Positions 1-58,405 of a stretch of 58,405 nucleotides of DNA are shown here, piece after piece (within the stretch, counting starts at the first letter, position 1; every line of letters begins with the position of its first letter). The stretch is from positions 1-58,405 of the forward strand of contig CAIMWE010000049.1 of assembly GCA_903845115.1 (NCBI GenBank). Direction: 5' to 3'. The DNA comes from an uncultured Acidobacteriota bacterium (GTDB lineage: Bacteria > Acidobacteriota > Thermoanaerobaculia > UBA5066). Under the pieces are notes generated by a model. It did no database searches. It was not told the origin of the DNA and was given only the letters and a program-made list of their open reading frames with translations. Position numbers and translations under genes: made by a program.

Positions 1-1287
1 CTCGGGGGGACCTGCCTCCACCGGGGGTGTATCCCCACGAAGGCGATGCTCAAGTCGGCCACCCTGTTCGCCGAGACGAAGGCAGCCGCCGACTTCGGCG
101 TGAAGACCTCCGGCGTCGAGCTCGACTTCCCCGCCGTCGCGAAGTTCCGCGACAAGGTGGTGCTGAAGGGCGCCAAGGGGGTCGAGTTCCTGATGAAGAA
201 GAACAAGGTGGACGTCCACGCCGGCTTCGGACGGCTCGCCGGCCCCGGCCGCGTGGCCGTCACGGGCGAAGGCGGAGAGATCGTCCTCGAGACGAAGAAC
301 GTCATCCTGGCGACCGGCTCGGCCCCTCGCGACCTGCCGTTCCTGAAAGCCGACGGGGAGAAGGTCCTCAACTCCGACCACGTCCTGGCCTCCACCTCGG
401 TCCCGAAGTCGATCCTCGTGATCGGCTCCGGCGCGGTCGGCTCCGAGTTCGCCTCGTGCTACTCCCGCTACGGGGCGAAGGCGATCCTGGTGGAGGTCCT
501 CCCCCGGCTGCTGCCGGTCGAGGACGAGGAGATCTCGAAGGAGATCGAGCGCTCGTTCAAGAAGAAGGGGATCGAGTGCCACGTGAAGACCGCCGTGGAA
601 GCGGTCCTCCCGAATCCGGACGGCACCGTCACCGTCTCCGCGAAGGGGGCCGACGGGTCCGCGAAGACGTGGACCGTCGAGAAGGTGATCCTGGCCGTGG
701 GACGGCGGCCCGTCACGGAGGGCCTGGGCCTCGAGGAGGCGGGCGTCGCCACGTCGAAGGGGTACGTCACCGTCGACGGCCTCCAGCGAACGAACGTCCC
801 GGGCATCTGGGCCATCGGCGACTGCACGCCGACGATCTGGCTCGCGCACGTCGCCTCCGCCGAGGCGATCGTCGCGGCCGAGACGATCGCCGGGGTCCAC
901 ACCGTCCCCGTCAACCGCGACCAGGTCCCCGGCTGCACCTACTGCGACCCGGAGGTCGCCTCGATCGGCCTCACCGAAGTCAGGGCGAAGGAGCGGGGAT
1001 TCGACGTGAAGGTCGGGAAGTTCAACTTCTCCGTCCTGGCCAAGAGCGCGATGGAGCACACGAACGAGGGCTTCGTGAAGATCGTCTCCGACCGGAAGTA
1101 CGACGAGATCCTCGGCGTCCACCTCATCGGCCCCCACGCCACGGAGCTGATCGGCCAGGCCGCGGCGTTCCTCCGCTGCGAGGCGACGACCGAGGAGATG
1201 ATCCGGACGATCCACGCCCACCCGACGCTCTCCGAGGCGCTCCACGAAGCCGCGGAAGCCGTCAACGGCCACTGCATCCACTCGTGA
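1..1287 (+). CDS. lpd: Dihydrolipoyl dehydrogenase, 5' end outside window
   Basis: FAD flavoenzyme that reoxidises dihydrolipoyl groups of 2-oxoacid dehydrogenase or glycine-cleavage complexes with NAD+. The frame is open from base 1; about 40 N-terminal residues, including the first FAD-binding glycine motif, lie outside. Visible: redox disulfide GGTCLHRGCIPTK (Cys5 and Cys10 of the fragment), ATG motif VILATGSAPRD near 101, NAD-binding IGSGAVGSEFA near 139, second FAD motif IWAIGDC near 270, and the C-terminal dimerisation domain with catalytic HAHPTLSEALHE near 404. The C-terminus (CIHS) and stop lie in a long inverted repeat. Mercuric reductase is excluded by the HPT/lpd-type end. The family is certain; the host complex is not visible. 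Confidence 0.95.
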   Translation, partial: LGGTCLHRGCIPTKAMLKSATLFAETKAAADFGVKTSGVELDFPAVAKFRDKVVLKGAKGVEFLMKKNKVDVHAGFGRLAGPGRVAVTGEGGEIVLETKNVILATGSAPRDLPFLKADGEKVLNSDHVLASTSVPKSILVIGSGAVGSEFASCYSRYGAKAILVEVLPRLLPVEDEEISKEIERSFKKKGIECHVKTAVEAVLPNPDGTVTVSAKGADGSAKTWTVEKVILAVGRRPVTEGLGLEEAGVATSKGYVTVDGLQRTNVPGIWAIGDCTPTIWLAHVASAEAIVAAETIAGVHTVPVNRDQVPGCTYCDPEVASIGLTEVRAKERGFDVKVGKFNFSVLAKSAMEHTNEGFVKIVSDRKYDEILGVHLIGPHATELIGQAAAFLRCEATTEEMIRTIHAHPTLSEALHEAAEAVNGHCIHS

Positions 1288-1320
1288 CAGGCGCCCCGGC
1301 GCGGTCACGAGTGGATGCAG
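1272..1320 (+). terminator. Stop-codon-spanning inverted repeat after lpd
   Basis: CTGCATCCACTCGTGAC (1272-1288) is the perfect reverse complement of 1304-1320. The 15-nt loop can pair further (GCGCC 1291-1295 with GGCGC 1298-1302). The lpd stop TGA (1285-1287) lies in the left arm, so the last codons are duplicated in reverse downstream. There is no T tract, so termination is inferred. Confidence 0.75.
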
Positions 1321-1348
1321 CGGCTGTCGTTGACCAGGGGAACCCCAC

Positions 1349-1440
1349 GGCGCTTCGCGCCTACCGGAGCTTGCTGCCGTTCAAGAGGGGAACCCCTGCC
1401 GCGGTTCCCCTCGCCGCTACGCGGCCCTCCCTTCCGGGAC
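1349..1440 (+). repeat. Dispersed 3'-end repeat, copy A
   Basis: About 92 bp, roughly 90% identical by eye to 53926-54018. It contains a perfect 10-bp hairpin GAGGGGAACC (1385-1394) / GGTTCCCCTC (1403-1412). Both copies lie just downstream of plus-strand genes (lpd and the glycerophosphodiesterase). Confidence 0.8.
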
Positions 1441-1770
1441 CAGGAGAGGGGGATGGGTCCCTTTCCCGGGCCCGGAACCCTTGGTACTCCGCCTGACGTA
1501 GTCGACAGGTAGGCGGGAGCCGCGAGGGTGCGTCGCGTAGGCGTTCGAGCACGGGCCGGGCACCCGTTCGGCTCCGCGCGGAGCGGTGTCGGATCAGGCG
1601 CTCGCGTTGTCTGAGCGAAGCGAGTTCGCGAGCGCCCCGGCTCCGCGAGCACGGGGCCGGTAACGGGTGGCTCGCGCGCAGCGTCGTAGCGACGCGCCCT
1701 CGCGGCGGCTCGCCGGCAAAGGCGTCACGCAAAGCCCGATCGGGTCCCTCCCGCGGCCATTCACTCGCGC
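1441..1770. other. Palindrome-rich non-coding stretch between lpd and fadD
   Basis: No credible gene in about 330 bp. It contains the palindrome GCTCCGCGCGGAGC near 1573, a hairpin GCGCTCGCG...CGCGAGCGC at about 1600-1637, and two imperfect direct repeats starting CGAGCACGGG near 1546 and 1647. Open frames here are GC-driven shadows. It could encode a structured RNA or be eroded repeat DNA. Confidence 0.4.
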
Positions 1771-1773
1771 GAA

Positions 1774-1799
1774 CGCCACCGGAAGGACTCGAACCCCTC
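1774..1799 (-). other. tRNA 3'-end-like fragment abutting fadD stop
   Basis: On the minus strand the sequence after the fadD stop reads GGGGTTCGAGTCC followed by CGGTGGCG. It keeps the invariant T-arm bases (G53, TTC, R, A, C61) and something like an acceptor 3' half. The T stem has two wobbles and a mismatch, and the rest of a tRNA is absent because fadD codons lie upstream. Possible tRNA remnant or chance match. Confidence 0.2.
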
Positions 1800-3624
1800 A
1801 ACCGTGCGGGTTGGCCGCCTCTTCCACGTCGGCAGCGGCATACATCTCGTCGATCTCCTTCTGGTACTTGTGGACGACCACGCGGCGCTTCACCTTCAGC
1901 GTCGGCGTCATCTCCCCGCCTTCGATCGAGAAGTCGGTGGGCAGCAGCTTGAAGGCCTTGATCCGGTTCTCCGACGGCTCCGAGCCGTTGACGAGATCGA
2001 TCGTCTCCTGGAAGAGGGCCCGCACCTTCGGCAGCCCGAGGAGCTCGTTCGGGCTGGTCTCCGCGACGCCGTGGGAGTCCGCCCACGTCTTCAGGTTGTC
2101 GAAGTTCGGAACGATCAGGGCTGAGAGGAACTTCCTCCGGTCTCCGATCAGGACCGCCGAGGCGATGTACCGGGTCATCTTCAGCGCCCCTTCGATCGGG
2201 GCCGGCGCGATGTTCTTGCCGTAGCCGTTGACGAGGATCTCCTTCTTCCGGTCGGTGAGGATGAGGTACCCCTCGTCGTCGATCCGGCCGATGTCCCCCG
2301 TCAGGAACCACCCGTCCGCGTCGAAGGACTTGGCGGTCTCCTCGGGCTTCCGCCAGTACCCTTCCATGATGTTCGGGCCCTTCGCCAGGACCTCGCCGTC
2401 CGGGGCGATCACGATCTTCACGCCGTCGATCGGCCTGCCGACGCTCCCCAGCTTCCAGGCCCCCGGCCTGTTGCAGCAGAGGACGGGGCTCGTCTCCGTG
2501 AGGCCGTACCCCTCGTAGACCTCGATTCCCGCTCCCCAGAAGAACTCCGCCGTCTCGCGTCCGAGCGGCGCGCCGCCCGAGATCGCGAACCGGAAGCGGC
2601 CGCCCAGCCTCGCCTTCACCTTCGAGAAGACGAGCTTGTCGGCCAGCTCGTAATACATCTTCAGGAGGAAGGGGACCGGCTCGTGCCTCTGCAGGAGCCA
2701 CGTCCGCTCGGCCCCGACGCCGGTCCCCCAGGCGAAGATCTTCCGTCGGATCGGCGGCGCCTTCTCGACGGCCGACTGGATCTTGGCGAGCATCTTCTCG
2801 TAGACGCGGGGGACCGCCGCGAAGAAGTGGGGCCTGACCTCCTGGAAGTTCTCCGAGAGCTTCTCGATCGACTCCGCGTAGGTGATCGTCACCCGCCTCG
2901 AGAAGTAGAGGTAGTCGGCCATCCGCTCGAAGACGTGGGCCAGCGGGAGAAAGGAGAGCGCCACCTCGGTCGGCTCGCACGGGTAGTACTGCGACGTCGC
3001 GACGACGTTCGAGACGAAGTTCTGGTGGCTGAGCACAGCGCCCTTCGGCTCGCCCGTCGTCCCGGACGTGTAGATCATCGTCGCCTCGTCGGACGGGACG
3101 ACCGACCTCGCCCGGTCGTCGAAGGCAGTCGTGTCGGCGGAGAGGACCTGCTCCCCCCTCCGAACGACGTCCTCGAACCGGACGACCCCGGGCGCTCCGT
3201 CCGGGTCCTCGATCGAGATGACGAGCTTGACGGACGGGCAGCTCGGCACGACCTCCAGCACCTTGGCCAGCTCGGAGGCCCCCGAGACCACGACCGCCTT
3301 GGCGGCCGAGTCTTTCAGGAGGTACTCGATCTGGGGAGGGAGGTACGACGTGTAGACCGGCACCGTGACCGCACCCAGCGCGAGCGTGGCGAAGTCGGTC
3401 ATCGGCCACTCGGGCCGGTTCTCCGAGAAGATCGCCACCCGGTCCTTCCGGTCCACTCCCAGCGAGGCGAGACCCACCGCCAGTCCCCGCGTCTTACGCC
3501 CGAAGTCGGCTGCCGAAACGGGTGTCCAGGTCCCGCGGACCTTCGAAACCAGCAAGTTCGGCTTCTCGCTCGAGGCTGCGAACGCGAAGTAATCGAGCAG
3601 GGTCCGAGCGGGGAGAGGTTCCAT
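1798..3624 (-). CDS. fadD: Long-chain fatty-acid--CoA ligase (AMP-forming)
   Basis: Activates fatty acids to acyl-CoA via acyl-adenylate, usually at the inner membrane. 608 aa, the normal length for bacterial FAA1-type long-chain synthetases. Visible: AMP/P-loop motif YTSGTTGEPKG near 184-194, adenine-binding GYGLTETSPVL near 373, hinge TGDIGRIDDEGYLILTDRKKE near 440-460, and the C-terminal domain with catalytic-lysine segment NGYGKNIAP. The ATG at 3624 has GGAGG 8-9 nt upstream. It lies 94 bp downstream of serA on the same strand; that gap holds a palindrome and a possible promoter, so it may be separately regulated. Substrate chain length is not visible; the gene symbol is by family. Confidence 0.9.
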   Translation of the reverse strand: MEPLPARTLLDYFAFAASSEKPNLLVSKVRGTWTPVSAADFGRKTRGLAVGLASLGVDRKDRVAIFSENRPEWPMTDFATLALGAVTVPVYTSYLPPQIEYLLKDSAAKAVVVSGASELAKVLEVVPSCPSVKLVISIEDPDGAPGVVRFEDVVRRGEQVLSADTTAFDDRARSVVPSDEATMIYTSGTTGEPKGAVLSHQNFVSNVVATSQYYPCEPTEVALSFLPLAHVFERMADYLYFSRRVTITYAESIEKLSENFQEVRPHFFAAVPRVYEKMLAKIQSAVEKAPPIRRKIFAWGTGVGAERTWLLQRHEPVPFLLKMYYELADKLVFSKVKARLGGRFRFAISGGAPLGRETAEFFWGAGIEVYEGYGLTETSPVLCCNRPGAWKLGSVGRPIDGVKIVIAPDGEVLAKGPNIMEGYWRKPEETAKSFDADGWFLTGDIGRIDDEGYLILTDRKKEILVNGYGKNIAPAPIEGALKMTRYIASAVLIGDRRKFLSALIVPNFDNLKTWADSHGVAETSPNELLGLPKVRALFQETIDLVNGSEPSENRIKAFKLLPTDFSIEGGEMTPTLKVKRRVVVHKYQKEIDEMYAAADVEEAANPHG

Positions 3625-3651
3625 CTCAGAGTCCTCCGTCTCCCCGGATTA

Positions 3652-3662
3652 TTCACTGTGAA
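3652..3662 (-). promoter_or_regulatory. Operator-like palindrome upstream of fadD
   Basis: TTCACTGTGAA is a perfect 5+1+5 palindrome 27 nt before the fadD start. It overlaps a possible promoter on the minus strand (TGGACA, then AATAAT 19 nt later). The position fits a repressor site such as a TetR- or FadR-type regulator. The regulator is unknown. Confidence 0.35.
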
Positions 3663-3718
3663 CGCGCTCTTCTGTCCAGGGGGGAGTGCGGGCTCGCCGG
3701 CCGCCGGGAAAAAGGGGC

Positions 3719-4924
3719 CTACACCAGGTCGAGCGAGACGCTGAGGATATCAGGGTGTCCCGACTTGATCCTCTCGAGCCCCTCCGGGCCGGGAGCTCGG
3801 TCCAGCTGGATCCGGGCGCTCGCGGCCTCGGCCCCCTCGAAGATGACGTTCTCGGTCTTCTCGACGTTGATCCCCTCGGAAGTCAGGATGCCGAAGACGT
3901 GGGCCAGGACGCCGATCCGGTTCCGGTGCCGGACCGAGAGGAGGCAGGTGGCGGGGGTCCTCTCGCAGAGGTTCACGGCGTTCAGGACCTCGCCGGTCGC
4001 CTTGTACATCCGGACGATCCGGACCGTCTCGGCCGCGATCGCCGCCTGGGCCTGGTCGGTGGACGCCCCGACGTGATGGGTCCCGATCACCCCGGGGAGC
4101 GTTCCCGTCTCGTCCTCGAACCGCCCGGTTCCCCCGGCCGGCTCCGTCTCCCAGACGTCCAGCCCGGCGCGGACGCCCTTCTCGGCCACCGCCTTGCGGA
4201 GCGCCGCCGCGTCGACCACCTCGCCGCGGCTGGTGTTGACGAAGAGGGCTCCGGACTTCATCGCGCCGAAGAAGGCGGCGTCGCAGAGACCGCGGGTGTC
4301 GCGTGTCAGGGCGAGGTGGACCGTCGCGATGTCCGACGCCACCGCGAGGGCGTGGACGCTCTCCGCCCGGCGGACCCCGAGCTGGGAGGCCTTGGCGTCG
4401 TCCAGGAACCGGCTCCAGGCGACGACCCTCATGTCGAACGCCCTGGCCCGGTGGACGACCTCCTTGCCGATCGACCCGAGGCCGACGACGCCCAGCGTCC
4501 GGCCGGAGAGTCCGGCCGCCTTGCCGTATTCCTTCTTGTTCCACACCCCCGCCTTCAGGTCGGCGGTCTGCTCGGCGATCCGCCGGTCGAGCGCCAGGAT
4601 GAGCCCGAAGGTCAGCTCGGCGACGGCGATCGAGTTCTTGGCCGGGCAGTTCGAGACGGCGATCGCGTGCGTCGAGGCGGCCGCGAGGTCGATCGTGTTC
4701 ACGCCTGCCCCCGCTCTGACGACGAGGCCGAGCGCCCCCGCCCGTTCGATCTGGGCGGCGGTCACCTTCGTCGACCTGACCACCAGGACCTCGGCCCCCG
4801 AGCTCGCCAGACGGTCTCCGAGCGCGTCGCCGTCCAGCTTCGGCTCGTAATAGACCTCGCAGCCGAGCGCCCGCAGCCCCTGCAGTCCGGCTTCCTCGAA
4901 CGCGTCGGCGATCAGGACCTTCAT
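3719..4924 (-). CDS. serA: D-3-phosphoglycerate dehydrogenase
   Basis: NAD-dependent oxidation of 3-phosphoglycerate, the first step of serine synthesis. 401 aa: split substrate domain (about 1-95 and 285-325), Rossmann domain with VVGLGSIGKEV near 143-153, catalytic Arg in VNTSRGEVVD near 231, Glu in DVWETEP near 256, His in IGTHHVGAST near 281, and a C-terminal ACT domain (about 330-401, RHRNRIGVLAHVFGILTSEG) that suggests feedback control by serine. The intervening domain of long SerA forms is absent. The ATG at 4924 has GGAGG upstream. It follows DUF1015 by 40 bp, a pairing with serA seen in other genomes. Confidence 0.93.
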   Translation of the reverse strand: MKVLIADAFEEAGLQGLRALGCEVYYEPKLDGDALGDRLASSGAEVLVVRSTKVTAAQIERAGALGLVVRAGAGVNTIDLAAASTHAIAVSNCPAKNSIAVAELTFGLILALDRRIAEQTADLKAGVWNKKEYGKAAGLSGRTLGVVGLGSIGKEVVHRARAFDMRVVAWSRFLDDAKASQLGVRRAESVHALAVASDIATVHLALTRDTRGLCDAAFFGAMKSGALFVNTSRGEVVDAAALRKAVAEKGVRAGLDVWETEPAGGTGRFEDETGTLPGVIGTHHVGASTDQAQAAIAAETVRIVRMYKATGEVLNAVNLCERTPATCLLSVRHRNRIGVLAHVFGILTSEGINVEKTENVIFEGAEAASARIQLDRAPGPEGLERIKSGHPDILSVSLDLV

Positions 4925-4964
4925 TCAGGCCTCCGGAGGAGCCTGCCCGGACCGGGGCGAGGCT

Positions 4965-6194
4965 TCAGAATCTGTGGACGAAGAGCCCCGACCGGAGCTT
5001 GGGCTCGAACCAGGTCGACTTGGGCGGCATCGTCTCGCCGGCGTCGGCGATCGCCATCAGCTCGCCCACCGTCGTGGCGGACATCGAGAACGCGACGGCG
5101 AAGGCGCCGGACGCGACCCGCTTCTCGAGCTCCGCAGCTCCCCGGATCCCGCCGACGAAGTCGATCCGCTTGTCGGTCCGCTGGTCGCCGATCCCCAGGA
5201 TCGGGGCCAGGAGCCTCTCGTGCAGGACCGACACGTCGAGGGACCCGATCGGGTCGGACAGGTCCACCGGCCGCTTCGGCGTCAGGCCGTACCAGGTCCC
5301 GCCCAGGTACATCCGGACGTCGCCCTTCGTCCCGGGCTCGGGGCCGGCCCCCGGCTTCACGACGAACTCCTTCCCCACCTCGGCGAGGAACGCCTCGGGC
5401 GTCCGTCCGTTCAGGTCCTTCACGACGCGGTTGTAAGGGAGGATCCGGAGCTGACGGTCGGGGAAGATCGTGGCGACGAACCAGTTGACCGGGTGGTCGG
5501 GAGAGAGGGCGTGGTTCCGCTCCTTGAGGGCGGCCCGCGCGCGGCTGGCGGAGGCGCAGCGGTGGTGGCCGTCCGCGACGTAGATGAAGGGGACGCGGTG
5601 GAACTCGTCGACGAAGAAGTCGGTCTCCTCGACGGGAACCAGCCAGAGGGAGTGCTCCACGCCGTCCGGCGCCGTGAAGCGGTATTCCGCCTCCCCGGCG
5701 GTGACCCGGGCGACGGCGGCGTCGATCGAGTCGACCGCGCGGTACGTCAGGAAGACCGGCTCGCCGTGGGCCGACTGGGTCAGGACGTGCCGGACCCGGT
5801 CGTTCTCCTTGTCCTTCCGCGTCTTCTCGTGCTTCTTGATGACGTCCGCGTCGTAGTCGTCGACGGAGCAGCAGGCGACGAGGCCGTCCTGGGTCTTTCC
5901 CCGCCAGGTCTGGCGGTAGACGAAGAGGCGCGGCACGGGATCGTCCCGGAGCGTGCCGTCCGCGTAGAACCGGTCCAGGTTCTCGCGGCCCTTCGCATAG
6001 ACCTCGTCCGCGTAGAGGTCGGTCCTCTCCGGAAGGTCGATCTCGGGGCGGCAGACGTGAAGGAAGGAGACCGGATTTCCGAGGGCGAGCGCACGGGCCT
6101 CGGCGGTGTCCACGACGTCGTAGGGAACGGACGCGACGCTCGCGGCCAGCTCCTTCGGGGGCCGGCCGGACGGGAACGGGCGGATGTTTGCCAT
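4965..6194 (-). CDS. DUF1015 family protein
   Basis: 409 aa, the family's usual length, beginning MANIRPFPSGRPP and carrying the family hallmarks PYDVVDTAEA, the N-P-x-S-F-L-H segment and a central VADGHHRCASA (about 205-215). Soluble, with no signal peptide. The biochemical function of DUF1015 is not established to my knowledge; its place directly upstream of serA suggests a link to serine metabolism. The ATG at 6194 has no Shine-Dalgarno but sits 9 nt after a TGCTACTCT extended -10, so the mRNA should be nearly leaderless. Family call firm, function unknown. Confidence 0.85.
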   Translation of the reverse strand: MANIRPFPSGRPPKELAASVASVPYDVVDTAEARALALGNPVSFLHVCRPEIDLPERTDLYADEVYAKGRENLDRFYADGTLRDDPVPRLFVYRQTWRGKTQDGLVACCSVDDYDADVIKKHEKTRKDKENDRVRHVLTQSAHGEPVFLTYRAVDSIDAAVARVTAGEAEYRFTAPDGVEHSLWLVPVEETDFFVDEFHRVPFIYVADGHHRCASASRARAALKERNHALSPDHPVNWFVATIFPDRQLRILPYNRVVKDLNGRTPEAFLAEVGKEFVVKPGAGPEPGTKGDVRMYLGGTWYGLTPKRPVDLSDPIGSLDVSVLHERLLAPILGIGDQRTDKRIDFVGGIRGAAELEKRVASGAFAVAFSMSATTVGELMAIADAGETMPPKSTWFEPKLRSGLFVHRF

Positions 6195-6203
6195 ACGGGG
6201 AAA

Positions 6204-6212
6204 AGAGTAGCA
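6204..6212 (-). promoter_or_regulatory. Extended -10 (TGCTACTCT) before DUF1015
   Basis: On the minus strand TGC-TACTCT ends 9 nt before the ATG at 6194. No -35 is evident. It would give a nearly leaderless DUF1015-serA transcript. Confidence 0.5.
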
Positions 6213-6313
6213 GGAACGGGAGCCGGGCCTGCTAGACTTTTCGCCGGTCGCCAACATTCGAGACAGGGCGCCGTCGACCGCGGCCCGCCCCTCCTCCGGC
6301 GCCGGGCTTCCCT

Positions 6314-8200
6314 CTACCTGACGAGCCCGAGCGGGCCTTCGCCCCGGCCGGACTCCGCCGGCTCCTCGTTCTCCGGCTCGGGCGCCTCGTCCCCTTCCCC
6401 GGGCGCCAGGAGGAGGTTCTGGTCGATGCCCTGCTGGCGCTCGACCATCGTGCGGTACCGTCCACCGCGAGCGACCAGCTCCGCGTGAGACCCGCGCTCG
6501 ACGATCTCGCCATTCTCCACGACCAGGATCTGGTCCGCCCGGCGGACGGTCGAGAGACGGTGGGCGATCACGAACGTGGTCCTCCCCTTCATGAGATAGG
6601 AGAGCCCTTCCTGGATCAGCGCCTCGGATTCGGAGTCGAGGCTGGAAGTCGCCTCGTCCAGGATCAGGATCCTCGGGTCGGCCAGCACCGCCCGGGCAAT
6701 CGAGACCCGCTGCTTCTGCCCTCCGGAGAGGCGGACCCCGCGCTCGCCGACGATCGTGTCGTACCCCTTCTCGAAGCCTTCGGCGAACTCGTCCACCCGG
6801 GCGATCCGGGCGGCCCTTAGCACCTCCTCCTCCGAGACTCCCGACCGCGGGAAGAGGATGTTCTCCCGGATCGTCCCGTCGAAGAGGAAGCTCTCCTGCA
6901 GGACGACGCCGAGCTGCGTCCGGTAGGAGTCGATCCGGACCTCCGAGAGGTCGACACCGTCCACGAGCACGCGCCCCTTCTCGGGGCCGTGAAACGCCGA
7001 GACGAGGCCGATGATGGTCGACTTCCCCGACCCGGAGGGGCCGACCAGGGCGGTCACCGTGCCGGGCGCCGCCACGAAGGAGATGGAGTGCAGGACCTCC
7101 TTCCCGTCGTCGTAGGCGAACGAGACCTCCTCGAACACCACCTCGCCGCGGATCGGGCCGAGGGCCCTGGTCCGGCGGGGGTCCTCGTCCTCCGGGCGCT
7201 CCCGGAGGATCTCCCGGGTCCGCTCCAGGCCGGCCAGCGCCTCGGTCAGCTGCGTCCCGATCGCGACCACCTGGATCATCGGGGCGATGAGGAATCCGAG
7301 GAAGATCGTGTAGGTGAAGAAGCCACCCAGCGTCAGGGTCCCGGCGAAGATCTGCCGGGCGCCCGCGTACATCACCACCGACCCGACCACGCCCAGCAGC
7401 ACCGTCGAGGAGAGCCCCAGGAGCGAGAGCGACGTCAGGGTCTCGAGGACGTTCGCGAGGAGCCGCTTCACGCCGCCCGCGAAGACCTCCTCCTCCTGCC
7501 GTTCCCGGTGGTAGCCCTTCACCACCCGGATCCCCGACAGCGACTCGTTGAGGCGGCCGGTCACCTCGGCGGTGATCTTCCCCCGCTCCCGGAGGATCGG
7601 CCGGACCTTCCCGAACGCCAGCGACATGAACGTCCCGAAGATCACGAGGAACAGCGCCGTCAGCCCGGTCATCAGGGGACTCAGGCGGAACATGACGACG
7701 AGGGCGATCGCCGCCGTCATCAGCCCGCCGACGAACTCGACGAGGCCGGTCCCGACGAGGTTCCGGAGCCCCTCGACGTCGTTCATGATCCTGGAGACCA
7801 GCGCTCCCGACTTGTGGCGGTCGAAATACGAGACGGGAAGCCGCCCGATGTGAGCCTGGACCTTCTGCCGCAGCTCCGCGATGAGGCGCTGAGCCGTCTT
7901 CGAGAGGAGCTGCGTCAAGGCGAAGGAGGCCGTCCCCTGGATGACGGTCGCCACGACCACGGCCCCGATCAGCGGCAGGAGCATGTCGGTGCGCCGCTTC
8001 CCGACGACGTCGTCGACCAGGTACTTCGTCGAGGCGGGCAGGACGATTCCGGCGAGGCGGCCCACCGCCATGAGCAGGAAGCCGAGAGCCAGGAGCCCCC
8101 GGCGCGGCTTCACCAGCTCCCAGATGTCGGGCAGCAATGCTCTGAGCCGTTCCGATTTCCATGGTTTCGGCCGGACTTCCCCCGCCGGGCCGGCCGTCAC
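6314..8200 (-). CDS. ABC exporter half-transporter (TMD-NBD)
   Basis: 628 aa fused permease-ATPase of the MsbA/multidrug type, exporting a lipid or hydrophobic substrate as a dimer. The N-terminal six-helix domain (about 25-310) starts near ELVKPRRGLLALGFLLMAVG. ATPase: Walker A GPSGSGKST near 387, Q-loop LGVVLQES, signature LSGGQKQR near 491, Walker B ILILDEATSS near 510, H-loop IAHRLS. The GTG start at 8200 overlaps the stop of the preceding gene (GTGA), indicating coupled translation. The charged low-complexity tail (about 595-628) is not conserved core. Substrate not predictable; lipid A/glycolipid flipping is one option given the nearby glycan region. Confidence 0.88.
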   Translation of the reverse strand: MTAGPAGEVRPKPWKSERLRALLPDIWELVKPRRGLLALGFLLMAVGRLAGIVLPASTKYLVDDVVGKRRTDMLLPLIGAVVVATVIQGTASFALTQLLSKTAQRLIAELRQKVQAHIGRLPVSYFDRHKSGALVSRIMNDVEGLRNLVGTGLVEFVGGLMTAAIALVVMFRLSPLMTGLTALFLVIFGTFMSLAFGKVRPILRERGKITAEVTGRLNESLSGIRVVKGYHRERQEEEVFAGGVKRLLANVLETLTSLSLLGLSSTVLLGVVGSVVMYAGARQIFAGTLTLGGFFTYTIFLGFLIAPMIQVVAIGTQLTEALAGLERTREILRERPEDEDPRRTRALGPIRGEVVFEEVSFAYDDGKEVLHSISFVAAPGTVTALVGPSGSGKSTIIGLVSAFHGPEKGRVLVDGVDLSEVRIDSYRTQLGVVLQESFLFDGTIRENILFPRSGVSEEEVLRAARIARVDEFAEGFEKGYDTIVGERGVRLSGGQKQRVSIARAVLADPRILILDEATSSLDSESEALIQEGLSYLMKGRTTFVIAHRLSTVRRADQILVVENGEIVERGSHAELVARGGRYRTMVERQQGIDQNLLLAPGEGDEAPEPENEEPAESGRGEGPLGLVR

Positions 8201-9345
8201 GCCGTCGGGATCTCCTCGACCCGCTCCGTCATCTTCACTCCCCGGCGCTCCAGCTCGCCCCGAAGCTCTTCGTAGATCTTCGGGTCCCGCCCGAGGAATT
8301 CCGGCGGGTGGATCCCGGGCTCCCGGAAGGTCCCTTCGACCAGCATCCGGACCGCGATCGCGCAGGGGAAGCCGGTGGTCCGGGCCATCGCCGTGTCCCC
8401 GCTCGCGGGGTCGGTCCGGTCGAAGAGCTCCACCGTCAGCCTCTGCCGCTTGTCGGCCGACGTCCCTTCGCAGACGACCCGCAGGAAGACGAACTCCTCT
8501 TCCTCGGGACGCCGGAGCCAGGCGTCGAAGAGGAGGCGTTCGGTGACGTCGCGGGGCGACACCTGGACCCCGCGAACGTCGATCGGCTCCCGGCTGAAGA
8601 ACCCGGTCTCGCGCAGCATCCGCATCTTCTCGGCGTGGCCGGGGTAGCGGAGCGTCTTCTCTTCCAGGTCCCGCGCGGGGATCGTGGTCAGGACCGTCCG
8701 CAGGCCGTCCGTCAGGAACCCTTCCAGCGTGCCGACCCCCTCGACCTCGATCGGCTCCGGCTCGGAGAGCGCGGGAAGGACAAGCGTCCGGCCGCCCCTC
8801 AGAACGCGCGCCGGCCTCGTGTACTCCTCGATCACGTCGGTCGCCGAGAAGACGATCCGGTACTCGTAGGGCCAGGTCCGCTGGAACGGCAGCCCGCCGA
8901 CCAGGATCCTCACCAAGTCGGTCCGGTCGAACAGGAAGATGGACCGGCCGGCGGCCACGTTCGAGAGCCCCGGCGAGACGCCGCAGTCGACGATCGCCGG
9001 GATCCCCTTCTTCTTCGCGTAGGCGTCCAGGAGGAACGGGTCCTCCGGCGAGAACGAGATGTCGGCGACCGGCTTCCGGCACTCGAGCACCGTCCGGAGC
9101 ATCGCTGTCCCGAGGAATCCCGGGACGGCCCCCACGACGGCGTCGGCGCCGGCCACCACCCTCGAGATCTCGGCCGGCGAGGAGAGGTCAGCGGCCTCGG
9201 TCCGGACGTTCGGGAGCGTCGAGAGAGGGCCGAGGGCGTTCTCGTCCCGGTCCACGGCGAAGACCGAGTAGCGCCCCTCCTGGGCGAGGTCTCGGACGAT
9301 GAGTGAGCCGACGAGGCCGGCTCCGAGGACTGCGATTTTTTTCAT
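8197..9345 (-). CDS. Saccharopine dehydrogenase-like NAD(P) oxidoreductase
   Basis: 382 aa. N-terminal Rossmann motif IAVLGAGLVGSLIVRDL (4-20), then the family segment ISFSPEDPFLLDAYAKKKG and DCGVSPGLSNVAAG (near 115-128), and the C-terminal saccharopine dehydrogenase fold. These proteins act on amino-acid imines or semialdehydes (saccharopine dehydrogenase, lysine 6-dehydrogenase, carboxynorspermidine synthase); which one is unclear, although the pattern resembles the lysine 6-dehydrogenase branch. The ATG at 9345 lies 8 nt after a CATAAT -10 and lacks a proper RBS. Translation couples to the ABC transporter through GTGA. Confidence 0.8.
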   Translation of the reverse strand: MKKIAVLGAGLVGSLIVRDLAQEGRYSVFAVDRDENALGPLSTLPNVRTEAADLSSPAEISRVVAGADAVVGAVPGFLGTAMLRTVLECRKPVADISFSPEDPFLLDAYAKKKGIPAIVDCGVSPGLSNVAAGRSIFLFDRTDLVRILVGGLPFQRTWPYEYRIVFSATDVIEEYTRPARVLRGGRTLVLPALSEPEPIEVEGVGTLEGFLTDGLRTVLTTIPARDLEEKTLRYPGHAEKMRMLRETGFFSREPIDVRGVQVSPRDVTERLLFDAWLRRPEEEEFVFLRVVCEGTSADKRQRLTVELFDRTDPASGDTAMARTTGFPCAIAVRMLVEGTFREPGIHPPEFLGRDPKIYEELRGELERRGVKMTERVEEIPTA

Positions 9346-9353
9346 CGTCCTTG

Positions 9354-9359
9354 ATTATG
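9354..9359 (-). promoter_or_regulatory. -10 box CATAAT, 8 nt before start
   Basis: CATAAT on the minus strand (5 of 6 matches to TATAAT) with 8 nt to the ATG at 9345. Predicts a leaderless or almost leaderless mRNA for the oxidoreductase-ABC pair. Confidence 0.45.
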
Positions 9360-9452
9360 CGTCCAACCGGAAGCGCTGTTCCGCCTGGGCTACACTCGCG
9401 CCCTCCCTTGTCCTCACCGCCTTCATCCGCCCCTTCCGCCCGTCCCGCTCCC

Positions 9453-10901
9453 GTGAGGCTCGTGATCGTGGGGGCCGGCCCGGCCGGCCTCACGGCGGCC
9501 TGGGAGAACGTCCGGCACGGAGGGACCTCGGTGGTTCTCGAGAAGGACGACGTGGTGGGAGGGATCGCCCGGACCGTCCAGCGGGACGGCTACCGGTTCG
9601 ACATCGGGGGGCACCGTTTCTTCACGAAGGTCCGGGAGGTGGAGGAGCTCTGGCACGAGGTCCTCGCCCACGACTTCATCCGCGTCCCGCGCCAGTCCCG
9701 GATCCTCTACCGGGGGAAGTTCTTCAGCTACCCCCTGAAGCCGGTCGAGGCGTTCTTCGGCCTCGGCCCGGTGGAGAGCTTCCTCTGTGCGCTCAGCTTC
9801 CTCTCCGCCCGGCTCTTCCCGAAGCGGCCCGAGGAGGACCTCGAGAGCTGGGTGTCGAACCGGTTCGGGGCTCGCCTCTTCCGGATCTTCTTCAAGACCT
9901 ACACGGAGAAGGTCTGGGGCGTGCCGTGCACCGAGATCAAGGCGGAGTGGGCCGCCCAGCGGATCCGCGGCCTCTCCCTCTTCAAGGCGGTTTGGCACGC
10001 GATCCGGAAGGACCCGACCATCAAGACGCTGATCGACGAGTTCGACTACCCGCGCCTGGGCCCCGGGCAGATGTGGGAGACCTTCCAGGCGAACGTCGAG
10101 GCAGCCGGCTCGAAGGTCCTCCTCGAGCACCCCGTCAGGCGGATCGCCTGGTCGAAGGGACGCGGGGTCGAGGCGATCGAGGCGGGAGGGAGAGGCGCCG
10201 GAGAGGCTGCCCGCTTCGAAGGCGACGCCTTCCTCTCCTCGATGCCGATCACCGAGCTCGTCGAGGCGCTCGACCCGCCGGCCCCGCCCGGCGTCCGGGC
10301 CGCCGCGGCCCGCCTTCGCTACCGGGACTTCATCTGCGTCGCCCTCGTCTTCGAAGGGGAGGGGTTCTTCCCCGACAACTGGGTCTACATCCACAGCCCG
10401 GAGCTGAAGGTGGGCCGCGTCCAGAACTTCAACAACTGGTCGAAGGCTCTCCTGCCCCGCGGAGGCGTCACCTGCCTCGGCCTCGAGTACTTCTGCTTCG
10501 ACACCGACCCGGTCTGGAAGGCGGCGGACGCGGAGCTGATCGCGTCGGCCGAGCGGGAGATCCGGGCAACCAGCCTGGTCCCGCCGGGCGCGCCGCTGGT
10601 CCAGGGCGCCGTCGTGAGGATGGAGAAGACCTACCCGATGTACGACCCCGGCTACGGCGAGTGCGTCGAGGCCGTGCGGCGGTTTGTCGAGGCGGAGCTG
10701 CCGAACCTCCAGCTCGTCGGCCGCAACGGCATGCACCGGTACAACAATCAAGACCACGCCATGCTCACCGCCATGTACGCGGTGAGGAACCTCTACGGCG
10801 AATCCCACGACCTCTGGACCGTGAACGTCGACGACGACTACCACGAGGAGACCCGGGAGACGAGACCTCAGCGGCGCGAGCGGACCGCGGCTTCCCGGTA
10901 G
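9453..10901 (+). CDS. FAD-dependent oxidoreductase, UDP-galactopyranose-mutase/amine-oxidase-like
   Basis: 482 aa soluble flavoprotein. FAD Rossmann motif VIVGAGPAGLTAA at 4-16, followed by the GG doublet region GGIARTVQRDGYRFDIGGHR typical of the amine-oxidase/protoporphyrinogen-oxidase/UGM clan, and an aromatic-rich core (RGKFFSYPLKP). Proteins of this subfamily commonly sit beside glycosyltransferases, and here a GT4, GT2s and GT-C enzymes follow. A role in sugar or lipid-sugar modification is inferred. The GTG at 9453 puts the FAD motif at the usual place; an in-frame TTG at 9408, 11 nt after a TACACT -10 (9391-9396), is an alternative. No RBS. The 3' end overlaps the convergent GT4 gene by 34 bp. 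Confidence 0.75.
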   Translation: MRLVIVGAGPAGLTAAWENVRHGGTSVVLEKDDVVGGIARTVQRDGYRFDIGGHRFFTKVREVEELWHEVLAHDFIRVPRQSRILYRGKFFSYPLKPVEAFFGLGPVESFLCALSFLSARLFPKRPEEDLESWVSNRFGARLFRIFFKTYTEKVWGVPCTEIKAEWAAQRIRGLSLFKAVWHAIRKDPTIKTLIDEFDYPRLGPGQMWETFQANVEAAGSKVLLEHPVRRIAWSKGRGVEAIEAGGRGAGEAARFEGDAFLSSMPITELVEALDPPAPPGVRAAAARLRYRDFICVALVFEGEGFFPDNWVYIHSPELKVGRVQNFNNWSKALLPRGGVTCLGLEYFCFDTDPVWKAADAELIASAEREIRATSLVPPGAPLVQGAVVRMEKTYPMYDPGYGECVEAVRRFVEAELPNLQLVGRNGMHRYNNQDHAMLTAMYAVRNLYGESHDLWTVNVDDDYHEETRETRPQRRERTAASR

Positions 10902-12013
10902 ACCGCCTCGAGCTGCTCCGCCACCCGCTCCCAGTCGAAGGCGGCGGCCCGCTCCACGAGGGCGGCCCGACCGCTGTCGGAGGTCGCGTCGAGCAGCTCC
11001 AGACACGCCGCGGCCACCGCTTCCGGCGCAGGTTCGGCCACGCGCCCTTTCACGGGCTCGTCGACGAGGTCCGGAAGGGCGCTCTGGGCCTCCCGGCAGA
11101 CGACCGCAGGGATACCGCAGCCCCACCCCTCCACCACCGTGATCCCGAACCCCTCCTTCCGGTGCGGGGCGAGGAGGAGCCGGCTCGACTTCATCAGGCC
11201 GTAGACCTCGGTGGAGCTCTCGACGAAGCCGGCGAAACGGACCGAGGAGACGATCCCGAGGGTGGCGGCAAGCCCCTCCAGCCGCGCGCGCTCGGGCCCG
11301 TCCCCGACCACCAGGAGCCTGAGCTCCGGCCGCTCCCGCCGGACGATCGCGAAGGCCCGGAGGGCCAGCTCGGCATTCTTGTGGGGGATCAGCCTCCCGA
11401 CCCAGATCAGGTCGGAGCGTTCCGCGGCCGGCGGCGCCCCGGCGATCTCCTCGAGGTCGATCCCGTTCGGAACGACGTGGACCTTCCCCGGGTCGACCCC
11501 GGCCGACGCCATCCTCCGGCGGGTGTGCTCGCTGACGGCGACGATCGTCGGCGACAGGGCGAGACAGGCCCTCTCCAGCGCCCGCCCCAGGAATCCGAGC
11601 CGCCCCAGCCGTTCGTCCCAGTAGCCGCCCCAGTACTCGTGCCACGTCACGACGAGCGCGCGGCCCTTCAGCCGGCTCACGAGCCAGGCGACCGGGATGG
11701 AGAAGAACGGGAAGTTGGCGACGTCCCAGACCTCCTCCCCGCTCCTGGCGAGCGGGCCCAGGAGCTGCAGCCCGAACGTCAGCGCCTCGGCGAGGCGGCG
11801 GCGGCCGCGGCCGTCGTGGAGCGGGACCGGCTCGCCGACCGACACGTACCGGCACCCGGGGAGGCACCCGGTTCCCGCGGCGTCCCAGGACCGGAACCCG
11901 TACAGCGCCACGTCGTGGCGGTTTCGGAGGTGCCGGGCGAGCTCGTGGTTCCGCCTCTGCACTCCGCCGGGCACGAACGGGTAGACGACGTCGTAGACGA
12001 GGGCGATGCGCAC
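10868..12013 (-). CDS. Glycosyltransferase family 4
   Basis: 381 aa GT-B retaining glycosyltransferase using a nucleotide sugar, cytoplasmic. N-terminal acceptor domain with YPFVPGGVQRRNHELARHL (about 11-29); C-terminal donor domain with VPNGIDLEEI, VGRLIPHKN and the E-x7-E motif in KEGFGITVVEGWGCGIPAV (near 288). The GTG at 12013 lies 5 bp after the stop of the GT2 gene upstream, so the two are one transcript. The end overlaps the convergent FAD gene in coding sequence. Acceptor and sugar not predictable; mannosyl/glucosyl transfer in surface glycan assembly is likely. Confidence 0.87.
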   Translation of the reverse strand: MRIALVYDVVYPFVPGGVQRRNHELARHLRNRHDVALYGFRSWDAAGTGCLPGCRYVSVGEPVPLHDGRGRRRLAEALTFGLQLLGPLARSGEEVWDVANFPFFSIPVAWLVSRLKGRALVVTWHEYWGGYWDERLGRLGFLGRALERACLALSPTIVAVSEHTRRRMASAGVDPGKVHVVPNGIDLEEIAGAPPAAERSDLIWVGRLIPHKNAELALRAFAIVRRERPELRLLVVGDGPERARLEGLAATLGIVSSVRFAGFVESSTEVYGLMKSSRLLLAPHRKEGFGITVVEGWGCGIPAVVCREAQSALPDLVDEPVKGRVAEPAPEAVAAACLELLDATSDSGRAALVERAAAFDWERVAEQLEAVYREAAVRSRR

Positions 12014-12018
12014 GCCGC

Positions 12019-13188
12019 CTACTTGCGCGCGAGCGACAGGACGCTCAGGAAGAAGCTCGAGAAGGCGGTCTGCACTCCGACCGTGATCAGCGTGACCGCC
12101 GGGATCACCATCCGGAGACTGTCGGGGTAGGACATCTGCCCGAATCCGACGTCGGCCCAGGCCAGGAGGGCCCGGATCATCAGGCCGACGCCGAGCACGA
12201 AGACGAAGAATGCCGCGATCACGCCGCGCTCGAGCGTGTAGATCCTGCCGAAACGGTTCGAGATCCCGGCGTCCGGGAGCAGCCCCGCCTGGATCGCGAA
12301 AATTCGAGTGAACAGGCCGAAGAAGCAGAGCTGGAGGCCGACGATCGTCGCCATCGAGCAGACGAGGAGCGTGTTCGTGTCGAGCAGGAACCTCCCGGCG
12401 CGGACCGGCCCCACCATGAGCCGGAGCCCGAGGGCGAGGCCCAGGAGCGTCAGGATCAGCCCGGGAACGAGGAAGAGCCACCGGGGCGAAAAGAGGAGCA
12501 TGAACCGGAGGTGCCGCCACCCGTCCCGCCAGCTCCGGAGGTGAGGCGGGCGGGACCTGCCGTCCGGGTGCAGCGTCACCGGGACCTCCGAGATCCTGAG
12601 CCCCGCGAGCGACGCCTTGATCACCATCTCGGAGGCGAACTCCATCCCGGTCGTCCGGAGGTCGATCGAGCTGATCGCCTGGCGCGAGAAGGCGCGGAGG
12701 CCGCAGTGGAAATCGTTGACGGGGATCCGGAAGAGAAGCCGCCCGATGAAGGAAAGCACCGGGTTCCCGATCCACCGGTGCTTCCAGGGCATCGCGCCCG
12801 GGAGGATTCGGCCCCCTCCCCTCGGCATCCGGCACCCCATCACGAGCTCCGATCCCTCCCGGAGGCACTCGATGAACGGGGCGAGGCTCGAGAAATCGTA
12901 GCTGGCGTCGGCGTCCCCCATCACGATCCAGCGGCCCCGGGCCTGCTCGATGCCGGCCCGCAGGGCGCTGCCGTACCCCTTCTCGGGGACCCGGACGACC
13001 CTCGCTCCGGCCTTCTCGGCGATCTCCACGGATCCGTCGGTACTGCCGTTGTCGGCCACGAGGACCTCTCCCCGGATCCCGAGTGTCTCGAGGGCCGCGC
13101 GCGCCTGACGGACGCAGGCGGCGATCGTCTCGGCCTCGTCCAGGCACGGCATGAGGACCGTGAGGACGAGAGGCTCGACTAGCGTCAT
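12019..13188 (-). CDS. GT2 polyprenyl-phosphate glycosyltransferase with membrane tail
   Basis: 389 aa. The N-terminal GT-A domain (about 10-235) is DPM-synthase-like: VLMPCLDEAETI, VADNGSTDGS, metal-binding DADASYD, and DFHCGLRAF. Several hydrophobic segments (about 240-375) anchor it. It probably moves a sugar from UDP/GDP-sugar to undecaprenyl phosphate at the inner membrane. The ATG at 13188 overlaps the stop of a 9-codon mini-ORF (ATGA) and has no Shine-Dalgarno of its own. First gene of a two-gene unit with the GT4. Confidence 0.85.
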   Translation of the reverse strand: MTLVEPLVLTVLMPCLDEAETIAACVRQARAALETLGIRGEVLVADNGSTDGSVEIAEKAGARVVRVPEKGYGSALRAGIEQARGRWIVMGDADASYDFSSLAPFIECLREGSELVMGCRMPRGGGRILPGAMPWKHRWIGNPVLSFIGRLLFRIPVNDFHCGLRAFSRQAISSIDLRTTGMEFASEMVIKASLAGLRISEVPVTLHPDGRSRPPHLRSWRDGWRHLRFMLLFSPRWLFLVPGLILTLLGLALGLRLMVGPVRAGRFLLDTNTLLVCSMATIVGLQLCFFGLFTRIFAIQAGLLPDAGISNRFGRIYTLERGVIAAFFVFVLGVGLMIRALLAWADVGFGQMSYPDSLRMVIPAVTLITVGVQTAFSSFFLSVLSLARK

Positions 13189-13214
13189 GCGCTTGCCAGG
13201 GGGTGCGGCACCAT
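13185..13214 (-). CDS. 9-codon leader mini-ORF before GT2 gene
   Basis: Reads MVPHPLASA then TGA; the TGA overlaps the GT2 start as ATGA. Its ATG (13214) lies exactly 7 nt after a TACCCT box (13222-13227), so the mRNA would begin at or next to this AUG. Ribosomes loading on the leaderless mini-ORF could reinitiate at the GT2 start. The same design precedes ftsK. No evidence that the peptide itself acts. Confidence 0.45.
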   Translation of the reverse strand: MVPHPLASA

Positions 13215-13221
13215 GCCGGGA

Positions 13222-13227
13222 AGGGTA
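13222..13227 (-). promoter_or_regulatory. -10 box TACCCT before mini-ORF/GT2
   Basis: Minus strand TACCCT followed by 7 nt and the mini-ORF ATG. The spacing matches the other leaderless promoters in this window. No clear -35. Confidence 0.4.
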
Positions 13228-13273
13228 GCCGAAGCGGAGACGAGCGCCAACGGCGGGGGGACGCCCGGTTCGA

Positions 13274-13282
13274 TGCTAGACT
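13274..13282 (+). promoter_or_regulatory. Extended -10 TGCTAGACT before GT-C gene
   Basis: TGC-TAGACT 45 nt before the TTG start at 13328. The 13-mer TGCTAGACTTTTC recurs exactly at 6230-6242. Exactly 7 nt downstream (13290) an open frame of 13 codons runs to a TGA overlapping the TTG start (TTGA), but its first codon is ATC, so a leader ORF here is uncertain. Confidence 0.4.
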
Positions 13283-13327
13283 TTTCTCCATCCGGCTCTC
13301 TCATCGGCCCTGCAGGGCGGCGAACGC

Positions 13328-14980
13328 TTGAACGACGGCCAGAGACCCACCTCGAAACTCCTGAGGCCTCTCTCGGCGACGGCACTGGTCGCGCTCGCCG
13401 GGTATGCATTGTCGACCCGCCTGTCGTCCTTCTCCACCCTGTGGCCGTACCGGCCTCCCGCGCTGGGGGTCTTCTACTACCTCTACGAACGCAACGAGCC
13501 GACCCTCTTCCTTCTTTCCGCCCTGTTCCTGCTCTGCGCCGGGCTGTGGCTGCGCCGGTCGGTCGAGACGAGCCCCTCGCCGGCCGCGGCGCCGCTCCCG
13601 TCGCGAACCGGCCTCCTCGCCCTCTTCGTCCTCGGGGTCACGTCGGCCGGAACGATCCTCGTCTACCGCTCCTACTTCCTGTCGATGGACGAGTACATGG
13701 CCCACTACCAGGCGCTGATCCTCTCGAACGGCCACCTGCTGGCCAGGGTGCCCGATTCGTGGATGCCGTTCGAGGAGGCCCTGAGACCGTTGTTCGCGCA
13801 GTTCAACCCGGCTTTTCAGTCCTGGTACTCCGCGTACCTTCCGGGATACGCGGCCATCCGGGCCCTTTTCGCCGTCGCCGGGGCCGAGGTATTCACGAAC
13901 GCCGTTCTCTCCGCCCTGACGATCCTGGCCGTTGCTGCCGCCGCCCGGCGGATCTGGCCCGGGGAACCGGACGCCCCGTTCGTCTCGGCCCTCCTCCTGG
14001 CGACCTCGTCGCAGCTCCTCGTCAACGGCATGACGGCCTACGCGATGCCGGCGCACCTCCTCCTGAGCCTGGTCTGGCTCCTCCTCCACCTCCACCCTTC
14101 GCGGCGGGCAGCCCTGGCCGTGCCATGGATCGGAATTCTCGCCCTCACCCTGCACCAGCCCAACATCCACGCGCTGTTCGTCTGTCCCTTTATCGTGCGC
14201 CTGGTCATCGAGCGGCGCTGGCGCCGTTTCACGTACTACGGCGGGGTCTACCTCCTGGGGACCGGCCTCTCGTTTCTCTGGCTCCGGATCGGCCAGCTGA
14301 AAGGGGGGCAAGCGACGATAGCCAACATCTTCGCTCTGCCTGGCCCTGCGAATCTCCTTATCCAGGTCCTTCAGGGAATCCTCCTGGTGAACTGGCAGAA
14401 CCCGCTCCTGTTCGTCCTGCTGGCGGCCGGACTCGCCGCCTGGCGAGGGTTCCCGCCCGCGGCCCGCGACCTCCTCGGGTCCGCGGTTCTCACAATCGGT
14501 TTCTTCGCGTTCTTCCCGCTCGACCAGGGCCACGGATGGGGAGACCGGTACGCCCATTCGATCCTCGGGAACCTCGCGCTGCTCGCCATCCCGGGATGGG
14601 CGGTCCTCCGATCCTCCGCCGGTCCTCACAAGGCGAGACGGCTTCTCGGAGCGGCGACCGCCTTCTCGCTGCTCCTCGCGTTTCCGGTCCGGTCGTTTCA
14701 GGTCTCCGAGTTCGTCGCGCCGTTCGCCCGCGCGTCGGCGTATCTGGAGACGCGCTCCGCTGACTTCGTCCTGTTCGATCCGCAGTCCGTCTGGTACGGC
14801 CAGGACCTCGTCCGCAACGATCCGTTCCTCAGGAACCGGCCACTCGTTCTCTCGCTCCCGGCCCTCGGAACGTCCGACATCCCCACGCTCGCCGCGATGG
14901 GACGGACCGTCATGGTCACCCCGAGGGAGATGGCCGTCTTGGGTTTGAGGACCCGCCGGGTCACAATGAACGGACGATGA
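13328..14980 (+). CDS. GT-C membrane glycosyltransferase (GT39/ArnT-like)
   Basis: 550 aa integral membrane protein with about ten hydrophobic segments, the first at roughly 12-28. A periplasmic-loop acidic motif SMDEYMAHYQ near 120 matches the D-E signature of GT-C enzymes, which transfer sugar from a polyprenyl-phosphate donor on the periplasmic face. A soluble C-terminal part (about 460-550) follows. Start is TTG at 13328 (no ATG/GTG nearby in frame); its stop overlaps the next start (ATGA). Downstream genes supply a DPM-synthase-like enzyme and a small carrier, as in arnT-arnC-arnE/F. GT family inferred from topology and motif. Confidence 0.68.
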   Translation: MNDGQRPTSKLLRPLSATALVALAGYALSTRLSSFSTLWPYRPPALGVFYYLYERNEPTLFLLSALFLLCAGLWLRRSVETSPSPAAAPLPSRTGLLALFVLGVTSAGTILVYRSYFLSMDEYMAHYQALILSNGHLLARVPDSWMPFEEALRPLFAQFNPAFQSWYSAYLPGYAAIRALFAVAGAEVFTNAVLSALTILAVAAAARRIWPGEPDAPFVSALLLATSSQLLVNGMTAYAMPAHLLLSLVWLLLHLHPSRRAALAVPWIGILALTLHQPNIHALFVCPFIVRLVIERRWRRFTYYGGVYLLGTGLSFLWLRIGQLKGGQATIANIFALPGPANLLIQVLQGILLVNWQNPLLFVLLAAGLAAWRGFPPAARDLLGSAVLTIGFFAFFPLDQGHGWGDRYAHSILGNLALLAIPGWAVLRSSAGPHKARRLLGAATAFSLLLAFPVRSFQVSEFVAPFARASAYLETRSADFVLFDPQSVWYGQDLVRNDPFLRNRPLVLSLPALGTSDIPTLAAMGRTVMVTPREMAVLGLRTRRVTMNGR

Positions 14981-15927
14981 AGGGGTCGTTGTCGGAAAAG
15001 CGGGTCGTCGTCCTCGTCCCGTGCTTCAACGAGGAGAAGACCGTCGGAGAGGTCGTCCGGCAGTTTCGCGAGCGGATCCCGACGGCCGAGGTCTTCGTCT
15101 GCGACAACAACTCCACCGACCGGACGGTGGAGGTCGCACGTGCCGCCGGAGCCACCGTGATGTCGGAACCGAGGCAGGGAAAGGGTTACGTCGTCCAGAC
15201 GATGTTCCGCAGGATCGACGCGGACGTCTACCTGATGGTCGACGGGGACGGCACCTATCCCGCCCGCTTCGCTCCCGAGCTCCTGGAGCCGGTCCTGGCG
15301 GACGAAGCCGACATGGTCGTCGGCTCTCGCCTTCACGCCGGGTCCTCGAGCGAGTTCCGATCCCTGAACCGGTTCGGGAACACCCTGTTCCTCGGGTTGC
15401 TGAACGCGATCTTCGGTGTCCAGCTCACGGACCTCCTATCTGGCTACCGCGTGTTCTCGAGACGGCTCGTCCGCGGGATCGCCCTCTTCGGAGGAGGCTT
15501 CGAGACCGAGGCGGAGATGACGATCCGCGCGCTCGAAAGGGGATTCCGAATCGTCGAGCGACCCGTGGACCTCGTGCCCCGGGCCGCTGGAAGCCACTCG
15601 AAGATCCGCATCGTCCAGGACGGCCTCCTGATCCTCCGGACGATCCTCACGCTCCTCCGCGACTACCGGCCCCTCACCTTCTTCGGCTCCTTCGCGGTCG
15701 CGTTCGCCCTCGGCAGCCTCCTCCCCGCGGGGTGGGTCCTCGCGGAGTACCTGAAGACCGGGCAGATCCTCCGTCTCCCGTCGGCGATCCTGACGGTCGG
15801 GATGGTCCTCGTGGGGCTGATCCTGTTCGTCGTCGGCCTGATCCTCCACATCGTGACCCGCCGCTTCTCCGAGGTCCTCGTGCAGATCCAGCGCATCACG
15901 GACGACATGGGAAGGGGCCCGTCCTGA
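14977..15927 (+). CDS. GT2 DPM-synthase-like glycosyltransferase
   Basis: 316 aa. GT-A domain 1-225 with VLVPCFNEEKTV, VFVCDNNSTDRTV, MVDGDGTYPA (metal-binding DGD) and LTDLLSGYRVFSRR, then two hydrophobic segments (about 230-255 and 270-292). Makes a polyprenyl-phosphate sugar at the inner membrane. ATG at 14977 overlaps the preceding stop (ATGA). Immediate neighbour of a GT-C enzyme that would consume such a donor. Confidence 0.88.
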   Translation: MKGSLSEKRVVVLVPCFNEEKTVGEVVRQFRERIPTAEVFVCDNNSTDRTVEVARAAGATVMSEPRQGKGYVVQTMFRRIDADVYLMVDGDGTYPARFAPELLEPVLADEADMVVGSRLHAGSSSEFRSLNRFGNTLFLGLLNAIFGVQLTDLLSGYRVFSRRLVRGIALFGGGFETEAEMTIRALERGFRIVERPVDLVPRAAGSHSKIRIVQDGLLILRTILTLLRDYRPLTFFGSFAVAFALGSLLPAGWVLAEYLKTGQILRLPSAILTVGMVLVGLILFVVGLILHIVTRRFSEVLVQIQRITDDMGRGPS

Positions 15928-16964
15928 CGCCAGACGTCACCGTCGTCGTCGTCAATTTCAACGGCGGCGGCAAGCTGAGGCCGTGCCTCGAGAGTCTCCT
16001 CGGGGACGGTTTCGCTCCGAAGGAGGTCCTGCTCTTCGACAACGCCTCGTCGGACGGGTCGGTCGGCTCCGTCGAGGAGCTGTCCGCCGGTCCCGCCGCG
16101 GTCCGCATTTTCCGCAGCCCCTCGAACCTGGGCTATGCCGGCGCGGTCAACGAGATGCTCCGCGAGGCGCGCGGGGAATTCGTCGCGGTTCTGAACATGG
16201 ACCTCGTGGTCGATCCCGGCTGGCTCCCGCCCCTCGTCGCTTTTCTCCGCGCCCACCCGGAGGCCGGGGTCGTCAACCCGCTCATCCTCCTCGCCGACGG
16301 GTCGCGCATCAACGCCGCCGGGCAGGACGTCCACGTCACCGGCCTCGGCTTCAACCGCGGCCTCGGTCAGCCCCTCGATAGCCAGGGCACCGAGCCGATC
16401 GCGGTCTCCGGGATCCAGGGCAGCGCCTTCGTGGTGCGGACCGCGGATCTCCGACGACTGGGCGGAATGGATGTTCTAGGCTTCCTGTACCACGAGGACG
16501 TGAACCTCTCCTGGCTGTACCGGATGTCGGGATACACGCTCCACTGCGTTCCCAAGTCCAGGGTCCGCCACGACTATTTCCTGTCGATGTACCCGGAGAA
16601 GTTCCACCTCCTCGAGCGGAACCGGGTGGCGATGCTCCTGACCTACCCGAGGACATCGAGCCTCGTCGCGCTCTCCCCCCTCTTGATCCTGACCGAGCTT
16701 CTCGCGTGGGGCTATTCTCTCCTCCGCGGCCGGTCGTTCCTGGCGGCGAAGGGCCGCTCCTACTGGTGGGTCTGGAGTCATCGGGCGGCGATCGCGCTCC
16801 GGCGCGATCGGGCACAGAGCCTCCGGGCCGCCCCTGACCGCCTGATCCTCGCCTCGTTGCGCTGGACCTACTCGTGGGATCAGTTCCTGACGCTCGGCCG
16901 CGAACGTGGCCGATCCGCTCGCCAGCCCGCAGGAGGGCTGCAAACCACCGCGGGACCCACATGA
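15924..16964 (+). CDS. GT2 rhamnosyltransferase-like, apparent CTG start
   Basis: 346 aa from CTG. GT-A fold: VTVVVVNFNGGGKLRPCLES, LLFDNASSDGS, FLNMDL-type metal site (VLNMDLVVDPGW), HEDVNLSWLYRMSGY. Similar to dTDP-rhamnosyl/glycosyltransferases of surface polysaccharides. A hydrophobic stretch near 245-270 may contact membrane. No ATG/GTG/TTG exists in frame between the previous gene's interior and the conserved first strand; CTG at 15924 overlaps the upstream stop as CTGA, matching the NTGA coupling of neighbours. The next gene overlaps by ATGA. Confidence 0.8.
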   Translation: MTPDVTVVVVNFNGGGKLRPCLESLLGDGFAPKEVLLFDNASSDGSVGSVEELSAGPAAVRIFRSPSNLGYAGAVNEMLREARGEFVAVLNMDLVVDPGWLPPLVAFLRAHPEAGVVNPLILLADGSRINAAGQDVHVTGLGFNRGLGQPLDSQGTEPIAVSGIQGSAFVVRTADLRRLGGMDVLGFLYHEDVNLSWLYRMSGYTLHCVPKSRVRHDYFLSMYPEKFHLLERNRVAMLLTYPRTSSLVALSPLLILTELLAWGYSLLRGRSFLAAKGRSYWWVWSHRAAIALRRDRAQSLRAAPDRLILASLRWTYSWDQFLTLGRERGRSARQPAGGLQTTAGPT

Positions 16965-17371
16965 ACCGCTTCCGCTCGGGAGGGAAGATGTCCCATCTCA
17001 CCGTTTCCCTGCTTCAGATCCTGTTCGTCTCCATCCTGATGGTCGCCGCGCAGCTCCTGCTGAAGGCGGGCATGAGGGGCTCTCCGGCCCTCGAGCCGAC
17101 ACCTGGGGCGGTGCTGGGCCTCCTTCACCGCGTCCTGACGACGCCGGTCCTCCTCGTCGGCTGGGCCTGCGGGACGGCTGCCACGCTGGTGTGGCTGATA
17201 GTGCTCTCGCGCCTCGAGCTGAGCTACGCCTCGCCGACGATGACCGGCCTCTATTTCGTCCTCCTGCTGCTCGCTACCCGGGTGCTCCTCGCCGAGGCGG
17301 TGTCCCCGGTGCGTTGGGCGGGGACTGTTCTCGTGATCTTCGGGATCTTCCTGATGTCGCGAAAGGGCTGA
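16961..17371 (+). CDS. Small four-helix EamA/SMR-type membrane carrier
   Basis: 136 aa with four hydrophobic segments (about 12-32, 50-75, 80-100, 110-130) and the SMR/ArnE-like features QLLLKAGM near the first helix and ELSYASPTMTGLYFVLLLL. Proteins of this size beside ArnC/ArnT-like enzymes flip polyprenyl-phosphate sugars; that is inferred here from context. ATG at 16961 overlaps the preceding stop (ATGA); an inner ATG at 16988 after GGGAGGG is an alternative. Could instead be a drug/metabolite exporter. Confidence 0.72.
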   Translation: MNRFRSGGKMSHLTVSLLQILFVSILMVAAQLLLKAGMRGSPALEPTPGAVLGLLHRVLTTPVLLVGWACGTAATLVWLIVLSRLELSYASPTMTGLYFVLLLLATRVLLAEAVSPVRWAGTVLVIFGIFLMSRKG

Positions 17372-17414
17372 GCCCGCTGGAGCCCGCGCCGACCCGCTTC
17401 ACCGTGGTTTCCTC

Positions 17415-17420
17415 TATCCT
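17415..17420 (+). promoter_or_regulatory. -10 box TATCCT, 7 nt before start
   Basis: TATCCT followed by 7 nt and the ATG at 17428, with no Shine-Dalgarno between. A leaderless mRNA is predicted for the methyltransferase although the gene lies only 56 bp after the carrier gene. Confidence 0.5.
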
Positions 17421-17427
17421 CGCCAGC

Positions 17428-18342
17428 ATGCCTGCCGCCGTCGTCAGGCCCGGCGCTTCCGTGCGAGTCGAGGAGCTCCTCGCCAACCCGTCCGTCGTGT
17501 GGGACCTCATGCCCACGGATCCGGCTCCGGTCACGCGGGCCGACGCCGCGTACCACGCATCGGTGCGCGAACGGTGGATCGAGAGCAACCAGCTGATCAC
17601 CTTGCGCAATCTCCACTTCCACCGTCAGGCTGCGGAGCGGCTGTCCCGCAACCTGCCGGACGGCGCCGTGGTCCTGGAGCTCGGAGCCGGAGTCGGATTC
17701 GACGCAGTCCTCGCCCTCGAGGCCTGTCCCAAGCTCGGCGCCTACTTGCTCTCCGAGATCGCGTGCGACCTCGTCGACTACGCCCGACGGTCCAATCCCA
17801 CCCTGATCTCCGACCCGCGCGTGATCGCGTGCTGTCTGGATGGCGGCGACCTGCTTCTCCAGGACGCTCAGGTGGACCGGATTCTCATGGTCGGCGCCCT
17901 CCACCACCTTCCCGACCTCGCGAAGGCCCTGGACGAGATGGACCGGGTCGCCCGGCCCGGAGCTCGCCTCGTGTTCGCGATCGAGCCGAATCGCCGCTGG
18001 CTCGCCGTCATCGCGTCGATGCGGCCGATCTACCGGAGACTCTTCGAGCGGAGGGCGGTCTCGCCCGCCGACGAGAAGGCCGAGGGGTTCGTGCCTTCCG
18101 AATTCGAGGAGATGGCCTCCCGTCGCGGCTGGGTCCTCGAAGAGATCGTTCCCGTCTGGTTCCTCGCCGGGTTCGCCCACTATGGCGTCGAGGTCCTGCA
18201 TCGTTTGCTTCGATCGGAACGGTGGTTCGCCTTGCCTCACGGCGTCGAGAGGCTGATCCTCGCGCTCGACTCGCTCCTATTCCGGATTCCCGGAGTGAAT
18301 CAGCTCGCGTGGCACTACACGGCGGTCTTCTCGAAGCCGTGA
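17428..18342 (+). CDS. Class I SAM-dependent methyltransferase
   Basis: 304 aa. SAM motif I VVLELGAGVGFDAVLAL (near 83-99), motif II/post-I acidic strand, DRILMVGALHHLPDLAKAL (motif IV region near 151) and DRVARPGARLVFAIEPN. UbiE/Methyltransf_11 type. No signal peptide. The start is fixed by the 7-nt spacing to TATCCT. Substrate unknown; the setting among glycosyltransferases suggests methylation of a sugar or glycolipid precursor. Ends convergent to another methyltransferase. Confidence 0.82.
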   Translation: MPAAVVRPGASVRVEELLANPSVVWDLMPTDPAPVTRADAAYHASVRERWIESNQLITLRNLHFHRQAAERLSRNLPDGAVVLELGAGVGFDAVLALEACPKLGAYLLSEIACDLVDYARRSNPTLISDPRVIACCLDGGDLLLQDAQVDRILMVGALHHLPDLAKALDEMDRVARPGARLVFAIEPNRRWLAVIASMRPIYRRLFERRAVSPADEKAEGFVPSEFEEMASRRGWVLEEIVPVWFLAGFAHYGVEVLHRLLRSERWFALPHGVERLILALDSLLFRIPGVNQLAWHYTAVFSKP

Positions 18343-18380
18343 ACGGGGATTCGCGGCCGTCCCCGCGCGCGACTGCGGGG
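18343..18380. terminator. GC hairpins between convergent methyltransferase genes
   Basis: Competing hairpins ACGGGGA/TCCCCG and CCCCGC (18361-18366)/GCGGGG (18375-18380) fill the 45-bp gap. No T tract, so they would act as structured or Rho-dependent ends. Tentative. Confidence 0.35.
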
Positions 18381-18387
18381 CGCCCGA

Positions 18388-19218
18388 TCAGGCCGGCTTG
18401 CGGAGCCGGACGTAGACCACGCCCGGTCGGTCGTCCCGGAGGATCGACGGTTCCGGCGAGCGCCGGTAGTTCTCCGGGCAGCGGCGGCTGAGCAAGCCGC
18501 CCCGGAGGTACGACCACGGGACGCCCCGGTAGAAGCGATCCTGGACCGATGGATCGATTTCCGAGGCCCACTCCTGGCTCTCCGGGCGCCACGGATCCCG
18601 CAGGAGTCGACCGGCCAGGTCTTCCGGCGAGTAGTGACGTTCCAGGAACACCCGCCCGCCCACCACGTCGCTCGCCTCTCCCCACACCCGCTCGTCCCGC
18701 CAGATCTCGCGCGAGACCGGGCTGACGTTCGTCGTCAGGTGGAGGACTCCGCCAGGCTTCAGGACGCGAAAGAGCTCCGCCATCACCGTGATGTCGCCCT
18801 CGCCCGCGACGTGCTCGATGACCGAGACGCAGATCGCCCCGTCGAACGTCGCGTCGCCGTACGAGAGCGTCCGTCCGTCCTCCACCTCGAGCCGGAGCGA
18901 AGGGTCCACCCACCGCCACTGCTCGACCTCCCAGCGGAAGAGATCCGTCGCCACCCATTCGCCCTTCCCTTCCGCGCGCAGCAGGCTCGCGAGGAGCTTC
19001 GGGCTGGACAGGTCCAGGTTGACCCCGCTGAAGGGCTCGTCGGCGATCTTCCCCATCTCGTAGTAGCGCCATGGATCGAGCGGGATGAGGAGCCGGGCGA
19101 GACCGACCCGCGCGCCCTTCCATCCGTTCCGCCAGCCCCGCAGGAGCCACCGGAAGCCGAGGCGATAGCTGTGTCGCCACAGACGCTCCCAGCCCGGACG
19201 GCGGTCCGTCTCGCTCAC
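18388..19218 (-). CDS. Class I SAM-dependent methyltransferase
   Basis: 276 aa, Methyltransf_11-like: VNLDLSSPKLLASLLRAEG, DGRTLSYGDATFDGAICVSVIEHV (motif IV region) and LFRVLKPGGVLHLTTNVS. The SAM motif I glycines are degenerate; the usual E-x-GxGxG is replaced by the GVNLDLS segment, as in glycan-locus methyltransferases that keep only the second half. Start GTG at 19218 overlaps the upstream GT2 stop (GTGA). Same operon as GT2 and the C-methyltransferase; a sugar O-methylation role is inferred. Confidence 0.75.
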   Translation of the reverse strand: MSETDRRPGWERLWRHSYRLGFRWLLRGWRNGWKGARVGLARLLIPLDPWRYYEMGKIADEPFSGVNLDLSSPKLLASLLRAEGKGEWVATDLFRWEVEQWRWVDPSLRLEVEDGRTLSYGDATFDGAICVSVIEHVAGEGDITVMAELFRVLKPGGVLHLTTNVSPVSREIWRDERVWGEASDVVGGRVFLERHYSPEDLAGRLLRDPWRPESQEWASEIDPSVQDRFYRGVPWSYLRGGLLSRRCPENYRRSPEPSILRDDRPGVVYVRLRKPA

Positions 19219-20201
19219 GCGCACAGCCGCGCGACGCGGTGGCGGTAGGCTTCGAACGAACGAGGGCGCCGCTCGTGATCCCACCCGAGGTAGTCGGCGA
19301 ACGCCCGGAGCGCTCTTCCGACGCCGGGAACCGTCCGCCGCCGCCTTCCGCGCTCCAGCATCAGCTCGCAAAGGGCGAGCCGCCGCCCCGCCATCGCCTC
19401 GAGCCGGGAGGCGCCGGGGACGCCTCGCTCGCGCCACCAGCCCCAGACCCGGAACTGGTTGAAGGTGTACTGCCAGCGCATCTGCCACAGCCGGGACGCG
19501 AGGGCGTCGCGCGTCATGCTGCCCCCCGACAGGACGAGCCGGACGAGCCGCTCCCCGATCAGCTCCACTCCTCCGCCCTCCGCGGCGAGCTCGGAGAGGA
19601 ACCCGGCGTCGTTGCCGTACGGAAACCTGTTGTAGTCGTACCCCATCGGGTTCTCGAACTGGACGTGCCGGTCGAAGACCCGGAGCGCTGCCTCGGTCTC
19701 GTAAATCCCGTTCACCTGGTTGAGCGAGTAGCGGCGAAGGAAGATCCCGAGAGAGAACTCGACCGGAGTGAGGATCCCCGCGTCGGCGGCGTACTTCGTC
19801 AGCTCCCGTCCGTCCACTTCGACGGTCCCGCTGCAGAAGACGAGTTTCCGGCCCGCGGCCACGGCCCGCCCGGCCCCTTCCATCATCCGCGCCGAGAAGG
19901 AGGGCTCGAGGACGTCGTCCGCCCAGACGAAGCAGCACCACTCCCCCGTGGCCTGATGGAGCGGCACGCGCCAGGCCTTCACCGGACCCGAGTTCTCCTC
20001 GCTGCAGGAATAGCGTGTCTCGATTCCGGACCCGGCGCTCTCCTCGAGAAGCCGTGCCACGATCTCCCGGGTTCCGTCCTGGCTCGTCTCGTCGTAGACA
20101 ATCACCTCCAAGGGCCGGTGCGCCTGCCCCAGGACGCTCCGGAGGGTCCGCTCGATCGTCGCGGCGCTCCGAAAGGTCGGAACGATGAGGGAAAGCTTCA
20201 A
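19215..20201 (-). CDS. Glycosyltransferase family 2, TTG start
   Basis: 328 aa GT-A enzyme. KLSLIVPTFRSAATIERTL at the N-terminus, VIVYDETSQDGT, and metal-binding FVWADDVLEPSF near 88-99 (the DxD is here ADD). Start TTG at 20201 overlaps the stop of the C-methyltransferase gene (TTGA); the catalytic fold begins at residue 2, so no longer N-terminus is likely. Couples on to the next methyltransferase by GTGA. Sugar and acceptor unknown. Confidence 0.84.
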   Translation of the reverse strand: MKLSLIVPTFRSAATIERTLRSVLGQAHRPLEVIVYDETSQDGTREIVARLLEESAGSGIETRYSCSEENSGPVKAWRVPLHQATGEWCCFVWADDVLEPSFSARMMEGAGRAVAAGRKLVFCSGTVEVDGRELTKYAADAGILTPVEFSLGIFLRRYSLNQVNGIYETEAALRVFDRHVQFENPMGYDYNRFPYGNDAGFLSELAAEGGGVELIGERLVRLVLSGGSMTRDALASRLWQMRWQYTFNQFRVWGWWRERGVPGASRLEAMAGRRLALCELMLERGRRRRTVPGVGRALRAFADYLGWDHERRPRSFEAYRHRVARLCA

Positions 20202-21457
20202 CCGCGGACGATTTCGACGGTCGGGAGGGGGAAGATCAGCCCGATCCCCTGACGGAGGGTCTCCGCCTCGCGCCGAAGGAACTCCTCGCGGAAGTGCCAC
20301 GGCAGCACGAGGTAGTAATCGGGCTTCATCGCCCGGGACTCCTCCTCGCTCACGATCGGAATGTCGGTACCGAGGGTCAGGGCGCCGTACTTGTCCGGGT
20401 TGCGCTCCGCCGCGACCTCGATGATCCGGTTGTCGATCCCGCACCACTGGAGGATCGTGTTCCCTTTCGTGGAGGCCCCGTAGACGTGGATCCTCTTCCC
20501 TTCCCGCTTCAGCTTCTTGAGCAGGGCGTTCAGGCTCTCGCGGTGGACGTTGATCCGATCCTGGAAGTTCTGATAAGGGCGGTTCGTGTCGAGCTCGAGG
20601 TCGAATTCCCGCTGTCGGAGCGCCTTGATGTTCGCGAGAAATTCCGGCCGCCGAAAACGGAAGCTCGCCGCGTGCGATGCATAGCACCGGAGGCTCCCGC
20701 CGTTGATCGAGTTGCAGGAAACGTTGAAGACGCGGAGCCCCGCCTGGCGCAGGACGTACTCGACCGTGGCGAGGCTGTAGTACTCGAGGTGCTCGTGACA
20801 GATCGTGTCGTACGAGTTCATCTCGAGCATGAGCGGCATGTACGACATCTCGAAAATCCAGACCCCGTCAGGGGCCAGGGCGTCGCGGATCCCTCGCGTG
20901 AAGGCGATCGGGTCCTCGAGGTCGTAGAACATGGCGATCGACGTGATCACATCGAACCGGTCGCCCTCCAGCCGCGACGCCAGCTCCTCCGACGGAAAGA
21001 GATCCTGGACGACGGTCACGCCGGGGCCGATCTCGCGAGCGACGTCGGACGGGTCGATGCCGAATTTCGCGTAGGTCTCGGGGTAGCATCCCAGGAGCGT
21101 CCCGTCGTTGCACCCGATGTCCAGGACGCGCGCATCCGGGGCCTCGACCAGCGCCGCGACCTCGCCGGCGATCTCCTCGAGGTGGTCGCGCATCGTCTGG
21201 TTGGTCCCGGATCGGTACCAGTAGGCCGAGTAGAGGACCTCGGGCGGGACGGTGAACTCCATCTGGAGCAGTCCACACGCCTTCTCGTCCTGCATCGGGT
21301 CGCACCGGACCAGGGACGTCGGGATCTTTCGCGTCGGAGGCAACTCTTTGCCCGGCTTGACGAACGATCCCTGGAGGTGCTGCTCCCCGAGGTCGATGAC
21401 GCGCGTCAGGGCAGTCGAGCCGCAGATTCTGCAGGTCTTCCTGTGAACGAGGTGCAT
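20198..21457 (-). CDS. Sugar C-methyltransferase (NDP-hexose type)
   Basis: 419 aa, the size of TylC3/NovU/TcaB9-type enzymes that methylate a carbon of NDP-ketosugars. N-terminal zinc site from four cysteines (CRIC near 9-12; CD...ACG near 53-63), SAM domain with RVLDIGCNDGTLLG near 110, conserved catalytic HEHLEYYSL segment near 217, and the C-terminal domain with HVYGASTKGNTILQ near 327. ATG at 21457 has GGAGA 7 nt upstream. Heads a three-gene operon (C-MT, GT2, MT). It implies a branched deoxysugar in the surface glycan. Confidence 0.85.
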   Translation of the reverse strand: MHLVHRKTCRICGSTALTRVIDLGEQHLQGSFVKPGKELPPTRKIPTSLVRCDPMQDEKACGLLQMEFTVPPEVLYSAYWYRSGTNQTMRDHLEEIAGEVAALVEAPDARVLDIGCNDGTLLGCYPETYAKFGIDPSDVAREIGPGVTVVQDLFPSEELASRLEGDRFDVITSIAMFYDLEDPIAFTRGIRDALAPDGVWIFEMSYMPLMLEMNSYDTICHEHLEYYSLATVEYVLRQAGLRVFNVSCNSINGGSLRCYASHAASFRFRRPEFLANIKALRQREFDLELDTNRPYQNFQDRINVHRESLNALLKKLKREGKRIHVYGASTKGNTILQWCGIDNRIIEVAAERNPDKYGALTLGTDIPIVSEEESRAMKPDYYLVLPWHFREEFLRREAETLRQGIGLIFPLPTVEIVRG

Positions 21458-21573
21458 GTGAAGGTCTCCTGCGTGCTGGAAGCGCTCGATCCTACCCCGA
21501 TTCTCGAAGGTCCATCTCACCGGGGCCGACCCCGGTCTACTCGACGCCAGAGCGCCGCCCGATCCTCCGCCGT

Positions 21574-23256
21574 TCAGTCGTAGACGCCCGCGAAGAGGTC
21601 TTCCGGCGGCCGCCTCGCCGGAATCGGGCCGGAGAGCGTCAACCCTTCCGGGAACAGGGCGCGCGCCGTAGACCGGACGTCCACCCTGACCTCGTGCAAG
21701 CCGGCAACCAGGGGAACGGAGTGCTGCGCGGGTCGGCCGTCGACCAGGAATACCTCCCGTACCGGAGCCCCGCTTTCCTGGTAGAGAGAGTAGCTCCCCG
21801 GGGAGCGAGCCAGGAACGCCACGGACTCGCCCGGCGAGACCAGGGCACCCGACAGAAGGAGGTTCGGGTGCACCCGCACGTACGAGCCCTCGAGGTACCT
21901 CCGGATCGCCGGCCCCAGGGCGAGCGTCCGGAAATTGAGGACCACGAGCCGCGGCTGCTCCGCGAAGACGGCGCCCATCGCCTCGAAATGACCCTGGCCC
22001 GCGGCGGACCGGATGTCCGACACGACTTTCGTATCCCACATCACCTTTCCGGCGTGCCGCCGCGAGACGACCATCCAGGTCCCGTCCAGGTATCGGTCTT
22101 CCGGTCCGAGGAGCGCCTCCGCCTCCCGCACGACGCGTCGCTGGAGCTCGTCGTCATGAGCCAGGTAGCGGACGTTGCGCGGCAGGGACGCCGCGCAGAG
22201 GGCGAGAACCACGGCGCACGCCGCCCCCCGCGAGACGCCCCATCTCGCGAGCGCGAACGGGACCTCCGTCGCGAAGGGCGACAGGGTCGCGGTGGCGAAG
22301 ACGAACACGTAGGGCCAGGGCTGGGCGTGGGCGAAGACGAGCGGCACGACGACGGCCGCCGCGACGGCGGCCCGCCGCCCCGGTCGCTCGGTGGAACGCC
22401 ACCCGCAGAGCGCCAAGACGACCCCCCCCGCCCCCAGGGCCCAGAGGTCGCCGTTGCGCTCCAGAGTCTGGGAGACGTACTTCCCGAGACCGCCCCGGTA
22501 GACGTCGGCGCCGTGGAGTGCGACGTCCATCGGGCTCAGGAAGACGCTCCGGAGGACGCCTGGAAAGCCCGTCCCGCCGAAGGCCACGGCATAGAGGAGG
22601 ACGACCGCCCAGAACCCGGCCGCGAACCGGACGAGCTCCACCGCCGTCTCGCGCCTCTCACCTCGTGAAACGAGCCCCGAGGCGATCGCAAGGCCGGCCG
22701 CGAGGAGCCCGTACACGGCCTTCTGGGTCGACGCGAAGGCGAGTCCGCAGGCGAGGCCGGCGAGCAGCGCTTCCTTCCTGCCAGCCTTGCGCCGGGTGAG
22801 GAGCGCCAGGGCCGCCATCTCGAAGAAGACGGCCACCGTGTCGGACCTCACCCGATAGGAGCGTTCCGCGAAGTTCGAGAAGGAGAACAGGACGGCCACC
22901 GCCAGGAGCGCCTCGATCCGACTCCTCCGGATCGACAGCGCGATGCCGTAGACGAGGGCAGCCGTGCCGGACGCCAGGAGGAACCCTGCCAGGCGGGTCG
23001 CCGTCATCACCCCCATCGCGTCCGTGACCGGCGCCCGGGCAGCGCCGAAGACGTAGGCGTAGAGGATCGTCTTCACCGGATCCCACGCTCCGTAGAACCC
23101 CTCGGGAATGAGGAGAGGCATCGAAGCCGCGAGGAACTCGTCCATCACCCACTTCCCGTGCAACGCGAAGCGGAGGACGAAACCCACCTTGACCGCGACG
23201 AAGGCGACCAGCAGGACGGCGAGCCAGCGTTCCTCAGAGCCGGAATCCGGGTCCAT
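21574..23256 (-). CDS. Multi-pass membrane glycosyltransferase-like protein (GT-C type)
   Basis: 560 aa, about ten hydrophobic segments from residue 13 on. After the first helix comes GKWVMDEFLAA (near 33-43), the D-E motif position of PMT/ArnT-like GT-C enzymes. A soluble C-terminal part (about 400-560) follows the membrane domain. Probably uses a polyprenyl-linked sugar on the periplasmic side; acceptor unknown. ATG at 23256 has no RBS. A TATCCT box (23291-23296) precedes an in-frame GTG at 23280 by 10 nt, so the true start may be 23280 with eight extra residues. The 116-bp gap downstream holds a GC hairpin (ACCGGGG/CCCCGGT). Confidence 0.65.
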   Translation of the reverse strand: MDPDSGSEERWLAVLLVAFVAVKVGFVLRFALHGKWVMDEFLAASMPLLIPEGFYGAWDPVKTILYAYVFGAARAPVTDAMGVMTATRLAGFLLASGTAALVYGIALSIRRSRIEALLAVAVLFSFSNFAERSYRVRSDTVAVFFEMAALALLTRRKAGRKEALLAGLACGLAFASTQKAVYGLLAAGLAIASGLVSRGERRETAVELVRFAAGFWAVVLLYAVAFGGTGFPGVLRSVFLSPMDVALHGADVYRGGLGKYVSQTLERNGDLWALGAGGVVLALCGWRSTERPGRRAAVAAAVVVPLVFAHAQPWPYVFVFATATLSPFATEVPFALARWGVSRGAACAVVLALCAASLPRNVRYLAHDDELQRRVVREAEALLGPEDRYLDGTWMVVSRRHAGKVMWDTKVVSDIRSAAGQGHFEAMGAVFAEQPRLVVLNFRTLALGPAIRRYLEGSYVRVHPNLLLSGALVSPGESVAFLARSPGSYSLYQESGAPVREVFLVDGRPAQHSVPLVAGLHEVRVDVRSTARALFPEGLTLSGPIPARRPPEDLFAGVYD

Positions 23257-23470
23257 GGACGGAATCCTGCTGGATGCCACTGAACCGGCAAGGATAGCGC
23301 AGGGCGGCGACGGCGTTCGTCTCCTCCGTCGAGCCTGCGCGACCCCGGCGCCGAACCGGCACCGACGGGAGCGGACACCCAATGTCCCCGTGACGGCAGG
23401 ACGAGTAGGCGATTCGAGCGGGAGGAGACCCGGGGAGCAGGCGATCTCGGAAGGTCCGCATATCGCCCGC

Positions 23471-23479
23471 TGCTATCAT
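23471..23479 (+). promoter_or_regulatory. Extended -10 TGCTATCAT, 7 nt before start
   Basis: TGC-TATCAT, 7 nt from the ATG at 23487, with no Shine-Dalgarno. One of the clearest leaderless-type promoters in the window; the 230-bp divergent gap upstream shows no consensus -35. Confidence 0.6.
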
Positions 23480-23486
23480 CTCGTCG

Positions 23487-26015
23487 ATGCCGGGGAAGAC
23501 GCCGTCTGGCGAGGTGGGCGTTCTCAGCGCCGAAACCACGTCGTCACCTCCAGGCGTCATCGGCCGTTGGCTCGTGCTGCTCGGCTTGGGTGTCACCACG
23601 GCGAGCGTCCTCGCCTCGCAAGTCGTCCTGTCACGCTTCCTCGGCGCGACCGTCGGCTACTACTTCGCCTTCGTCCTGGTTTCGTTCGCCATGCTCGGAC
23701 TGGCGTCGGGAGGGCTCGCCGTCTACTTCGCCCTGCCCCGCATGGGCCTCGCGCGCGCTCCCGAGGTCGCCAGCCTGGCGACGCTCGGCGGCGCGATCTC
23801 GCTGCACGTCGGCCTCCTGTCGGCCCTGCAGTACTACGTCGGCGTCGCCGGCACGAGTCACGGCCAGCTCGGGGCGTCCATCACGGCCCTTCTCTGGGTC
23901 CTCGTCAGCCTCCTCCCCTTTTTCCTGCTGACCGGCTTCGCGGTTTCGATCCTGCTCGCCGCCTCGGCCGATCGCTTCCACGTGACGTACTCCGTGGACC
24001 TCGTCGGCGCCTCCGCCGGATGTGCCGCCGCGCTCGTCGCGCTCTCCGCGGCCAGCCCGGCCGAGGTGGCGCTTGGCTCGCTGGCCCCGGGTGTCGGCGT
24101 CGGTTCGGTCCTCCTGGCGCTCGGGGCGCGACGATATCGGCTCGCCGTGCTCTCGTGCGTCGTGTCCGCGGGCCTCCTGCTGTCCGGCCGCCAGCTCTGC
24201 CGGTCCGAGAACGTCAAGAGCCCACCGCACGTCAGCTCGCTCTCGCGGCCGCGGCTCCTCACGGCGTGGAACAGCTTCTCCAGCGTCACCCTCCATCCCG
24301 GGAGCTTCTTCACCTGGGCCCTCTCGCCGACGTTCCGGGGATCCCAGGTCCAGATGATCGACCTTCTGATCGACGGGATCGGGGGAACCCAGATCGCACG
24401 GTTCGACGGGAACCCCGCGTCCCTGAGCGGGTACGACTACCTGGACGCCGACCTGACGGCTCTCACGAACAGGCTGCTGGCGCCCGCGTCACGGCAGCTG
24501 ATCATCGGCCCCGGCGGGGGCGTCGACATCCTTCAGGCGGTGCGCGCCGGCCGCCGTGACATCACGGCCGTGGAGATCAACCCCCTGATCGTAGAGGTCG
24601 TGAACGGAGCGGTCGGGGGCTTCTCGGGACACCCGTACGACCTCCCCGGGGTCCGGCTCTTCGTGGAGAACGGGAGGACATTCGTCCGGCGAACACGCGA
24701 GCGGTGGGACCTGATCAGCCTCACCTGGGTCGACACCGGTGGAAGTACGACCGCGTTCGCGGCTAGCGAGAACTACCTCTACACGGTAGAAGCCTACGAG
24801 GAGTACCTCTCACGCCTCTCGGACGGCGGATACCTCGCCTTCATGCGCGCTCTCGGTGTCGGGCCGCCCGGCCGTCCGGCCGACCCTCCGCTCGACACCC
24901 TTCGGGGGATCTCCGTGGCCGTCGAGGCGCTCACCCGCCGCGGCGCGAGCACGCCGGGCGCGCACGTGCTGGTCGGGGCCGTCCAGAGCCCGTTCTTCTT
25001 CCAGCGGGGGATGTGCTACGTGCTGGTCAAGAACGCACCGCTCCGTCGTGACGAGATCGACACCGCACGCCGCTTCTGTGCCGACAACGGATTCACCTTG
25101 CTCTGGACTCCGGACGGTCCAGCCGACCTGGAGTCCCTGCCTCCCGCGTGGAGACCGATCGCCGCGGTGGTCGCCCGCATCCTCGACGCCCGACAGGACC
25201 GCGCCCGCCTCTACCGAGAGGCCGCGTTCGACATCGCGCCGTCCACGGACGACAACCCGTTCTACTTCGTGGAGCGCGCCGGCCCGGGCCGGAGAGCCGG
25301 CGAGGGCCTCCGGATCCTCGGCTGGTGCTCCGCCCTTCTGGCGGGGCTCGTCGTCGTGTTCATCGGGCTTCCGCTGGCGCCGACGTTCCGGAGGGGCCCT
25401 TCCCTCACTCTCCCGGAAGCGTCGTTCCTCGGCTATTGCTCGCTCCTGGGGCTGGGGTTCATGCTGGTCGAGATCGAGTTCTTCCACTCCTTCGGCCTCG
25501 TCCTCGGGAGCCCCACGTGGGCACTGGGGACCGTGCTCTCGGTCCTGCTTCTCTTCAGCGGGGCCGGTAGCCTCGCCGCGGCTCGCGTCTCGACCTCCCC
25601 GAAGGCCCTGGCGCTCGTTTTCGGGGCACTCCTGGCCATCCTCGGCGCCTTCATCCTGGCGCGAGGCCCGATCCTGGCGCGTCTCGTCAGCCTTGACCTC
25701 CCCGTCAGGGTCCTCTTCAGCGCCGCCGTTCTGGCTCCGATCGCCTTCCTCATGGGGATCCCGATGGCTGCCGGAATGTCACGCATCGGGAACCGGCCCA
25801 TGCTCAGGATGTGGGGATGGGCCGCAAACGGAGCGCTTTCCGTTCTCGCGAGCGTGCTAGCCATCTTTCTGGCCATCCACGCCGGGATCGCGGCCACGTT
25901 CTTCTCGGGCCTCGTCGCCTACGCTCTGGCAGCGGGCGCCCTCGCCTTGGTCCTGGCCACGGAGGACCGTCTCCACACCGAGCCGGCCGCCATCCCGCCG
26001 GCCGGGAAAGGCTGA
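23487..26015 (+). CDS. Membrane protein with embedded spermidine-synthase-like domain
   Basis: 842 aa. An N-terminal membrane domain (about seven helices, 25-235), a cytosolic spermidine-synthase-like Rossmann domain (about 270-600) with LIIGPGGGVDILQAVRAG near 337 and ITAVEINPLIVEVV, and a second membrane domain (about 610-835). In true SpeE the catalytic stretch is D-x-x-D-P-x-G; here the aligned region reads TWVDTGGSTTAFAASENYLY, so the aminopropyl-transfer Asp pair looks altered. The large length and two membrane domains match SpeE-fold membrane proteins of unknown substrate. Leaderless-type start. Function unassigned. Confidence 0.72.
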   Translation: MPGKTPSGEVGVLSAETTSSPPGVIGRWLVLLGLGVTTASVLASQVVLSRFLGATVGYYFAFVLVSFAMLGLASGGLAVYFALPRMGLARAPEVASLATLGGAISLHVGLLSALQYYVGVAGTSHGQLGASITALLWVLVSLLPFFLLTGFAVSILLAASADRFHVTYSVDLVGASAGCAAALVALSAASPAEVALGSLAPGVGVGSVLLALGARRYRLAVLSCVVSAGLLLSGRQLCRSENVKSPPHVSSLSRPRLLTAWNSFSSVTLHPGSFFTWALSPTFRGSQVQMIDLLIDGIGGTQIARFDGNPASLSGYDYLDADLTALTNRLLAPASRQLIIGPGGGVDILQAVRAGRRDITAVEINPLIVEVVNGAVGGFSGHPYDLPGVRLFVENGRTFVRRTRERWDLISLTWVDTGGSTTAFAASENYLYTVEAYEEYLSRLSDGGYLAFMRALGVGPPGRPADPPLDTLRGISVAVEALTRRGASTPGAHVLVGAVQSPFFFQRGMCYVLVKNAPLRRDEIDTARRFCADNGFTLLWTPDGPADLESLPPAWRPIAAVVARILDARQDRARLYREAAFDIAPSTDDNPFYFVERAGPGRRAGEGLRILGWCSALLAGLVVVFIGLPLAPTFRRGPSLTLPEASFLGYCSLLGLGFMLVEIEFFHSFGLVLGSPTWALGTVLSVLLLFSGAGSLAAARVSTSPKALALVFGALLAILGAFILARGPILARLVSLDLPVRVLFSAAVLAPIAFLMGIPMAAGMSRIGNRPMLRMWGWAANGALSVLASVLAIFLAIHAGIAATFFSGLVAYALAAGALALVLATEDRLHTEPAAIPPAGKG

Positions 26016-26171
26016 CCCGGGACCTGCGGCTTTTCGGCGGCATCGAGGAACGAGCCGTCGTGCATCGCTCCTCGATCTCGGCGATCCTGACGGCGAGGAA
26101 GACGCCGCCGGCGGTCCGGCCCGCGAGGCCAGGTTCGTCGGCGCGAGCCCGGCTGGTCCCGGGCTCCCCTC

Positions 26172-26198
26172 AAACAGAAAAGCCGGCGAACGCCGGCT
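26172..26198 (-). terminator. Rho-independent terminator of groEL
   Basis: Minus strand AGCCGGCG-TT-CGCCGGCT followed by TTTCTGTTTG: an 8-bp perfect stem with a T-rich tail. Confidence 0.85.
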
Positions 26199-26223
26199 CA
26201 TCCTCTCCGTCGTGGAGGGAGCT

Positions 26224-26255
26224 CGAGGGAACCCGGACGGTCCCGGGTTCCCTCG
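26224..26255 (-). terminator. GGGAACCC hairpin downstream of groEL
   Basis: Perfect 13-bp stem CGAGGGAACCCGG (26224-26236) / 26243-26255 with a 6-nt loop, between the groEL stop and the T-tailed terminator. Shares the GGGAACC core with hairpins after lpd, trxA and the glycerophosphodiesterase. May protect the mRNA 3' end. Confidence 0.7.
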
Positions 26256-26268
26256 ATTCAGGTGATGG

Positions 26269-28231
<1,963 letters not shown>

Positions 28232-28304
28232 TGCGAATTCCTTTCTGGGTTTCGGCTCCACGCCGTGTTCTAGCAGTCAGTTCACTGGGTTTGTTCTGAT
28301 CGCG

Positions 28305-28331
28305 CTGGCACTCGCCACCGACGACTGCCAG
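28305..28331 (-). promoter_or_regulatory. CIRCE-like HrcA operator
   Basis: CTGGCACTC-N9-GACTGCCAG: same 9-nt spacer and core as consensus TTAGCACTC-N9-GAGTGCTAA, with one arm mismatch. It overlaps the predicted transcription start, 3 nt beyond the -10. hrcA itself is not in the window. Confidence 0.8.
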
Positions 28332-28333
28332 GA

Positions 28334-28362
28334 AATATAGAGGGAGTTCGAGAATATGTCAA
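28334..28362 (-). promoter_or_regulatory. groESL sigma-70 promoter
   Basis: Minus strand TTGACA (28357-28362), 17-nt spacer, TATATT (28334-28339). Perfect -35 and optimal spacing. The surrounding 28332-28400 is unusually AT-rich for this genome. Confidence 0.88.
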
Positions 28363-28435
28363 CCTGACCATTAGATTTCTGATAAGCCGTTAGTTATAAA
28401 CAGCTTACGAATGGTCGCCGGACCGGGGCCGGGAA

Positions 28436-29590
28436 TCAGCCGCGGGAGAATTCGGCCAGGGACCAGGCCAGGAACCGCTTCTGCCCGGCCGTCAGCTCCG
28501 GAAAGACGGGGAGGGCGAGCGTCTCCTGAGCAGCTTTCTCGGCCTCCGGGCAGCTGCCCGGCTTCCCGCCCCAGGAGAGGAAGCACTCCTGCAGGTGGAG
28601 AGGGACCGGGTAGTAGACCGCATGCCCGATCTGCCGCGCCGCGAGAAACTCCTTGGCCGATTCGCGGCGCCCTTGCCCCACGCGCACGACGAACTGGTTG
28701 AAGACGTGGTGGCGTCCCGCCGCCTCCCGGGGAAACTGGAGCCCCCCCTGCTCGTACGTCCTGCCGCCGAACTCGAGGTAGAGCGCCTCGATCTCCTTCG
28801 CGTTGCGGCGCCGGCCATCGGCCCAGCCGTCCAGGTGCGGGAGCTTGACGTGGAGGACGGCCGCCTGGAGAGCGTCGAGGCGGAAGTTCCCTCCCACCAT
28901 CCCGTGGTGGTACCGGCTCGTCTCGCCGTGCGTCCTGAGCGCGCGCAGCGCGGTGGCCATCCCGTCGTCGTCGGTCGTCACCATCCCGCCGTCGCCGAAC
29001 CCTCCCAGGTTCTTCGACGGAAAGAACGAGAACGCCCCGAACGCCCCGATGGCTCCCGCCTTCTTCGCACCGTACGCGGCCCCCATCGCCTGGCAGGCGT
29101 CCTCGAGGACCGGGATCCCCTTCGACCGCGCCACCTCGAGGATCGGGCCCATGTCGGCGCACTGGCCGTAGAGGTGGACCGGCTGGATCAGCTTCGTCCG
29201 CGGGGTGATCGCGGCCGCGAGGCGGGACGGGTCGAGGTTGAACGTCTCGGGCTCGATGTCGCAGAAGACCGCTTTCGCGCCGAGCCGCGCCACGGCCCCC
29301 GCGGTCGAGAAGAAGCTGTAGGGAGACGTGACGACGTCGTCGCCCGGCCCCACGCCCGCGGCCATCATCGCGGCCAGCTGGGAGTCGGTTCCGGAGGACA
29401 TGCCGATCGCGTGCTTCGTGCCGACGTAGGCGGCCACCGCCTTCTCGAAGGCCTCGACGCGGGGGCCGAGGATGAAACCCTGGGCGTCGCAGACCTCGTC
29501 CAGGACGGGCCGGATCTCGTGGCGGATCGTGGCGTACTGCGCCTTCAGGTCGAGGAGGGGGACGGGAACGGAGGCGGGGTTCTCACTCAT
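28436..29590 (-). CDS. DegT/DnrJ/EryC1/StrS family sugar aminotransferase
   Basis: 384 aa PLP enzyme transferring an amino group to an NDP-keto-sugar. Visible: VPLLDLKAQYATIRHEI start, AIGMSSGTDSQLAAM (PLP phosphate site near 63), VLEDACQAMGAAYGAKKAG with the pyridine-binding Asp (near 160), Schiff-base Lys in FFPSKNLGGFGDGG near 192, and AVYYPVPLHLQECF near 330. Single-gene unit; ATG at 29590 lies 10 nt after TATCCT with no RBS. It would supply an amino sugar to the surface-glycan region 5 kb away. Exact sugar unknown. Confidence 0.92.
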   Translation of the reverse strand: MSENPASVPVPLLDLKAQYATIRHEIRPVLDEVCDAQGFILGPRVEAFEKAVAAYVGTKHAIGMSSGTDSQLAAMMAAGVGPGDDVVTSPYSFFSTAGAVARLGAKAVFCDIEPETFNLDPSRLAAAITPRTKLIQPVHLYGQCADMGPILEVARSKGIPVLEDACQAMGAAYGAKKAGAIGAFGAFSFFPSKNLGGFGDGGMVTTDDDGMATALRALRTHGETSRYHHGMVGGNFRLDALQAAVLHVKLPHLDGWADGRRRNAKEIEALYLEFGGRTYEQGGLQFPREAAGRHHVFNQFVVRVGQGRRESAKEFLAARQIGHAVYYPVPLHLQECFLSWGGKPGSCPEAEKAAQETLALPVFPELTAGQKRFLAWSLAEFSRG

Positions 29591-29600
29591 GCAGCCCCCG

Positions 29601-29606
29601 AGGATA
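29601..29606 (-). promoter_or_regulatory. -10 box TATCCT before aminotransferase
   Basis: Minus strand TATCCT with 10 nt to the ATG at 29590; a leader of only a few nucleotides is expected. Confidence 0.4.
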
Positions 29607-29690
29607 TCGGATCCGGGTCAAACGAGTCCGCGGTCGTGGACCTCCCTCTGTAGACGATCGGGGCGTCGGGCGGGGAGCCGGACCCCGTCT

Positions 29691-30398
29691 TCATCGGATG
29701 GAGTAGCGCGGAGCGGGCCGCCGGGCGGGACGGAGCCAGAAAAGCAGCAGGAGTCCGGTGACGAACCCGCCGATGTGAGCCCACCAGGCCACTCCGCCCT
29801 CCGTGGCCGCCTGCGAGCCCGCGACGACCGCCGCCGACCCCATCCAGAACTGCAGCAGGAACCACCCGAGCAGGTAGAGCCCCGCCGGAACCTCGATCAA
29901 GGGGAAGCAGATGAAGAGCGGAAGGACCGTGACGACTCGCGCCCGCGGGAAGAGGACGAAGTAGGCGCCCAGGACCCCCGCGATCGCGCCCGACGCCCCC
30001 AGGCTGGGCACCTCGGACGCCGACGAGATCCACGCGTGGGCCAGCGTGGCCCCTGCCCCCGATCCCAGGTAGAAGACGAGATAGCGCCCGTGCCCCAGCG
30101 CGTCCTCCACGTTGTCCCCGAAGATCCAGAGATAGAGCATGTTCCCGGCGAGGTGCATCAGCCCACCGTGGAGGAACATCGCCGTGAAGATGGTCCCGAC
30201 GCCGGCCAGGAACGTCCAGCCCTCGTAGAGGCCGGGGTGGAAGAACCGCGCCGGGACGAAAGCGTTCCTCCAGACGAACTCGCCGAGGCGGTCGCCCTGC
30301 ACCCACTCGACGGCGAATGCCCAGACGTTCACGAGGAGGAGGAGGTTGTTCACCAGGGGAACGGTTCGCCGGGGGATCGAGTCGCGTATCGGGATCAA
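29691..30398 (-). CDS. Rhomboid family intramembrane serine protease
   Basis: 235 aa from TTG, six membrane segments. Catalytic Ser in GASGAIAGVLGAY near 136 and His in AHIGGFVTGLLLL near 206; HGGLMHLAGNMLYLWIFG near 79-96 carries the conserved HxxxN motif. Begins IPIRDSIPRR, the standard rhomboid N-terminus, which with an 8-nt distance to TATCAT favours TTG at 30398 over the ATG at 30431. Cleaves membrane proteins within the bilayer; substrate unknown. Lies after HU but behind HU's terminator, so separately transcribed. Confidence 0.88.
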   Translation of the reverse strand: MIPIRDSIPRRTVPLVNNLLLLVNVWAFAVEWVQGDRLGEFVWRNAFVPARFFHPGLYEGWTFLAGVGTIFTAMFLHGGLMHLAGNMLYLWIFGDNVEDALGHGRYLVFYLGSGAGATLAHAWISSASEVPSLGASGAIAGVLGAYFVLFPRARVVTVLPLFICFPLIEVPAGLYLLGWFLLQFWMGSAAVVAGSQAATEGGVAWWAHIGGFVTGLLLLFWLRPARRPAPRYSIR

Positions 30399-30406
30399 GC
30401 ATTCCC

Positions 30407-30412
30407 ATGATA
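30407..30412 (-). promoter_or_regulatory. -10 box TATCAT, 8 nt before rhomboid start
   Basis: Minus strand TATCAT, 8 nt from TTG 30398. Sits just beyond the HU terminator. Supports a leaderless TTG start, which is unusual. Confidence 0.45.
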
Positions 30413-30430
30413 CGGGACCGATACGAGACA

Positions 30431-30466
30431 AAAGAAAAACCCCGGGGACGCGCAGGGCCCCGGGGT
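30431..30466 (-). terminator. Rho-independent terminator of HU gene
   Basis: Minus strand ACCCCGGGG and CCCCGGGGT pair perfectly (9 bp, 10-nt loop), followed by TTTTCTTT. Confidence 0.9.
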
Positions 30467-30505
30467 CTCCACTCGCCTCCGGACTCGGCCAGAGAGCGAA
30501 AGAAA

Positions 30506-30793
30506 CTACTTCCTCTTCTTGTTGAGGAGTTCCTTGAGATCCTTGCCGGCCTTGAACTTCGCGGCCTTCGACGCGGCGATCTTGATCTTCGCCTTGGTCT
30601 GCGGGTTGATGCCGACGCGGGCCTTGCGGTCCGCGACGCTGAAGATCCCGAGCCCGGGCACGGCAACGCGCTCGCCCTTCTTCAGGGAGCCGGCGATCGT
30701 GTTGATGAACGCGTCGTAAGCCTGGCCCGCCTGGGCCTTCGTCAGCTCTGCATCCCCCGCGATCGCCTCGATGATTTCCGCTTTACCAGCCAT
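30506..30793 (-). CDS. hup: HU-family nucleoid protein
   Basis: 95 aa DNA-bending protein. N-terminal helices with AEIIEAIAGDAELTKAQAGQAYDAF, GERVAVPGLGIFSVADRKAR, and the DNA-arm signature GINPQTKAKIKIAASKAAKFKAGK near 62-85; a basic KKRK tail. ATG at 30793 has a strong AGGAGG and a ~60-nt leader from a consensus promoter, as expected for an abundant protein. IHF is less likely because there is only one gene and the sequence is HU-like. Confidence 0.97.
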   Translation of the reverse strand: MAGKAEIIEAIAGDAELTKAQAGQAYDAFINTIAGSLKKGERVAVPGLGIFSVADRKARVGINPQTKAKIKIAASKAAKFKAGKDLKELLNKKRK

Positions 30794-30860
30794 GTTCCAA
30801 GCCTCCTCTTTCTTTCGAAGATTCTATGAGAATCGTTGTCGCTGTCTGCGAACCGCTCGA

Positions 30861-30889
30861 AATCTAGGCTCGGCGTTTCCTCTTGTCAA
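30861..30889 (-). promoter_or_regulatory. HU gene sigma-70 promoter
   Basis: Minus strand TTGACA (30884-30889), 17-nt spacer, TAGATT (30861-30866). With groESL, one of only two perfect -35 boxes noticed. Confidence 0.82.
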
Positions 30890-30925
30890 TGGAGAATCGG
30901 CATTCGCCCTGCTGTTTCAGCGGAC

Positions 30926-32257
30926 CTATTGACGTATCCGCCTGACTGTGAGAGCGGAGAAGCCGTCGTTCTCGGGTCCCGGGAGGACCCGGACAAGGCC
31001 GTCCGGACGGCACCAGGGAGCCAGCGCCGCCGGGAGGAGCATCGATTCCGCCGGCAGCCGCACGGCGTCCGCGCGCCCCGCCAGGACGGCGTCGACGACG
31101 TCCTCGTTCTCCTCCGGCTCGAGCGAGCAGGTGATCCACGTGACGGTCCCGCCTGGCGCGAGGAGGTCGAGGGCCGACCGAAGCAGCTCCTGCTGGAGTG
31201 ACGCCAGCGGCCCGAAGTCCTCGCGGCGAAGGCGGGACCTGATCTCGGGGTTCTTCCTCAGGGTCCCGGTCCCGGAGCAGGGCGCGTCGAGGAGGACCGA
31301 CTCGAACCGTCCCGGGGGGAGCGGCGGGCGCGCGGCGTCGCCGAGGACGACCAGCACCTCGGAGCGGCGGAGGCCGTTCGAGAGGTTCCTCGCCAGCCGG
31401 ACGGCGCGCGAGGGCTGGAGCTCGAGGGCGACGACCCGGCGGGCTCTTCCCCGGGCGAGCAGGGTCCTCGTCTTCCCGCCGGGGGCGGCGGTGAGGTCCA
31501 CGACGACGTCGGCGGACGGGACGAGCTCCACGAGCGCCTGCGCCGCGGCGTCGACGACCGCCAGGCGGCCGGAGCGGACGAGCGGGTGGCCGATCGCGTC
31601 GCCCTCCTCGACGGTGAGGGCCAGCGGCGCCCACTCCGACGGCACCGCCCGGACTCCGTCCCCCGCGAGGATCTCCCGGACCTCGTCCCGGCTGCCGACC
31701 AGCGGGTCGGCCAGGAGGTCGACCGGCGAGTCGGCGTTGTCGGCGGCGAGGACTCCCGCGGTGGCCTCGCGGCCGAAGCGCTCCTTCCAGCGGCGGACGA
31801 GCCATCGCGGGTGGGAGGTCTCCACGGCCAGCCGGTCGAGCGCGTCCACGCCCGGGAGGAGCACGGCTCCCGGGCGCTCCTCGCTCGCCGCCACCTTCCG
31901 GAGGACGGCATTCACGAGCCCCGCCCCGCGCGGGGCGATCTCCTTCACCGCGGCCACCGTCTCCGAGACGGCGGCGTGGGACGGGATCCGGTCGAGGAGG
32001 AGAAGCTGGGCGGCTCCCAGCCGGAGCGCCGCCCGCACCGGGGCGTCCAGCTCCTCGACGGGCCGGTCCAGGTGGCGCGCCAGCACGTGGTCCAGACGGA
32101 TCGCGTTCCTGAGCACGCCCTTGACGACCGCCCGCAGGAGGTCCCGGTCCCGCCGGGGGAGCGAGGCTCCCCGGGCGTCGAGGAGAGGAGCCGCGTGCGC
32201 GCGGTCCCGTTCGACGCGGATCAGGATGCCGAGGGCGAGGGACCGGACCGACCTCAT
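30926..32257 (-). CDS. rsmB: 16S rRNA (cytosine-967-C5)-methyltransferase
   Basis: 443 aa. N-terminal NusB-like RNA-binding domain (about 1-140, LLRAVVKGVLRNAIRLD) plus a NOL1/NOP2/Sun SAM domain: DLTAAPGGKTRTLLARG motif I near 255, LLDAPCSGTGTLRKNPEI motif IV near 322, and TCSLEPEENEDVV motif VI near 376 with its conserved cysteine. Methylates C967 of 16S rRNA (E. coli numbering). 12 bp after fmt on the same strand, the usual fmt-rsmB order; def is absent. Confidence 0.94.
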   Translation of the reverse strand: MRSVRSLALGILIRVERDRAHAAPLLDARGASLPRRDRDLLRAVVKGVLRNAIRLDHVLARHLDRPVEELDAPVRAALRLGAAQLLLLDRIPSHAAVSETVAAVKEIAPRGAGLVNAVLRKVAASEERPGAVLLPGVDALDRLAVETSHPRWLVRRWKERFGREATAGVLAADNADSPVDLLADPLVGSRDEVREILAGDGVRAVPSEWAPLALTVEEGDAIGHPLVRSGRLAVVDAAAQALVELVPSADVVVDLTAAPGGKTRTLLARGRARRVVALELQPSRAVRLARNLSNGLRRSEVLVVLGDAARPPLPPGRFESVLLDAPCSGTGTLRKNPEIRSRLRREDFGPLASLQQELLRSALDLLAPGGTVTWITCSLEPEENEDVVDAVLAGRADAVRLPAESMLLPAALAPWCRPDGLVRVLPGPENDGFSALTVRRIRQ

Positions 32258-32269
32258 CCGCTCAGGGCC

Positions 32270-33190
32270 TCACGTCCAGACCTCCCCCGCCCGGACCCGC
32301 TCCCCGTTGACGAACTCCCGCGCGGGGAAGAGCCGGCGCCCTTCCGCCTGCAGGTTCCGGATCGAGACGGCTCCGGCGCCGCAGGCCACGACCAGGCGCC
32401 CGCCCGCCTCCAGGACCGTCCCCGGCTCGCCGGCCGCCTCCACGGCCGAGAGCCCCGTCACCTTGACCCTGCCCGAATTCCGGAAGGTGAAGAGGCCCGG
32501 CCACGGCGTGAAGGCCCGTTCCTTCCTGACCAGGACGGCCGCCTCGTCGTCCCACCGGATCCGGCCGTCCTCGCGCCGGATCTTCGGGCACTCCGTGACG
32601 GCGTCCGCCGCCTGAGCCGCGGGCCCCGCCGAGCCGTCGGCGATCGAGGGGAGGGTCGCCAGGAGGAGGGCGGCCCCCATCGACGCCAGGCGCGCCGAGA
32701 GGCCGCTCGCGTCGTCGGCCGGGCCGATCGGGGTGCGCGCTTCGGCGAAGACGGGGCCGGTGTCCATCCCCACGTCCATCCTCATGATCGAGACGCCCGT
32801 CTCGGCGTCGCCGGCGAGGAGGGCGGCCTGGACGGGCGAGGCGCCTCTCCACCTCGGGAGGATCGACCCGTGGACGTTCACCGCCCCCATCCTTGCCGCG
32901 GCGAGCGTCCTCGGTCCCAGGATCCGCCCGTAGGCGACGACCACGAAGAGGTCCGCCTCCCGGGAGACGAGCCGGGAGAGCGCCTCCTCCCCCCTCAGGG
33001 TCTCCGGCTGCCAGACCGGAAGCCCCAGCGCTTTCGCCCGCGCCGCGACGGGAGGATCGGTCGGCGCCGCGTGCCGGCCGACCGGCCGCGCGGGCTGGGA
33101 GACGACGAGCGCCAGGTCGTGCCCGGCCGCGGCCAGGGCCTCGAGGGACGGGAGGGCGAACTCGGGCGACCCGAAGAAGACGATCCGCAC
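32270..33190 (-). CDS. fmt: Methionyl-tRNA formyltransferase
   Basis: 306 aa. Formylates initiator Met-tRNA with 10-formyl-THF. MRIVFFGSPEFALPSLEAL start; catalytic Asn and His in VNVHGSILPRWRGASPVQ near 104-121; DVGMDTGP near 140 carries the catalytic Asp; C-terminal tRNA-binding OB domain (about 205-300). Start GTG at 33190, 14 bp after ftsK. Formyl-Met initiation matters here because many mRNAs appear leaderless, a mode that depends strongly on initiator tRNA. Confidence 0.95.
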   Translation of the reverse strand: MRIVFFGSPEFALPSLEALAAAGHDLALVVSQPARPVGRHAAPTDPPVAARAKALGLPVWQPETLRGEEALSRLVSREADLFVVVAYGRILGPRTLAAARMGAVNVHGSILPRWRGASPVQAALLAGDAETGVSIMRMDVGMDTGPVFAEARTPIGPADDASGLSARLASMGAALLLATLPSIADGSAGPAAQAADAVTECPKIRREDGRIRWDDEAAVLVRKERAFTPWPGLFTFRNSGRVKVTGLSAVEAAGEPGTVLEAGGRLVVACGAGAVSIRNLQAEGRRLFPAREFVNGERVRAGEVWT

Positions 33191-33204
33191 GGAGGCTCAG
33201 CCGT

Positions 33205-35691
33205 TCAACTGATCCGGTTCCGGTCGATCTCCTCGTAGAAATCGGTCGCGACGAGGATCTCCCGGCTCTTCGATCCGCCGGCCGGGGGGCCGACGATTCC
33301 GTCCCGCTGCATCAGGTCGATCAGCTTCCCCGCCCTCGAGAATCCGATCTCGAGCCGCCGCTGGAGGAACGAGATCGAGGCCATCCTCTCCCGGACGACG
33401 AGGCGGGCTGCCTGCTCGTACATCGGGTCGTTGTCGTCCGCTCCGGTCCGCCCGCCCCGCGCGGCTGAGTCCGCCTCGGCCTCGCGGTCGGCGATGACCG
33501 TGGCGTCGTAGAGCGGCTTCCCCTGCTTCTTCAGGAAACGGCAGATCTCCTTCGTCTCGTCCCCGCCGATGAAGCCGCCGTGGATCCGCTGGAGGTAGCT
33601 GGTGCCGGGCGCGAGGTAGAGAAAGTCCCCCGCCCCCAGGAGGGCCTCGGCGCCGACCGCGTCGAGGATGGTCCGCGAGTCGATCTTCGTCCGCGTCGTG
33701 AAGGCGACCCGGCACGGGAGATTCGCCTTGATCGTCCCCGTGATGACGTCGACCGACGGCCGCTGCGTCGCGAGGATCAGGTGGATTCCGATCGCGCGCG
33801 CCTTCTGCGCCAGCCGCGCCACCGACTCCTCGATGTCCCTCGGCGCCGTCATCATCAGGTCGGCCAGCTCGTCGATCACGATGACGATGTAGGGCATCGG
33901 CGAGATGCTCCCGTCGTCGTCGGCCTTCAGCTTCTCGCCGAGCTTCTCGCGGACCTCGGCCACCGCCGCGGGGTCCCGGATCGCCGCGTTGTACTGCTCG
34001 ATGTTCCGGACCCCCGGCCACTCGGAGAGGAGCTTGTAGCGGCTCTCCATCTCGTCGACCGCCCACTTGAGCGCGTTCGCCGCCTTCTTCGGGTCGACGA
34101 CCACCGGCACGAGGAGGTGCGGCAGGTCCTCGTAGTCCTTCATGTCGTTCATCTTCGGGTCGACGAAGATGAACTTCACCTCGTCGGGCCGCGCCTTGTA
34201 GAGGATGGAGGTGATCATCCCGTTCAGCCCCACGCTCTTCCCGGCGCCGGTCATGCCGGCCACGAGGAGGTGCGGCATCCGGGCCAGGTCGGCGACGACC
34301 GGCTCCCCCTCGACGTCGATCCCGAGCGCGATCGTCAGGAGCGACGGCGACTTGCGGAACCGCTCGCTCTCGACGACCTCCCGGAGGGCGATCAGCTCCC
34401 GGTAGCGGTTCGGCACCTCGATCCCGACCGCGGCCCGGCCCGGGATCCGCTCGATCCGGACCTTCTCGGCGGCGAGGGCGAGGGCCAGGTCGTTCTCCAG
34501 CCCCGAGACCTTCGCCACCTTGACGCCGGCCGAGGGGCGGAACTCGTAGGTGGTGACGACGGGTCCGGGCGTGTAGGTGTCGACGGTCCCCTCCACGTCG
34601 AACTCGAGGCACTTCGCCGTGATCAGCTCCATCGTCTGCTGGAACTCCTCGCGGCTCTTCTCGCGGTCGCGCTTGGGAGCCGCGCGCAGGAGGCGCTCGG
34701 GGGGGAAGATCCAGCCGTTCGACTCCTTCGACGACGGGAACGGGAGAACCCGCTGGGGGACGGCCTTCTTGACCAGCTGCGCGGGGTGCGAGACGGGCCG
34801 GGGGATCGGAGGCGGAGCCGGTCTCCCGGGCGCCGGGAGAGGTCCCTCCGGGGCCGCAGGGTCGGCCGGGGCAGCCGGCGGCGCCGCTTTCTGGATCGAG
34901 AACCGCCCCGGACCGCTCTTTTCCCGGACGCGCAGCGTGGCGATCGAGGGGATGTAGACGACCTGCCCCCCCTCGTCTTCCTCCTCCGGGACGGGCGGGC
35001 GGCTCGCGCCGGTCCGCTCCCTCTCGAGGTGCTTGCGCACCACGTCGCGCCGCTGGCTCTCCTTCTGCTCCTGCTCCTTCCGCCGGTTCCACTCGAGGAC
35101 GGTCGTCTGCCACCATCCCGAAAGTCGGACGCGGCCGCGTCGGAGGCCCTCCCCCAGGGAGAGGGAGGTCGCGAGCAGGAGACCGATCAGCAGCGTCGCG
35201 ACGAGGAAGATCGAGGCGCCGGGCGTGTTGAGGGCCGCCACGGCGGCCGCTCCCAGAAGCTCTCCGACGAACCCGCCGGCCGAGAGCCCGCCTCCGAAGA
35301 ACCCCGGGCGCCCGACAGCGATGTGGAGGAGCGGCGCGACGGCGAGGACCACGACGAGGAGCCCGAGGAGCTTCGTCCCGGGGGCGCCGAGCCCCCGCGA
35401 GAGGAACCGGCGGAAGCCGACGCCGAGGACCGCTACGGGAAGGACGAGCGCGGCGAAGCCGAAGAACTGGAACGCGCCTTCGGCGAACGACGCCCCGACC
35501 CGGCCCGCCCAGTTGCGGGGCCTGGCAGCCGGGTCGGCGACGGACGAGAAGAGGGACGGGTCCCCGGCGTGGTAGGTGAGGAGCGCGACGAGCAGGAGGA
35601 GACCTGCCATGAGGATCACGATCCCGAGGAACTCGTCCCGGCCCCGCGCCGGCGGGGCGGAAGCAGGGGGAGTGGTCACCCGCTCGCTCAT
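33205..35691 (-). CDS. ftsK: DNA translocase FtsK/SpoIIIE
   Basis: 828 aa septal DNA pump for chromosome segregation. Four membrane segments (about 24-180); a proline-rich linker (180-340); RecA-like motor with Walker A VAGMTGAGKSVGLNGMI near 483, IFVDPKMNDMKDYEDLPHL near 513 and Walker B IVIDELADLMM near 610; C-terminal gamma winged helix (about 765-828, SISFLQRRLEIGFSRAGKL) that reads KOPS-type sites. ATG at 35691 overlaps the stop of a 14-codon mini-ORF (ATGA) and has no own Shine-Dalgarno. The linker is short compared with E. coli FtsK. Confidence 0.95.
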   Translation of the reverse strand: MSERVTTPPASAPPARGRDEFLGIVILMAGLLLLVALLTYHAGDPSLFSSVADPAARPRNWAGRVGASFAEGAFQFFGFAALVLPVAVLGVGFRRFLSRGLGAPGTKLLGLLVVVLAVAPLLHIAVGRPGFFGGGLSAGGFVGELLGAAAVAALNTPGASIFLVATLLIGLLLATSLSLGEGLRRGRVRLSGWWQTTVLEWNRRKEQEQKESQRRDVVRKHLERERTGASRPPVPEEEDEGGQVVYIPSIATLRVREKSGPGRFSIQKAAPPAAPADPAAPEGPLPAPGRPAPPPIPRPVSHPAQLVKKAVPQRVLPFPSSKESNGWIFPPERLLRAAPKRDREKSREEFQQTMELITAKCLEFDVEGTVDTYTPGPVVTTYEFRPSAGVKVAKVSGLENDLALALAAEKVRIERIPGRAAVGIEVPNRYRELIALREVVESERFRKSPSLLTIALGIDVEGEPVVADLARMPHLLVAGMTGAGKSVGLNGMITSILYKARPDEVKFIFVDPKMNDMKDYEDLPHLLVPVVVDPKKAANALKWAVDEMESRYKLLSEWPGVRNIEQYNAAIRDPAAVAEVREKLGEKLKADDDGSISPMPYIVIVIDELADLMMTAPRDIEESVARLAQKARAIGIHLILATQRPSVDVITGTIKANLPCRVAFTTRTKIDSRTILDAVGAEALLGAGDFLYLAPGTSYLQRIHGGFIGGDETKEICRFLKKQGKPLYDATVIADREAEADSAARGGRTGADDNDPMYEQAARLVVRERMASISFLQRRLEIGFSRAGKLIDLMQRDGIVGPPAGGSKSREILVATDFYEEIDRNRIS

Positions 35692-35732
35692 TCGGCACCA
35701 CCGGAAACCGCCTGCCGGCAGGAGAGCGACAT
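35688..35732 (-). CDS. 14-codon leader mini-ORF before ftsK
   Basis: Reads MSLSCRQAVSGGAE then TGA; the TGA overlaps the ftsK start as ATGA. Its ATG (35732) lies 6 nt after TGT-TACAAT, so the mRNA probably starts at this AUG. Contains a CTGCCGGCAG palindrome. Likely a ribosome-loading cistron for ftsK by termination-reinitiation; the peptide is probably not functional. Same layout as at 13185-13214. Confidence 0.5.
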   Translation of the reverse strand: MSLSCRQAVSGGAE

Positions 35733-35738
35733 CGAGAG

Positions 35739-35747
35739 ATTGTAACA
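35739..35747 (-). promoter_or_regulatory. Extended -10 TGTTACAAT before mini-ORF/ftsK
   Basis: Minus strand TGT-TACAAT, 5 of 6 to the -10 consensus, 6 nt before the mini-ORF ATG. No good -35. Confidence 0.6.
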
Positions 35748-35770
35748 GGGTCTCAGCGAACCGAAGACCT

Positions 35771-36583
35771 TCAGACCGGCTGCCTCTTCTCCCCCAGGAG
35801 CTCCGCGAGCCGGCGGAAGGTCTCGAGCCCGAGCTCCTCCGCTCGGGCCGTCGGAAGGAGGCCGGCCGCGGCCACCGCCTCGATCGCTCGCTCCCGCCCC
35901 CAGAGGGCGGTCAGGGAGTTCACGAGCGTCTTGCGCCTCGTCTGGAAGCCGGCGGAGGCGACCGCGAGGAGGGCCGCGCAGTCGGCGTCGGCCGGGCGCG
36001 GCAGGATCTCGACCACCGTCGACTGCACCCTGGGGGGCGGCTCGAATTCGCGGGGCCCCACGTCGAAGAGGCGGCGGCACCTCCCGTGAGCGCCGAGGTC
36101 GACCGTCAGGTACCCGTAGGCGTCCCCCCGGGGGGAGGCGACGAGCCGGTCGGCCACCTCCTTCTGGATCATGGCCACGATTCGCGAGAAGAGGTCGGGC
36201 CGCCTCACGAAGGCGCGGAGCATCGGGGTCGCCGACTCGTACGGGAGATTCCCGACGAGTGGAACCGGCGGCGCCGCGCCCGCCTTCGCGATCGCCTCGC
36301 CGAAATCCGCCTTCAGGGCGTCGACGGAGCTGACCCAGAGCGGCCGCCCGTCGTACCCGCGCTCGAGACGGGACGCGAGGAACGGATCCAGCTCGAAGGC
36401 GACCACGTGGATCCCCCGATCCAGCAGCCGTCCCGTCAGGGCTCCCTTGCCGGGACCGATCTCGACGACCGTCTGGCCCGGCAGCACGCCGAGCGCGTCC
36501 AGGATCCGGCCGGCGGTCGCCTCGCTCCTGAGGAAGTGCTGGCCGAGGCGGGGGCGCCCCGACGCGCGCCTTGACGGTGTCAC
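35771..36583 (-). CDS. rsmA: 16S rRNA (adenine-1518/1519-N6)-dimethyltransferase
   Basis: 270 aa. Dimethylates two adjacent adenines near the 16S 3' end during 30S assembly. RPRLGQHFLRSEATAGRIL near the N-terminus, SAM motif VVEIGPGKGALTGRLL near 38, GNLPYESATPML (catalytic NLPY) near 108, and a C-terminal helical domain with FQTRRKTLVNSL near 213. GTG at 36583 follows TAGGTT by 7 nt, the leaderless spacing; an in-frame TTG at 36592 is the longer alternative. Divergent from trxA. Confidence 0.92.
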   Translation of the reverse strand: MTPSRRASGRPRLGQHFLRSEATAGRILDALGVLPGQTVVEIGPGKGALTGRLLDRGIHVVAFELDPFLASRLERGYDGRPLWVSSVDALKADFGEAIAKAGAAPPVPLVGNLPYESATPMLRAFVRRPDLFSRIVAMIQKEVADRLVASPRGDAYGYLTVDLGAHGRCRRLFDVGPREFEPPPRVQSTVVEILPRPADADCAALLAVASAGFQTRRKTLVNSLTALWGRERAIEAVAAAGLLPTARAEELGLETFRRLAELLGEKRQPV

Positions 36584-36590
36584 GGCGCGC

Positions 36591-36596
36591 AACCTA
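36591..36596 (-). promoter_or_regulatory. -10-like TAGGTT, 7 nt before rsmA GTG
   Basis: Minus strand TAGGTT with 7 nt to GTG 36583. A weaker -10, but the spacing repeats that of other units. Confidence 0.35.
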
Positions 36597-36682
36597 CCAT
36601 CAAACGAGAGGGCGACGGCACGAATCGCCGGATTCGGTTCGCACCCGGATCAACCAGCCGAGCCCCGAGGAGAACGAACAGA

Positions 36683-37009
36683 ATGTCCGCTAACGTCACC
36701 GAACTCACCGAGGCGACCTTCGAGTCGTCGGTCCTGAAGAGCGAAAAGCCGGTCCTCGTCGACTTCTGGGCCGTCTGGTGCGGGCCCTGCCGCCAGGTGG
36801 CCCCGATCGTCGAGGCTCTCGCCGAGAAGTGGGGGACCAAGGCCGTGGTCGTGAAGCTGAACGTGGACGACGTCCCGTCGGTGGCCGAGAAGTACGGGAT
36901 CATGTCGATTCCCACCCTGATGCTCTTCAAGAACGGACAGGTCGTGGAGCGGGTCATCGGGGTGGCTCCCCAGTCCTCGCTGGAGAAGAAGTTCGAGCCC
37001 TATTTCTAG
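36683..37009 (+). CDS. trxA: Thioredoxin
   Basis: 108 aa cytosolic disulfide reductase. Active site WCGPC at 32-36 (DFWAVWCGPCRQVAP), cis-Pro in SIPTLMLFKNGQ near 75, and the family end EKKFEPYF. Normal length. ATG at 36683 preceded by GAGGAG. The stop and last five codons fall in a 21-bp inverted repeat. Confidence 0.97.
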   Translation: MSANVTELTEATFESSVLKSEKPVLVDFWAVWCGPCRQVAPIVEALAEKWGTKAVVVKLNVDDVPSVAEKYGIMSIPTLMLFKNGQVVERVIGVAPQSSLEKKFEPYF

Positions 37010-37041
37010 AGGCGCCGAAGCGCCTCTAGAAATGAGGGCTC
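36995..37041 (+). terminator. Stop-codon-spanning inverted repeat after trxA
   Basis: 36995-37015 pairs with 37020-37041 over 21 bp with a single bulged G and a CGAA loop. The stop TAG (37007-37009) is in the left arm, so TTTCTAGAGGCGC is mirrored as GCGCCTCTAGAAA. Very stable. No T tract. Confidence 0.85.
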
Positions 37042-37055
37042 TAGGCAACATTGAT

Positions 37056-37083
37056 CAGGGAAACCCGAGCCCGGGTTTCCCTG
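37056..37083 (+). terminator. GGGAAACCC hairpin downstream of trxA
   Basis: Perfect 12-bp stem CAGGGAAACCCG (37056-37067) / CGGGTTTCCCTG (37072-37083), 4-nt loop. Same family as hairpins after groEL, lpd and the glycerophosphodiesterase. Confidence 0.75.
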
Positions 37084-37092
37084 CGGTCCGCC

Positions 37093-37125
37093 GGACCTAC
37101 CTTTCCGCGTCCCGGGGATGAGGGG
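37093..37125 (+). repeat. Degenerate 3'-end repeat, copy D
   Basis: CTACCTTTCCG followed by CCGGGGATGAG resembles the tail of copy B (CCACCCTTCCGG...CCGGGATGAG). It is followed by a short GGGGCCGGGC tandem. Copies A-D all lie just after plus-strand genes. Confidence 0.4.
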
Positions 37126-37212
37126 CCGGGCGGGGCCGGGCGGGGCTGACCGAGGCGGATCAGAAGACCTCCCGGAAGCCAGGGCCCACGCATGGGCCGC
37201 GTTCCCGCTCGG

Positions 37213-37578
37213 TCACTTGAGGGGGGTCGGGATCGGGGCGGGGCCGGGCATCACTCGCTTGGCGACCGGGCCGTCGGGGCCGTCCAGGTAGAAGACCCGG
37301 ACCCTCGTCCCGCGCACCAGGGTGGTCTCCAGAACGGTCGACTCGTCGATCCGGAACGCCCGTCCGGTCTCGCCCACTTCCGCCACGATCAGGTACTGGC
37401 CCGGTTCGTATTTCAGGCACGCGCCGGCCGCCCTCAGGTACGGAGGAGGGGTCGGGGTCGGGGTGGCCGTCGGGGTGGGGGTCGATTTCGGCTTCTTCTT
37501 CGTGGCGGCCTGCAGCGGCACGGGCGCGCTCCCGGCGAGCGCCACGGCGAGCAGGAAGACGGCAAACCTCGATCGCAT
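37213..37578 (-). CDS. Small secreted Thr-Pro-rich protein, unknown function
   Basis: 121 aa. Signal peptide MRSRFAVFLLAVALAGSAPV with cleavage likely after LQA (about 24); then a basic stretch, a TPTPTATPTPTPPP linker (about 32-46) and a compact C-terminal domain (about 50-121; ACLKYEPGQYLIVAEVGETG and RGTRVRVFYLDG) of beta character, possibly a small OB/SH3-like fold. No recognised family. ATG at 37578 lies 10 nt after TATCCT. Convergent with trxA, divergent from the MoxR operon. Confidence 0.65.
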   Translation of the reverse strand: MRSRFAVFLLAVALAGSAPVPLQAATKKKPKSTPTPTATPTPTPPPYLRAAGACLKYEPGQYLIVAEVGETGRAFRIDESTVLETTLVRGTRVRVFYLDGPDGPVAKRVMPGPAPIPTPLK

Positions 37579-37588
37579 CGCGAGGCGG

Positions 37589-37594
37589 AGGATA
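37589..37594 (-). promoter_or_regulatory. -10 box TATCCT before secreted protein
   Basis: Minus strand TATCCT, 10 nt from ATG 37578; nearly leaderless mRNA expected. Confidence 0.4.
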
Positions 37595-37602
37595 GCCGAG
37601 AC

Positions 37603-37619
37603 GAATGCCGTCGGCATTC
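37603..37619 (-). promoter_or_regulatory. Palindromic operator candidate
   Basis: GAATGCCG-T-CGGCATTC, a perfect 8+1+8 palindrome covering the -35 zone of the secreted-protein gene and lying about 190 bp upstream of the MoxR operon. A dimeric regulator could bind here. Confidence 0.4.
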
Positions 37620-37809
37620 CGATTGCTCCCCACGGAGTGGAAGGCGTCTGCGGGTGCCACTTTGGCTTCAGCCATACCCGCGGGAGCTTTTCCCGGATGC
37701 CGTTTCGTCGCGCCCCCGGGCGCCCGCCACGGTCACCGGCGCGAGGAATTCTCTCGATTCCGACGAACTGGACCAGACCGAGCACGAGACCGAGGAGAAG
37801 AGACGACCG

Positions 37810-38826
37810 ATGACGACAAGTGCTGTGGGATTCGACGCCGCCGCCCTGAACGAGAAGATCCGGGAGAAGTCGCTCGCCGTCTCGGCGCTGCTGGCGGAGA
37901 TCAGGAAAGTGATCGTGGGCCAGGGGGCCATGGTGGAGCGGCTCGTCGTGGGCCTCCTGGCCGACGGGCACGTGCTCCTGGAGGGGGTTCCCGGTCTCGC
38001 CAAGACGCTCGCCGTCCGGACTCTCGCCCGCGGCCTCGACGCGTCGTTCTCGAGGATCCAGTTCACGCCCGACCTCCTTCCCGCGGACCTCGTCGGGACG
38101 CTGGTCTTCAACCCGAAGACCCAGGAGTTCGTGACGCGGAAGGGACCGATCTTCGCGCACATCCTCCTCGCCGACGAGATCAACCGCGCCCCCGCGAAGG
38201 TCCAGTCGGCCCTGCTCGAGGCGATGCAGGAGCGCCAGGTGACGATCGGGGACACGACGTCGCTCCTCCCGTCGCCCTTCCTCGTCCTCGCGACGCAGAA
38301 CCCGATCGAGCAGGAGGGGACGTACCCGCTCCCCGAGGCGCAGGTGGACCGATTCCTCATGAAGCTGAGGATCTCCTACCCCGCGAAGGCGGAGGAGCGG
38401 CAGATCCTCGAACGGATGGGCGAGTCCACCGAGGGCGAGGCGTCCGCGCAGGTGCGCCCGGTCCTCGCGCCGCCCGCCATCCGGGAGCTCCAGGCGCTGG
38501 TCCGGAAGCTCTACGCCGACGAACGGATCAAGGGATATCTCGTCGAGCTGGTCTCCGCGACCCGCGACCCGAAGGCCTACGGCCTCCCCGACCTCGCCGA
38601 TTTCGTGTCGTGGGGCGCCTCGCCCCGCGCCACGCTCGCCCTCCTGGCGGCCGCCCGCGCGCACGCCTTCCTCCAGGGCCGCGGCTACGTCGTCCCGGAG
38701 GACATCAAGGAGATCGCGCCCGACGTCCTCAGACACCGGGTCCTCCTCAGCTACGAGGCCGAGGCCGAGAACGTGACGAGCGACCAGGTCGTCGCCCGGA
38801 TCCTCGAGCGCGTCGAAGTTCCCTGA
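37810..38826 (+). CDS. MoxR-family AAA+ ATPase
   Basis: 338 aa chaperone-like ATPase. Walker A GVPGLAKT near 59, Walker B ILLADEINRAPAK near 117, sensor VLATQNPIEQEGTYPLPEAQ near 158-177, arginine finger region VDRFLMKL, then the C-terminal lid. MoxR proteins act with VWA proteins encoded downstream to mature or regulate envelope complexes. First gene of a six-gene operon; GAGGAG about 11 nt before ATG 37810. 23 bp to the DUF58 gene. Confidence 0.93.
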   Translation: MTTSAVGFDAAALNEKIREKSLAVSALLAEIRKVIVGQGAMVERLVVGLLADGHVLLEGVPGLAKTLAVRTLARGLDASFSRIQFTPDLLPADLVGTLVFNPKTQEFVTRKGPIFAHILLADEINRAPAKVQSALLEAMQERQVTIGDTTSLLPSPFLVLATQNPIEQEGTYPLPEAQVDRFLMKLRISYPAKAEERQILERMGESTEGEASAQVRPVLAPPAIRELQALVRKLYADERIKGYLVELVSATRDPKAYGLPDLADFVSWGASPRATLALLAAARAHAFLQGRGYVVPEDIKEIAPDVLRHRVLLSYEAEAENVTSDQVVARILERVEVP

Positions 38827-38849
38827 AGACGGACCAGACCGACAGACCG

Positions 38850-39737
38850 ATGCTGCCCCGCGAGATCGCGAAGAAGATCCACCGGATCCGGATCCGGACG
38901 AACCGCCTGGTCGACGCCGGCCTGGGCGGGGAGTACCACTCGGTCTTCCGGGGCCGCGGGATGGAGTTCTCGGAGGTGAGGGAGTACGTCCCCGGCGACG
39001 ACGTCCGGTCGATCGACTGGAACGTCACGGCCCGGACGGGTACCCCCCACGTCAAGAAGTACGTCGAGGAGCGCGACCTCACCGTCCTCCTGGTCCTCGA
39101 CCTCTCGGCCTCCCAGCAGTTCGGGTCGCGCTACCTCACGAAGCGGGACCTGATGGCCGAGCTCTCGGGCTTCCTCGCCTTCGCGGCGGTGAAGAACAAC
39201 GACCGCGTCGGGGCCCTCTTCGTCACCGACAGGACCGAGCTCTACCTCCCGCCGCGGAAGGGGTTCGACCACGCGATGACGATCGTGCGGGACGCGCTCC
39301 ACCTCGAGGCGAAGGGGACCCGCACGGGCCTCGCCCTCGCCTTCCGGAGGGCGGCCTCGCTCCTCAAGCAGCGCTCGGTCGTCTTCGTCCTCTCCGACTT
39401 CCTCGATTCCGGCTACGAGAAGCCCCTCAAGATGCTGCGCCGCCGCCACGACGTCGTGGCCATCCCGATCGCCGACCCCGCCGAGGGGGCGATCCCGGAC
39501 CGAGGGCTGGTCCGGCTCCGCGACGCCGAGACCGGGGAGACCCGGGTCTTCGACGCCGGAGCTCCCGAATTCCGCGCGCTCTGGGGCCGGGCGATCGGCG
39601 GCCCCTTCCCGGACTGCGCCGCTCTCTTCCGCTCCGCGGGCATCGACTCGATCCCGCTCCGGACCGATCAGCCCTACGAGCGGCCGCTCGTGAGGTTCTT
39701 CAAGGAGCGGGAGCGGCGCAAGGGGGCAGGCCGGTGA
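38850..39737 (+). CDS. DUF58 domain protein
   Basis: 295 aa, VWA-like fold. Family hallmark FRGRGMEFSEVREYVPGDDVRSIDW (split: GRGMEFSEVREY near 38-49, DVRSIDWNVTARTG near 54-67), then a degenerate MIDAS VLDLSASQQFG near 86 and VFVLSDFLDSG near 175. Cytosolic, without membrane helices. Usually encoded after moxR; exact role unknown. The next gene begins inside its stop (GTGA). Confidence 0.92.
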   Translation: MLPREIAKKIHRIRIRTNRLVDAGLGGEYHSVFRGRGMEFSEVREYVPGDDVRSIDWNVTARTGTPHVKKYVEERDLTVLLVLDLSASQQFGSRYLTKRDLMAELSGFLAFAAVKNNDRVGALFVTDRTELYLPPRKGFDHAMTIVRDALHLEAKGTRTGLALAFRRAASLLKQRSVVFVLSDFLDSGYEKPLKMLRRRHDVVAIPIADPAEGAIPDRGLVRLRDAETGETRVFDAGAPEFRALWGRAIGGPFPDCAALFRSAGIDSIPLRTDQPYERPLVRFFKERERRKGAGR

Positions 39738-40810
39738 GGGGCGCGCTCGCGTCGCGGGGCGCCGGAGCGCTCCTCGCGGCCGGCCTCGCCGGGCTCGCCG
39801 TTTTCCTCGGAGGGGCCGCCTCCCTCCACGGCGCCGCGACGCCGGAGATCCGCTTCACCTCGTCGCTCGACCGGACGGAGACGGCGCTCGGGGACCGCGT
39901 GGTCGCCACCTACAAGGCCCCTCTCCCCGCGGGGTGGAAGCTCGAGCTGGACGCGCTCGTCTCCCCGAAGCTGGAAGGGAACGTGCAGGCCGGCACGGCC
40001 TTTGACTTCGCGACGCCGCTCCTCGCCCAGGCCCCGGGCAAGGAATCCGACGGGGCCGACTGGACCCTGTCGGCTCCGTTCACGCCCCTCGTCGCCGGGG
40101 AGCTTCCGGTGCCCGGCCCACGGCTGGTGCTGGTCTCCCCCGACGGGACGAGGGCTCCCGTCCGGCCTCCGGCGCTTTCCTTGAAGGTCTCCTCCAGGCT
40201 CCCGTCGGGCCAGAGGCCCGAGGAGCTCGCCCCGAAGGACGACCGCCCCGTGAGGATCCCGCCGCTCGGACCGTGGTTCTGGGGCGCGGTCGTCGTCCTC
40301 GCGCTGGCCGCCGCGGCACTCGTGGCATATCTGCTCCGGCGGAAGAAGGCCGTCTCCGCCACGACCGCGCCGGAGATGCCGGCGCTGCCGCCCGGTCCCG
40401 AGCTCCTCGCCTCGCTCGAAGAGCTCGCGGCGCGCCTTCCGTCGGACCGGGACGACCCGCGGGCCTTCTACTCCGAGCTGACCCGCGTGACGAAGCGCTA
40501 CCTCGAGCGCCAGCTCCGGCTTCCGGTCCTGGAGTGGACCACCTTCGAGACGGTCCGGCGGCTCCGGGACAAGGGGTGGGAGCTCCCGCGCGAGATCGCC
40601 TTCTCCGAGCTCCTCGGCGCGGCCGACCAGGTCAAGTTCGGGCGCGGGTCGGCGACGAGGGACGAGGCATCCCGCCACCTCGCGAGGGCCCGGGCGCTCT
40701 ACGAGCACGTGGAAGGGACGCTCGCCGCGGCCGCCGCGGCCGCGGCCCCGGCGGCGCGGCGGCCCGCCGCCCCTCCCGTTCCTTCGCAGAAGACGGGGAC
40801 CGCGCCGTGA
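39734..40810 (+). CDS. Bat-operon membrane protein of unknown function
   Basis: 358 aa. Signal/anchor helix (about 10-34), a periplasmic beta-rich domain (about 37-165; TPEIRFTSSLDRTETALGD), a membrane helix near 176-198 (FWGAVVVLALAAAALVAYLL) and a cytosolic helical domain (about 215-335). The N-terminal domain resembles the start of BatD, and the C-terminal part resembles the DUF4381-type proteins found at this operon position. Start GTG at 39734 overlaps the upstream stop; the end overlaps the next gene by GTGA. Alanine/proline-rich tail. Confidence 0.72.
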   Translation: MRGALASRGAGALLAAGLAGLAVFLGGAASLHGAATPEIRFTSSLDRTETALGDRVVATYKAPLPAGWKLELDALVSPKLEGNVQAGTAFDFATPLLAQAPGKESDGADWTLSAPFTPLVAGELPVPGPRLVLVSPDGTRAPVRPPALSLKVSSRLPSGQRPEELAPKDDRPVRIPPLGPWFWGAVVVLALAAAALVAYLLRRKKAVSATTAPEMPALPPGPELLASLEELAARLPSDRDDPRAFYSELTRVTKRYLERQLRLPVLEWTTFETVRRLRDKGWELPREIAFSELLGAADQVKFGRGSATRDEASRHLARARALYEHVEGTLAAAAAAAAPAARRPAAPPVPSQKTGTAP

Positions 40811-41862
40811 CCGGACTCCTCGCCGCCGCCGGCGCGTGGCTCCCCCCGGGGCTCTCCTTCCGCGACCCGGTGGCTTTCTGGCTCCTCCTCGCCGTGCCGC
40901 TCGCGATCCTCTTCCGCGTGGCGAGGGAAAGGCTCGGGGAAGGGGCGCTCACGGTGCCGACGCTGGCCGCGGCGGCGCGGTGCCGGCCCACCTGGCGGGT
41001 CCGGTTCCGCCACGTTCCCTTCGTCCTGGCTCTCCTCGGCTTCGCCGGGCTCGTGGTGGCGCTGGCCCGCCCGCGCCTCGGCCTGGAGAGGACGGAGTCC
41101 TGGACCGAAGGGGTCGACATCGTCGTCGCGCTGGACGCTTCCGGGTCGATGGCCGCCGAGGACTTCAAGCCGAAGAACCGGTTCTTCGTCGCCAAGGGGG
41201 CCGTGAGGTCCTTCGTCGAGGGGCGCCCGCACGACCGGATCGGCCTGCTGACGTTCGCCGGGCGGTCCCGGACCGTCGCCCCCCTCACCACCGACCGGAC
41301 GATGGTCCTCACGCAGCTTCAGGCCCTCAAGCTGGGCGATCAGGGAGACGGGACCGCGATCGGCATGGCGCTCGGGAACGCGCTCTCCCGGCTCAAGCCG
41401 TCCCGCGCGAAATCCAAGGTCGTGGTCGTCGTGACCGACGGCGGGAACAACGCGGGCGAGATCGACCCCGACACGGCGGCCGGGATCGCGAAAGCGCTCG
41501 GGGTCAGGGTTTACACGATCGGGGTCGGGTCGGGAGACGCCGAGGTGGAGATCCCGGTCCAGATGAAGGACCCCGTCACGGGCCGGATCACCGAGCAGCG
41601 CGTCCGCGCGAAGGTGGACGTCGACGAGGCGCTCCTCCAGCGCATCGCCGACAAGACCGGAGCCCGGTTCTTCCGGGCCACCGACGCCGCCGGGCTCAAC
41701 CAGATCTTCTCGGCGATCGACCAGATGGAGAAGAGCGAGATCAAGACCGCCACGTTCACGCGCTGGCGGGAGATCTTTCCGGGGGTCCTCCTCCCCTCGG
41801 CCGTCTGCCTCGCCCTCGCTGGCCTGCTTTCTGCGTTCGTCTTCCCGGTGGTGCCCCGATGA
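40807..41862 (+). CDS. batA: BatA-like VWA membrane protein
   Basis: 351 aa. Two N-terminal helices (about 22-38 and 73-92), a VWA domain with intact MIDAS DASGSMAAEDF near 110 and TDGGNNAGE near 213, and a C-terminal helix (about 322-345, GVLLPSAVCLALAGLLSAFV). Part of the Bat (Bacteroides aerotolerance) set, thought to act in envelope stress. GTG at 40807 overlaps the previous stop; ATGA couples it to the next gene. Gene symbol by operon position. Confidence 0.88.
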   Translation: MTGLLAAAGAWLPPGLSFRDPVAFWLLLAVPLAILFRVARERLGEGALTVPTLAAAARCRPTWRVRFRHVPFVLALLGFAGLVVALARPRLGLERTESWTEGVDIVVALDASGSMAAEDFKPKNRFFVAKGAVRSFVEGRPHDRIGLLTFAGRSRTVAPLTTDRTMVLTQLQALKLGDQGDGTAIGMALGNALSRLKPSRAKSKVVVVVTDGGNNAGEIDPDTAAGIAKALGVRVYTIGVGSGDAEVEIPVQMKDPVTGRITEQRVRAKVDVDEALLQRIADKTGARFFRATDAAGLNQIFSAIDQMEKSEIKTATFTRWREIFPGVLLPSAVCLALAGLLSAFVFPVVPR

Positions 41863-43742
41863 CGCGCCGGCTCCTCGACCTCTTTTCCTCCCCCTGGTTC
41901 CTGGCCGCGACCCTGGCGGTCGTCGCGGCCGGGGGGGCCGCCCTGTTCCTGGCGGCGGCCCGGCTCTCGAAACGCCGGTCGGAGCTGGTCTCCCCGGCGC
42001 TCGCGCTCCGCAGCGGTCTCGCAACGTCCCGCGCCGGGGCGATCGGGCGGGGCCTCCTCGTCGCGGTGGCGATCCTGGGGATCGGCATCGCCCTCGCCAG
42101 GCCCCGCTGGGGGTTCGAGAAGGAGGAGGCTCACCGCAAGGGGACCGACGTCGTCCTGGTTCTCGACACCTCGGCCTCGATGCGCGCGGCCGACGTCACG
42201 CCTTCGCGGTTCGTGCTGGCCAGACAGGCGGCCCTTTCCCTCCTCTCCAGGCTTCCCGAGGACCGGGTCGCCCTCGTCGCCTGCGAGGGGGACGCCCAGG
42301 TTCTCGTCCCCCTCACGCTCGACACCGCCGCGGCCGCCCTCTTCCTGGAGGCCCTCGAGCCGGGAATCGGGACGCTTCCCGGGACGTCGCTGGCCGCCGG
42401 GATCCAGTCCGCCTCCGAGCTGTTCCCCGCCGGCCCCTCCGGAAGCCGGCAGTGCGTCGTGATCTCGGACGGGGAGGACCTCGAGGGAGGGGTCGACGAG
42501 GCGGCCGCGAAGGCGAAGAAGGAAGGGATCGTCGTCCACACGGTCCTGGTCGGAGCGGAGAAGGGAGCGCCGATCCCCGAGTACGACGTGGCCGGGAGGA
42601 TGTCCGGCTACAAGCTCGACTCGAGCGGCTCGCCGGTCCTCTCCCACGCCAACGCCGAGGTCCTCCGGAAGCTCGCCGCGGCGACGGGAGGGAGCTTCTC
42701 GAAGGTCTCCCCCGGGAGAACCGACCTGGAAGGGGCGGCGAGGGAGATCGACCGGGCCGCGCGGAGGCCCCTGGACGAGGCCGTCCTGACGAACCGGCCC
42801 GAGCGATATCAGCTCCCGCTCGCCGTGGGGGCGGTCGCGGCCGCGCTCCTCCTCCTCGGGCGGCCCGTGATCCGTTTCCGCAGGCCGTCGTGGCTCCGCA
42901 GGGCCGCGGCGGCCGCCCCGCTCGCCGTCGTCGTCTCCTGTCTCGCCGTCGTCCTCGCCCTGGGACCGGCTCCCCTGCTGGCGGCCGGCGAGCCGGGCGC
43001 GGCGCCCACCCCCACCCCCGCCCCGGCCCCGCCGTCGCTCTGGCAGCGGATCCTCTCGCGCCCGCCGTTCACGACGGCCCGCAGCGAGGCGAAGGAGGGG
43101 GCCAAGGCCCTCGAGGCGAAGCGGGTCGAGGACGCGGTCGGCCATTTCTCGAGGCAGAAGGAGCTCGCTCCGGGAGCCGCGGCCGGAGACTACAACCTCG
43201 GGACCGCCCTCTCCCGGGCGGGCAAGACGCCGGAGGCGGTCGCCTCGCTCGAGAGCGCACGCAAGACGGGGAGCCGCGATCTGGCGCGGGACGCCGCCTA
43301 CAACGAGGGGAAGGCCCTCTACTCGGGAGGCGACTGGGCCGGGTCGGCCGCGGCCTTCCGGGAAGCCCTCCGCCTCGCGCCCGGAGACCCGGACGCGTCC
43401 TGGAACTACGAGCTCGCGCTCCGCCGCGCGGAAGAGCAGCAGAAGAAGGACCAGCAGAAGCAGAAGGACCAGGACCAGAAGGACAAGAAGAAGGACCAGG
43501 ACAAGGGCGACAAAGGCGACAAAGGCGACAAGGGGAAGCAGGACCCGCAGGACCAGAAGAACGACGAACAGAAGAAGCAGGAGCAGAAGGCCAGGGAGGA
43601 CCAGGAGTTCAAGAGCAAGGCGAACATGAGCCGGGAGAAGGCCGACCAGCTGCTGGCGGCGATCGCGAACGCCGACCGCGAGGAACAGAGGCGGAAGCTG
43701 GCCGAGCAGCGGAAGCAGCGGCGCGTGGCGAGGGACTGGTGA
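41859..43742 (+). CDS. BatB-BatC fusion: VWA domain plus TPR and charged tail
   Basis: 627 aa. Helices near 14-34 and 54-72, VWA domain with MIDAS LDTSASMRAAD near 101 and ISDGEDLEGG near 203, two further helices (about 310-330 and 345-368), then a periplasmic TPR array (about 388-522; DYNLGTALSRAGKTPEAVAS) and a Lys/Gln/Asp-rich low-complexity stretch (about 527-580) with KGD repeats. BatB (VWA) and BatC (TPR) are separate genes in many genomes; here they are one polypeptide. ATG at 41859 overlaps the batA stop; TGATG joins it to batD. Confidence 0.87.
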   Translation: MTRRLLDLFSSPWFLAATLAVVAAGGAALFLAAARLSKRRSELVSPALALRSGLATSRAGAIGRGLLVAVAILGIGIALARPRWGFEKEEAHRKGTDVVLVLDTSASMRAADVTPSRFVLARQAALSLLSRLPEDRVALVACEGDAQVLVPLTLDTAAAALFLEALEPGIGTLPGTSLAAGIQSASELFPAGPSGSRQCVVISDGEDLEGGVDEAAAKAKKEGIVVHTVLVGAEKGAPIPEYDVAGRMSGYKLDSSGSPVLSHANAEVLRKLAAATGGSFSKVSPGRTDLEGAAREIDRAARRPLDEAVLTNRPERYQLPLAVGAVAAALLLLGRPVIRFRRPSWLRRAAAAAPLAVVVSCLAVVLALGPAPLLAAGEPGAAPTPTPAPAPPSLWQRILSRPPFTTARSEAKEGAKALEAKRVEDAVGHFSRQKELAPGAAAGDYNLGTALSRAGKTPEAVASLESARKTGSRDLARDAAYNEGKALYSGGDWAGSAAAFREALRLAPGDPDASWNYELALRRAEEQQKKDQQKQKDQDQKDKKKDQDKGDKGDKGDKGKQDPQDQKNDEQKKQEQKAREDQEFKSKANMSREKADQLLAAIANADREEQRRKLAEQRKQRRVARDW

Positions 43743-45622
43743 TGCGGCGCCTCGCCATTCCTGCCGCCCTCGCCCTCGCTCTCGCCCTGGCCCCGCTCCG
43801 TCCCGCCGCCGCGCAGGGCGACGACGTCCGCGTGGAGGTCCTCGTGGACCGGCCCCGGCCCGCCCTGGACGAGACGATCCAGCTGACGTACGTCTTCCAC
43901 GGCACGGCCTCCACCGGGGCGATCAAGGCCCCGTCCGGCCTCCCCCTCAAGAACCTGGCGATCGTCTGGGGGCCCGCCACCTCGACGCAGATCCAGTTCA
44001 TGAACGGCAACCTGCAGAAGTCGGTCAGCATGTCGTGGCGCCTGAAGGCCATCGGAACCGGCGCGGCCGAGATCGGGGAGACCTCCTGGACCGTCGGTGA
44101 GAAGGCGCTGAAGGGAGCCCCGTACCTTTTCGAGGTCGGCCCCGCGCGCCGGAGCGGAGCCCCCGGCCCCGGCGTCGCCCATGGCCCGGACGAAGAGGAC
44201 CCGATGGCCCGGCCGTTCGGCGCTCCCTTCCCGGGACTCCGGAACGCCGGGACCGCGCGCCCGCGGCAGGACGCGCTCGTCATCTACTCCGTCACGCCCG
44301 ACCGGACGACCGCCTACGTGGGCGAGGAGATCGTCCTCCACTACGAGCTGATCACGCAGGCCGACATCCAGGGGCTCGAGTTCGTCGACCCCCCCAAGTT
44401 CCAGGGGGTCTGGGCCGAGGACCTGGAGAAGCCGGAGAAACCCGAGGGGCGCCGGGACACCTACGAGGGCCGCCAGGTGACCCGCTTCACCCTGCTGAGG
44501 AAGGCCATCGCCCCCCTGGCGCCCGGGACCGTCGCGATCCCGCCCGCCACGGTCCGCCTCGCGGTTCGCATGGCTTCCGACCCCTTCGCCGACCCGTTCA
44601 ACTTCATGCGGCCGACGTTCGTCGAGCGGTCGACCAAGCCGCTCTCCATCAAGGTCCTCCCGATCCCGGGCCACGCCGACTTCAAGGGGCCCGTCGGGAA
44701 GTTCGACCTCCACGCCTCGGTGGACCACGACCGGATCGCCGGGGGCGAGGCCGTCACGCTGAAGGTCAAGATGACGGGCAACGGGAACCTCCGGACCTCG
44801 GTCGACCCACCCCATCTCGACATCCCCGGTGCCCGCGTCTACCCGCCGACGGCCAAGAACAGCACCTCCCGGAGCGCTGGCCGCCCGGCCGCCCAGGCCG
44901 AGTGGAGCTACGTGATCGTCCCCGGGAGCGCCGGCGATTTCACGATCCCCCCCGTCCAGATCGCCATCTTCGACCCGGCCGAGAAGAGGGTGGTCGACAA
45001 GGCGACCGTGCCGCTGCACGTCTTCGTGGAGGGAACCCCGGCGCTCGCGGCCCAGAACGCCGCCACCGCGAAGGGGGGCGCGGCCGAGACCGTCGCCGCC
45101 GCCGAGCCGGCCTCCTCTTCGTCCCGCCAGCCTCCCCCTCTCCAGGGCGCGGCCCGCCCCGCTCCGGCCGAGCTGGCCTCAGTCCCGCCCTCCACGAACA
45201 GCGTCGACTTCAGCAGGGGGACCGTCACGCTCTCGCTCTGGGCCCTCCTCGGGATTCCGGCAGGGCTCATCGCGGCCGGAGGGGCCGTGCTCGCCGTCCG
45301 GAAACGCCTCCGTTCGCAGGGCGAGGTGGACGACGCCCTGCGGGGCGGACCCGACGAACCGAAGGAACGCGCGGCCGGCCGGATCGACCGGGCCCTCCGC
45401 CTCCTGCTCCACCGCCGGTGGGGAATTCCGGAGGCCGCCCCGGCTTCCGCCGTCCTCGAAGGTCTCGAGTCGGCCGGCGTCACGGCCGAGGTCCGCGAAA
45501 GCGTCCGCCTCCTGCTCGCCGAGCTCGACTTCCTCCGCTTCGCCCCCCAGCTCGGCGAGTACGGGGACAAGATCGACGAGGCCAGGAAGCAGGCCGCGAG
45601 AGTGTTCCGTCAGCTCCGATAG
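43742..45622 (+). CDS. batD: BatD-like oxygen-tolerance protein
   Basis: 626 aa. Signal peptide 1-25 (AIPAALALALALAPL...AAAQ), then a large periplasmic beta-sandwich part with repeated BatD-type strands (DETIQLTYVFHG; AYVGEEIVLHYELI near 193; GEAVTLKVKMTGNGN near 338), a membrane helix near 498-518 (LSLWALLGIPAGLIAAGGAVLAV) and a cytosolic C-terminus (520-626). Start ATG at 43742 shares its A with the preceding TGA. Last gene of the operon. Partner of the two VWA proteins in family context. Confidence 0.88.
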   Translation: MRRLAIPAALALALALAPLRPAAAQGDDVRVEVLVDRPRPALDETIQLTYVFHGTASTGAIKAPSGLPLKNLAIVWGPATSTQIQFMNGNLQKSVSMSWRLKAIGTGAAEIGETSWTVGEKALKGAPYLFEVGPARRSGAPGPGVAHGPDEEDPMARPFGAPFPGLRNAGTARPRQDALVIYSVTPDRTTAYVGEEIVLHYELITQADIQGLEFVDPPKFQGVWAEDLEKPEKPEGRRDTYEGRQVTRFTLLRKAIAPLAPGTVAIPPATVRLAVRMASDPFADPFNFMRPTFVERSTKPLSIKVLPIPGHADFKGPVGKFDLHASVDHDRIAGGEAVTLKVKMTGNGNLRTSVDPPHLDIPGARVYPPTAKNSTSRSAGRPAAQAEWSYVIVPGSAGDFTIPPVQIAIFDPAEKRVVDKATVPLHVFVEGTPALAAQNAATAKGGAAETVAAAEPASSSSRQPPPLQGAARPAPAELASVPPSTNSVDFSRGTVTLSLWALLGIPAGLIAAGGAVLAVRKRLRSQGEVDDALRGGPDEPKERAAGRIDRALRLLLHRRWGIPEAAPASAVLEGLESAGVTAEVRESVRLLLAELDFLRFAPQLGEYGDKIDEARKQAARVFRQLR

Positions 45623-45654
45623 GTCGACGGCCCTGGCACGAACGCCGCGGAAGA

Positions 45655-45660
45655 TATGAT
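45655..45660 (+). promoter_or_regulatory. -10 box TATGAT, 7 nt before GTG start
   Basis: TATGAT, 7 nt, then GTG 45668; CTGGCA lies 16 nt upstream as a possible -35. The -10 overlaps an in-frame ATG (45656), which argues that the ATG is not transcribed. Confidence 0.5.
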
Positions 45661-45667
45661 TCCCGGC

Positions 45668-46822
45668 GTGATCGTCCCGGCCAAGGTCCTCCCCTCGAAG
45701 GTGCTCGCGCGATACCTGGAAAGGCACCGCCTGCTCGACGAGACGAGCGGGACGGCTCCCGACCGCTTCCTCCTGACGCTCATCAGGCGGTCGCTCGACT
45801 TCGTCCCGGCCGAGGCGAGCCTCCTGCTTCTCGACGACCCCGTCGCGAAGGAGGACGACCGGTCCAAGAACGACCTGACCATCGTCGTCGCGGCCGGGAT
45901 CGCCGGTGAGGTCTTCCTCGGCAAGAGGGTCCGGCCCGTGGAGGGGCTGGCGGGCTTCGTCTACGCGCGCGGGGAGCGCACCTGCGTCAACGACGTCGGG
46001 GGGGCGAACGTGCTCTCGCGCGAGCTCGACCCGCTCCTGCCCAGGCGGGTCGCCCAGGCGCTCGCGGTCCCGATCGTCGTCGAGAACCACGTCTGCGGGT
46101 CGCTCGTCCTGATCAACCAGAAAACCGGGCAGGGGTTCGACGCCCGCGACGAGCGGGTCATGGAGCTGTTCGGCGACACGCTCTCCCTGGCCCTGCAGAA
46201 CCTGCTCGACGAGCGGCGGGCCCGCGAGGTCGCCCGGCGGGACTCCCTGACCTCGCTCTACAACGACCGCTACTTCCACAAGAAGCTGCTCCAGGAGATC
46301 ATGAAGCTCCAGTCCCAGCCGGCGGGCGACCTCGCCCTCCTGTTCCTCGACTGCGACCACCTCAAGTCGGTCAACGACGAGCACGGGCACCTCGCCGGGA
46401 GCCAGGTCCTCCGGGAGCTCGCCTACATCATCCAGCGGAACGTCGCGGACATCTCCTGCCTGCCGTGCCGTTACGGCGGGGACGAGTTCACGGTCATCCT
46501 CATCGATGCCGACATGACGAAGGCCCTCGACGTGGCCGAGAGGATCCGCAAGGCGATCGAGGAGTGGACCTTCCTGCCGATGAGCATCGGACCGGGCGAG
46601 CCCGGCCTCAACCTGGCGGGAGTCATCACCATCTCGATCGGCGTGTCGACCTTCCGGAACCACTCCTCGCCGGACCGGCCGCCGAACGAGCAGAAGAACC
46701 AGATCTTGAAGCAGGCCGACGCCGCCCTCTACATGGCGAAGCTCGCGGGGAAGAACTGCGTGGTGGCCGCCCCCAGCGTGGCGCTCGGGACCGTCTCCGC
46801 GACGGTCATCCTGAAGAGCTGA
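45668..46822 (+). CDS. GAF-like plus GGDEF diguanylate cyclase
   Basis: 384 aa. N-terminal GAF-like sensory domain (about 25-180; VAAGIAGEVFLGKRVRPVEGL, AVPIVVENHVCGSLVLIN), then a GGDEF domain (about 192-370): DSLTSLYNDRYFHKKL, LFLDCDHLKSVNDEHGH, and an intact active site RYGGDEF near 267-273, so c-di-GMP synthesis is likely. No RxxD inhibitory site at the usual place five residues before GGDEF. GTG at 45668 chosen from the 7-nt leaderless spacing; an ATG at 45656 would add four residues. No membrane segment. Confidence 0.88.
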   Translation: MIVPAKVLPSKVLARYLERHRLLDETSGTAPDRFLLTLIRRSLDFVPAEASLLLLDDPVAKEDDRSKNDLTIVVAAGIAGEVFLGKRVRPVEGLAGFVYARGERTCVNDVGGANVLSRELDPLLPRRVAQALAVPIVVENHVCGSLVLINQKTGQGFDARDERVMELFGDTLSLALQNLLDERRAREVARRDSLTSLYNDRYFHKKLLQEIMKLQSQPAGDLALLFLDCDHLKSVNDEHGHLAGSQVLRELAYIIQRNVADISCLPCRYGGDEFTVILIDADMTKALDVAERIRKAIEEWTFLPMSIGPGEPGLNLAGVITISIGVSTFRNHSSPDRPPNEQKNQILKQADAALYMAKLAGKNCVVAAPSVALGTVSATVILKS

Positions 46823-46842
46823 GCCGGCCTCCCCGCGGAAAG

Positions 46843-46869
46843 CCGCCGGGCGACGCTCCCGCCCGGCGG
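46843..46869. terminator. Bidirectional hairpin between GGDEF gene and asnA
   Basis: CCGCCGGGCG (46843-46852) / CGCCCGGCGG (46860-46869), a perfect 10-bp stem with 7-nt loop in the 65-bp convergent gap. Confidence 0.6.
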
Positions 46870-46887
46870 TCCGTCCCGTCTCTCCCT

Positions 46888-48021
46888 CTACTCGAGGACG
46901 AAGATGTTCTTCCGGGCGCAGATCTCCTTGAGGATCTTGGGCCACACCGTGACGCTGACCTCCCCGATGTGCGCCTTCTTCAGCAGCGCCATGTAGGTCC
47001 GCGACTGCCCGATCCCGCCGCCGACCGAGAGCGGCACGTCGCCCGAGACGATCGCGCGGTGGTACGGGTACTTCAGGAAGTCCAGCTGGCCGGTGATCTC
47101 CAGCTGCTGGCGGAGGGTCTCGGCGTTGACGCGAATCCCCATCGACGAGAGCTCGTGCCGGCGCTTCGTCACCGGGTTCCAGACCAGGATGTCGCCGTTC
47201 AGGCCGTGCATCGGCTTCCCGCCCGCCGAGGTCGTCTCGGTGACCCAGTCGTCGTAGTCGGGCGCCCGCATCTCGTGCGGATACCCGTCCGCGAGCGTCC
47301 ACCCGATCCCGTAAATGAAGACCCCGGGGTAGCGCTGCAGGATCGCCGTCTCGCGCTGCTTGCGCGGCAGGTCCGGGAACATGTCCAGGATCTCCTCCGC
47401 GTGGAGGAACGTCAGCTCGTCTGGAAGGTCGGGGTACCTCGGGTCCCTGAGCTTCGGGAAGAGGTGCTGGACGTGCCGCTCCGCCCCCTTGATCACCTTC
47501 CAGATCCTCTGGACGACGTCCGTCAGGAAGGAAAGGCTCCGGTTCTCCACCGTGATCGTCCTCTCCCAGTCCCACTGGTCCACGTAGGCGCTGTGGTCGT
47601 GGTCGAGGAAGTAGTCCTTCCGGACGGCGCGCATGTCGGTGCACAGCCCCTCGCCGGGCGCCATTCCGAACTGCTGGAGCGCGAGCCGCTTCCATTTCGT
47701 CGCGGCCTGGACCACCTGCGCCTCCACGGGGTGGAGGTTCCGGTCGTTCGAGATGTGGAACTGGATCGGGGTCCTCGAGCCGTCCCGGTCCAGGTAGTCG
47801 TTGACGCCGCTGTCGGCCTCCACGATGAGCGGGACGGTCACCATCATCAGCCCCAGCTCGCGGCAGAGCCCGTCCTCGATGAACTCCTTGGCCGCCATCA
47901 CCGCCCGCTGCGTTTCCCTCGGCGTCAGCAGCGAACGGTAGTCGTCGGGCAGGACGCGCTCGATCTCCTCGTACGTCCCGATCCCGGGTCCTGCAAGATC
48001 CGCCTTCTTGTCCACCAGCAT
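46888..48021 (-). CDS. asnA: Aspartate--ammonia ligase (asparagine synthetase A)
   Basis: 377 aa, longer than the ~330-aa E. coli enzyme. Makes asparagine from aspartate, ammonia and ATP; class II aminoacyl-tRNA-synthetase-like fold. Visible: LMMVTVPLIVEADSGVNDYLD, FHISNDRNLHPVEAQVVQAATKWKR (split around residue 95-120), GLCTDMRAVRKDY, DHDHSAYVDQWDWE near 150, and the ATP-site end LSVGGGIGQSRTYMALL near 345. ATG at 48021 with GGAG upstream. Single-gene unit facing the GGDEF gene. Confidence 0.94.
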   Translation of the reverse strand: MLVDKKADLAGPGIGTYEEIERVLPDDYRSLLTPRETQRAVMAAKEFIEDGLCRELGLMMVTVPLIVEADSGVNDYLDRDGSRTPIQFHISNDRNLHPVEAQVVQAATKWKRLALQQFGMAPGEGLCTDMRAVRKDYFLDHDHSAYVDQWDWERTITVENRSLSFLTDVVQRIWKVIKGAERHVQHLFPKLRDPRYPDLPDELTFLHAEEILDMFPDLPRKQRETAILQRYPGVFIYGIGWTLADGYPHEMRAPDYDDWVTETTSAGGKPMHGLNGDILVWNPVTKRRHELSSMGIRVNAETLRQQLEITGQLDFLKYPYHRAIVSGDVPLSVGGGIGQSRTYMALLKKAHIGEVSVTVWPKILKEICARKNIFVLE

Positions 48022-48202
48022 CGCCTTGGCTCCTTTCCCGGCGGCGCTCCGCCGGAGAGATGCAACTCGCCCGGCGGCAGCCGTCGGGCCCGAAAACACC
48101 TGGCCGCGAATGGGTCGTCGGCGTCCCACGGGAGCACCCCCTCCCTGGCCACCTCCGGGCAGAATTATCCCCCGTTTCACGGCCGGCGGGTCACCGGTCC
48201 CC

Positions 48203-48211
48203 TGCTATCAT
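48203..48211 (+). promoter_or_regulatory. Extended -10 TGCTATCAT upstream of lat
   Basis: TGC-TATCAT as at 23471, but here 30-57 nt upstream of the candidate starts, giving a short true leader that contains GGAGG (48222-48226). Confidence 0.5.
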
Positions 48212-48268
48212 CGACCCCGCTCGGAGGCCGTCGAATCATCGATGCGCGCCCCGCGGCCCGGAGGATTC

Positions 48269-49624
48269 ATGCCGCCCACCCCCAGTCAGCAGACCCGTGT
48301 GGAGCCGAAGGGCGTCCTCGCCTCCCTGAAGAAGCACCTCCTCGTCGACGGCTACCACGTCGTCATGGACCTCCGGCGCTCCAGGGGGAGCTACGTATGG
48401 GACTCCCTCCACGAGGTCGAGGTCCTGGACTTCTTCTCGCACTTCGCCACCTGCCCGATCGGCTACAACCACCCCAGGCTCCTCGAGCCGGCTTTCCTCG
48501 AGGAGCTCCAGTGGGCCGCCGTCACGAAGCCCGCCAACAGCGACATCTACACGCAGGAGATGGCCGATTTCGTCGAGACCTTCTGCCGCGTGGCGATCCC
48601 TCCCTCGCACCAGGATCACCTCTTCTTCGTGGAGGGGGGCGCCCTCGCGAACGAGAACCAGCTCAAGGCCGCGTTCGACTGGAAGGTCCGCAAGAACCTC
48701 CGGAGGGGATACCGGCGCGAGGTCGGGACCAAGATCATCCACTTCGAGCAGGCCTTCCACGGGCGGAGCGGGTACACCCTCTCGCTCACCAACACGGCGG
48801 ACGCGCGGAAGACGATGTACTTCCCCAAGTTCCAGTGGCCGCGCATCGTCAACCCGAAGCTGACCTTCCCGATCACGCCGGAGTCCCTCGAGCAGGTCCG
48901 GGCCACGGAGCGGCTCGCCGTCGCGCAGATCAAGCAGGCCCTCGCCGAGAACCGGGACGACGTGGCCGCCCTGATCATCGAGCCGATCCAGGGAGAGGGC
49001 GGGGACAACCACTTCCGGCCCGAGTTCTTCCGCGAGCTCCGGACCCTGTGCGACGAGAACGAGATGCTCTTCCTGATCGACGAGGTCCAGACCGGCCTGG
49101 GGCTGACCGGCGCGATGTGGGGCTACGAGCACATGGGGGTGGTGCCCGACATGTTCTCGTTCGGAAAGAAGACCCAGGTCTGCGGGTTCGCCTCGAACGA
49201 CCGGATCATGGACGAGCCCGAGAACGTCTTCACCGTCTCCTCCCGCATCAACTCCACCTGGGGCGGCAACCTCGTCGACATGGTGCGCTGCCGGAAGTTC
49301 CTCGAGGTGATCGACGAAGAGAGCCTGATCGAGAACGCCCGCACCACCGGCAACTTCCTGCAGAAGAAGCTGGGAGAGCTGGCCGCCGAGTTCCCGGGGA
49401 AGATGACGGGCGTCCGGGGCCGCGGCCTCTTCATCGCCTTCGACCTGCCGGACGGCGCCACGAGGGGGAAGGTCCTCTCCACCTGGCTCCAGAAGTACAA
49501 CGTGATGGGCCTCGCCTCCGGGGAGAGGGCGATCCGCCTCCGGCCGCCCCTGACGTTGACCCGGGAGGACGTCGCGACGGGCGTCCAGCGCCTCAGGGCC
49601 GCCCTCACCGAGGTCCTTGCATAG
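48269..49624 (+). CDS. lat: L-lysine 6-aminotransferase
   Basis: 451 aa class III PLP aminotransferase converting lysine and 2-oxoglutarate to 2-aminoadipate semialdehyde and glutamate. GYNHPRLLEPAFLEELQWA, FFVEGGALANENQLKAAFDW, EQAFHGRSGYTLSLTNT near 162, IIEPIQGEGGDNHF near 237, LIDEVQTGLGLTG near 269 and Schiff-base Lys in FGKKTQVCGF near 299, all in the LAT-specific pattern. ATG at 48269 follows GGAGGA closely; ATG 48242 with a more distant GGAGG would add nine residues. The stop region overlaps mtgA by 8 bp. Confidence 0.92.
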   Translation: MPPTPSQQTRVEPKGVLASLKKHLLVDGYHVVMDLRRSRGSYVWDSLHEVEVLDFFSHFATCPIGYNHPRLLEPAFLEELQWAAVTKPANSDIYTQEMADFVETFCRVAIPPSHQDHLFFVEGGALANENQLKAAFDWKVRKNLRRGYRREVGTKIIHFEQAFHGRSGYTLSLTNTADARKTMYFPKFQWPRIVNPKLTFPITPESLEQVRATERLAVAQIKQALAENRDDVAALIIEPIQGEGGDNHFRPEFFRELRTLCDENEMLFLIDEVQTGLGLTGAMWGYEHMGVVPDMFSFGKKTQVCGFASNDRIMDEPENVFTVSSRINSTWGGNLVDMVRCRKFLEVIDEESLIENARTTGNFLQKKLGELAAEFPGKMTGVRGRGLFIAFDLPDGATRGKVLSTWLQKYNVMGLASGERAIRLRPPLTLTREDVATGVQRLRAALTEVLA

Positions 49625-50360
49625 GAAATGGGCCGCGCTCGCGGCCCTCGCCCTGCTCGTCTGGGGGGCGGTCTGGTTCGTCCCCCTTCCCTCGATCCTC
49701 CTCCTCCGTCTTCGCCCGCCGGGGACGACCTCTTTCATCGAGATCCGGAAGGCGAAGCTCCGGGCGGCCGGCAAGTCCGACGCGGTGGCCCGCACCCCCG
49801 TGCCGCTCGCCGCCGTCTCGCCCTCCCTCGTCCGGGCCGTCCTCGCGGCCGAGGACAGCCGTTTCTACCTTCACCACGGCATCGACTGGGACGCGGTCCG
49901 GGAGGCGCGGGAATACAACCGGGCCCAGGAGGGCCGCCGGCGCCCCAAGGTCCGGGGAGCCTCCACCATCACCCAGCAGCTCGCCAAGAACCTCTACCTC
50001 TCGCCCGATCGGAGCCTCTTCCGGAAGGCGCGGGAGGCGGTGATCGCCTCCGCGATCGAGCTGCTCCTCCCGAAGGAGCGGATCCTGGAGCTCTACCTCT
50101 CGGCGGTCGAGTGGGGAGAGACCGTCTACGGGTGCGAGGCGGCGGCAAGGCACTACTTCGGGATCCCCTGCCGGAGCCTCGGCCCCGCGCAAGCGGCCTG
50201 GCTCGCGGCGATGCTGCCGGGCCCCGCCTGGTACCGCGCGCGGCCCGCGGCTCACGATCGCCGCGCCGCCCGGATCGCCGCGCGCGCCGCCCGGGAGACG
50301 CTGCCGCTCGCCCCGTTCCCGGCCGAGCCCGAAGGGACGGACGAGCCGCCCGCGCGGTAG
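49617..50360 (+). CDS. mtgA: Monofunctional peptidoglycan transglycosylase
   Basis: 247 aa. N-terminal anchor (about 5-25), then a GT51 domain polymerising glycan strands from lipid II: catalytic Glu in AAEDSRFYLHHGIDWDA near 77-93, RGASTITQQLAKNLYLS near 118, KERILELYLSAVEWGE near 155, YFGIPCRSLGPAQAAWLAAM near 178. No transpeptidase domain. Starts TTG at 49617 inside the end of lat, with GAGG just upstream; no later start keeps the anchor. Confidence 0.9.
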   Translation: MHRKWAALAALALLVWGAVWFVPLPSILLLRLRPPGTTSFIEIRKAKLRAAGKSDAVARTPVPLAAVSPSLVRAVLAAEDSRFYLHHGIDWDAVREAREYNRAQEGRRRPKVRGASTITQQLAKNLYLSPDRSLFRKAREAVIASAIELLLPKERILELYLSAVEWGETVYGCEAAARHYFGIPCRSLGPAQAAWLAAMLPGPAWYRARPAAHDRRAARIAARAARETLPLAPFPAEPEGTDEPPAR

Positions 50361-50363
50361 ACT
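50358..50363 (+). promoter_or_regulatory. -10-like TAGACT, 9 nt before lipoprotein start
   Basis: TAGACT overlaps the mtgA stop (TAG) and ends 9 nt before ATG 50373. The same hexamer is used at 13277. A nearly leaderless mRNA is possible. Confidence 0.35.
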
Positions 50364-50372
50364 GCCATCGAC

Positions 50373-51215
50373 ATGCTGACACCCTCCTTCCCTGTCCGGC
50401 GGGCCCTTCCCATCGTTCTCGTCGGCTTCCTGGCCCTGGCCGCTTGCGCCCCCAAGCCGGCTTCGATCCGCGTCTCCACCCACCGGCTGACCATCTACGG
50501 ACTGAAGCGCGGCGCGGTGGCCAAGGCCGAAGTGCTCGACGCGAAGGAGCTCGCCATCCCGGGCGCGATCCTGCAGTGGGTCTCCTCGAAGCCGAAGGTG
50601 GCCACGGTCGACGGCAACGGAATCGTCAAGGCGGTCGGCGCCGGGCGATCGATCGTGACCGTCGCTCACGCCGGGCTGTCGTCCACGATCAGCGTCGAGG
50701 TCGTCGACGTCACCTCCATCGCCGTCTCCCCCCTCCGGACCACGCTCATGGGCGGGAAGGGCGCGACGACGACCTTCACCGCCGAGGTGAAGGACTCGAC
50801 CGGCAAGCAGGTCGACGCCAAGCCGGTCTGGACCTCCACGAACCCGGCCACGGCCACGATCGACCAGGCGGGGGTCGCCAGCGCGGTTGGCGAGGGACGG
50901 ACGGGGATCGCGGCCTCGCTGGGCGAGATCAGCGCCCCCGCCGACCTGACCGTCGTCTTCCGCGACCTGGCCTCCTTCGAGGTGACCCCACCGACCATCA
51001 TCCTGAAGACCGGCGACACCCAGAAGCTGAACGTCATCGCCAAGGACGGCGCGGGGCAGGTCATCGAGGAGGTGGCAGTCGGCTGGACCTCGGACCAGCC
51101 GAAGTCGGCCATCGCCGTCAACGGCCTCGTGAAGGCGCTCTCCGCCGGCCACGCCAGGATCCACGCCACCTGCGGCCCCAAGGCGGCCGAAGTTTCGGTC
51201 ATCGTCCTTCCGTGA
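50373..51215 (+). CDS. Lipoprotein with three Big_2-like Ig domains
   Basis: 280 aa. Lipobox LALAAC with Cys25 as the lipidation site, then three tandem bacterial Ig-like (Big_2) repeats at about 28-115, 116-195 and 198-280, each with the pattern W-x-S-x-x-P-x-x-A-x-V-x-x-x-G (QWVSSKPKVATVDGNGIV; VWTSTNPATATIDQAGVA; GWTSDQPKSAIAVNGLV). Probably surface or periplasmic adhesion/scaffold. The stop sits at a small hairpin (GAGCC...GGCTC). Confidence 0.85.
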   Translation: MLTPSFPVRRALPIVLVGFLALAACAPKPASIRVSTHRLTIYGLKRGAVAKAEVLDAKELAIPGAILQWVSSKPKVATVDGNGIVKAVGAGRSIVTVAHAGLSSTISVEVVDVTSIAVSPLRTTLMGGKGATTTFTAEVKDSTGKQVDAKPVWTSTNPATATIDQAGVASAVGEGRTGIAASLGEISAPADLTVVFRDLASFEVTPPTIILKTGDTQKLNVIAKDGAGQVIEEVAVGWTSDQPKSAIAVNGLVKALSAGHARIHATCGPKAAEVSVIVLP

Positions 51216-51312
51216 GCCGCCCGGCTCGAACGGATCGCGCCAGCGCCATTCTCTCCAGCAGCGCTCCGGGGGCGAAATGGAGCGGACGGGCTGGAACCGG
51301 TCAGGAGGCCAA

Positions 51313-52797
51313 GTGAAAATCAGTCATCTCTCCGCCGAGTGCAGCCCGTTCGCCAAGACGGGCGGGCTCGGCGACGTCGTCGGGGCCCTTCCGAAGGCCC
51401 TGGCCCGGCGGGACCACGACGTCGACGTCTGGCTCCCCTTTCACCTCGAGGCGGCTCAATGGTACCGGCGGCGCCTCCAGTGGCCAGTCGAGGCGACGCC
51501 GCCGTTCGACGTCTCCGTCCTCGGCCGCCCCTACCGGGTCGGCATCCTGAAGGGGCAGCTCCCGCACGGCGGAGTGCCGGTCTACTTCGTGGCGCACGAC
51601 CCCTTCTTCCATCGGCCCGCGGGGATCTACGCCCCGAACGACAGCGGGATGGACGACGGCCTCTGGAGGTTCACGCTCTTCGTCCGCGCGGCTCTCGAGG
51701 CCATGCGCCGCATCGGCCGGAGGCCGCAGATCCTCCATACGCACGACTGGCACCCGGCCCTCGCGACGATGCTCGGCGCCTGGAGCGGCTGGCGGGACCG
51801 CTGGTTCGACGACGTCGCGTCGGTCCTCACCATCCACAACATCCAGTACCAGGGGATCTACCCGCCTGACCAGTTCCCCACGCTGGGCCTCCCCGACGAG
51901 GTCCGCGCCGGAGGGTTGCTCGACTTTCGCGGCGCGCTCGGCCTCCTGAAAGGGGGCCTCGAGGCGGCGGACATCATCACCACCGTCTCGCCCACGTTCG
52001 CGCGGGAGATCCAGACGCCCGAAGGGGGCGCCGGCCTGGACGCCATCCTGCGGGGGCGGAGCGACCGGCTGACCGGCATCCTCAACGGGATCGACCGGGA
52101 GGTCTGGAACCCCGCCCACGACCCGCACCTCTCGGCCCTGTACGGAGCCAGCGACCTGTCGGGGAAGGCCGAGTGCCGCTACGAGCTCCTCCGGATCGCC
52201 GGCTTCGAGACGGCGGACCCCGGCATGGTCGTCGGGGCGATCGGCCGCCTCGTCGACCAGAAGGGCTTCGACCTCCTGCTGGAGGCCGCCCCCGAGCTGA
52301 TTCGCCGGGGACTCCGGATCATCATGCTGGGTTCGGGCGAGCCGGCCCTCGAGGGGTCGATGCGCCTCCTCGAGAAGCACCACCACGGACACTTTCGCGC
52401 CTTCTTCGGCTACGACGAGGTCCTCTCCCACCGGATCGAGGCCGGGGTCGACGCGCTCGTCATGCCCTCGCGCTTCGAGCCGTGCGGCCTGTCCCAGATG
52501 TACTCCCTGGCGTACGGGACGGTCCCGATCGTCCGGAAAACCGGCGGCCTCGCCGATTCCGTCGTCGGCTTCGACGGCACCAACGAGAACGTCGCGAACG
52601 GCTTCCACTTCGAGGACCCTTCTCCCCACGCCCTGGCCGCCGAGATCCTCAGGGCGCAGCACGTCTTCTTCCAGCGGGGCACCTGGTACCGCCTCATGCG
52701 AAACGGCATGCTCGTCGACAACTCCTGGGAAAACGCCGCCGGCCAGTACGAAGCGGCCTACCAGAGGGCGCGAGAGGTTCGCGGGCTGCCGTGGTAG
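51313..52797 (+). CDS. glgA: Glycogen/starch synthase (ADP-glucose type)
   Basis: 494 aa GT5 enzyme extending alpha-1,4-glucan from ADP-glucose. N-terminal VKISHLSAECSPFAKTGGLG (ADP-glucose-binding KTGGLGD), HTHDWHPALAT near 151, TIHNIQYQGIYPPDQF near 177, second KTGGLADSV in the C-terminal donor domain near 410 and E-x7-E segment SRFEPCGLSQMYSLAYG near 387. GTG at 51313 with AGGAGG 4-5 nt upstream. No other glycogen genes nearby. Confidence 0.94.
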   Translation: MKISHLSAECSPFAKTGGLGDVVGALPKALARRDHDVDVWLPFHLEAAQWYRRRLQWPVEATPPFDVSVLGRPYRVGILKGQLPHGGVPVYFVAHDPFFHRPAGIYAPNDSGMDDGLWRFTLFVRAALEAMRRIGRRPQILHTHDWHPALATMLGAWSGWRDRWFDDVASVLTIHNIQYQGIYPPDQFPTLGLPDEVRAGGLLDFRGALGLLKGGLEAADIITTVSPTFAREIQTPEGGAGLDAILRGRSDRLTGILNGIDREVWNPAHDPHLSALYGASDLSGKAECRYELLRIAGFETADPGMVVGAIGRLVDQKGFDLLLEAAPELIRRGLRIIMLGSGEPALEGSMRLLEKHHHGHFRAFFGYDEVLSHRIEAGVDALVMPSRFEPCGLSQMYSLAYGTVPIVRKTGGLADSVVGFDGTNENVANGFHFEDPSPHALAAEILRAQHVFFQRGTWYRLMRNGMLVDNSWENAAGQYEAAYQRAREVRGLPW

Positions 52798-52816
52798 ACG
52801 CGCTTCGCGGCCTACC
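52793..52816 (+). terminator. Hairpin spanning glgA stop
   Basis: GGTAG (52793-52797, containing the stop TAG) pairs with CTACC (52812-52816), and CGCG (52799-52802) with CGCG (52806-52809). A shorter relative of the stop-spanning repeats at lpd, trxA and hom. The following CCTACCCTTCCG (52811-52822) resembles the repeat tail of copies A and B. Confidence 0.5.
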
Positions 52817-52891
52817 CTTCCGCACCCCGGATCATCTTGCCGGAGAGCGCCGTCCCTGTGACCGCGGCGGCGCGCTCGAGGAGTAAACCCG

Positions 52892-53896
52892 ATGATGAAC
52901 GCCCTCTGCCTCTCTCTCCTGGCGATCTCCCTTTTCGGCCAGGTCGATGTGTATTCCCACCGGGGAGTGCGCTCGTTCGCCCCGGAGAACACGCTGCCCG
53001 GAATCGACGCGTCCCTCCGCATCGGAACGGACTGGGTGGACATGGACGTCGTCCTCACGAAGGACGGAGAGGTCCTCCTCTCTCACGATCCCGTCCTGAA
53101 CCCGGCGATCGTGCGTGACGCCCGGGGGAACTACGTGGCCGCGGGCTCCGAGGTCGTGAAGGACCTCACCCTCAGGGAGCTGCGGCGGTTCGACGTCGGC
53201 AGGATCGACCGGGAGACCAGCTACTCGCTGTTCTTTCCCGACCAGGTCGCCATCGACGGGACGCGGATGCCGACGCTCCGGGAGGCGGTCCGGCTGGTCC
53301 GCTCCAGGACGCGGCACCGGGTCGGGTTCCAGATCGAGATGAAGACCGATCCCACCAACCCCGGGATCAGCGCCGACCCGAAGCGTTTCGCCGGGGCGCT
53401 GTACAGGATTCTCCGGGAGGAGCGGATCGTCGAGGACGTGGAGATCCAGGCGTTCGACTTCACCTGCCTCTATGCGCTGCAGGCTCTCGACTCGAGGATC
53501 CGGACCGCCTACCTCACCTCCCGCGACAACGAGCCCGGGGGCGTGGACGACTTCTTCAGCTCCGATCCGAAGATTGCCGGCCGCTGGACCGGGGGGAAGC
53601 TCGTCAAGGACTACGAAAATTCGATCCCGCGGATGGTGAAGGCGCTCGGGGGGACCAACTGGGAGCCGGAGGATGCCGAGCTGACCCGGGAGAACCTGGA
53701 GCTGTCCCACAAGCTGGGGCTCAAGGTCGTCGTGTGGACCTGGCCCGAGCAGCTGGGCACCGCCTTCGACCCCGCGATGGTGGAGAAGATGATCGAGTGG
53801 GGCGTGGACGGGATCATCACCGACGACCCGGGAAGGCTGACCTCGATGCTCGCGGCGCGGGGGCTGCCGGTTCCCCCGAGATTCCCGACCGACTGA
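52892..53896 (+). CDS. Secreted glycerophosphodiester phosphodiesterase
   Basis: 334 aa. Short signal peptide (about 1-17, ALCLSLLAISLFG), then a GDPD TIM barrel: catalytic SHRGVRSFAPENT near 22-34, DWVDMDVVLTKDGEVLLSHD (metal and acid residues near 46-66), QIEMKTD near 148, and VVVWTWPEQ and GVDGIITDDPG near the C-terminus. Hydrolyses deacylated phospholipid diesters to glycerol-3-phosphate. ATG at 52892 with GGAG upstream. Followed by repeat copy B. Confidence 0.9.
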   Translation: MMNALCLSLLAISLFGQVDVYSHRGVRSFAPENTLPGIDASLRIGTDWVDMDVVLTKDGEVLLSHDPVLNPAIVRDARGNYVAAGSEVVKDLTLRELRRFDVGRIDRETSYSLFFPDQVAIDGTRMPTLREAVRLVRSRTRHRVGFQIEMKTDPTNPGISADPKRFAGALYRILREERIVEDVEIQAFDFTCLYALQALDSRIRTAYLTSRDNEPGGVDDFFSSDPKIAGRWTGGKLVKDYENSIPRMVKALGGTNWEPEDAELTRENLELSHKLGLKVVVWTWPEQLGTAFDPAMVEKMIEWGVDGIITDDPGRLTSMLAARGLPVPPRFPTD

Positions 53897-53925
53897 GCGA
53901 GGTCGCTTCGCGCCTCGCCGAGGGC

Positions 53926-54018
53926 GGCGCTTCGCGCCTACCGGAGCTTGCTGCCGTTCGAGAGGGGAACCCCTGCGCACGGTTCCCCTCGCCGCCTTGC
54001 GGCCCACCCTTCCGGGCA
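53926..54018 (+). repeat. Dispersed 3'-end repeat, copy B
   Basis: Near-identical to 1349-1440, including the stretch CTACCGGAGCTTGCTGCCG and the 10-bp hairpin GAGGGGAACC (53962-53971) / GGTTCCCCTC (53981-53990). Confidence 0.8.
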
Positions 54019-54104
54019 CCGGGATGAGAGCCGGACGGATTGCGAACCCCATCCATTTGGATTCCCTTCTCCTGGGCGCGAAGGGGGAGGCCCGGCGGGC
54101 CGCG

Positions 54105-54128
54105 GGGGGAACCGGCCCGGTTTCCCCC
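54105..54128. terminator. GGGGGAACC hairpin before hom end
   Basis: GGGGGAACC / GGTTTCCCCC, about 9 bp with one wobble. Another member of the GGGAACC hairpin group in the 282-bp convergent gap. Confidence 0.5.
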
Positions 54129-54146
54129 GATCCACAGCAGCTGGAA

Positions 54147-54197
54147 CTTCCCGTTGACCGGCTGAGGCGCCCCGCGCCTCAGTCGGTCAACGGGAAG
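54147..54197 (-). terminator. Stop-codon-spanning inverted repeat after hom
   Basis: 54147-54170 pairs with 54174-54197 over 24 bp with one mismatch and a 3-nt loop. The hom stop (54179-54181, minus strand) lies inside the arm, so the last codons (FPLTD, stop) are mirrored downstream. Confidence 0.85.
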
Positions 54198-55483
54198 GCC
54201 ACCGGCGGGACGACGTGGAAGTCGAGCGCGGCGATCTCCTCGAGGGCCCTGGCGACCTGGGCCTGCGAGACCGTCTCGAGGGTGATCACGAACGGCAGGG
54301 CGTCCCGCTCGCCGTACGGCGCCTGGAAGACCGCCTCGATGTTCGCCTGGTTCCGCGCGAGGACCTGGCTGATCCCCGCGATGATCCCCGCCTTGTCGCG
54401 GACGACGAAGCGCAGATAGAAGGGGGCGCTGAACTCCTCCGGGCCGGCCGGGGAAAAAGGCTCGAACTTCGGGAAGCCGAGCGGCGGGACGAGGGGCCGC
54501 GGGCCCGAGCGGGCCAGTTCCACGATGTCGGAGAGGACCGCCACCGCGGTCGGGTCCCCTCCCGCTCCGCGGCCCGCGAAGACGAAGTCGCCCCCCTTCT
54601 CTCCGCGCACCTGTACCGCGTTGAACGGCCCGGTCACCTTGGCCAGCATCGACGAGAGGGAGACCATGTGCGTTCTCACCGACAGGGCGAGCCGCCCGTT
54701 GGGCAGGAGCCGCGCCGACGCCAGCTGCCGCGGGGTCCGCTGGAGGAGCTTGGCGTAGACGAAGTCGCACGGCAGGAGGCGCGTGATGCCTTCCCGGAAC
54801 AGGGACGGGAACTCGGCCTTCTGGCCGAACGCCATCCGGGCCAGGAGGACCAGCTTGTAGCCGGCGTCCGCCCCCTCCACGTCGCTGGCCGGGTCGGCCT
54901 CGGCGTACCCGAGCTTCTGGGCCTCCGCGAGGACGTCCGCGTAGGGGCGGCCCGTCCGCTCCATCTCGGTCAGGATGAAGTTGCAGGTCCCGTTGAGGAT
55001 CCCCTCCACCGCCACGAGCCGGTCGCCCACGAAGCTCTCCCGGATCGCCCGCAGGATCGGGATGCCGCCGGCGACCGCCGCCTCGATTCCGAGGCCGACC
55101 TTCTTCGACGCGGAAAGTTCGCTCAGCTCGAAACCGTGAGCCGAGAGGAGGAGCTTGTTCGCGGTGACGACGCTCTTCCCGGCCTGGAGCGCCTTCGTGA
55201 TCAGGCCCCGGGCCGGGTCGATCCCGCCCATCAGCTCGACGACAAGGTCCACCTCCGGGTCGACGGCCACCGAGTCGAGGTCGTCGGTCCAGCGGACGGG
55301 ACCCGAGACCCAGGCCGCCTTCTTCCGCTCGATGCCGCGGTTCCCGATCGCCGTCACCGCGAGCCTCACCCCGAGCCGGTCGCGAAGGCGCTCCTCTCCC
55401 GACTGGACCAGGCGGACGAGCGACTGCCCCACCGTCCCGAATCCCAGCAGGCCGAGCCTGACCACCGGTGCCGTCTTCTTCAC
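54179..55483 (-). CDS. hom: Homoserine dehydrogenase
   Basis: 434 aa. Reduces aspartate semialdehyde to homoserine for Thr/Met synthesis. NAD(P) motif LGLLGFGTVGQSLVRL near 10-25, VELMGGIDPARGLI near 86, VVTANKLLL near 107, GILNGTCNFIL near 175 (substrate Lys/Asp region follows: AEADPASDVEGADAGYKL near 204), C-terminal ACT domain (about 350-434) for feedback control. GTG at 55483 overlaps the upstream stop (GTGA). Confidence 0.95.
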   Translation of the reverse strand: MKKTAPVVRLGLLGFGTVGQSLVRLVQSGEERLRDRLGVRLAVTAIGNRGIERKKAAWVSGPVRWTDDLDSVAVDPEVDLVVELMGGIDPARGLITKALQAGKSVVTANKLLLSAHGFELSELSASKKVGLGIEAAVAGGIPILRAIRESFVGDRLVAVEGILNGTCNFILTEMERTGRPYADVLAEAQKLGYAEADPASDVEGADAGYKLVLLARMAFGQKAEFPSLFREGITRLLPCDFVYAKLLQRTPRQLASARLLPNGRLALSVRTHMVSLSSMLAKVTGPFNAVQVRGEKGGDFVFAGRGAGGDPTAVAVLSDIVELARSGPRPLVPPLGFPKFEPFSPAGPEEFSAPFYLRFVVRDKAGIIAGISQVLARNQANIEAVFQAPYGERDALPFVITLETVSQAQVARALEEIAALDFHVVPPVAFPLTD

Positions 55484-56316
55484 AGGTCCTCCTCCTCGAT
55501 CCCGAGCGCCGCGACCAGCGCCAGGAATCCCGCGTGGACGCCCGGCGAGCCGGCGACGAGGTTGCCGCGCTTCCTCCACCGGCCGGTGCCGTCGAAGTCC
55601 GAGACGAGCCCTCCCGCCTCCGTCACGAGCAGAGCCCCGGCCGCGGTGTCCCACGGGGAGAGGCCGAACTCGAAGAAACCGTCGAAGATCCCGGCCGCGA
55701 CGTAAGCGAGGTCGAGCGCCGCGCTACCCGCCCTGCGGAGCGAGCGGACCTCGAGGAAAGCGGCGCGGAAGATCCGGAGGTAGAGGTCGATCTTCGCCTG
55801 CTGCCGGAACGGGAAGCCCGTCGCCATCGCGCACCCGTCGAGACCGGGGCGCTCCGGCATCCGGAGCGGCTTGCCGTTGCGGAACGCCCCCTCGCCGCGG
55901 ACGGCCGTGAAGAGGTCCCCCTTCACCGGGTCCCAGATCACCGCCGTCTCGAGCGGGCCGAAGGTCCCGCCGGAGGTCCGGGCGATCGAGACCGCCCAGT
56001 GCGGGAACCCCCGCACGAAGTTCGCCGTCCCGTCCAGCGGGTCGACGATCCAGGTCGGGGCGCCCTCCTCGTCCTCCGACGCGCCGCCTCCGGACGCCCC
56101 CCCCTCCTCGCCGAGGAACCGGTCGCCCGGGAAGGCGCCGAGAAGCTCCTCGCGGAGGAGAGCCTCGCTCTCGCGGTCGGCCCTCGAGACGACGTCGTTC
56201 CGGGACTTCTCCTCCACCCACGACGGGTCGAAGGAGCGGAAGTACCCGGTGAGGATCTCGCCGGCCCGCCGCGCGGCGCCGGTCGCGGCGTCCACGGGCC
56301 GGACCGCCCCGGTCAA
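55480..56316 (-). CDS. Inositol-monophosphatase-family phosphatase
   Basis: 278 aa, Li-sensitive Mg-dependent phosphatase fold. Metal ligands in GEEGGAS (near 85), WIVDPLDGTANFVRGFPHWA near 99-118 (the DPLDGT signature) and the second signature SPWDTAAGALLVTEAGG near 225. Substrate may be inositol-1-phosphate, histidinol phosphate or fructose-1,6-bisphosphate. Start TTG at 56316 overlaps the receiver gene stop (TTGA). Its position directly before hom is unusual. Confidence 0.9.
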   Translation of the reverse strand: MTGAVRPVDAATGAARRAGEILTGYFRSFDPSWVEEKSRNDVVSRADRESEALLREELLGAFPGDRFLGEEGGASGGGASEDEEGAPTWIVDPLDGTANFVRGFPHWAVSIARTSGGTFGPLETAVIWDPVKGDLFTAVRGEGAFRNGKPLRMPERPGLDGCAMATGFPFRQQAKIDLYLRIFRAAFLEVRSLRRAGSAALDLAYVAAGIFDGFFEFGLSPWDTAAGALLVTEAGGLVSDFDGTGRWRKRGNLVAGSPGVHAGFLALVAALGIEEEDL

Positions 56317-56723
56317 CGCTTCACCACGCTGTCGAGGATCATCAGGAAGGCCGCCTGCTGCCTCGGCTCCGTCTTGTTGATCACCGCGAGGCAGGTTTCC
56401 GTGGAGAAGAGGGCGTGGAGCTCGTCGGCGTCGTGCGCCGAGATGATCACGATCCGCTTGCACGGGACCCCGCGCTCCGCCGCGAGGGCCGCCAGCTTGC
56501 GGCCGTCGAAGACCGGCATCTCCAGGTCGAGGAGGAGGAGGTCGATCCCCGGTCCCAGGACCGGAATCACCTGGATCGGGTTCGCGTACGACTCGAACGT
56601 CACCTTCTCGCCGTACCGCGCCTCCAGGCCCCTCCGCCACGTCTCGGCGTAGGCCACCGAGTCGTCCACCATCACGATCCGCTTCGGGCGCTTCGCCACC
56701 AGGGGCACGGGCGGTCCGGGCAT
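56313..56723 (-). CDS. Stand-alone response-regulator receiver domain
   Basis: 136 aa. Receiver fold only: acidic pair in VMVDDSVAYAETW near 18, phospho-acceptor Asp in LLLLDLEMPVFDG near 66, Ser/Thr switch in IVIISAHD and the conserved Lys in AVINKTEP near 117. No output domain and no kinase nearby. ATG at 56723 (an in-frame GTG at 56735 is possible); 29 bp after pyrC, then TTGA overlap to the phosphatase. Possibly a CheY-like signalling protein placed in a biosynthetic operon. Confidence 0.85.
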   Translation of the reverse strand: MPGPPVPLVAKRPKRIVMVDDSVAYAETWRRGLEARYGEKVTFESYANPIQVIPVLGPGIDLLLLDLEMPVFDGRKLAALAAERGVPCKRIVIISAHDADELHALFSTETCLAVINKTEPRQQAAFLMILDSVVKR

Positions 56724-56752
56724 GGTCGAGGGCACGGTGTCCGGGCGTCTCC

Positions 56753-58075
56753 TCAGCCCGCCGCGGGCGACTCGCCCCTGACGCCGTGACGGTAGACCTC
56801 GCGGCCGCGCACCCAGGTCCTCTCGACCCGCCCCCGGAGCGAGGCGCCGACCCACGGGGAGTTCGAGGAGCGGGAGCGGAACGAGTCCACGGTGACCTGG
56901 GTCGGCTTCGTCGTCGAGAAGAGGACGACGTCCCCGGCCGCTCCCGGGGCGAGCGTGCCGGCGGCGAGGCCGAAGACCCGCGCCGGAGCCGTCGAGAGCA
57001 GCTCCACCAGCCGCGAGAGGGAGAGCACCTTCGTCGCGACGAAGGCGTCGATCAGGACCGGCAGCGCCGTCTCCAGTCCGGTCACGCCGAACGGCGCGTC
57101 GGCGAACTCGAGCGCCTTCTCGTCCGCGTGATGGGGGGCGTGGTCGGTCGCGATGCAGTCGATCGTCCCGTCCAGGAGCCCCTCGACGAGCGCCCTCCGG
57201 TCCTCCTCCGACCGCAGGGGGGGGTTCATCTTGAAGCGCGTGTCGTACCCCGAGCGGGCGACGTCCTCGTCCACGAGCGTCAGGTGGTGCGGGGTCACCT
57301 CGCACGTCACCTTCACCCCCGACGCCCGGGCCTGGCGAATCACCGCGAGGCTCCCCGCCGTCGAGACGTGGGCCACGTGGAGGCGGGCCCCCGCGAGCGC
57401 GGCGAGCTGGACGTCGCGGGCCACCATCGACGACTCCGCCACCGCCGGCCAGCCGGCGAGGCCGAGCCGCGTGGCCGCCCACCCCTCGTTCATGACGCCG
57501 CCCGCGACCAGCGACGGGTCCTCCTCGTGGACGACGACCGGGAGGCCGAACATCGAGGCGTACTCCAGGGCCCGCCGCATCAGGTTCCCGTGGACCACCG
57601 GCTTGCCGTCGTCGGAGATCGCCACGATCCCTTCGGCCTTCATCGAGCCGATCTCGGCCAGCTCGACCCCCTTCAGCCCCTTCGAGAGCGCCCCGATCGG
57701 GTAGACGTGCACGTGCCCGGTCTCCCGCGCGCGCCGGACGACGAACGCCGCCGTCGGGGCGTCGTCGACCACCGGGTCGGTGTTCGCCATCGCGCAGACC
57801 GTCGTGTAGCCGCCGGCCGCCGCCGCGGCGGTCCCGCTGGCGATCGTCTCCTTGTACTCGAAGCCCGGCTCGCGAAGGTGGGTGTGGAGGTCGACGAAAC
57901 CCGGGGCGACGACGAGGCCGGAGGCGTCCACCACCTCGGCCCCCTTCGGCGGAGCGATCCGCTCGTCGACCGCCGCGACGACGCCGTCGCGCAGGAGGAC
58001 GTCCAGGAACTGGTCGATCCCGCGGGACGGGTCGATCACCCGCCCCCCCGTGATGAGGACGGGGACTTCATTCAT
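56753..58075 (-). CDS. pyrC: Dihydroorotase
   Basis: 440 aa type I dihydroorotase (third step of pyrimidine synthesis). Zinc motif [10 protein letters not shown] near 62, [10 protein letters not shown] near 151 where type I enzymes carry an Asp metal ligand, [11 protein letters not shown] near 177, [11 protein letters not shown] near 231, catalytic Asp in IATDHAPHH near 306. ATG at 58075 lies where an 83-bp tandem repeat ends; its first bases look like a diverged repeat copy. Confidence 0.94.
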
Positions 58076-58084
58076 CGCCGCTGG

Positions 58085-58265
58085 CTCCGATCAACAAGTG
58101 TCGAGCGCGTGGTCCGCGCGAGCGATCGGAGCGAGTCACCTCGGCTCCTCTCATTCGTCGCCACTCGCTCCGATCAACAAGTGTCGAGCGCGTGGTCCGC
58201 GCGAGCGATCGGAGCGAGTCACCTCGGCTCCTCTCATTCGTCACCACTCGCTCCGATCAACAAGT
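58085..58265. repeat. 83-bp tandem repeat at pyrB-pyrC junction
   Basis: Two full units (58085-58167, 58168-58250) differing at one base, plus 15 bp of a third. Each unit contains the inverted pair GATCGGAGCGAGT / ACTCGCTCCGATC. The unit includes the last codons and stop of pyrB (stop 58234-58236). Confidence 0.93.
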
Positions 58266-58405
58266 ACAGCACCGCCATCCGGACCGACACGCCGTTCTCC
58301 ACCTGGTTCAGGATGACCGAGTCGGGCCCGTCGGCCACGGCCGAGTCGATCTCGACGCCGCGGTTCATCGGGCCCGGGTGCATCACGATCGCGTCCTTCT
58401 TCGCC
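58234..58405 (-). CDS. pyrB: Aspartate carbamoyltransferase catalytic chain, C-terminal part
   Basis: 56 C-terminal residues only; the rest lies beyond the window edge. The motif [13 protein letters not shown] and the end [19 protein letters not shown] are diagnostic of PyrB. The last eight residues (LIGASGDE) are encoded in the 83-bp repeat and are probably variable. Upstream partner of pyrC in a pyrBC operon. Confidence 0.92.

Follow-up and report, generated by a model that had tools for sequence, protein, structure and literature searches.

A putative leaderless mini-ORF joined to a GT2 glycosyltransferase gene by an ATGA overlap, and the probable but rare recurrence of this layout, in an uncultured Acidobacteriota bacterium

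Introduction

The systems closest to the arrangement analysed here are known from mycobacteria. In Mycobacterium, "coupled" leaderless small ORFs with an RTG start, a length of 5-50 codons and an RTGA joint to the next gene are over-represented. Transcript-end mapping together with ribosome profiling established this class, in which one example keeps the coupling and not the peptide (Shell et al. 2015, PMC4633059). In the uPPE2-ppe2 pair of M. tuberculosis, reinitiation takes place at an AUGA overlap without a Shine-Dalgarno sequence, and translation of ppe2 needs the upstream ORF (uORF; PMC11260477). In leaderless bacterial genes of the TA-led type, a TANNNT element precedes the start by about 12 nt (Zheng et al. 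2011, PMC3160421), and a 2025 review gives ribosome delivery to the coupled gene as the proposed role of short ORFs, MIRU insertions included (PMC12548453). Among the matches listed, no report of such leaderless coupled mini-ORFs from outside mycobacteria was noticed, although reports of this kind may exist.

The present analysis concerns a mini-ORF that ends on the start codon of a GT2 glycosyltransferase gene in a stretch of 58,405 nt of DNA, hereafter the window, from an uncultured Acidobacteriota bacterium. With nine codons, the mini-ORF lies inside the 5-50 codon range of the coupled leaderless small ORFs, and it also has the RTGA overlap.

Materials and Methods

The genome is a draft assembly of 5.85 Mb in 305 contigs, of which the window is one whole contig. 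The sample comprised 121 stretches including the window, with 1,933,894 bases (1.93 of 5.85 Mb), 24,360 of them read as N. In this sample, 1,472 genes were called from codon usage, with five genes of the window as the seed. The -10 matrix was built from the frequencies of aligned leaderless genes, with the fixed positions softened by hand, and was used for counting at a threshold of 6. Shine-Dalgarno run lengths were taken against a reference sequence.

The layout was defined as TANNNT, 6-10 nt, ATG or GTG, and a frame of 3-35 codons that closes on the overlap with the following gene. It was sought in 1,393 genes, of which 875 had at least 30 nt of free upstream DNA and 344 of these started with NTGA. 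The expectation was taken from 100 dinucleotide shuffles of the upstream DNA and from five other spacing bins in the real sequence; these control bins are uneven, and the far ones have less upstream room. Matches lying inside upstream genes were counted apart (2 of the 15 TANNNT matches at spacing 6-10). Beyond the genus, 12 other genomes of the family were available; GT2 matches with E values of 1e-60 or lower came from eight of these, of which L024 lacks the 5' end of the gene.

Results

Reading of the letters confirmed the arrangement that the initial annotation had described before the GT2 gene. Read on the minus strand, TACCCT (13227-13222) stands 7 nt before an ATG (13214-13212) that opens nine codons (MVPHPLASA), and the TGA of this mini-ORF (13187-13185) shares letters with the GT2 ATG (13188-13186) as ATGA (Table 1). 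The spacing of 7 nt falls in the 6-10 nt peak of this genome, and a leaderless mRNA start is predicted at the mini-ORF. The GT2 frame contains no ATG, GTG or TTG from 13188 back to an in-frame stop 90 nt upstream, and 13188 is therefore the first possible usual start of the gene. No Shine-Dalgarno run of 4 or more was found for this codon, and the gene does not itself qualify as TA-led, the best -10 score at 13188 being -9.0 when a box was sought 5-8 nt before its own start. A scan for E. coli-type consensus promoters reported none in 13100-13400; in the same interval, no terminator-like site was found, and the stop of the peptide sits on the GT2 start. For the GT2 start codon, folding of 80 nt (z -2.23) predicts partial pairing within a small hairpin. 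The GT4-like gene directly downstream belongs perhaps to the same operon.

Table 1. Positions in the window of the features at the GT2 and ftsK loci
Feature	Position	Strand	Remarks
-10 box TACCCT	13222..13227	-	matrix score 5.8 including the base after the box; genome -10 consensus TAGA(A/C)T then C
Possible -35 box TTGGCG, weak	13245..13250	-	17 nt from the -10 box; by eye
Mini-ORF, 9 codons (MVPHPLASA) and TGA	13185..13214	-	read from sequence
ATGA stop/start overlap	13185..13188	-	read from sequence
GT2 glycosyltransferase, PF00535, 389 aa	12019..13188	-	longest Shine-Dalgarno run 3
GT4-like glycosyltransferase directly downstream of GT2	10868..12013	-	listed NCBIfam matches below their cut-offs
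TAGACT, possible -10 of divergent gene	13277..13282	+	codon 7 nt on (13290) is ATC
Divergent gene, called GT-C in the initial annotation, 550 aa	13328..14980	+	TTG start in ORF list
Sister mini-ORF: TACAAT, 6 nt, ATG (35732), 14 codons, ATGA onto ftsK	35688..35744	-	read from sequence
ftsK DNA translocase	33205..35691	-	PF01580, PF13491, PF17854, PF09397

A second instance of the layout had been pointed out before ftsK, and the corresponding recipe (TANNNT, 6-8 nt, ATG or GTG, 5-25 codons, NTGA), applied to both strands of the window, returned exactly these two matches, ftsK and GT2. The divergent gene had been offered as a possible third case. Its frame does open on ATC, as had been stated, and the case was rejected because this codon, 7 nt behind TAGACT, stands where a start codon is needed. 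No Pfam or NCBIfam match was obtained for the divergent gene, and its start lies at 13328 in the ORF list as compared to 13409 in the codon-usage calls.

Leaderless genes are real in the sampled genome. Among 1,410 starts, TANNNT was located 6, 7, 8, 9, and 10 nt upstream in, respectively, 61, 22, 22, 25, and 12 cases, a total of 142, while 20.6 were expected from spacings 20-79 (about 4 per position elsewhere). Alignment of the leaderless genes revealed an element composed of TA, a favoured G, A, A or C, and T, followed by C; a -35 box was also sought in this alignment, and none stood out. A -10 box was present 6-10 nt before the gene's own start in 159 of the 1,393 genes, against a background of about 22, and a Shine-Dalgarno run of at least 4 was found in 10% of the 132 TANNNT genes with free upstream DNA as compared to 46% of the 732 others. 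A genome of the same family (G004; 385,162 bases, 272 starts) showed an alike -10 matrix profile, with counts of 14, 6, 7, 9, and 4 at spacings 6-10 versus 0.93 expected. At 40 places, as compared to about 8.5 expected, a -10 box was also observed 6-10 nt before an ATG or GTG that lies upstream of a called start in the same frame, and these are likely true leaderless starts missed by the choice of start. LpxC was found in 20 of the 20 genomes searched (the sampled genome and 19 relatives); of 14 named controls, 4 had it. Its presence in all 20 points to a lipopolysaccharide-type diderm and not to an actinobacterium. The sampled genome has two LpxC matches (G000:C90:6243-7043 and G000:C34:4598-5398) and the other 19 have one each.

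The layout of box, mini-ORF and NTGA overlap was found in 11 of the 344 NTGA genes with free upstream DNA. The shuffled upstream DNA gave 1.81 ± 1.25 genes, with a maximum of 5 and no shuffle reaching 11, and the five other spacing bins of the real sequence gave 6, 0, 2, 4, and 2 genes (mean 2.8; Poisson p = 1.6e-4). When the -10 matrix was used, 10 genes were counted versus 1.86 in shuffled DNA and 3.4 from the spacing bins (p = 0.003), and a stricter scan gave 9 genes versus 3.5 expected (p = 0.011). The matrix-counted genes include ftsK and leave out GT2, because its box scores 5.8 and the threshold is 6. Across 64 motifs of the form XYNNNZ submitted to the same test (z values with a mean of 0.40 and an SD of 1.17), TANNNT ranked first, with a z of 4.5. 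In G004, the TANNNT version returned 2 genes as compared to 0.20 in shuffled DNA (2 of 100 shuffles reached 2), and the matrix version returned 1 as compared to 0.32 (29 of 100 shuffles reached 1). The products of the 11 genes are unrelated: a GH57 branching-enzyme-like protein, FtsK, an aldehyde dehydrogenase, a TPP enzyme, a response regulator-cyclase, a GT4-type and a GT2 glycosyltransferase, an unassigned protein, two methyltransferases, and a phosphoesterase. A scan of the kind that the initial annotation had proposed, run here on a third of the genome, gave a frequency above that in shuffled upstream DNA; at the level of the class, the excess is about 2.5-6 fold.

The controls temper this excess. 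TGNNNT came second of the 64 motifs (10 genes versus 3.0, z 3.7) and shares no gene with the TANNNT set. Since this control nearly equals TANNNT, the Poisson value overstates the case, and the rank of 1 in 64 motifs is the fairer measure. Before ordinary gene starts TGNNNT is not enriched (41 versus 35.8 expected) and is no start-site box, although it is in excess 6-10 nt before the starts of NTGA mini-ORFs. Matches at spacings 6-10 and at the other 26 spacings amounted, respectively, to 13 and 18 for TANNNT, 11 and 19 for TG...T, 7 and 31 for AT...T, 4 and 16 for TT...A, 2 and 10 for TA...A, 4 and 42 for CA...T, 7 and 35 for GA...T, 8 and 65 for TC...T, 4 and 14 for TA...G, and 6 and 15 for TA...C. 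The control bin of 0-4 nt, with its six TANNNT mini-ORF matches, exceeds each of the other control bins. The stop of the mini-ORF fell on the overlap in 9 of 26 cases behind a well-spaced -10 box and in 17 of 63 behind a badly spaced one, and A follows NTG in 665 of the 1,410 starts, so that NTGA is common anyway; these figures therefore do not show that mini-ORF stops favour the overlap above other positions. Furthermore, a Shine-Dalgarno run of at least 4 is present in 7 of the 11 layout genes, for which the mini-ORF may thus be needless; GT2 (run of 3) and ftsK (0) are without one.

Comparison with relatives revealed how the GT2 start is approached elsewhere in the family. In all seven readable family orthologs (L009-L014 and L018), GACAAT or CAGAAT precedes the best-scoring in-frame start by 5-7 nt, with -10 scores of 5.2 to 7.4 at the gene's own start. 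This start stands 13-17 residues before a conserved proline; because 13188 stands 14 residues before it, 13188 is taken to be the homologous start codon. The difference in the present genome, as compared to the seven orthologs, is that the -10 box is 26 nt further out, with the mini-ORF in between. Immediately ahead of the leaderless GT2 start, several of these orthologs have in common a longer block, read by eye as roughly CGGACTCGGCGACAAT, of which the window gene has only part. In a wider set of 95 loci with an examinable 5' end, composed of this gene and loci from many phyla, a -10-like element precedes an in-frame start by 5-8 nt in 19 cases, and an NTGA mini-ORF behind a -10-like element was found at two of the 95, one being this gene. 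The mini-ORF layout was absent from the seven family GT2 orthologs and from the ftsK orthologs that were read, and since it is missing in these relatives, no conservation backs a function at either locus. In the genome of the same genus (G001, 77% complete), neither GT2 nor ftsK was matched at the thresholds applied.

At the ftsK locus, the gene follows a KsgA-type gene (PF00398) in the window genome, and the 79 nt between them contain the box and the mini-ORF. In the 10 family genomes in which the 5' end of ftsK is shown (G004 not among them), ftsK is preceded by a gene with an UppP-like C-terminus, in which PF02673 was found in the three cases tested. The uppP stop overlaps a possible ftsK start as ATGA, TGATG or TAGTG in 7 of these 10 genomes (L227, L228, L229, L230, L232, L243, and L245), and no such overlap was found in L231, L234, and L236. 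The GT2 and ftsK comparisons thus place both mini-ORFs where relatives bring the ribosome to the same start by other means.

Discussion

We regard delivery of the ribosome to GT2 by termination and reinitiation from a leaderless mini-ORF as slightly favoured, with a probability of about 0.52. Transcription would start on the mini-ORF ATG or no more than a few bases from it, as predicted from the spacing of the -10 box; a ribosome would initiate without a leader on the 5'-terminal AUG, read nine codons, terminate at the UGA and restart at the overlapping GT2 AUG, which has a Shine-Dalgarno run of at most three bases. The passing ribosome would also open the small hairpin that is predicted to involve the GT2 start, and the peptide MVPHPLASA would be a by-product. 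By descent, the GT2 start codon would be the old leaderless start, whose promoter now lies 26 nt further out, the mini-ORF bridging the gap. Transcription start, mini-ORF translation and reinitiation are all steps that we infer from the sequence.

A single instance of the layout is indistinguishable from chance, and a mini-ORF placed by chance is a possible explanation, although a less favoured one. GT2 would then start alone at 13188, its mRNA having a short leader (about 26 nt) or coming from elsewhere, and the positions of the ATG and of the ATGA would follow from common NTGA starts and from GC-rich, open DNA. The frequency of A after NTG, the 2-4 such genes or so that are expected in the sample, the similar excess reached by TGNNNT and the failure to find the layout in family relatives all agree with this explanation. 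It sits less well with the class-level excess and with a Shine-Dalgarno run shorter than 4 at 13188; moreover, in a genome with leaderless genes, an AUG at or near the 5' end of an mRNA would likely be used.

An alternative in which the mini-ORF encodes the real N-terminus of GT2, and has lost the frame through a one-base assembly error or a genuine indel of recent date, appears improbable. The intact gene would be leaderless from 13214, in keeping with the in-frame leaderless starts of the seven family orthologs, and the sequence is that of one draft assembly of 305 contigs; but this would place the start 23 residues ahead of the conserved proline, outside the range of the relatives into which 13188 falls, and ten other sampled genes show the layout. 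Control by a leader peptide, in which the nine residues would sense something through attenuation or ribosome arrest, is very improbable: apart from a short frame preceding the gene, it would have to do without a run of one amino acid, without a terminator-like site in 13100-13400, without room ahead of the gene, and without any such mini-ORF in the seven family orthologs.

The initial annotation had read the recurrence of the layout at ftsK as a general translation strategy. The recurrence itself held, in that the layout exceeds shuffled DNA and other spacings and TANNNT ranks first among the motifs, and the excess is probably real but modest, perhaps 5-9 genes above chance in a third of the genome. 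The generality did not hold: the layout is present in 11 of 1,393 genes, as compared to the 159 that have a -10 box before their own start, and the TGNNNT excess is nearly the same, so the recurrence is probable but rare, and no general strategy. More speculatively, and with considerable doubt, leaderless mini-ORFs may act as evolutionary adaptors in this lineage, where a few out-of-frame codons ending in NTGA would supply a start lacking a Shine-Dalgarno sequence after its gene has acquired a distant promoter, whether the gene was originally leaderless (GT2) or an overlapping second gene (ftsK behind uppP). If reinitiation from the mini-ORF works as proposed, coupled ORFs of this leaderless kind occur beyond mycobacteria, and they should be taken into account when starts are annotated in such genomes. 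Comparison within the family amounts to a before/after pair, with a direct leaderless start in relatives and a displaced promoter plus mini-ORF here, which lets the cost and gain of the mini-ORF be measured.

The layout is of a kind already described in mycobacteria and seems to recur, rarely, in an unrelated bacterium. In size and in the RTGA overlap, the mini-ORF resembles the coupled ORFs of Mycobacterium (PMC4633059), a leaderless RTG start being predicted here; it differs from them in that it is predicted from sequence, belongs to an LpxC-bearing lineage, is rare, and was not found in relatives at two loci. As in the uPPE2-ppe2 pair, an out-of-frame ORF overlaps, via AUGA, a gene without a Shine-Dalgarno sequence, whereas the uPPE2 uORF is not leaderless, being served by a Shine-Dalgarno sequence of its own and having a riboswitch (PMC11260477). 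The likeness to TA-led genes (PMC3160421) lies in the TANNNT element of the genome sample and in the GACAAT or CAGAAT before GT2 in relatives, although here the element would serve the mini-ORF and not GT2 directly. With the short ORFs of the review (PMC12548453), the mini-ORF shares a proposed role that consists only of bringing the ribosome to the coupled gene; MIRUs are mobile repeats, and the comparison with them is by this proposed role alone.
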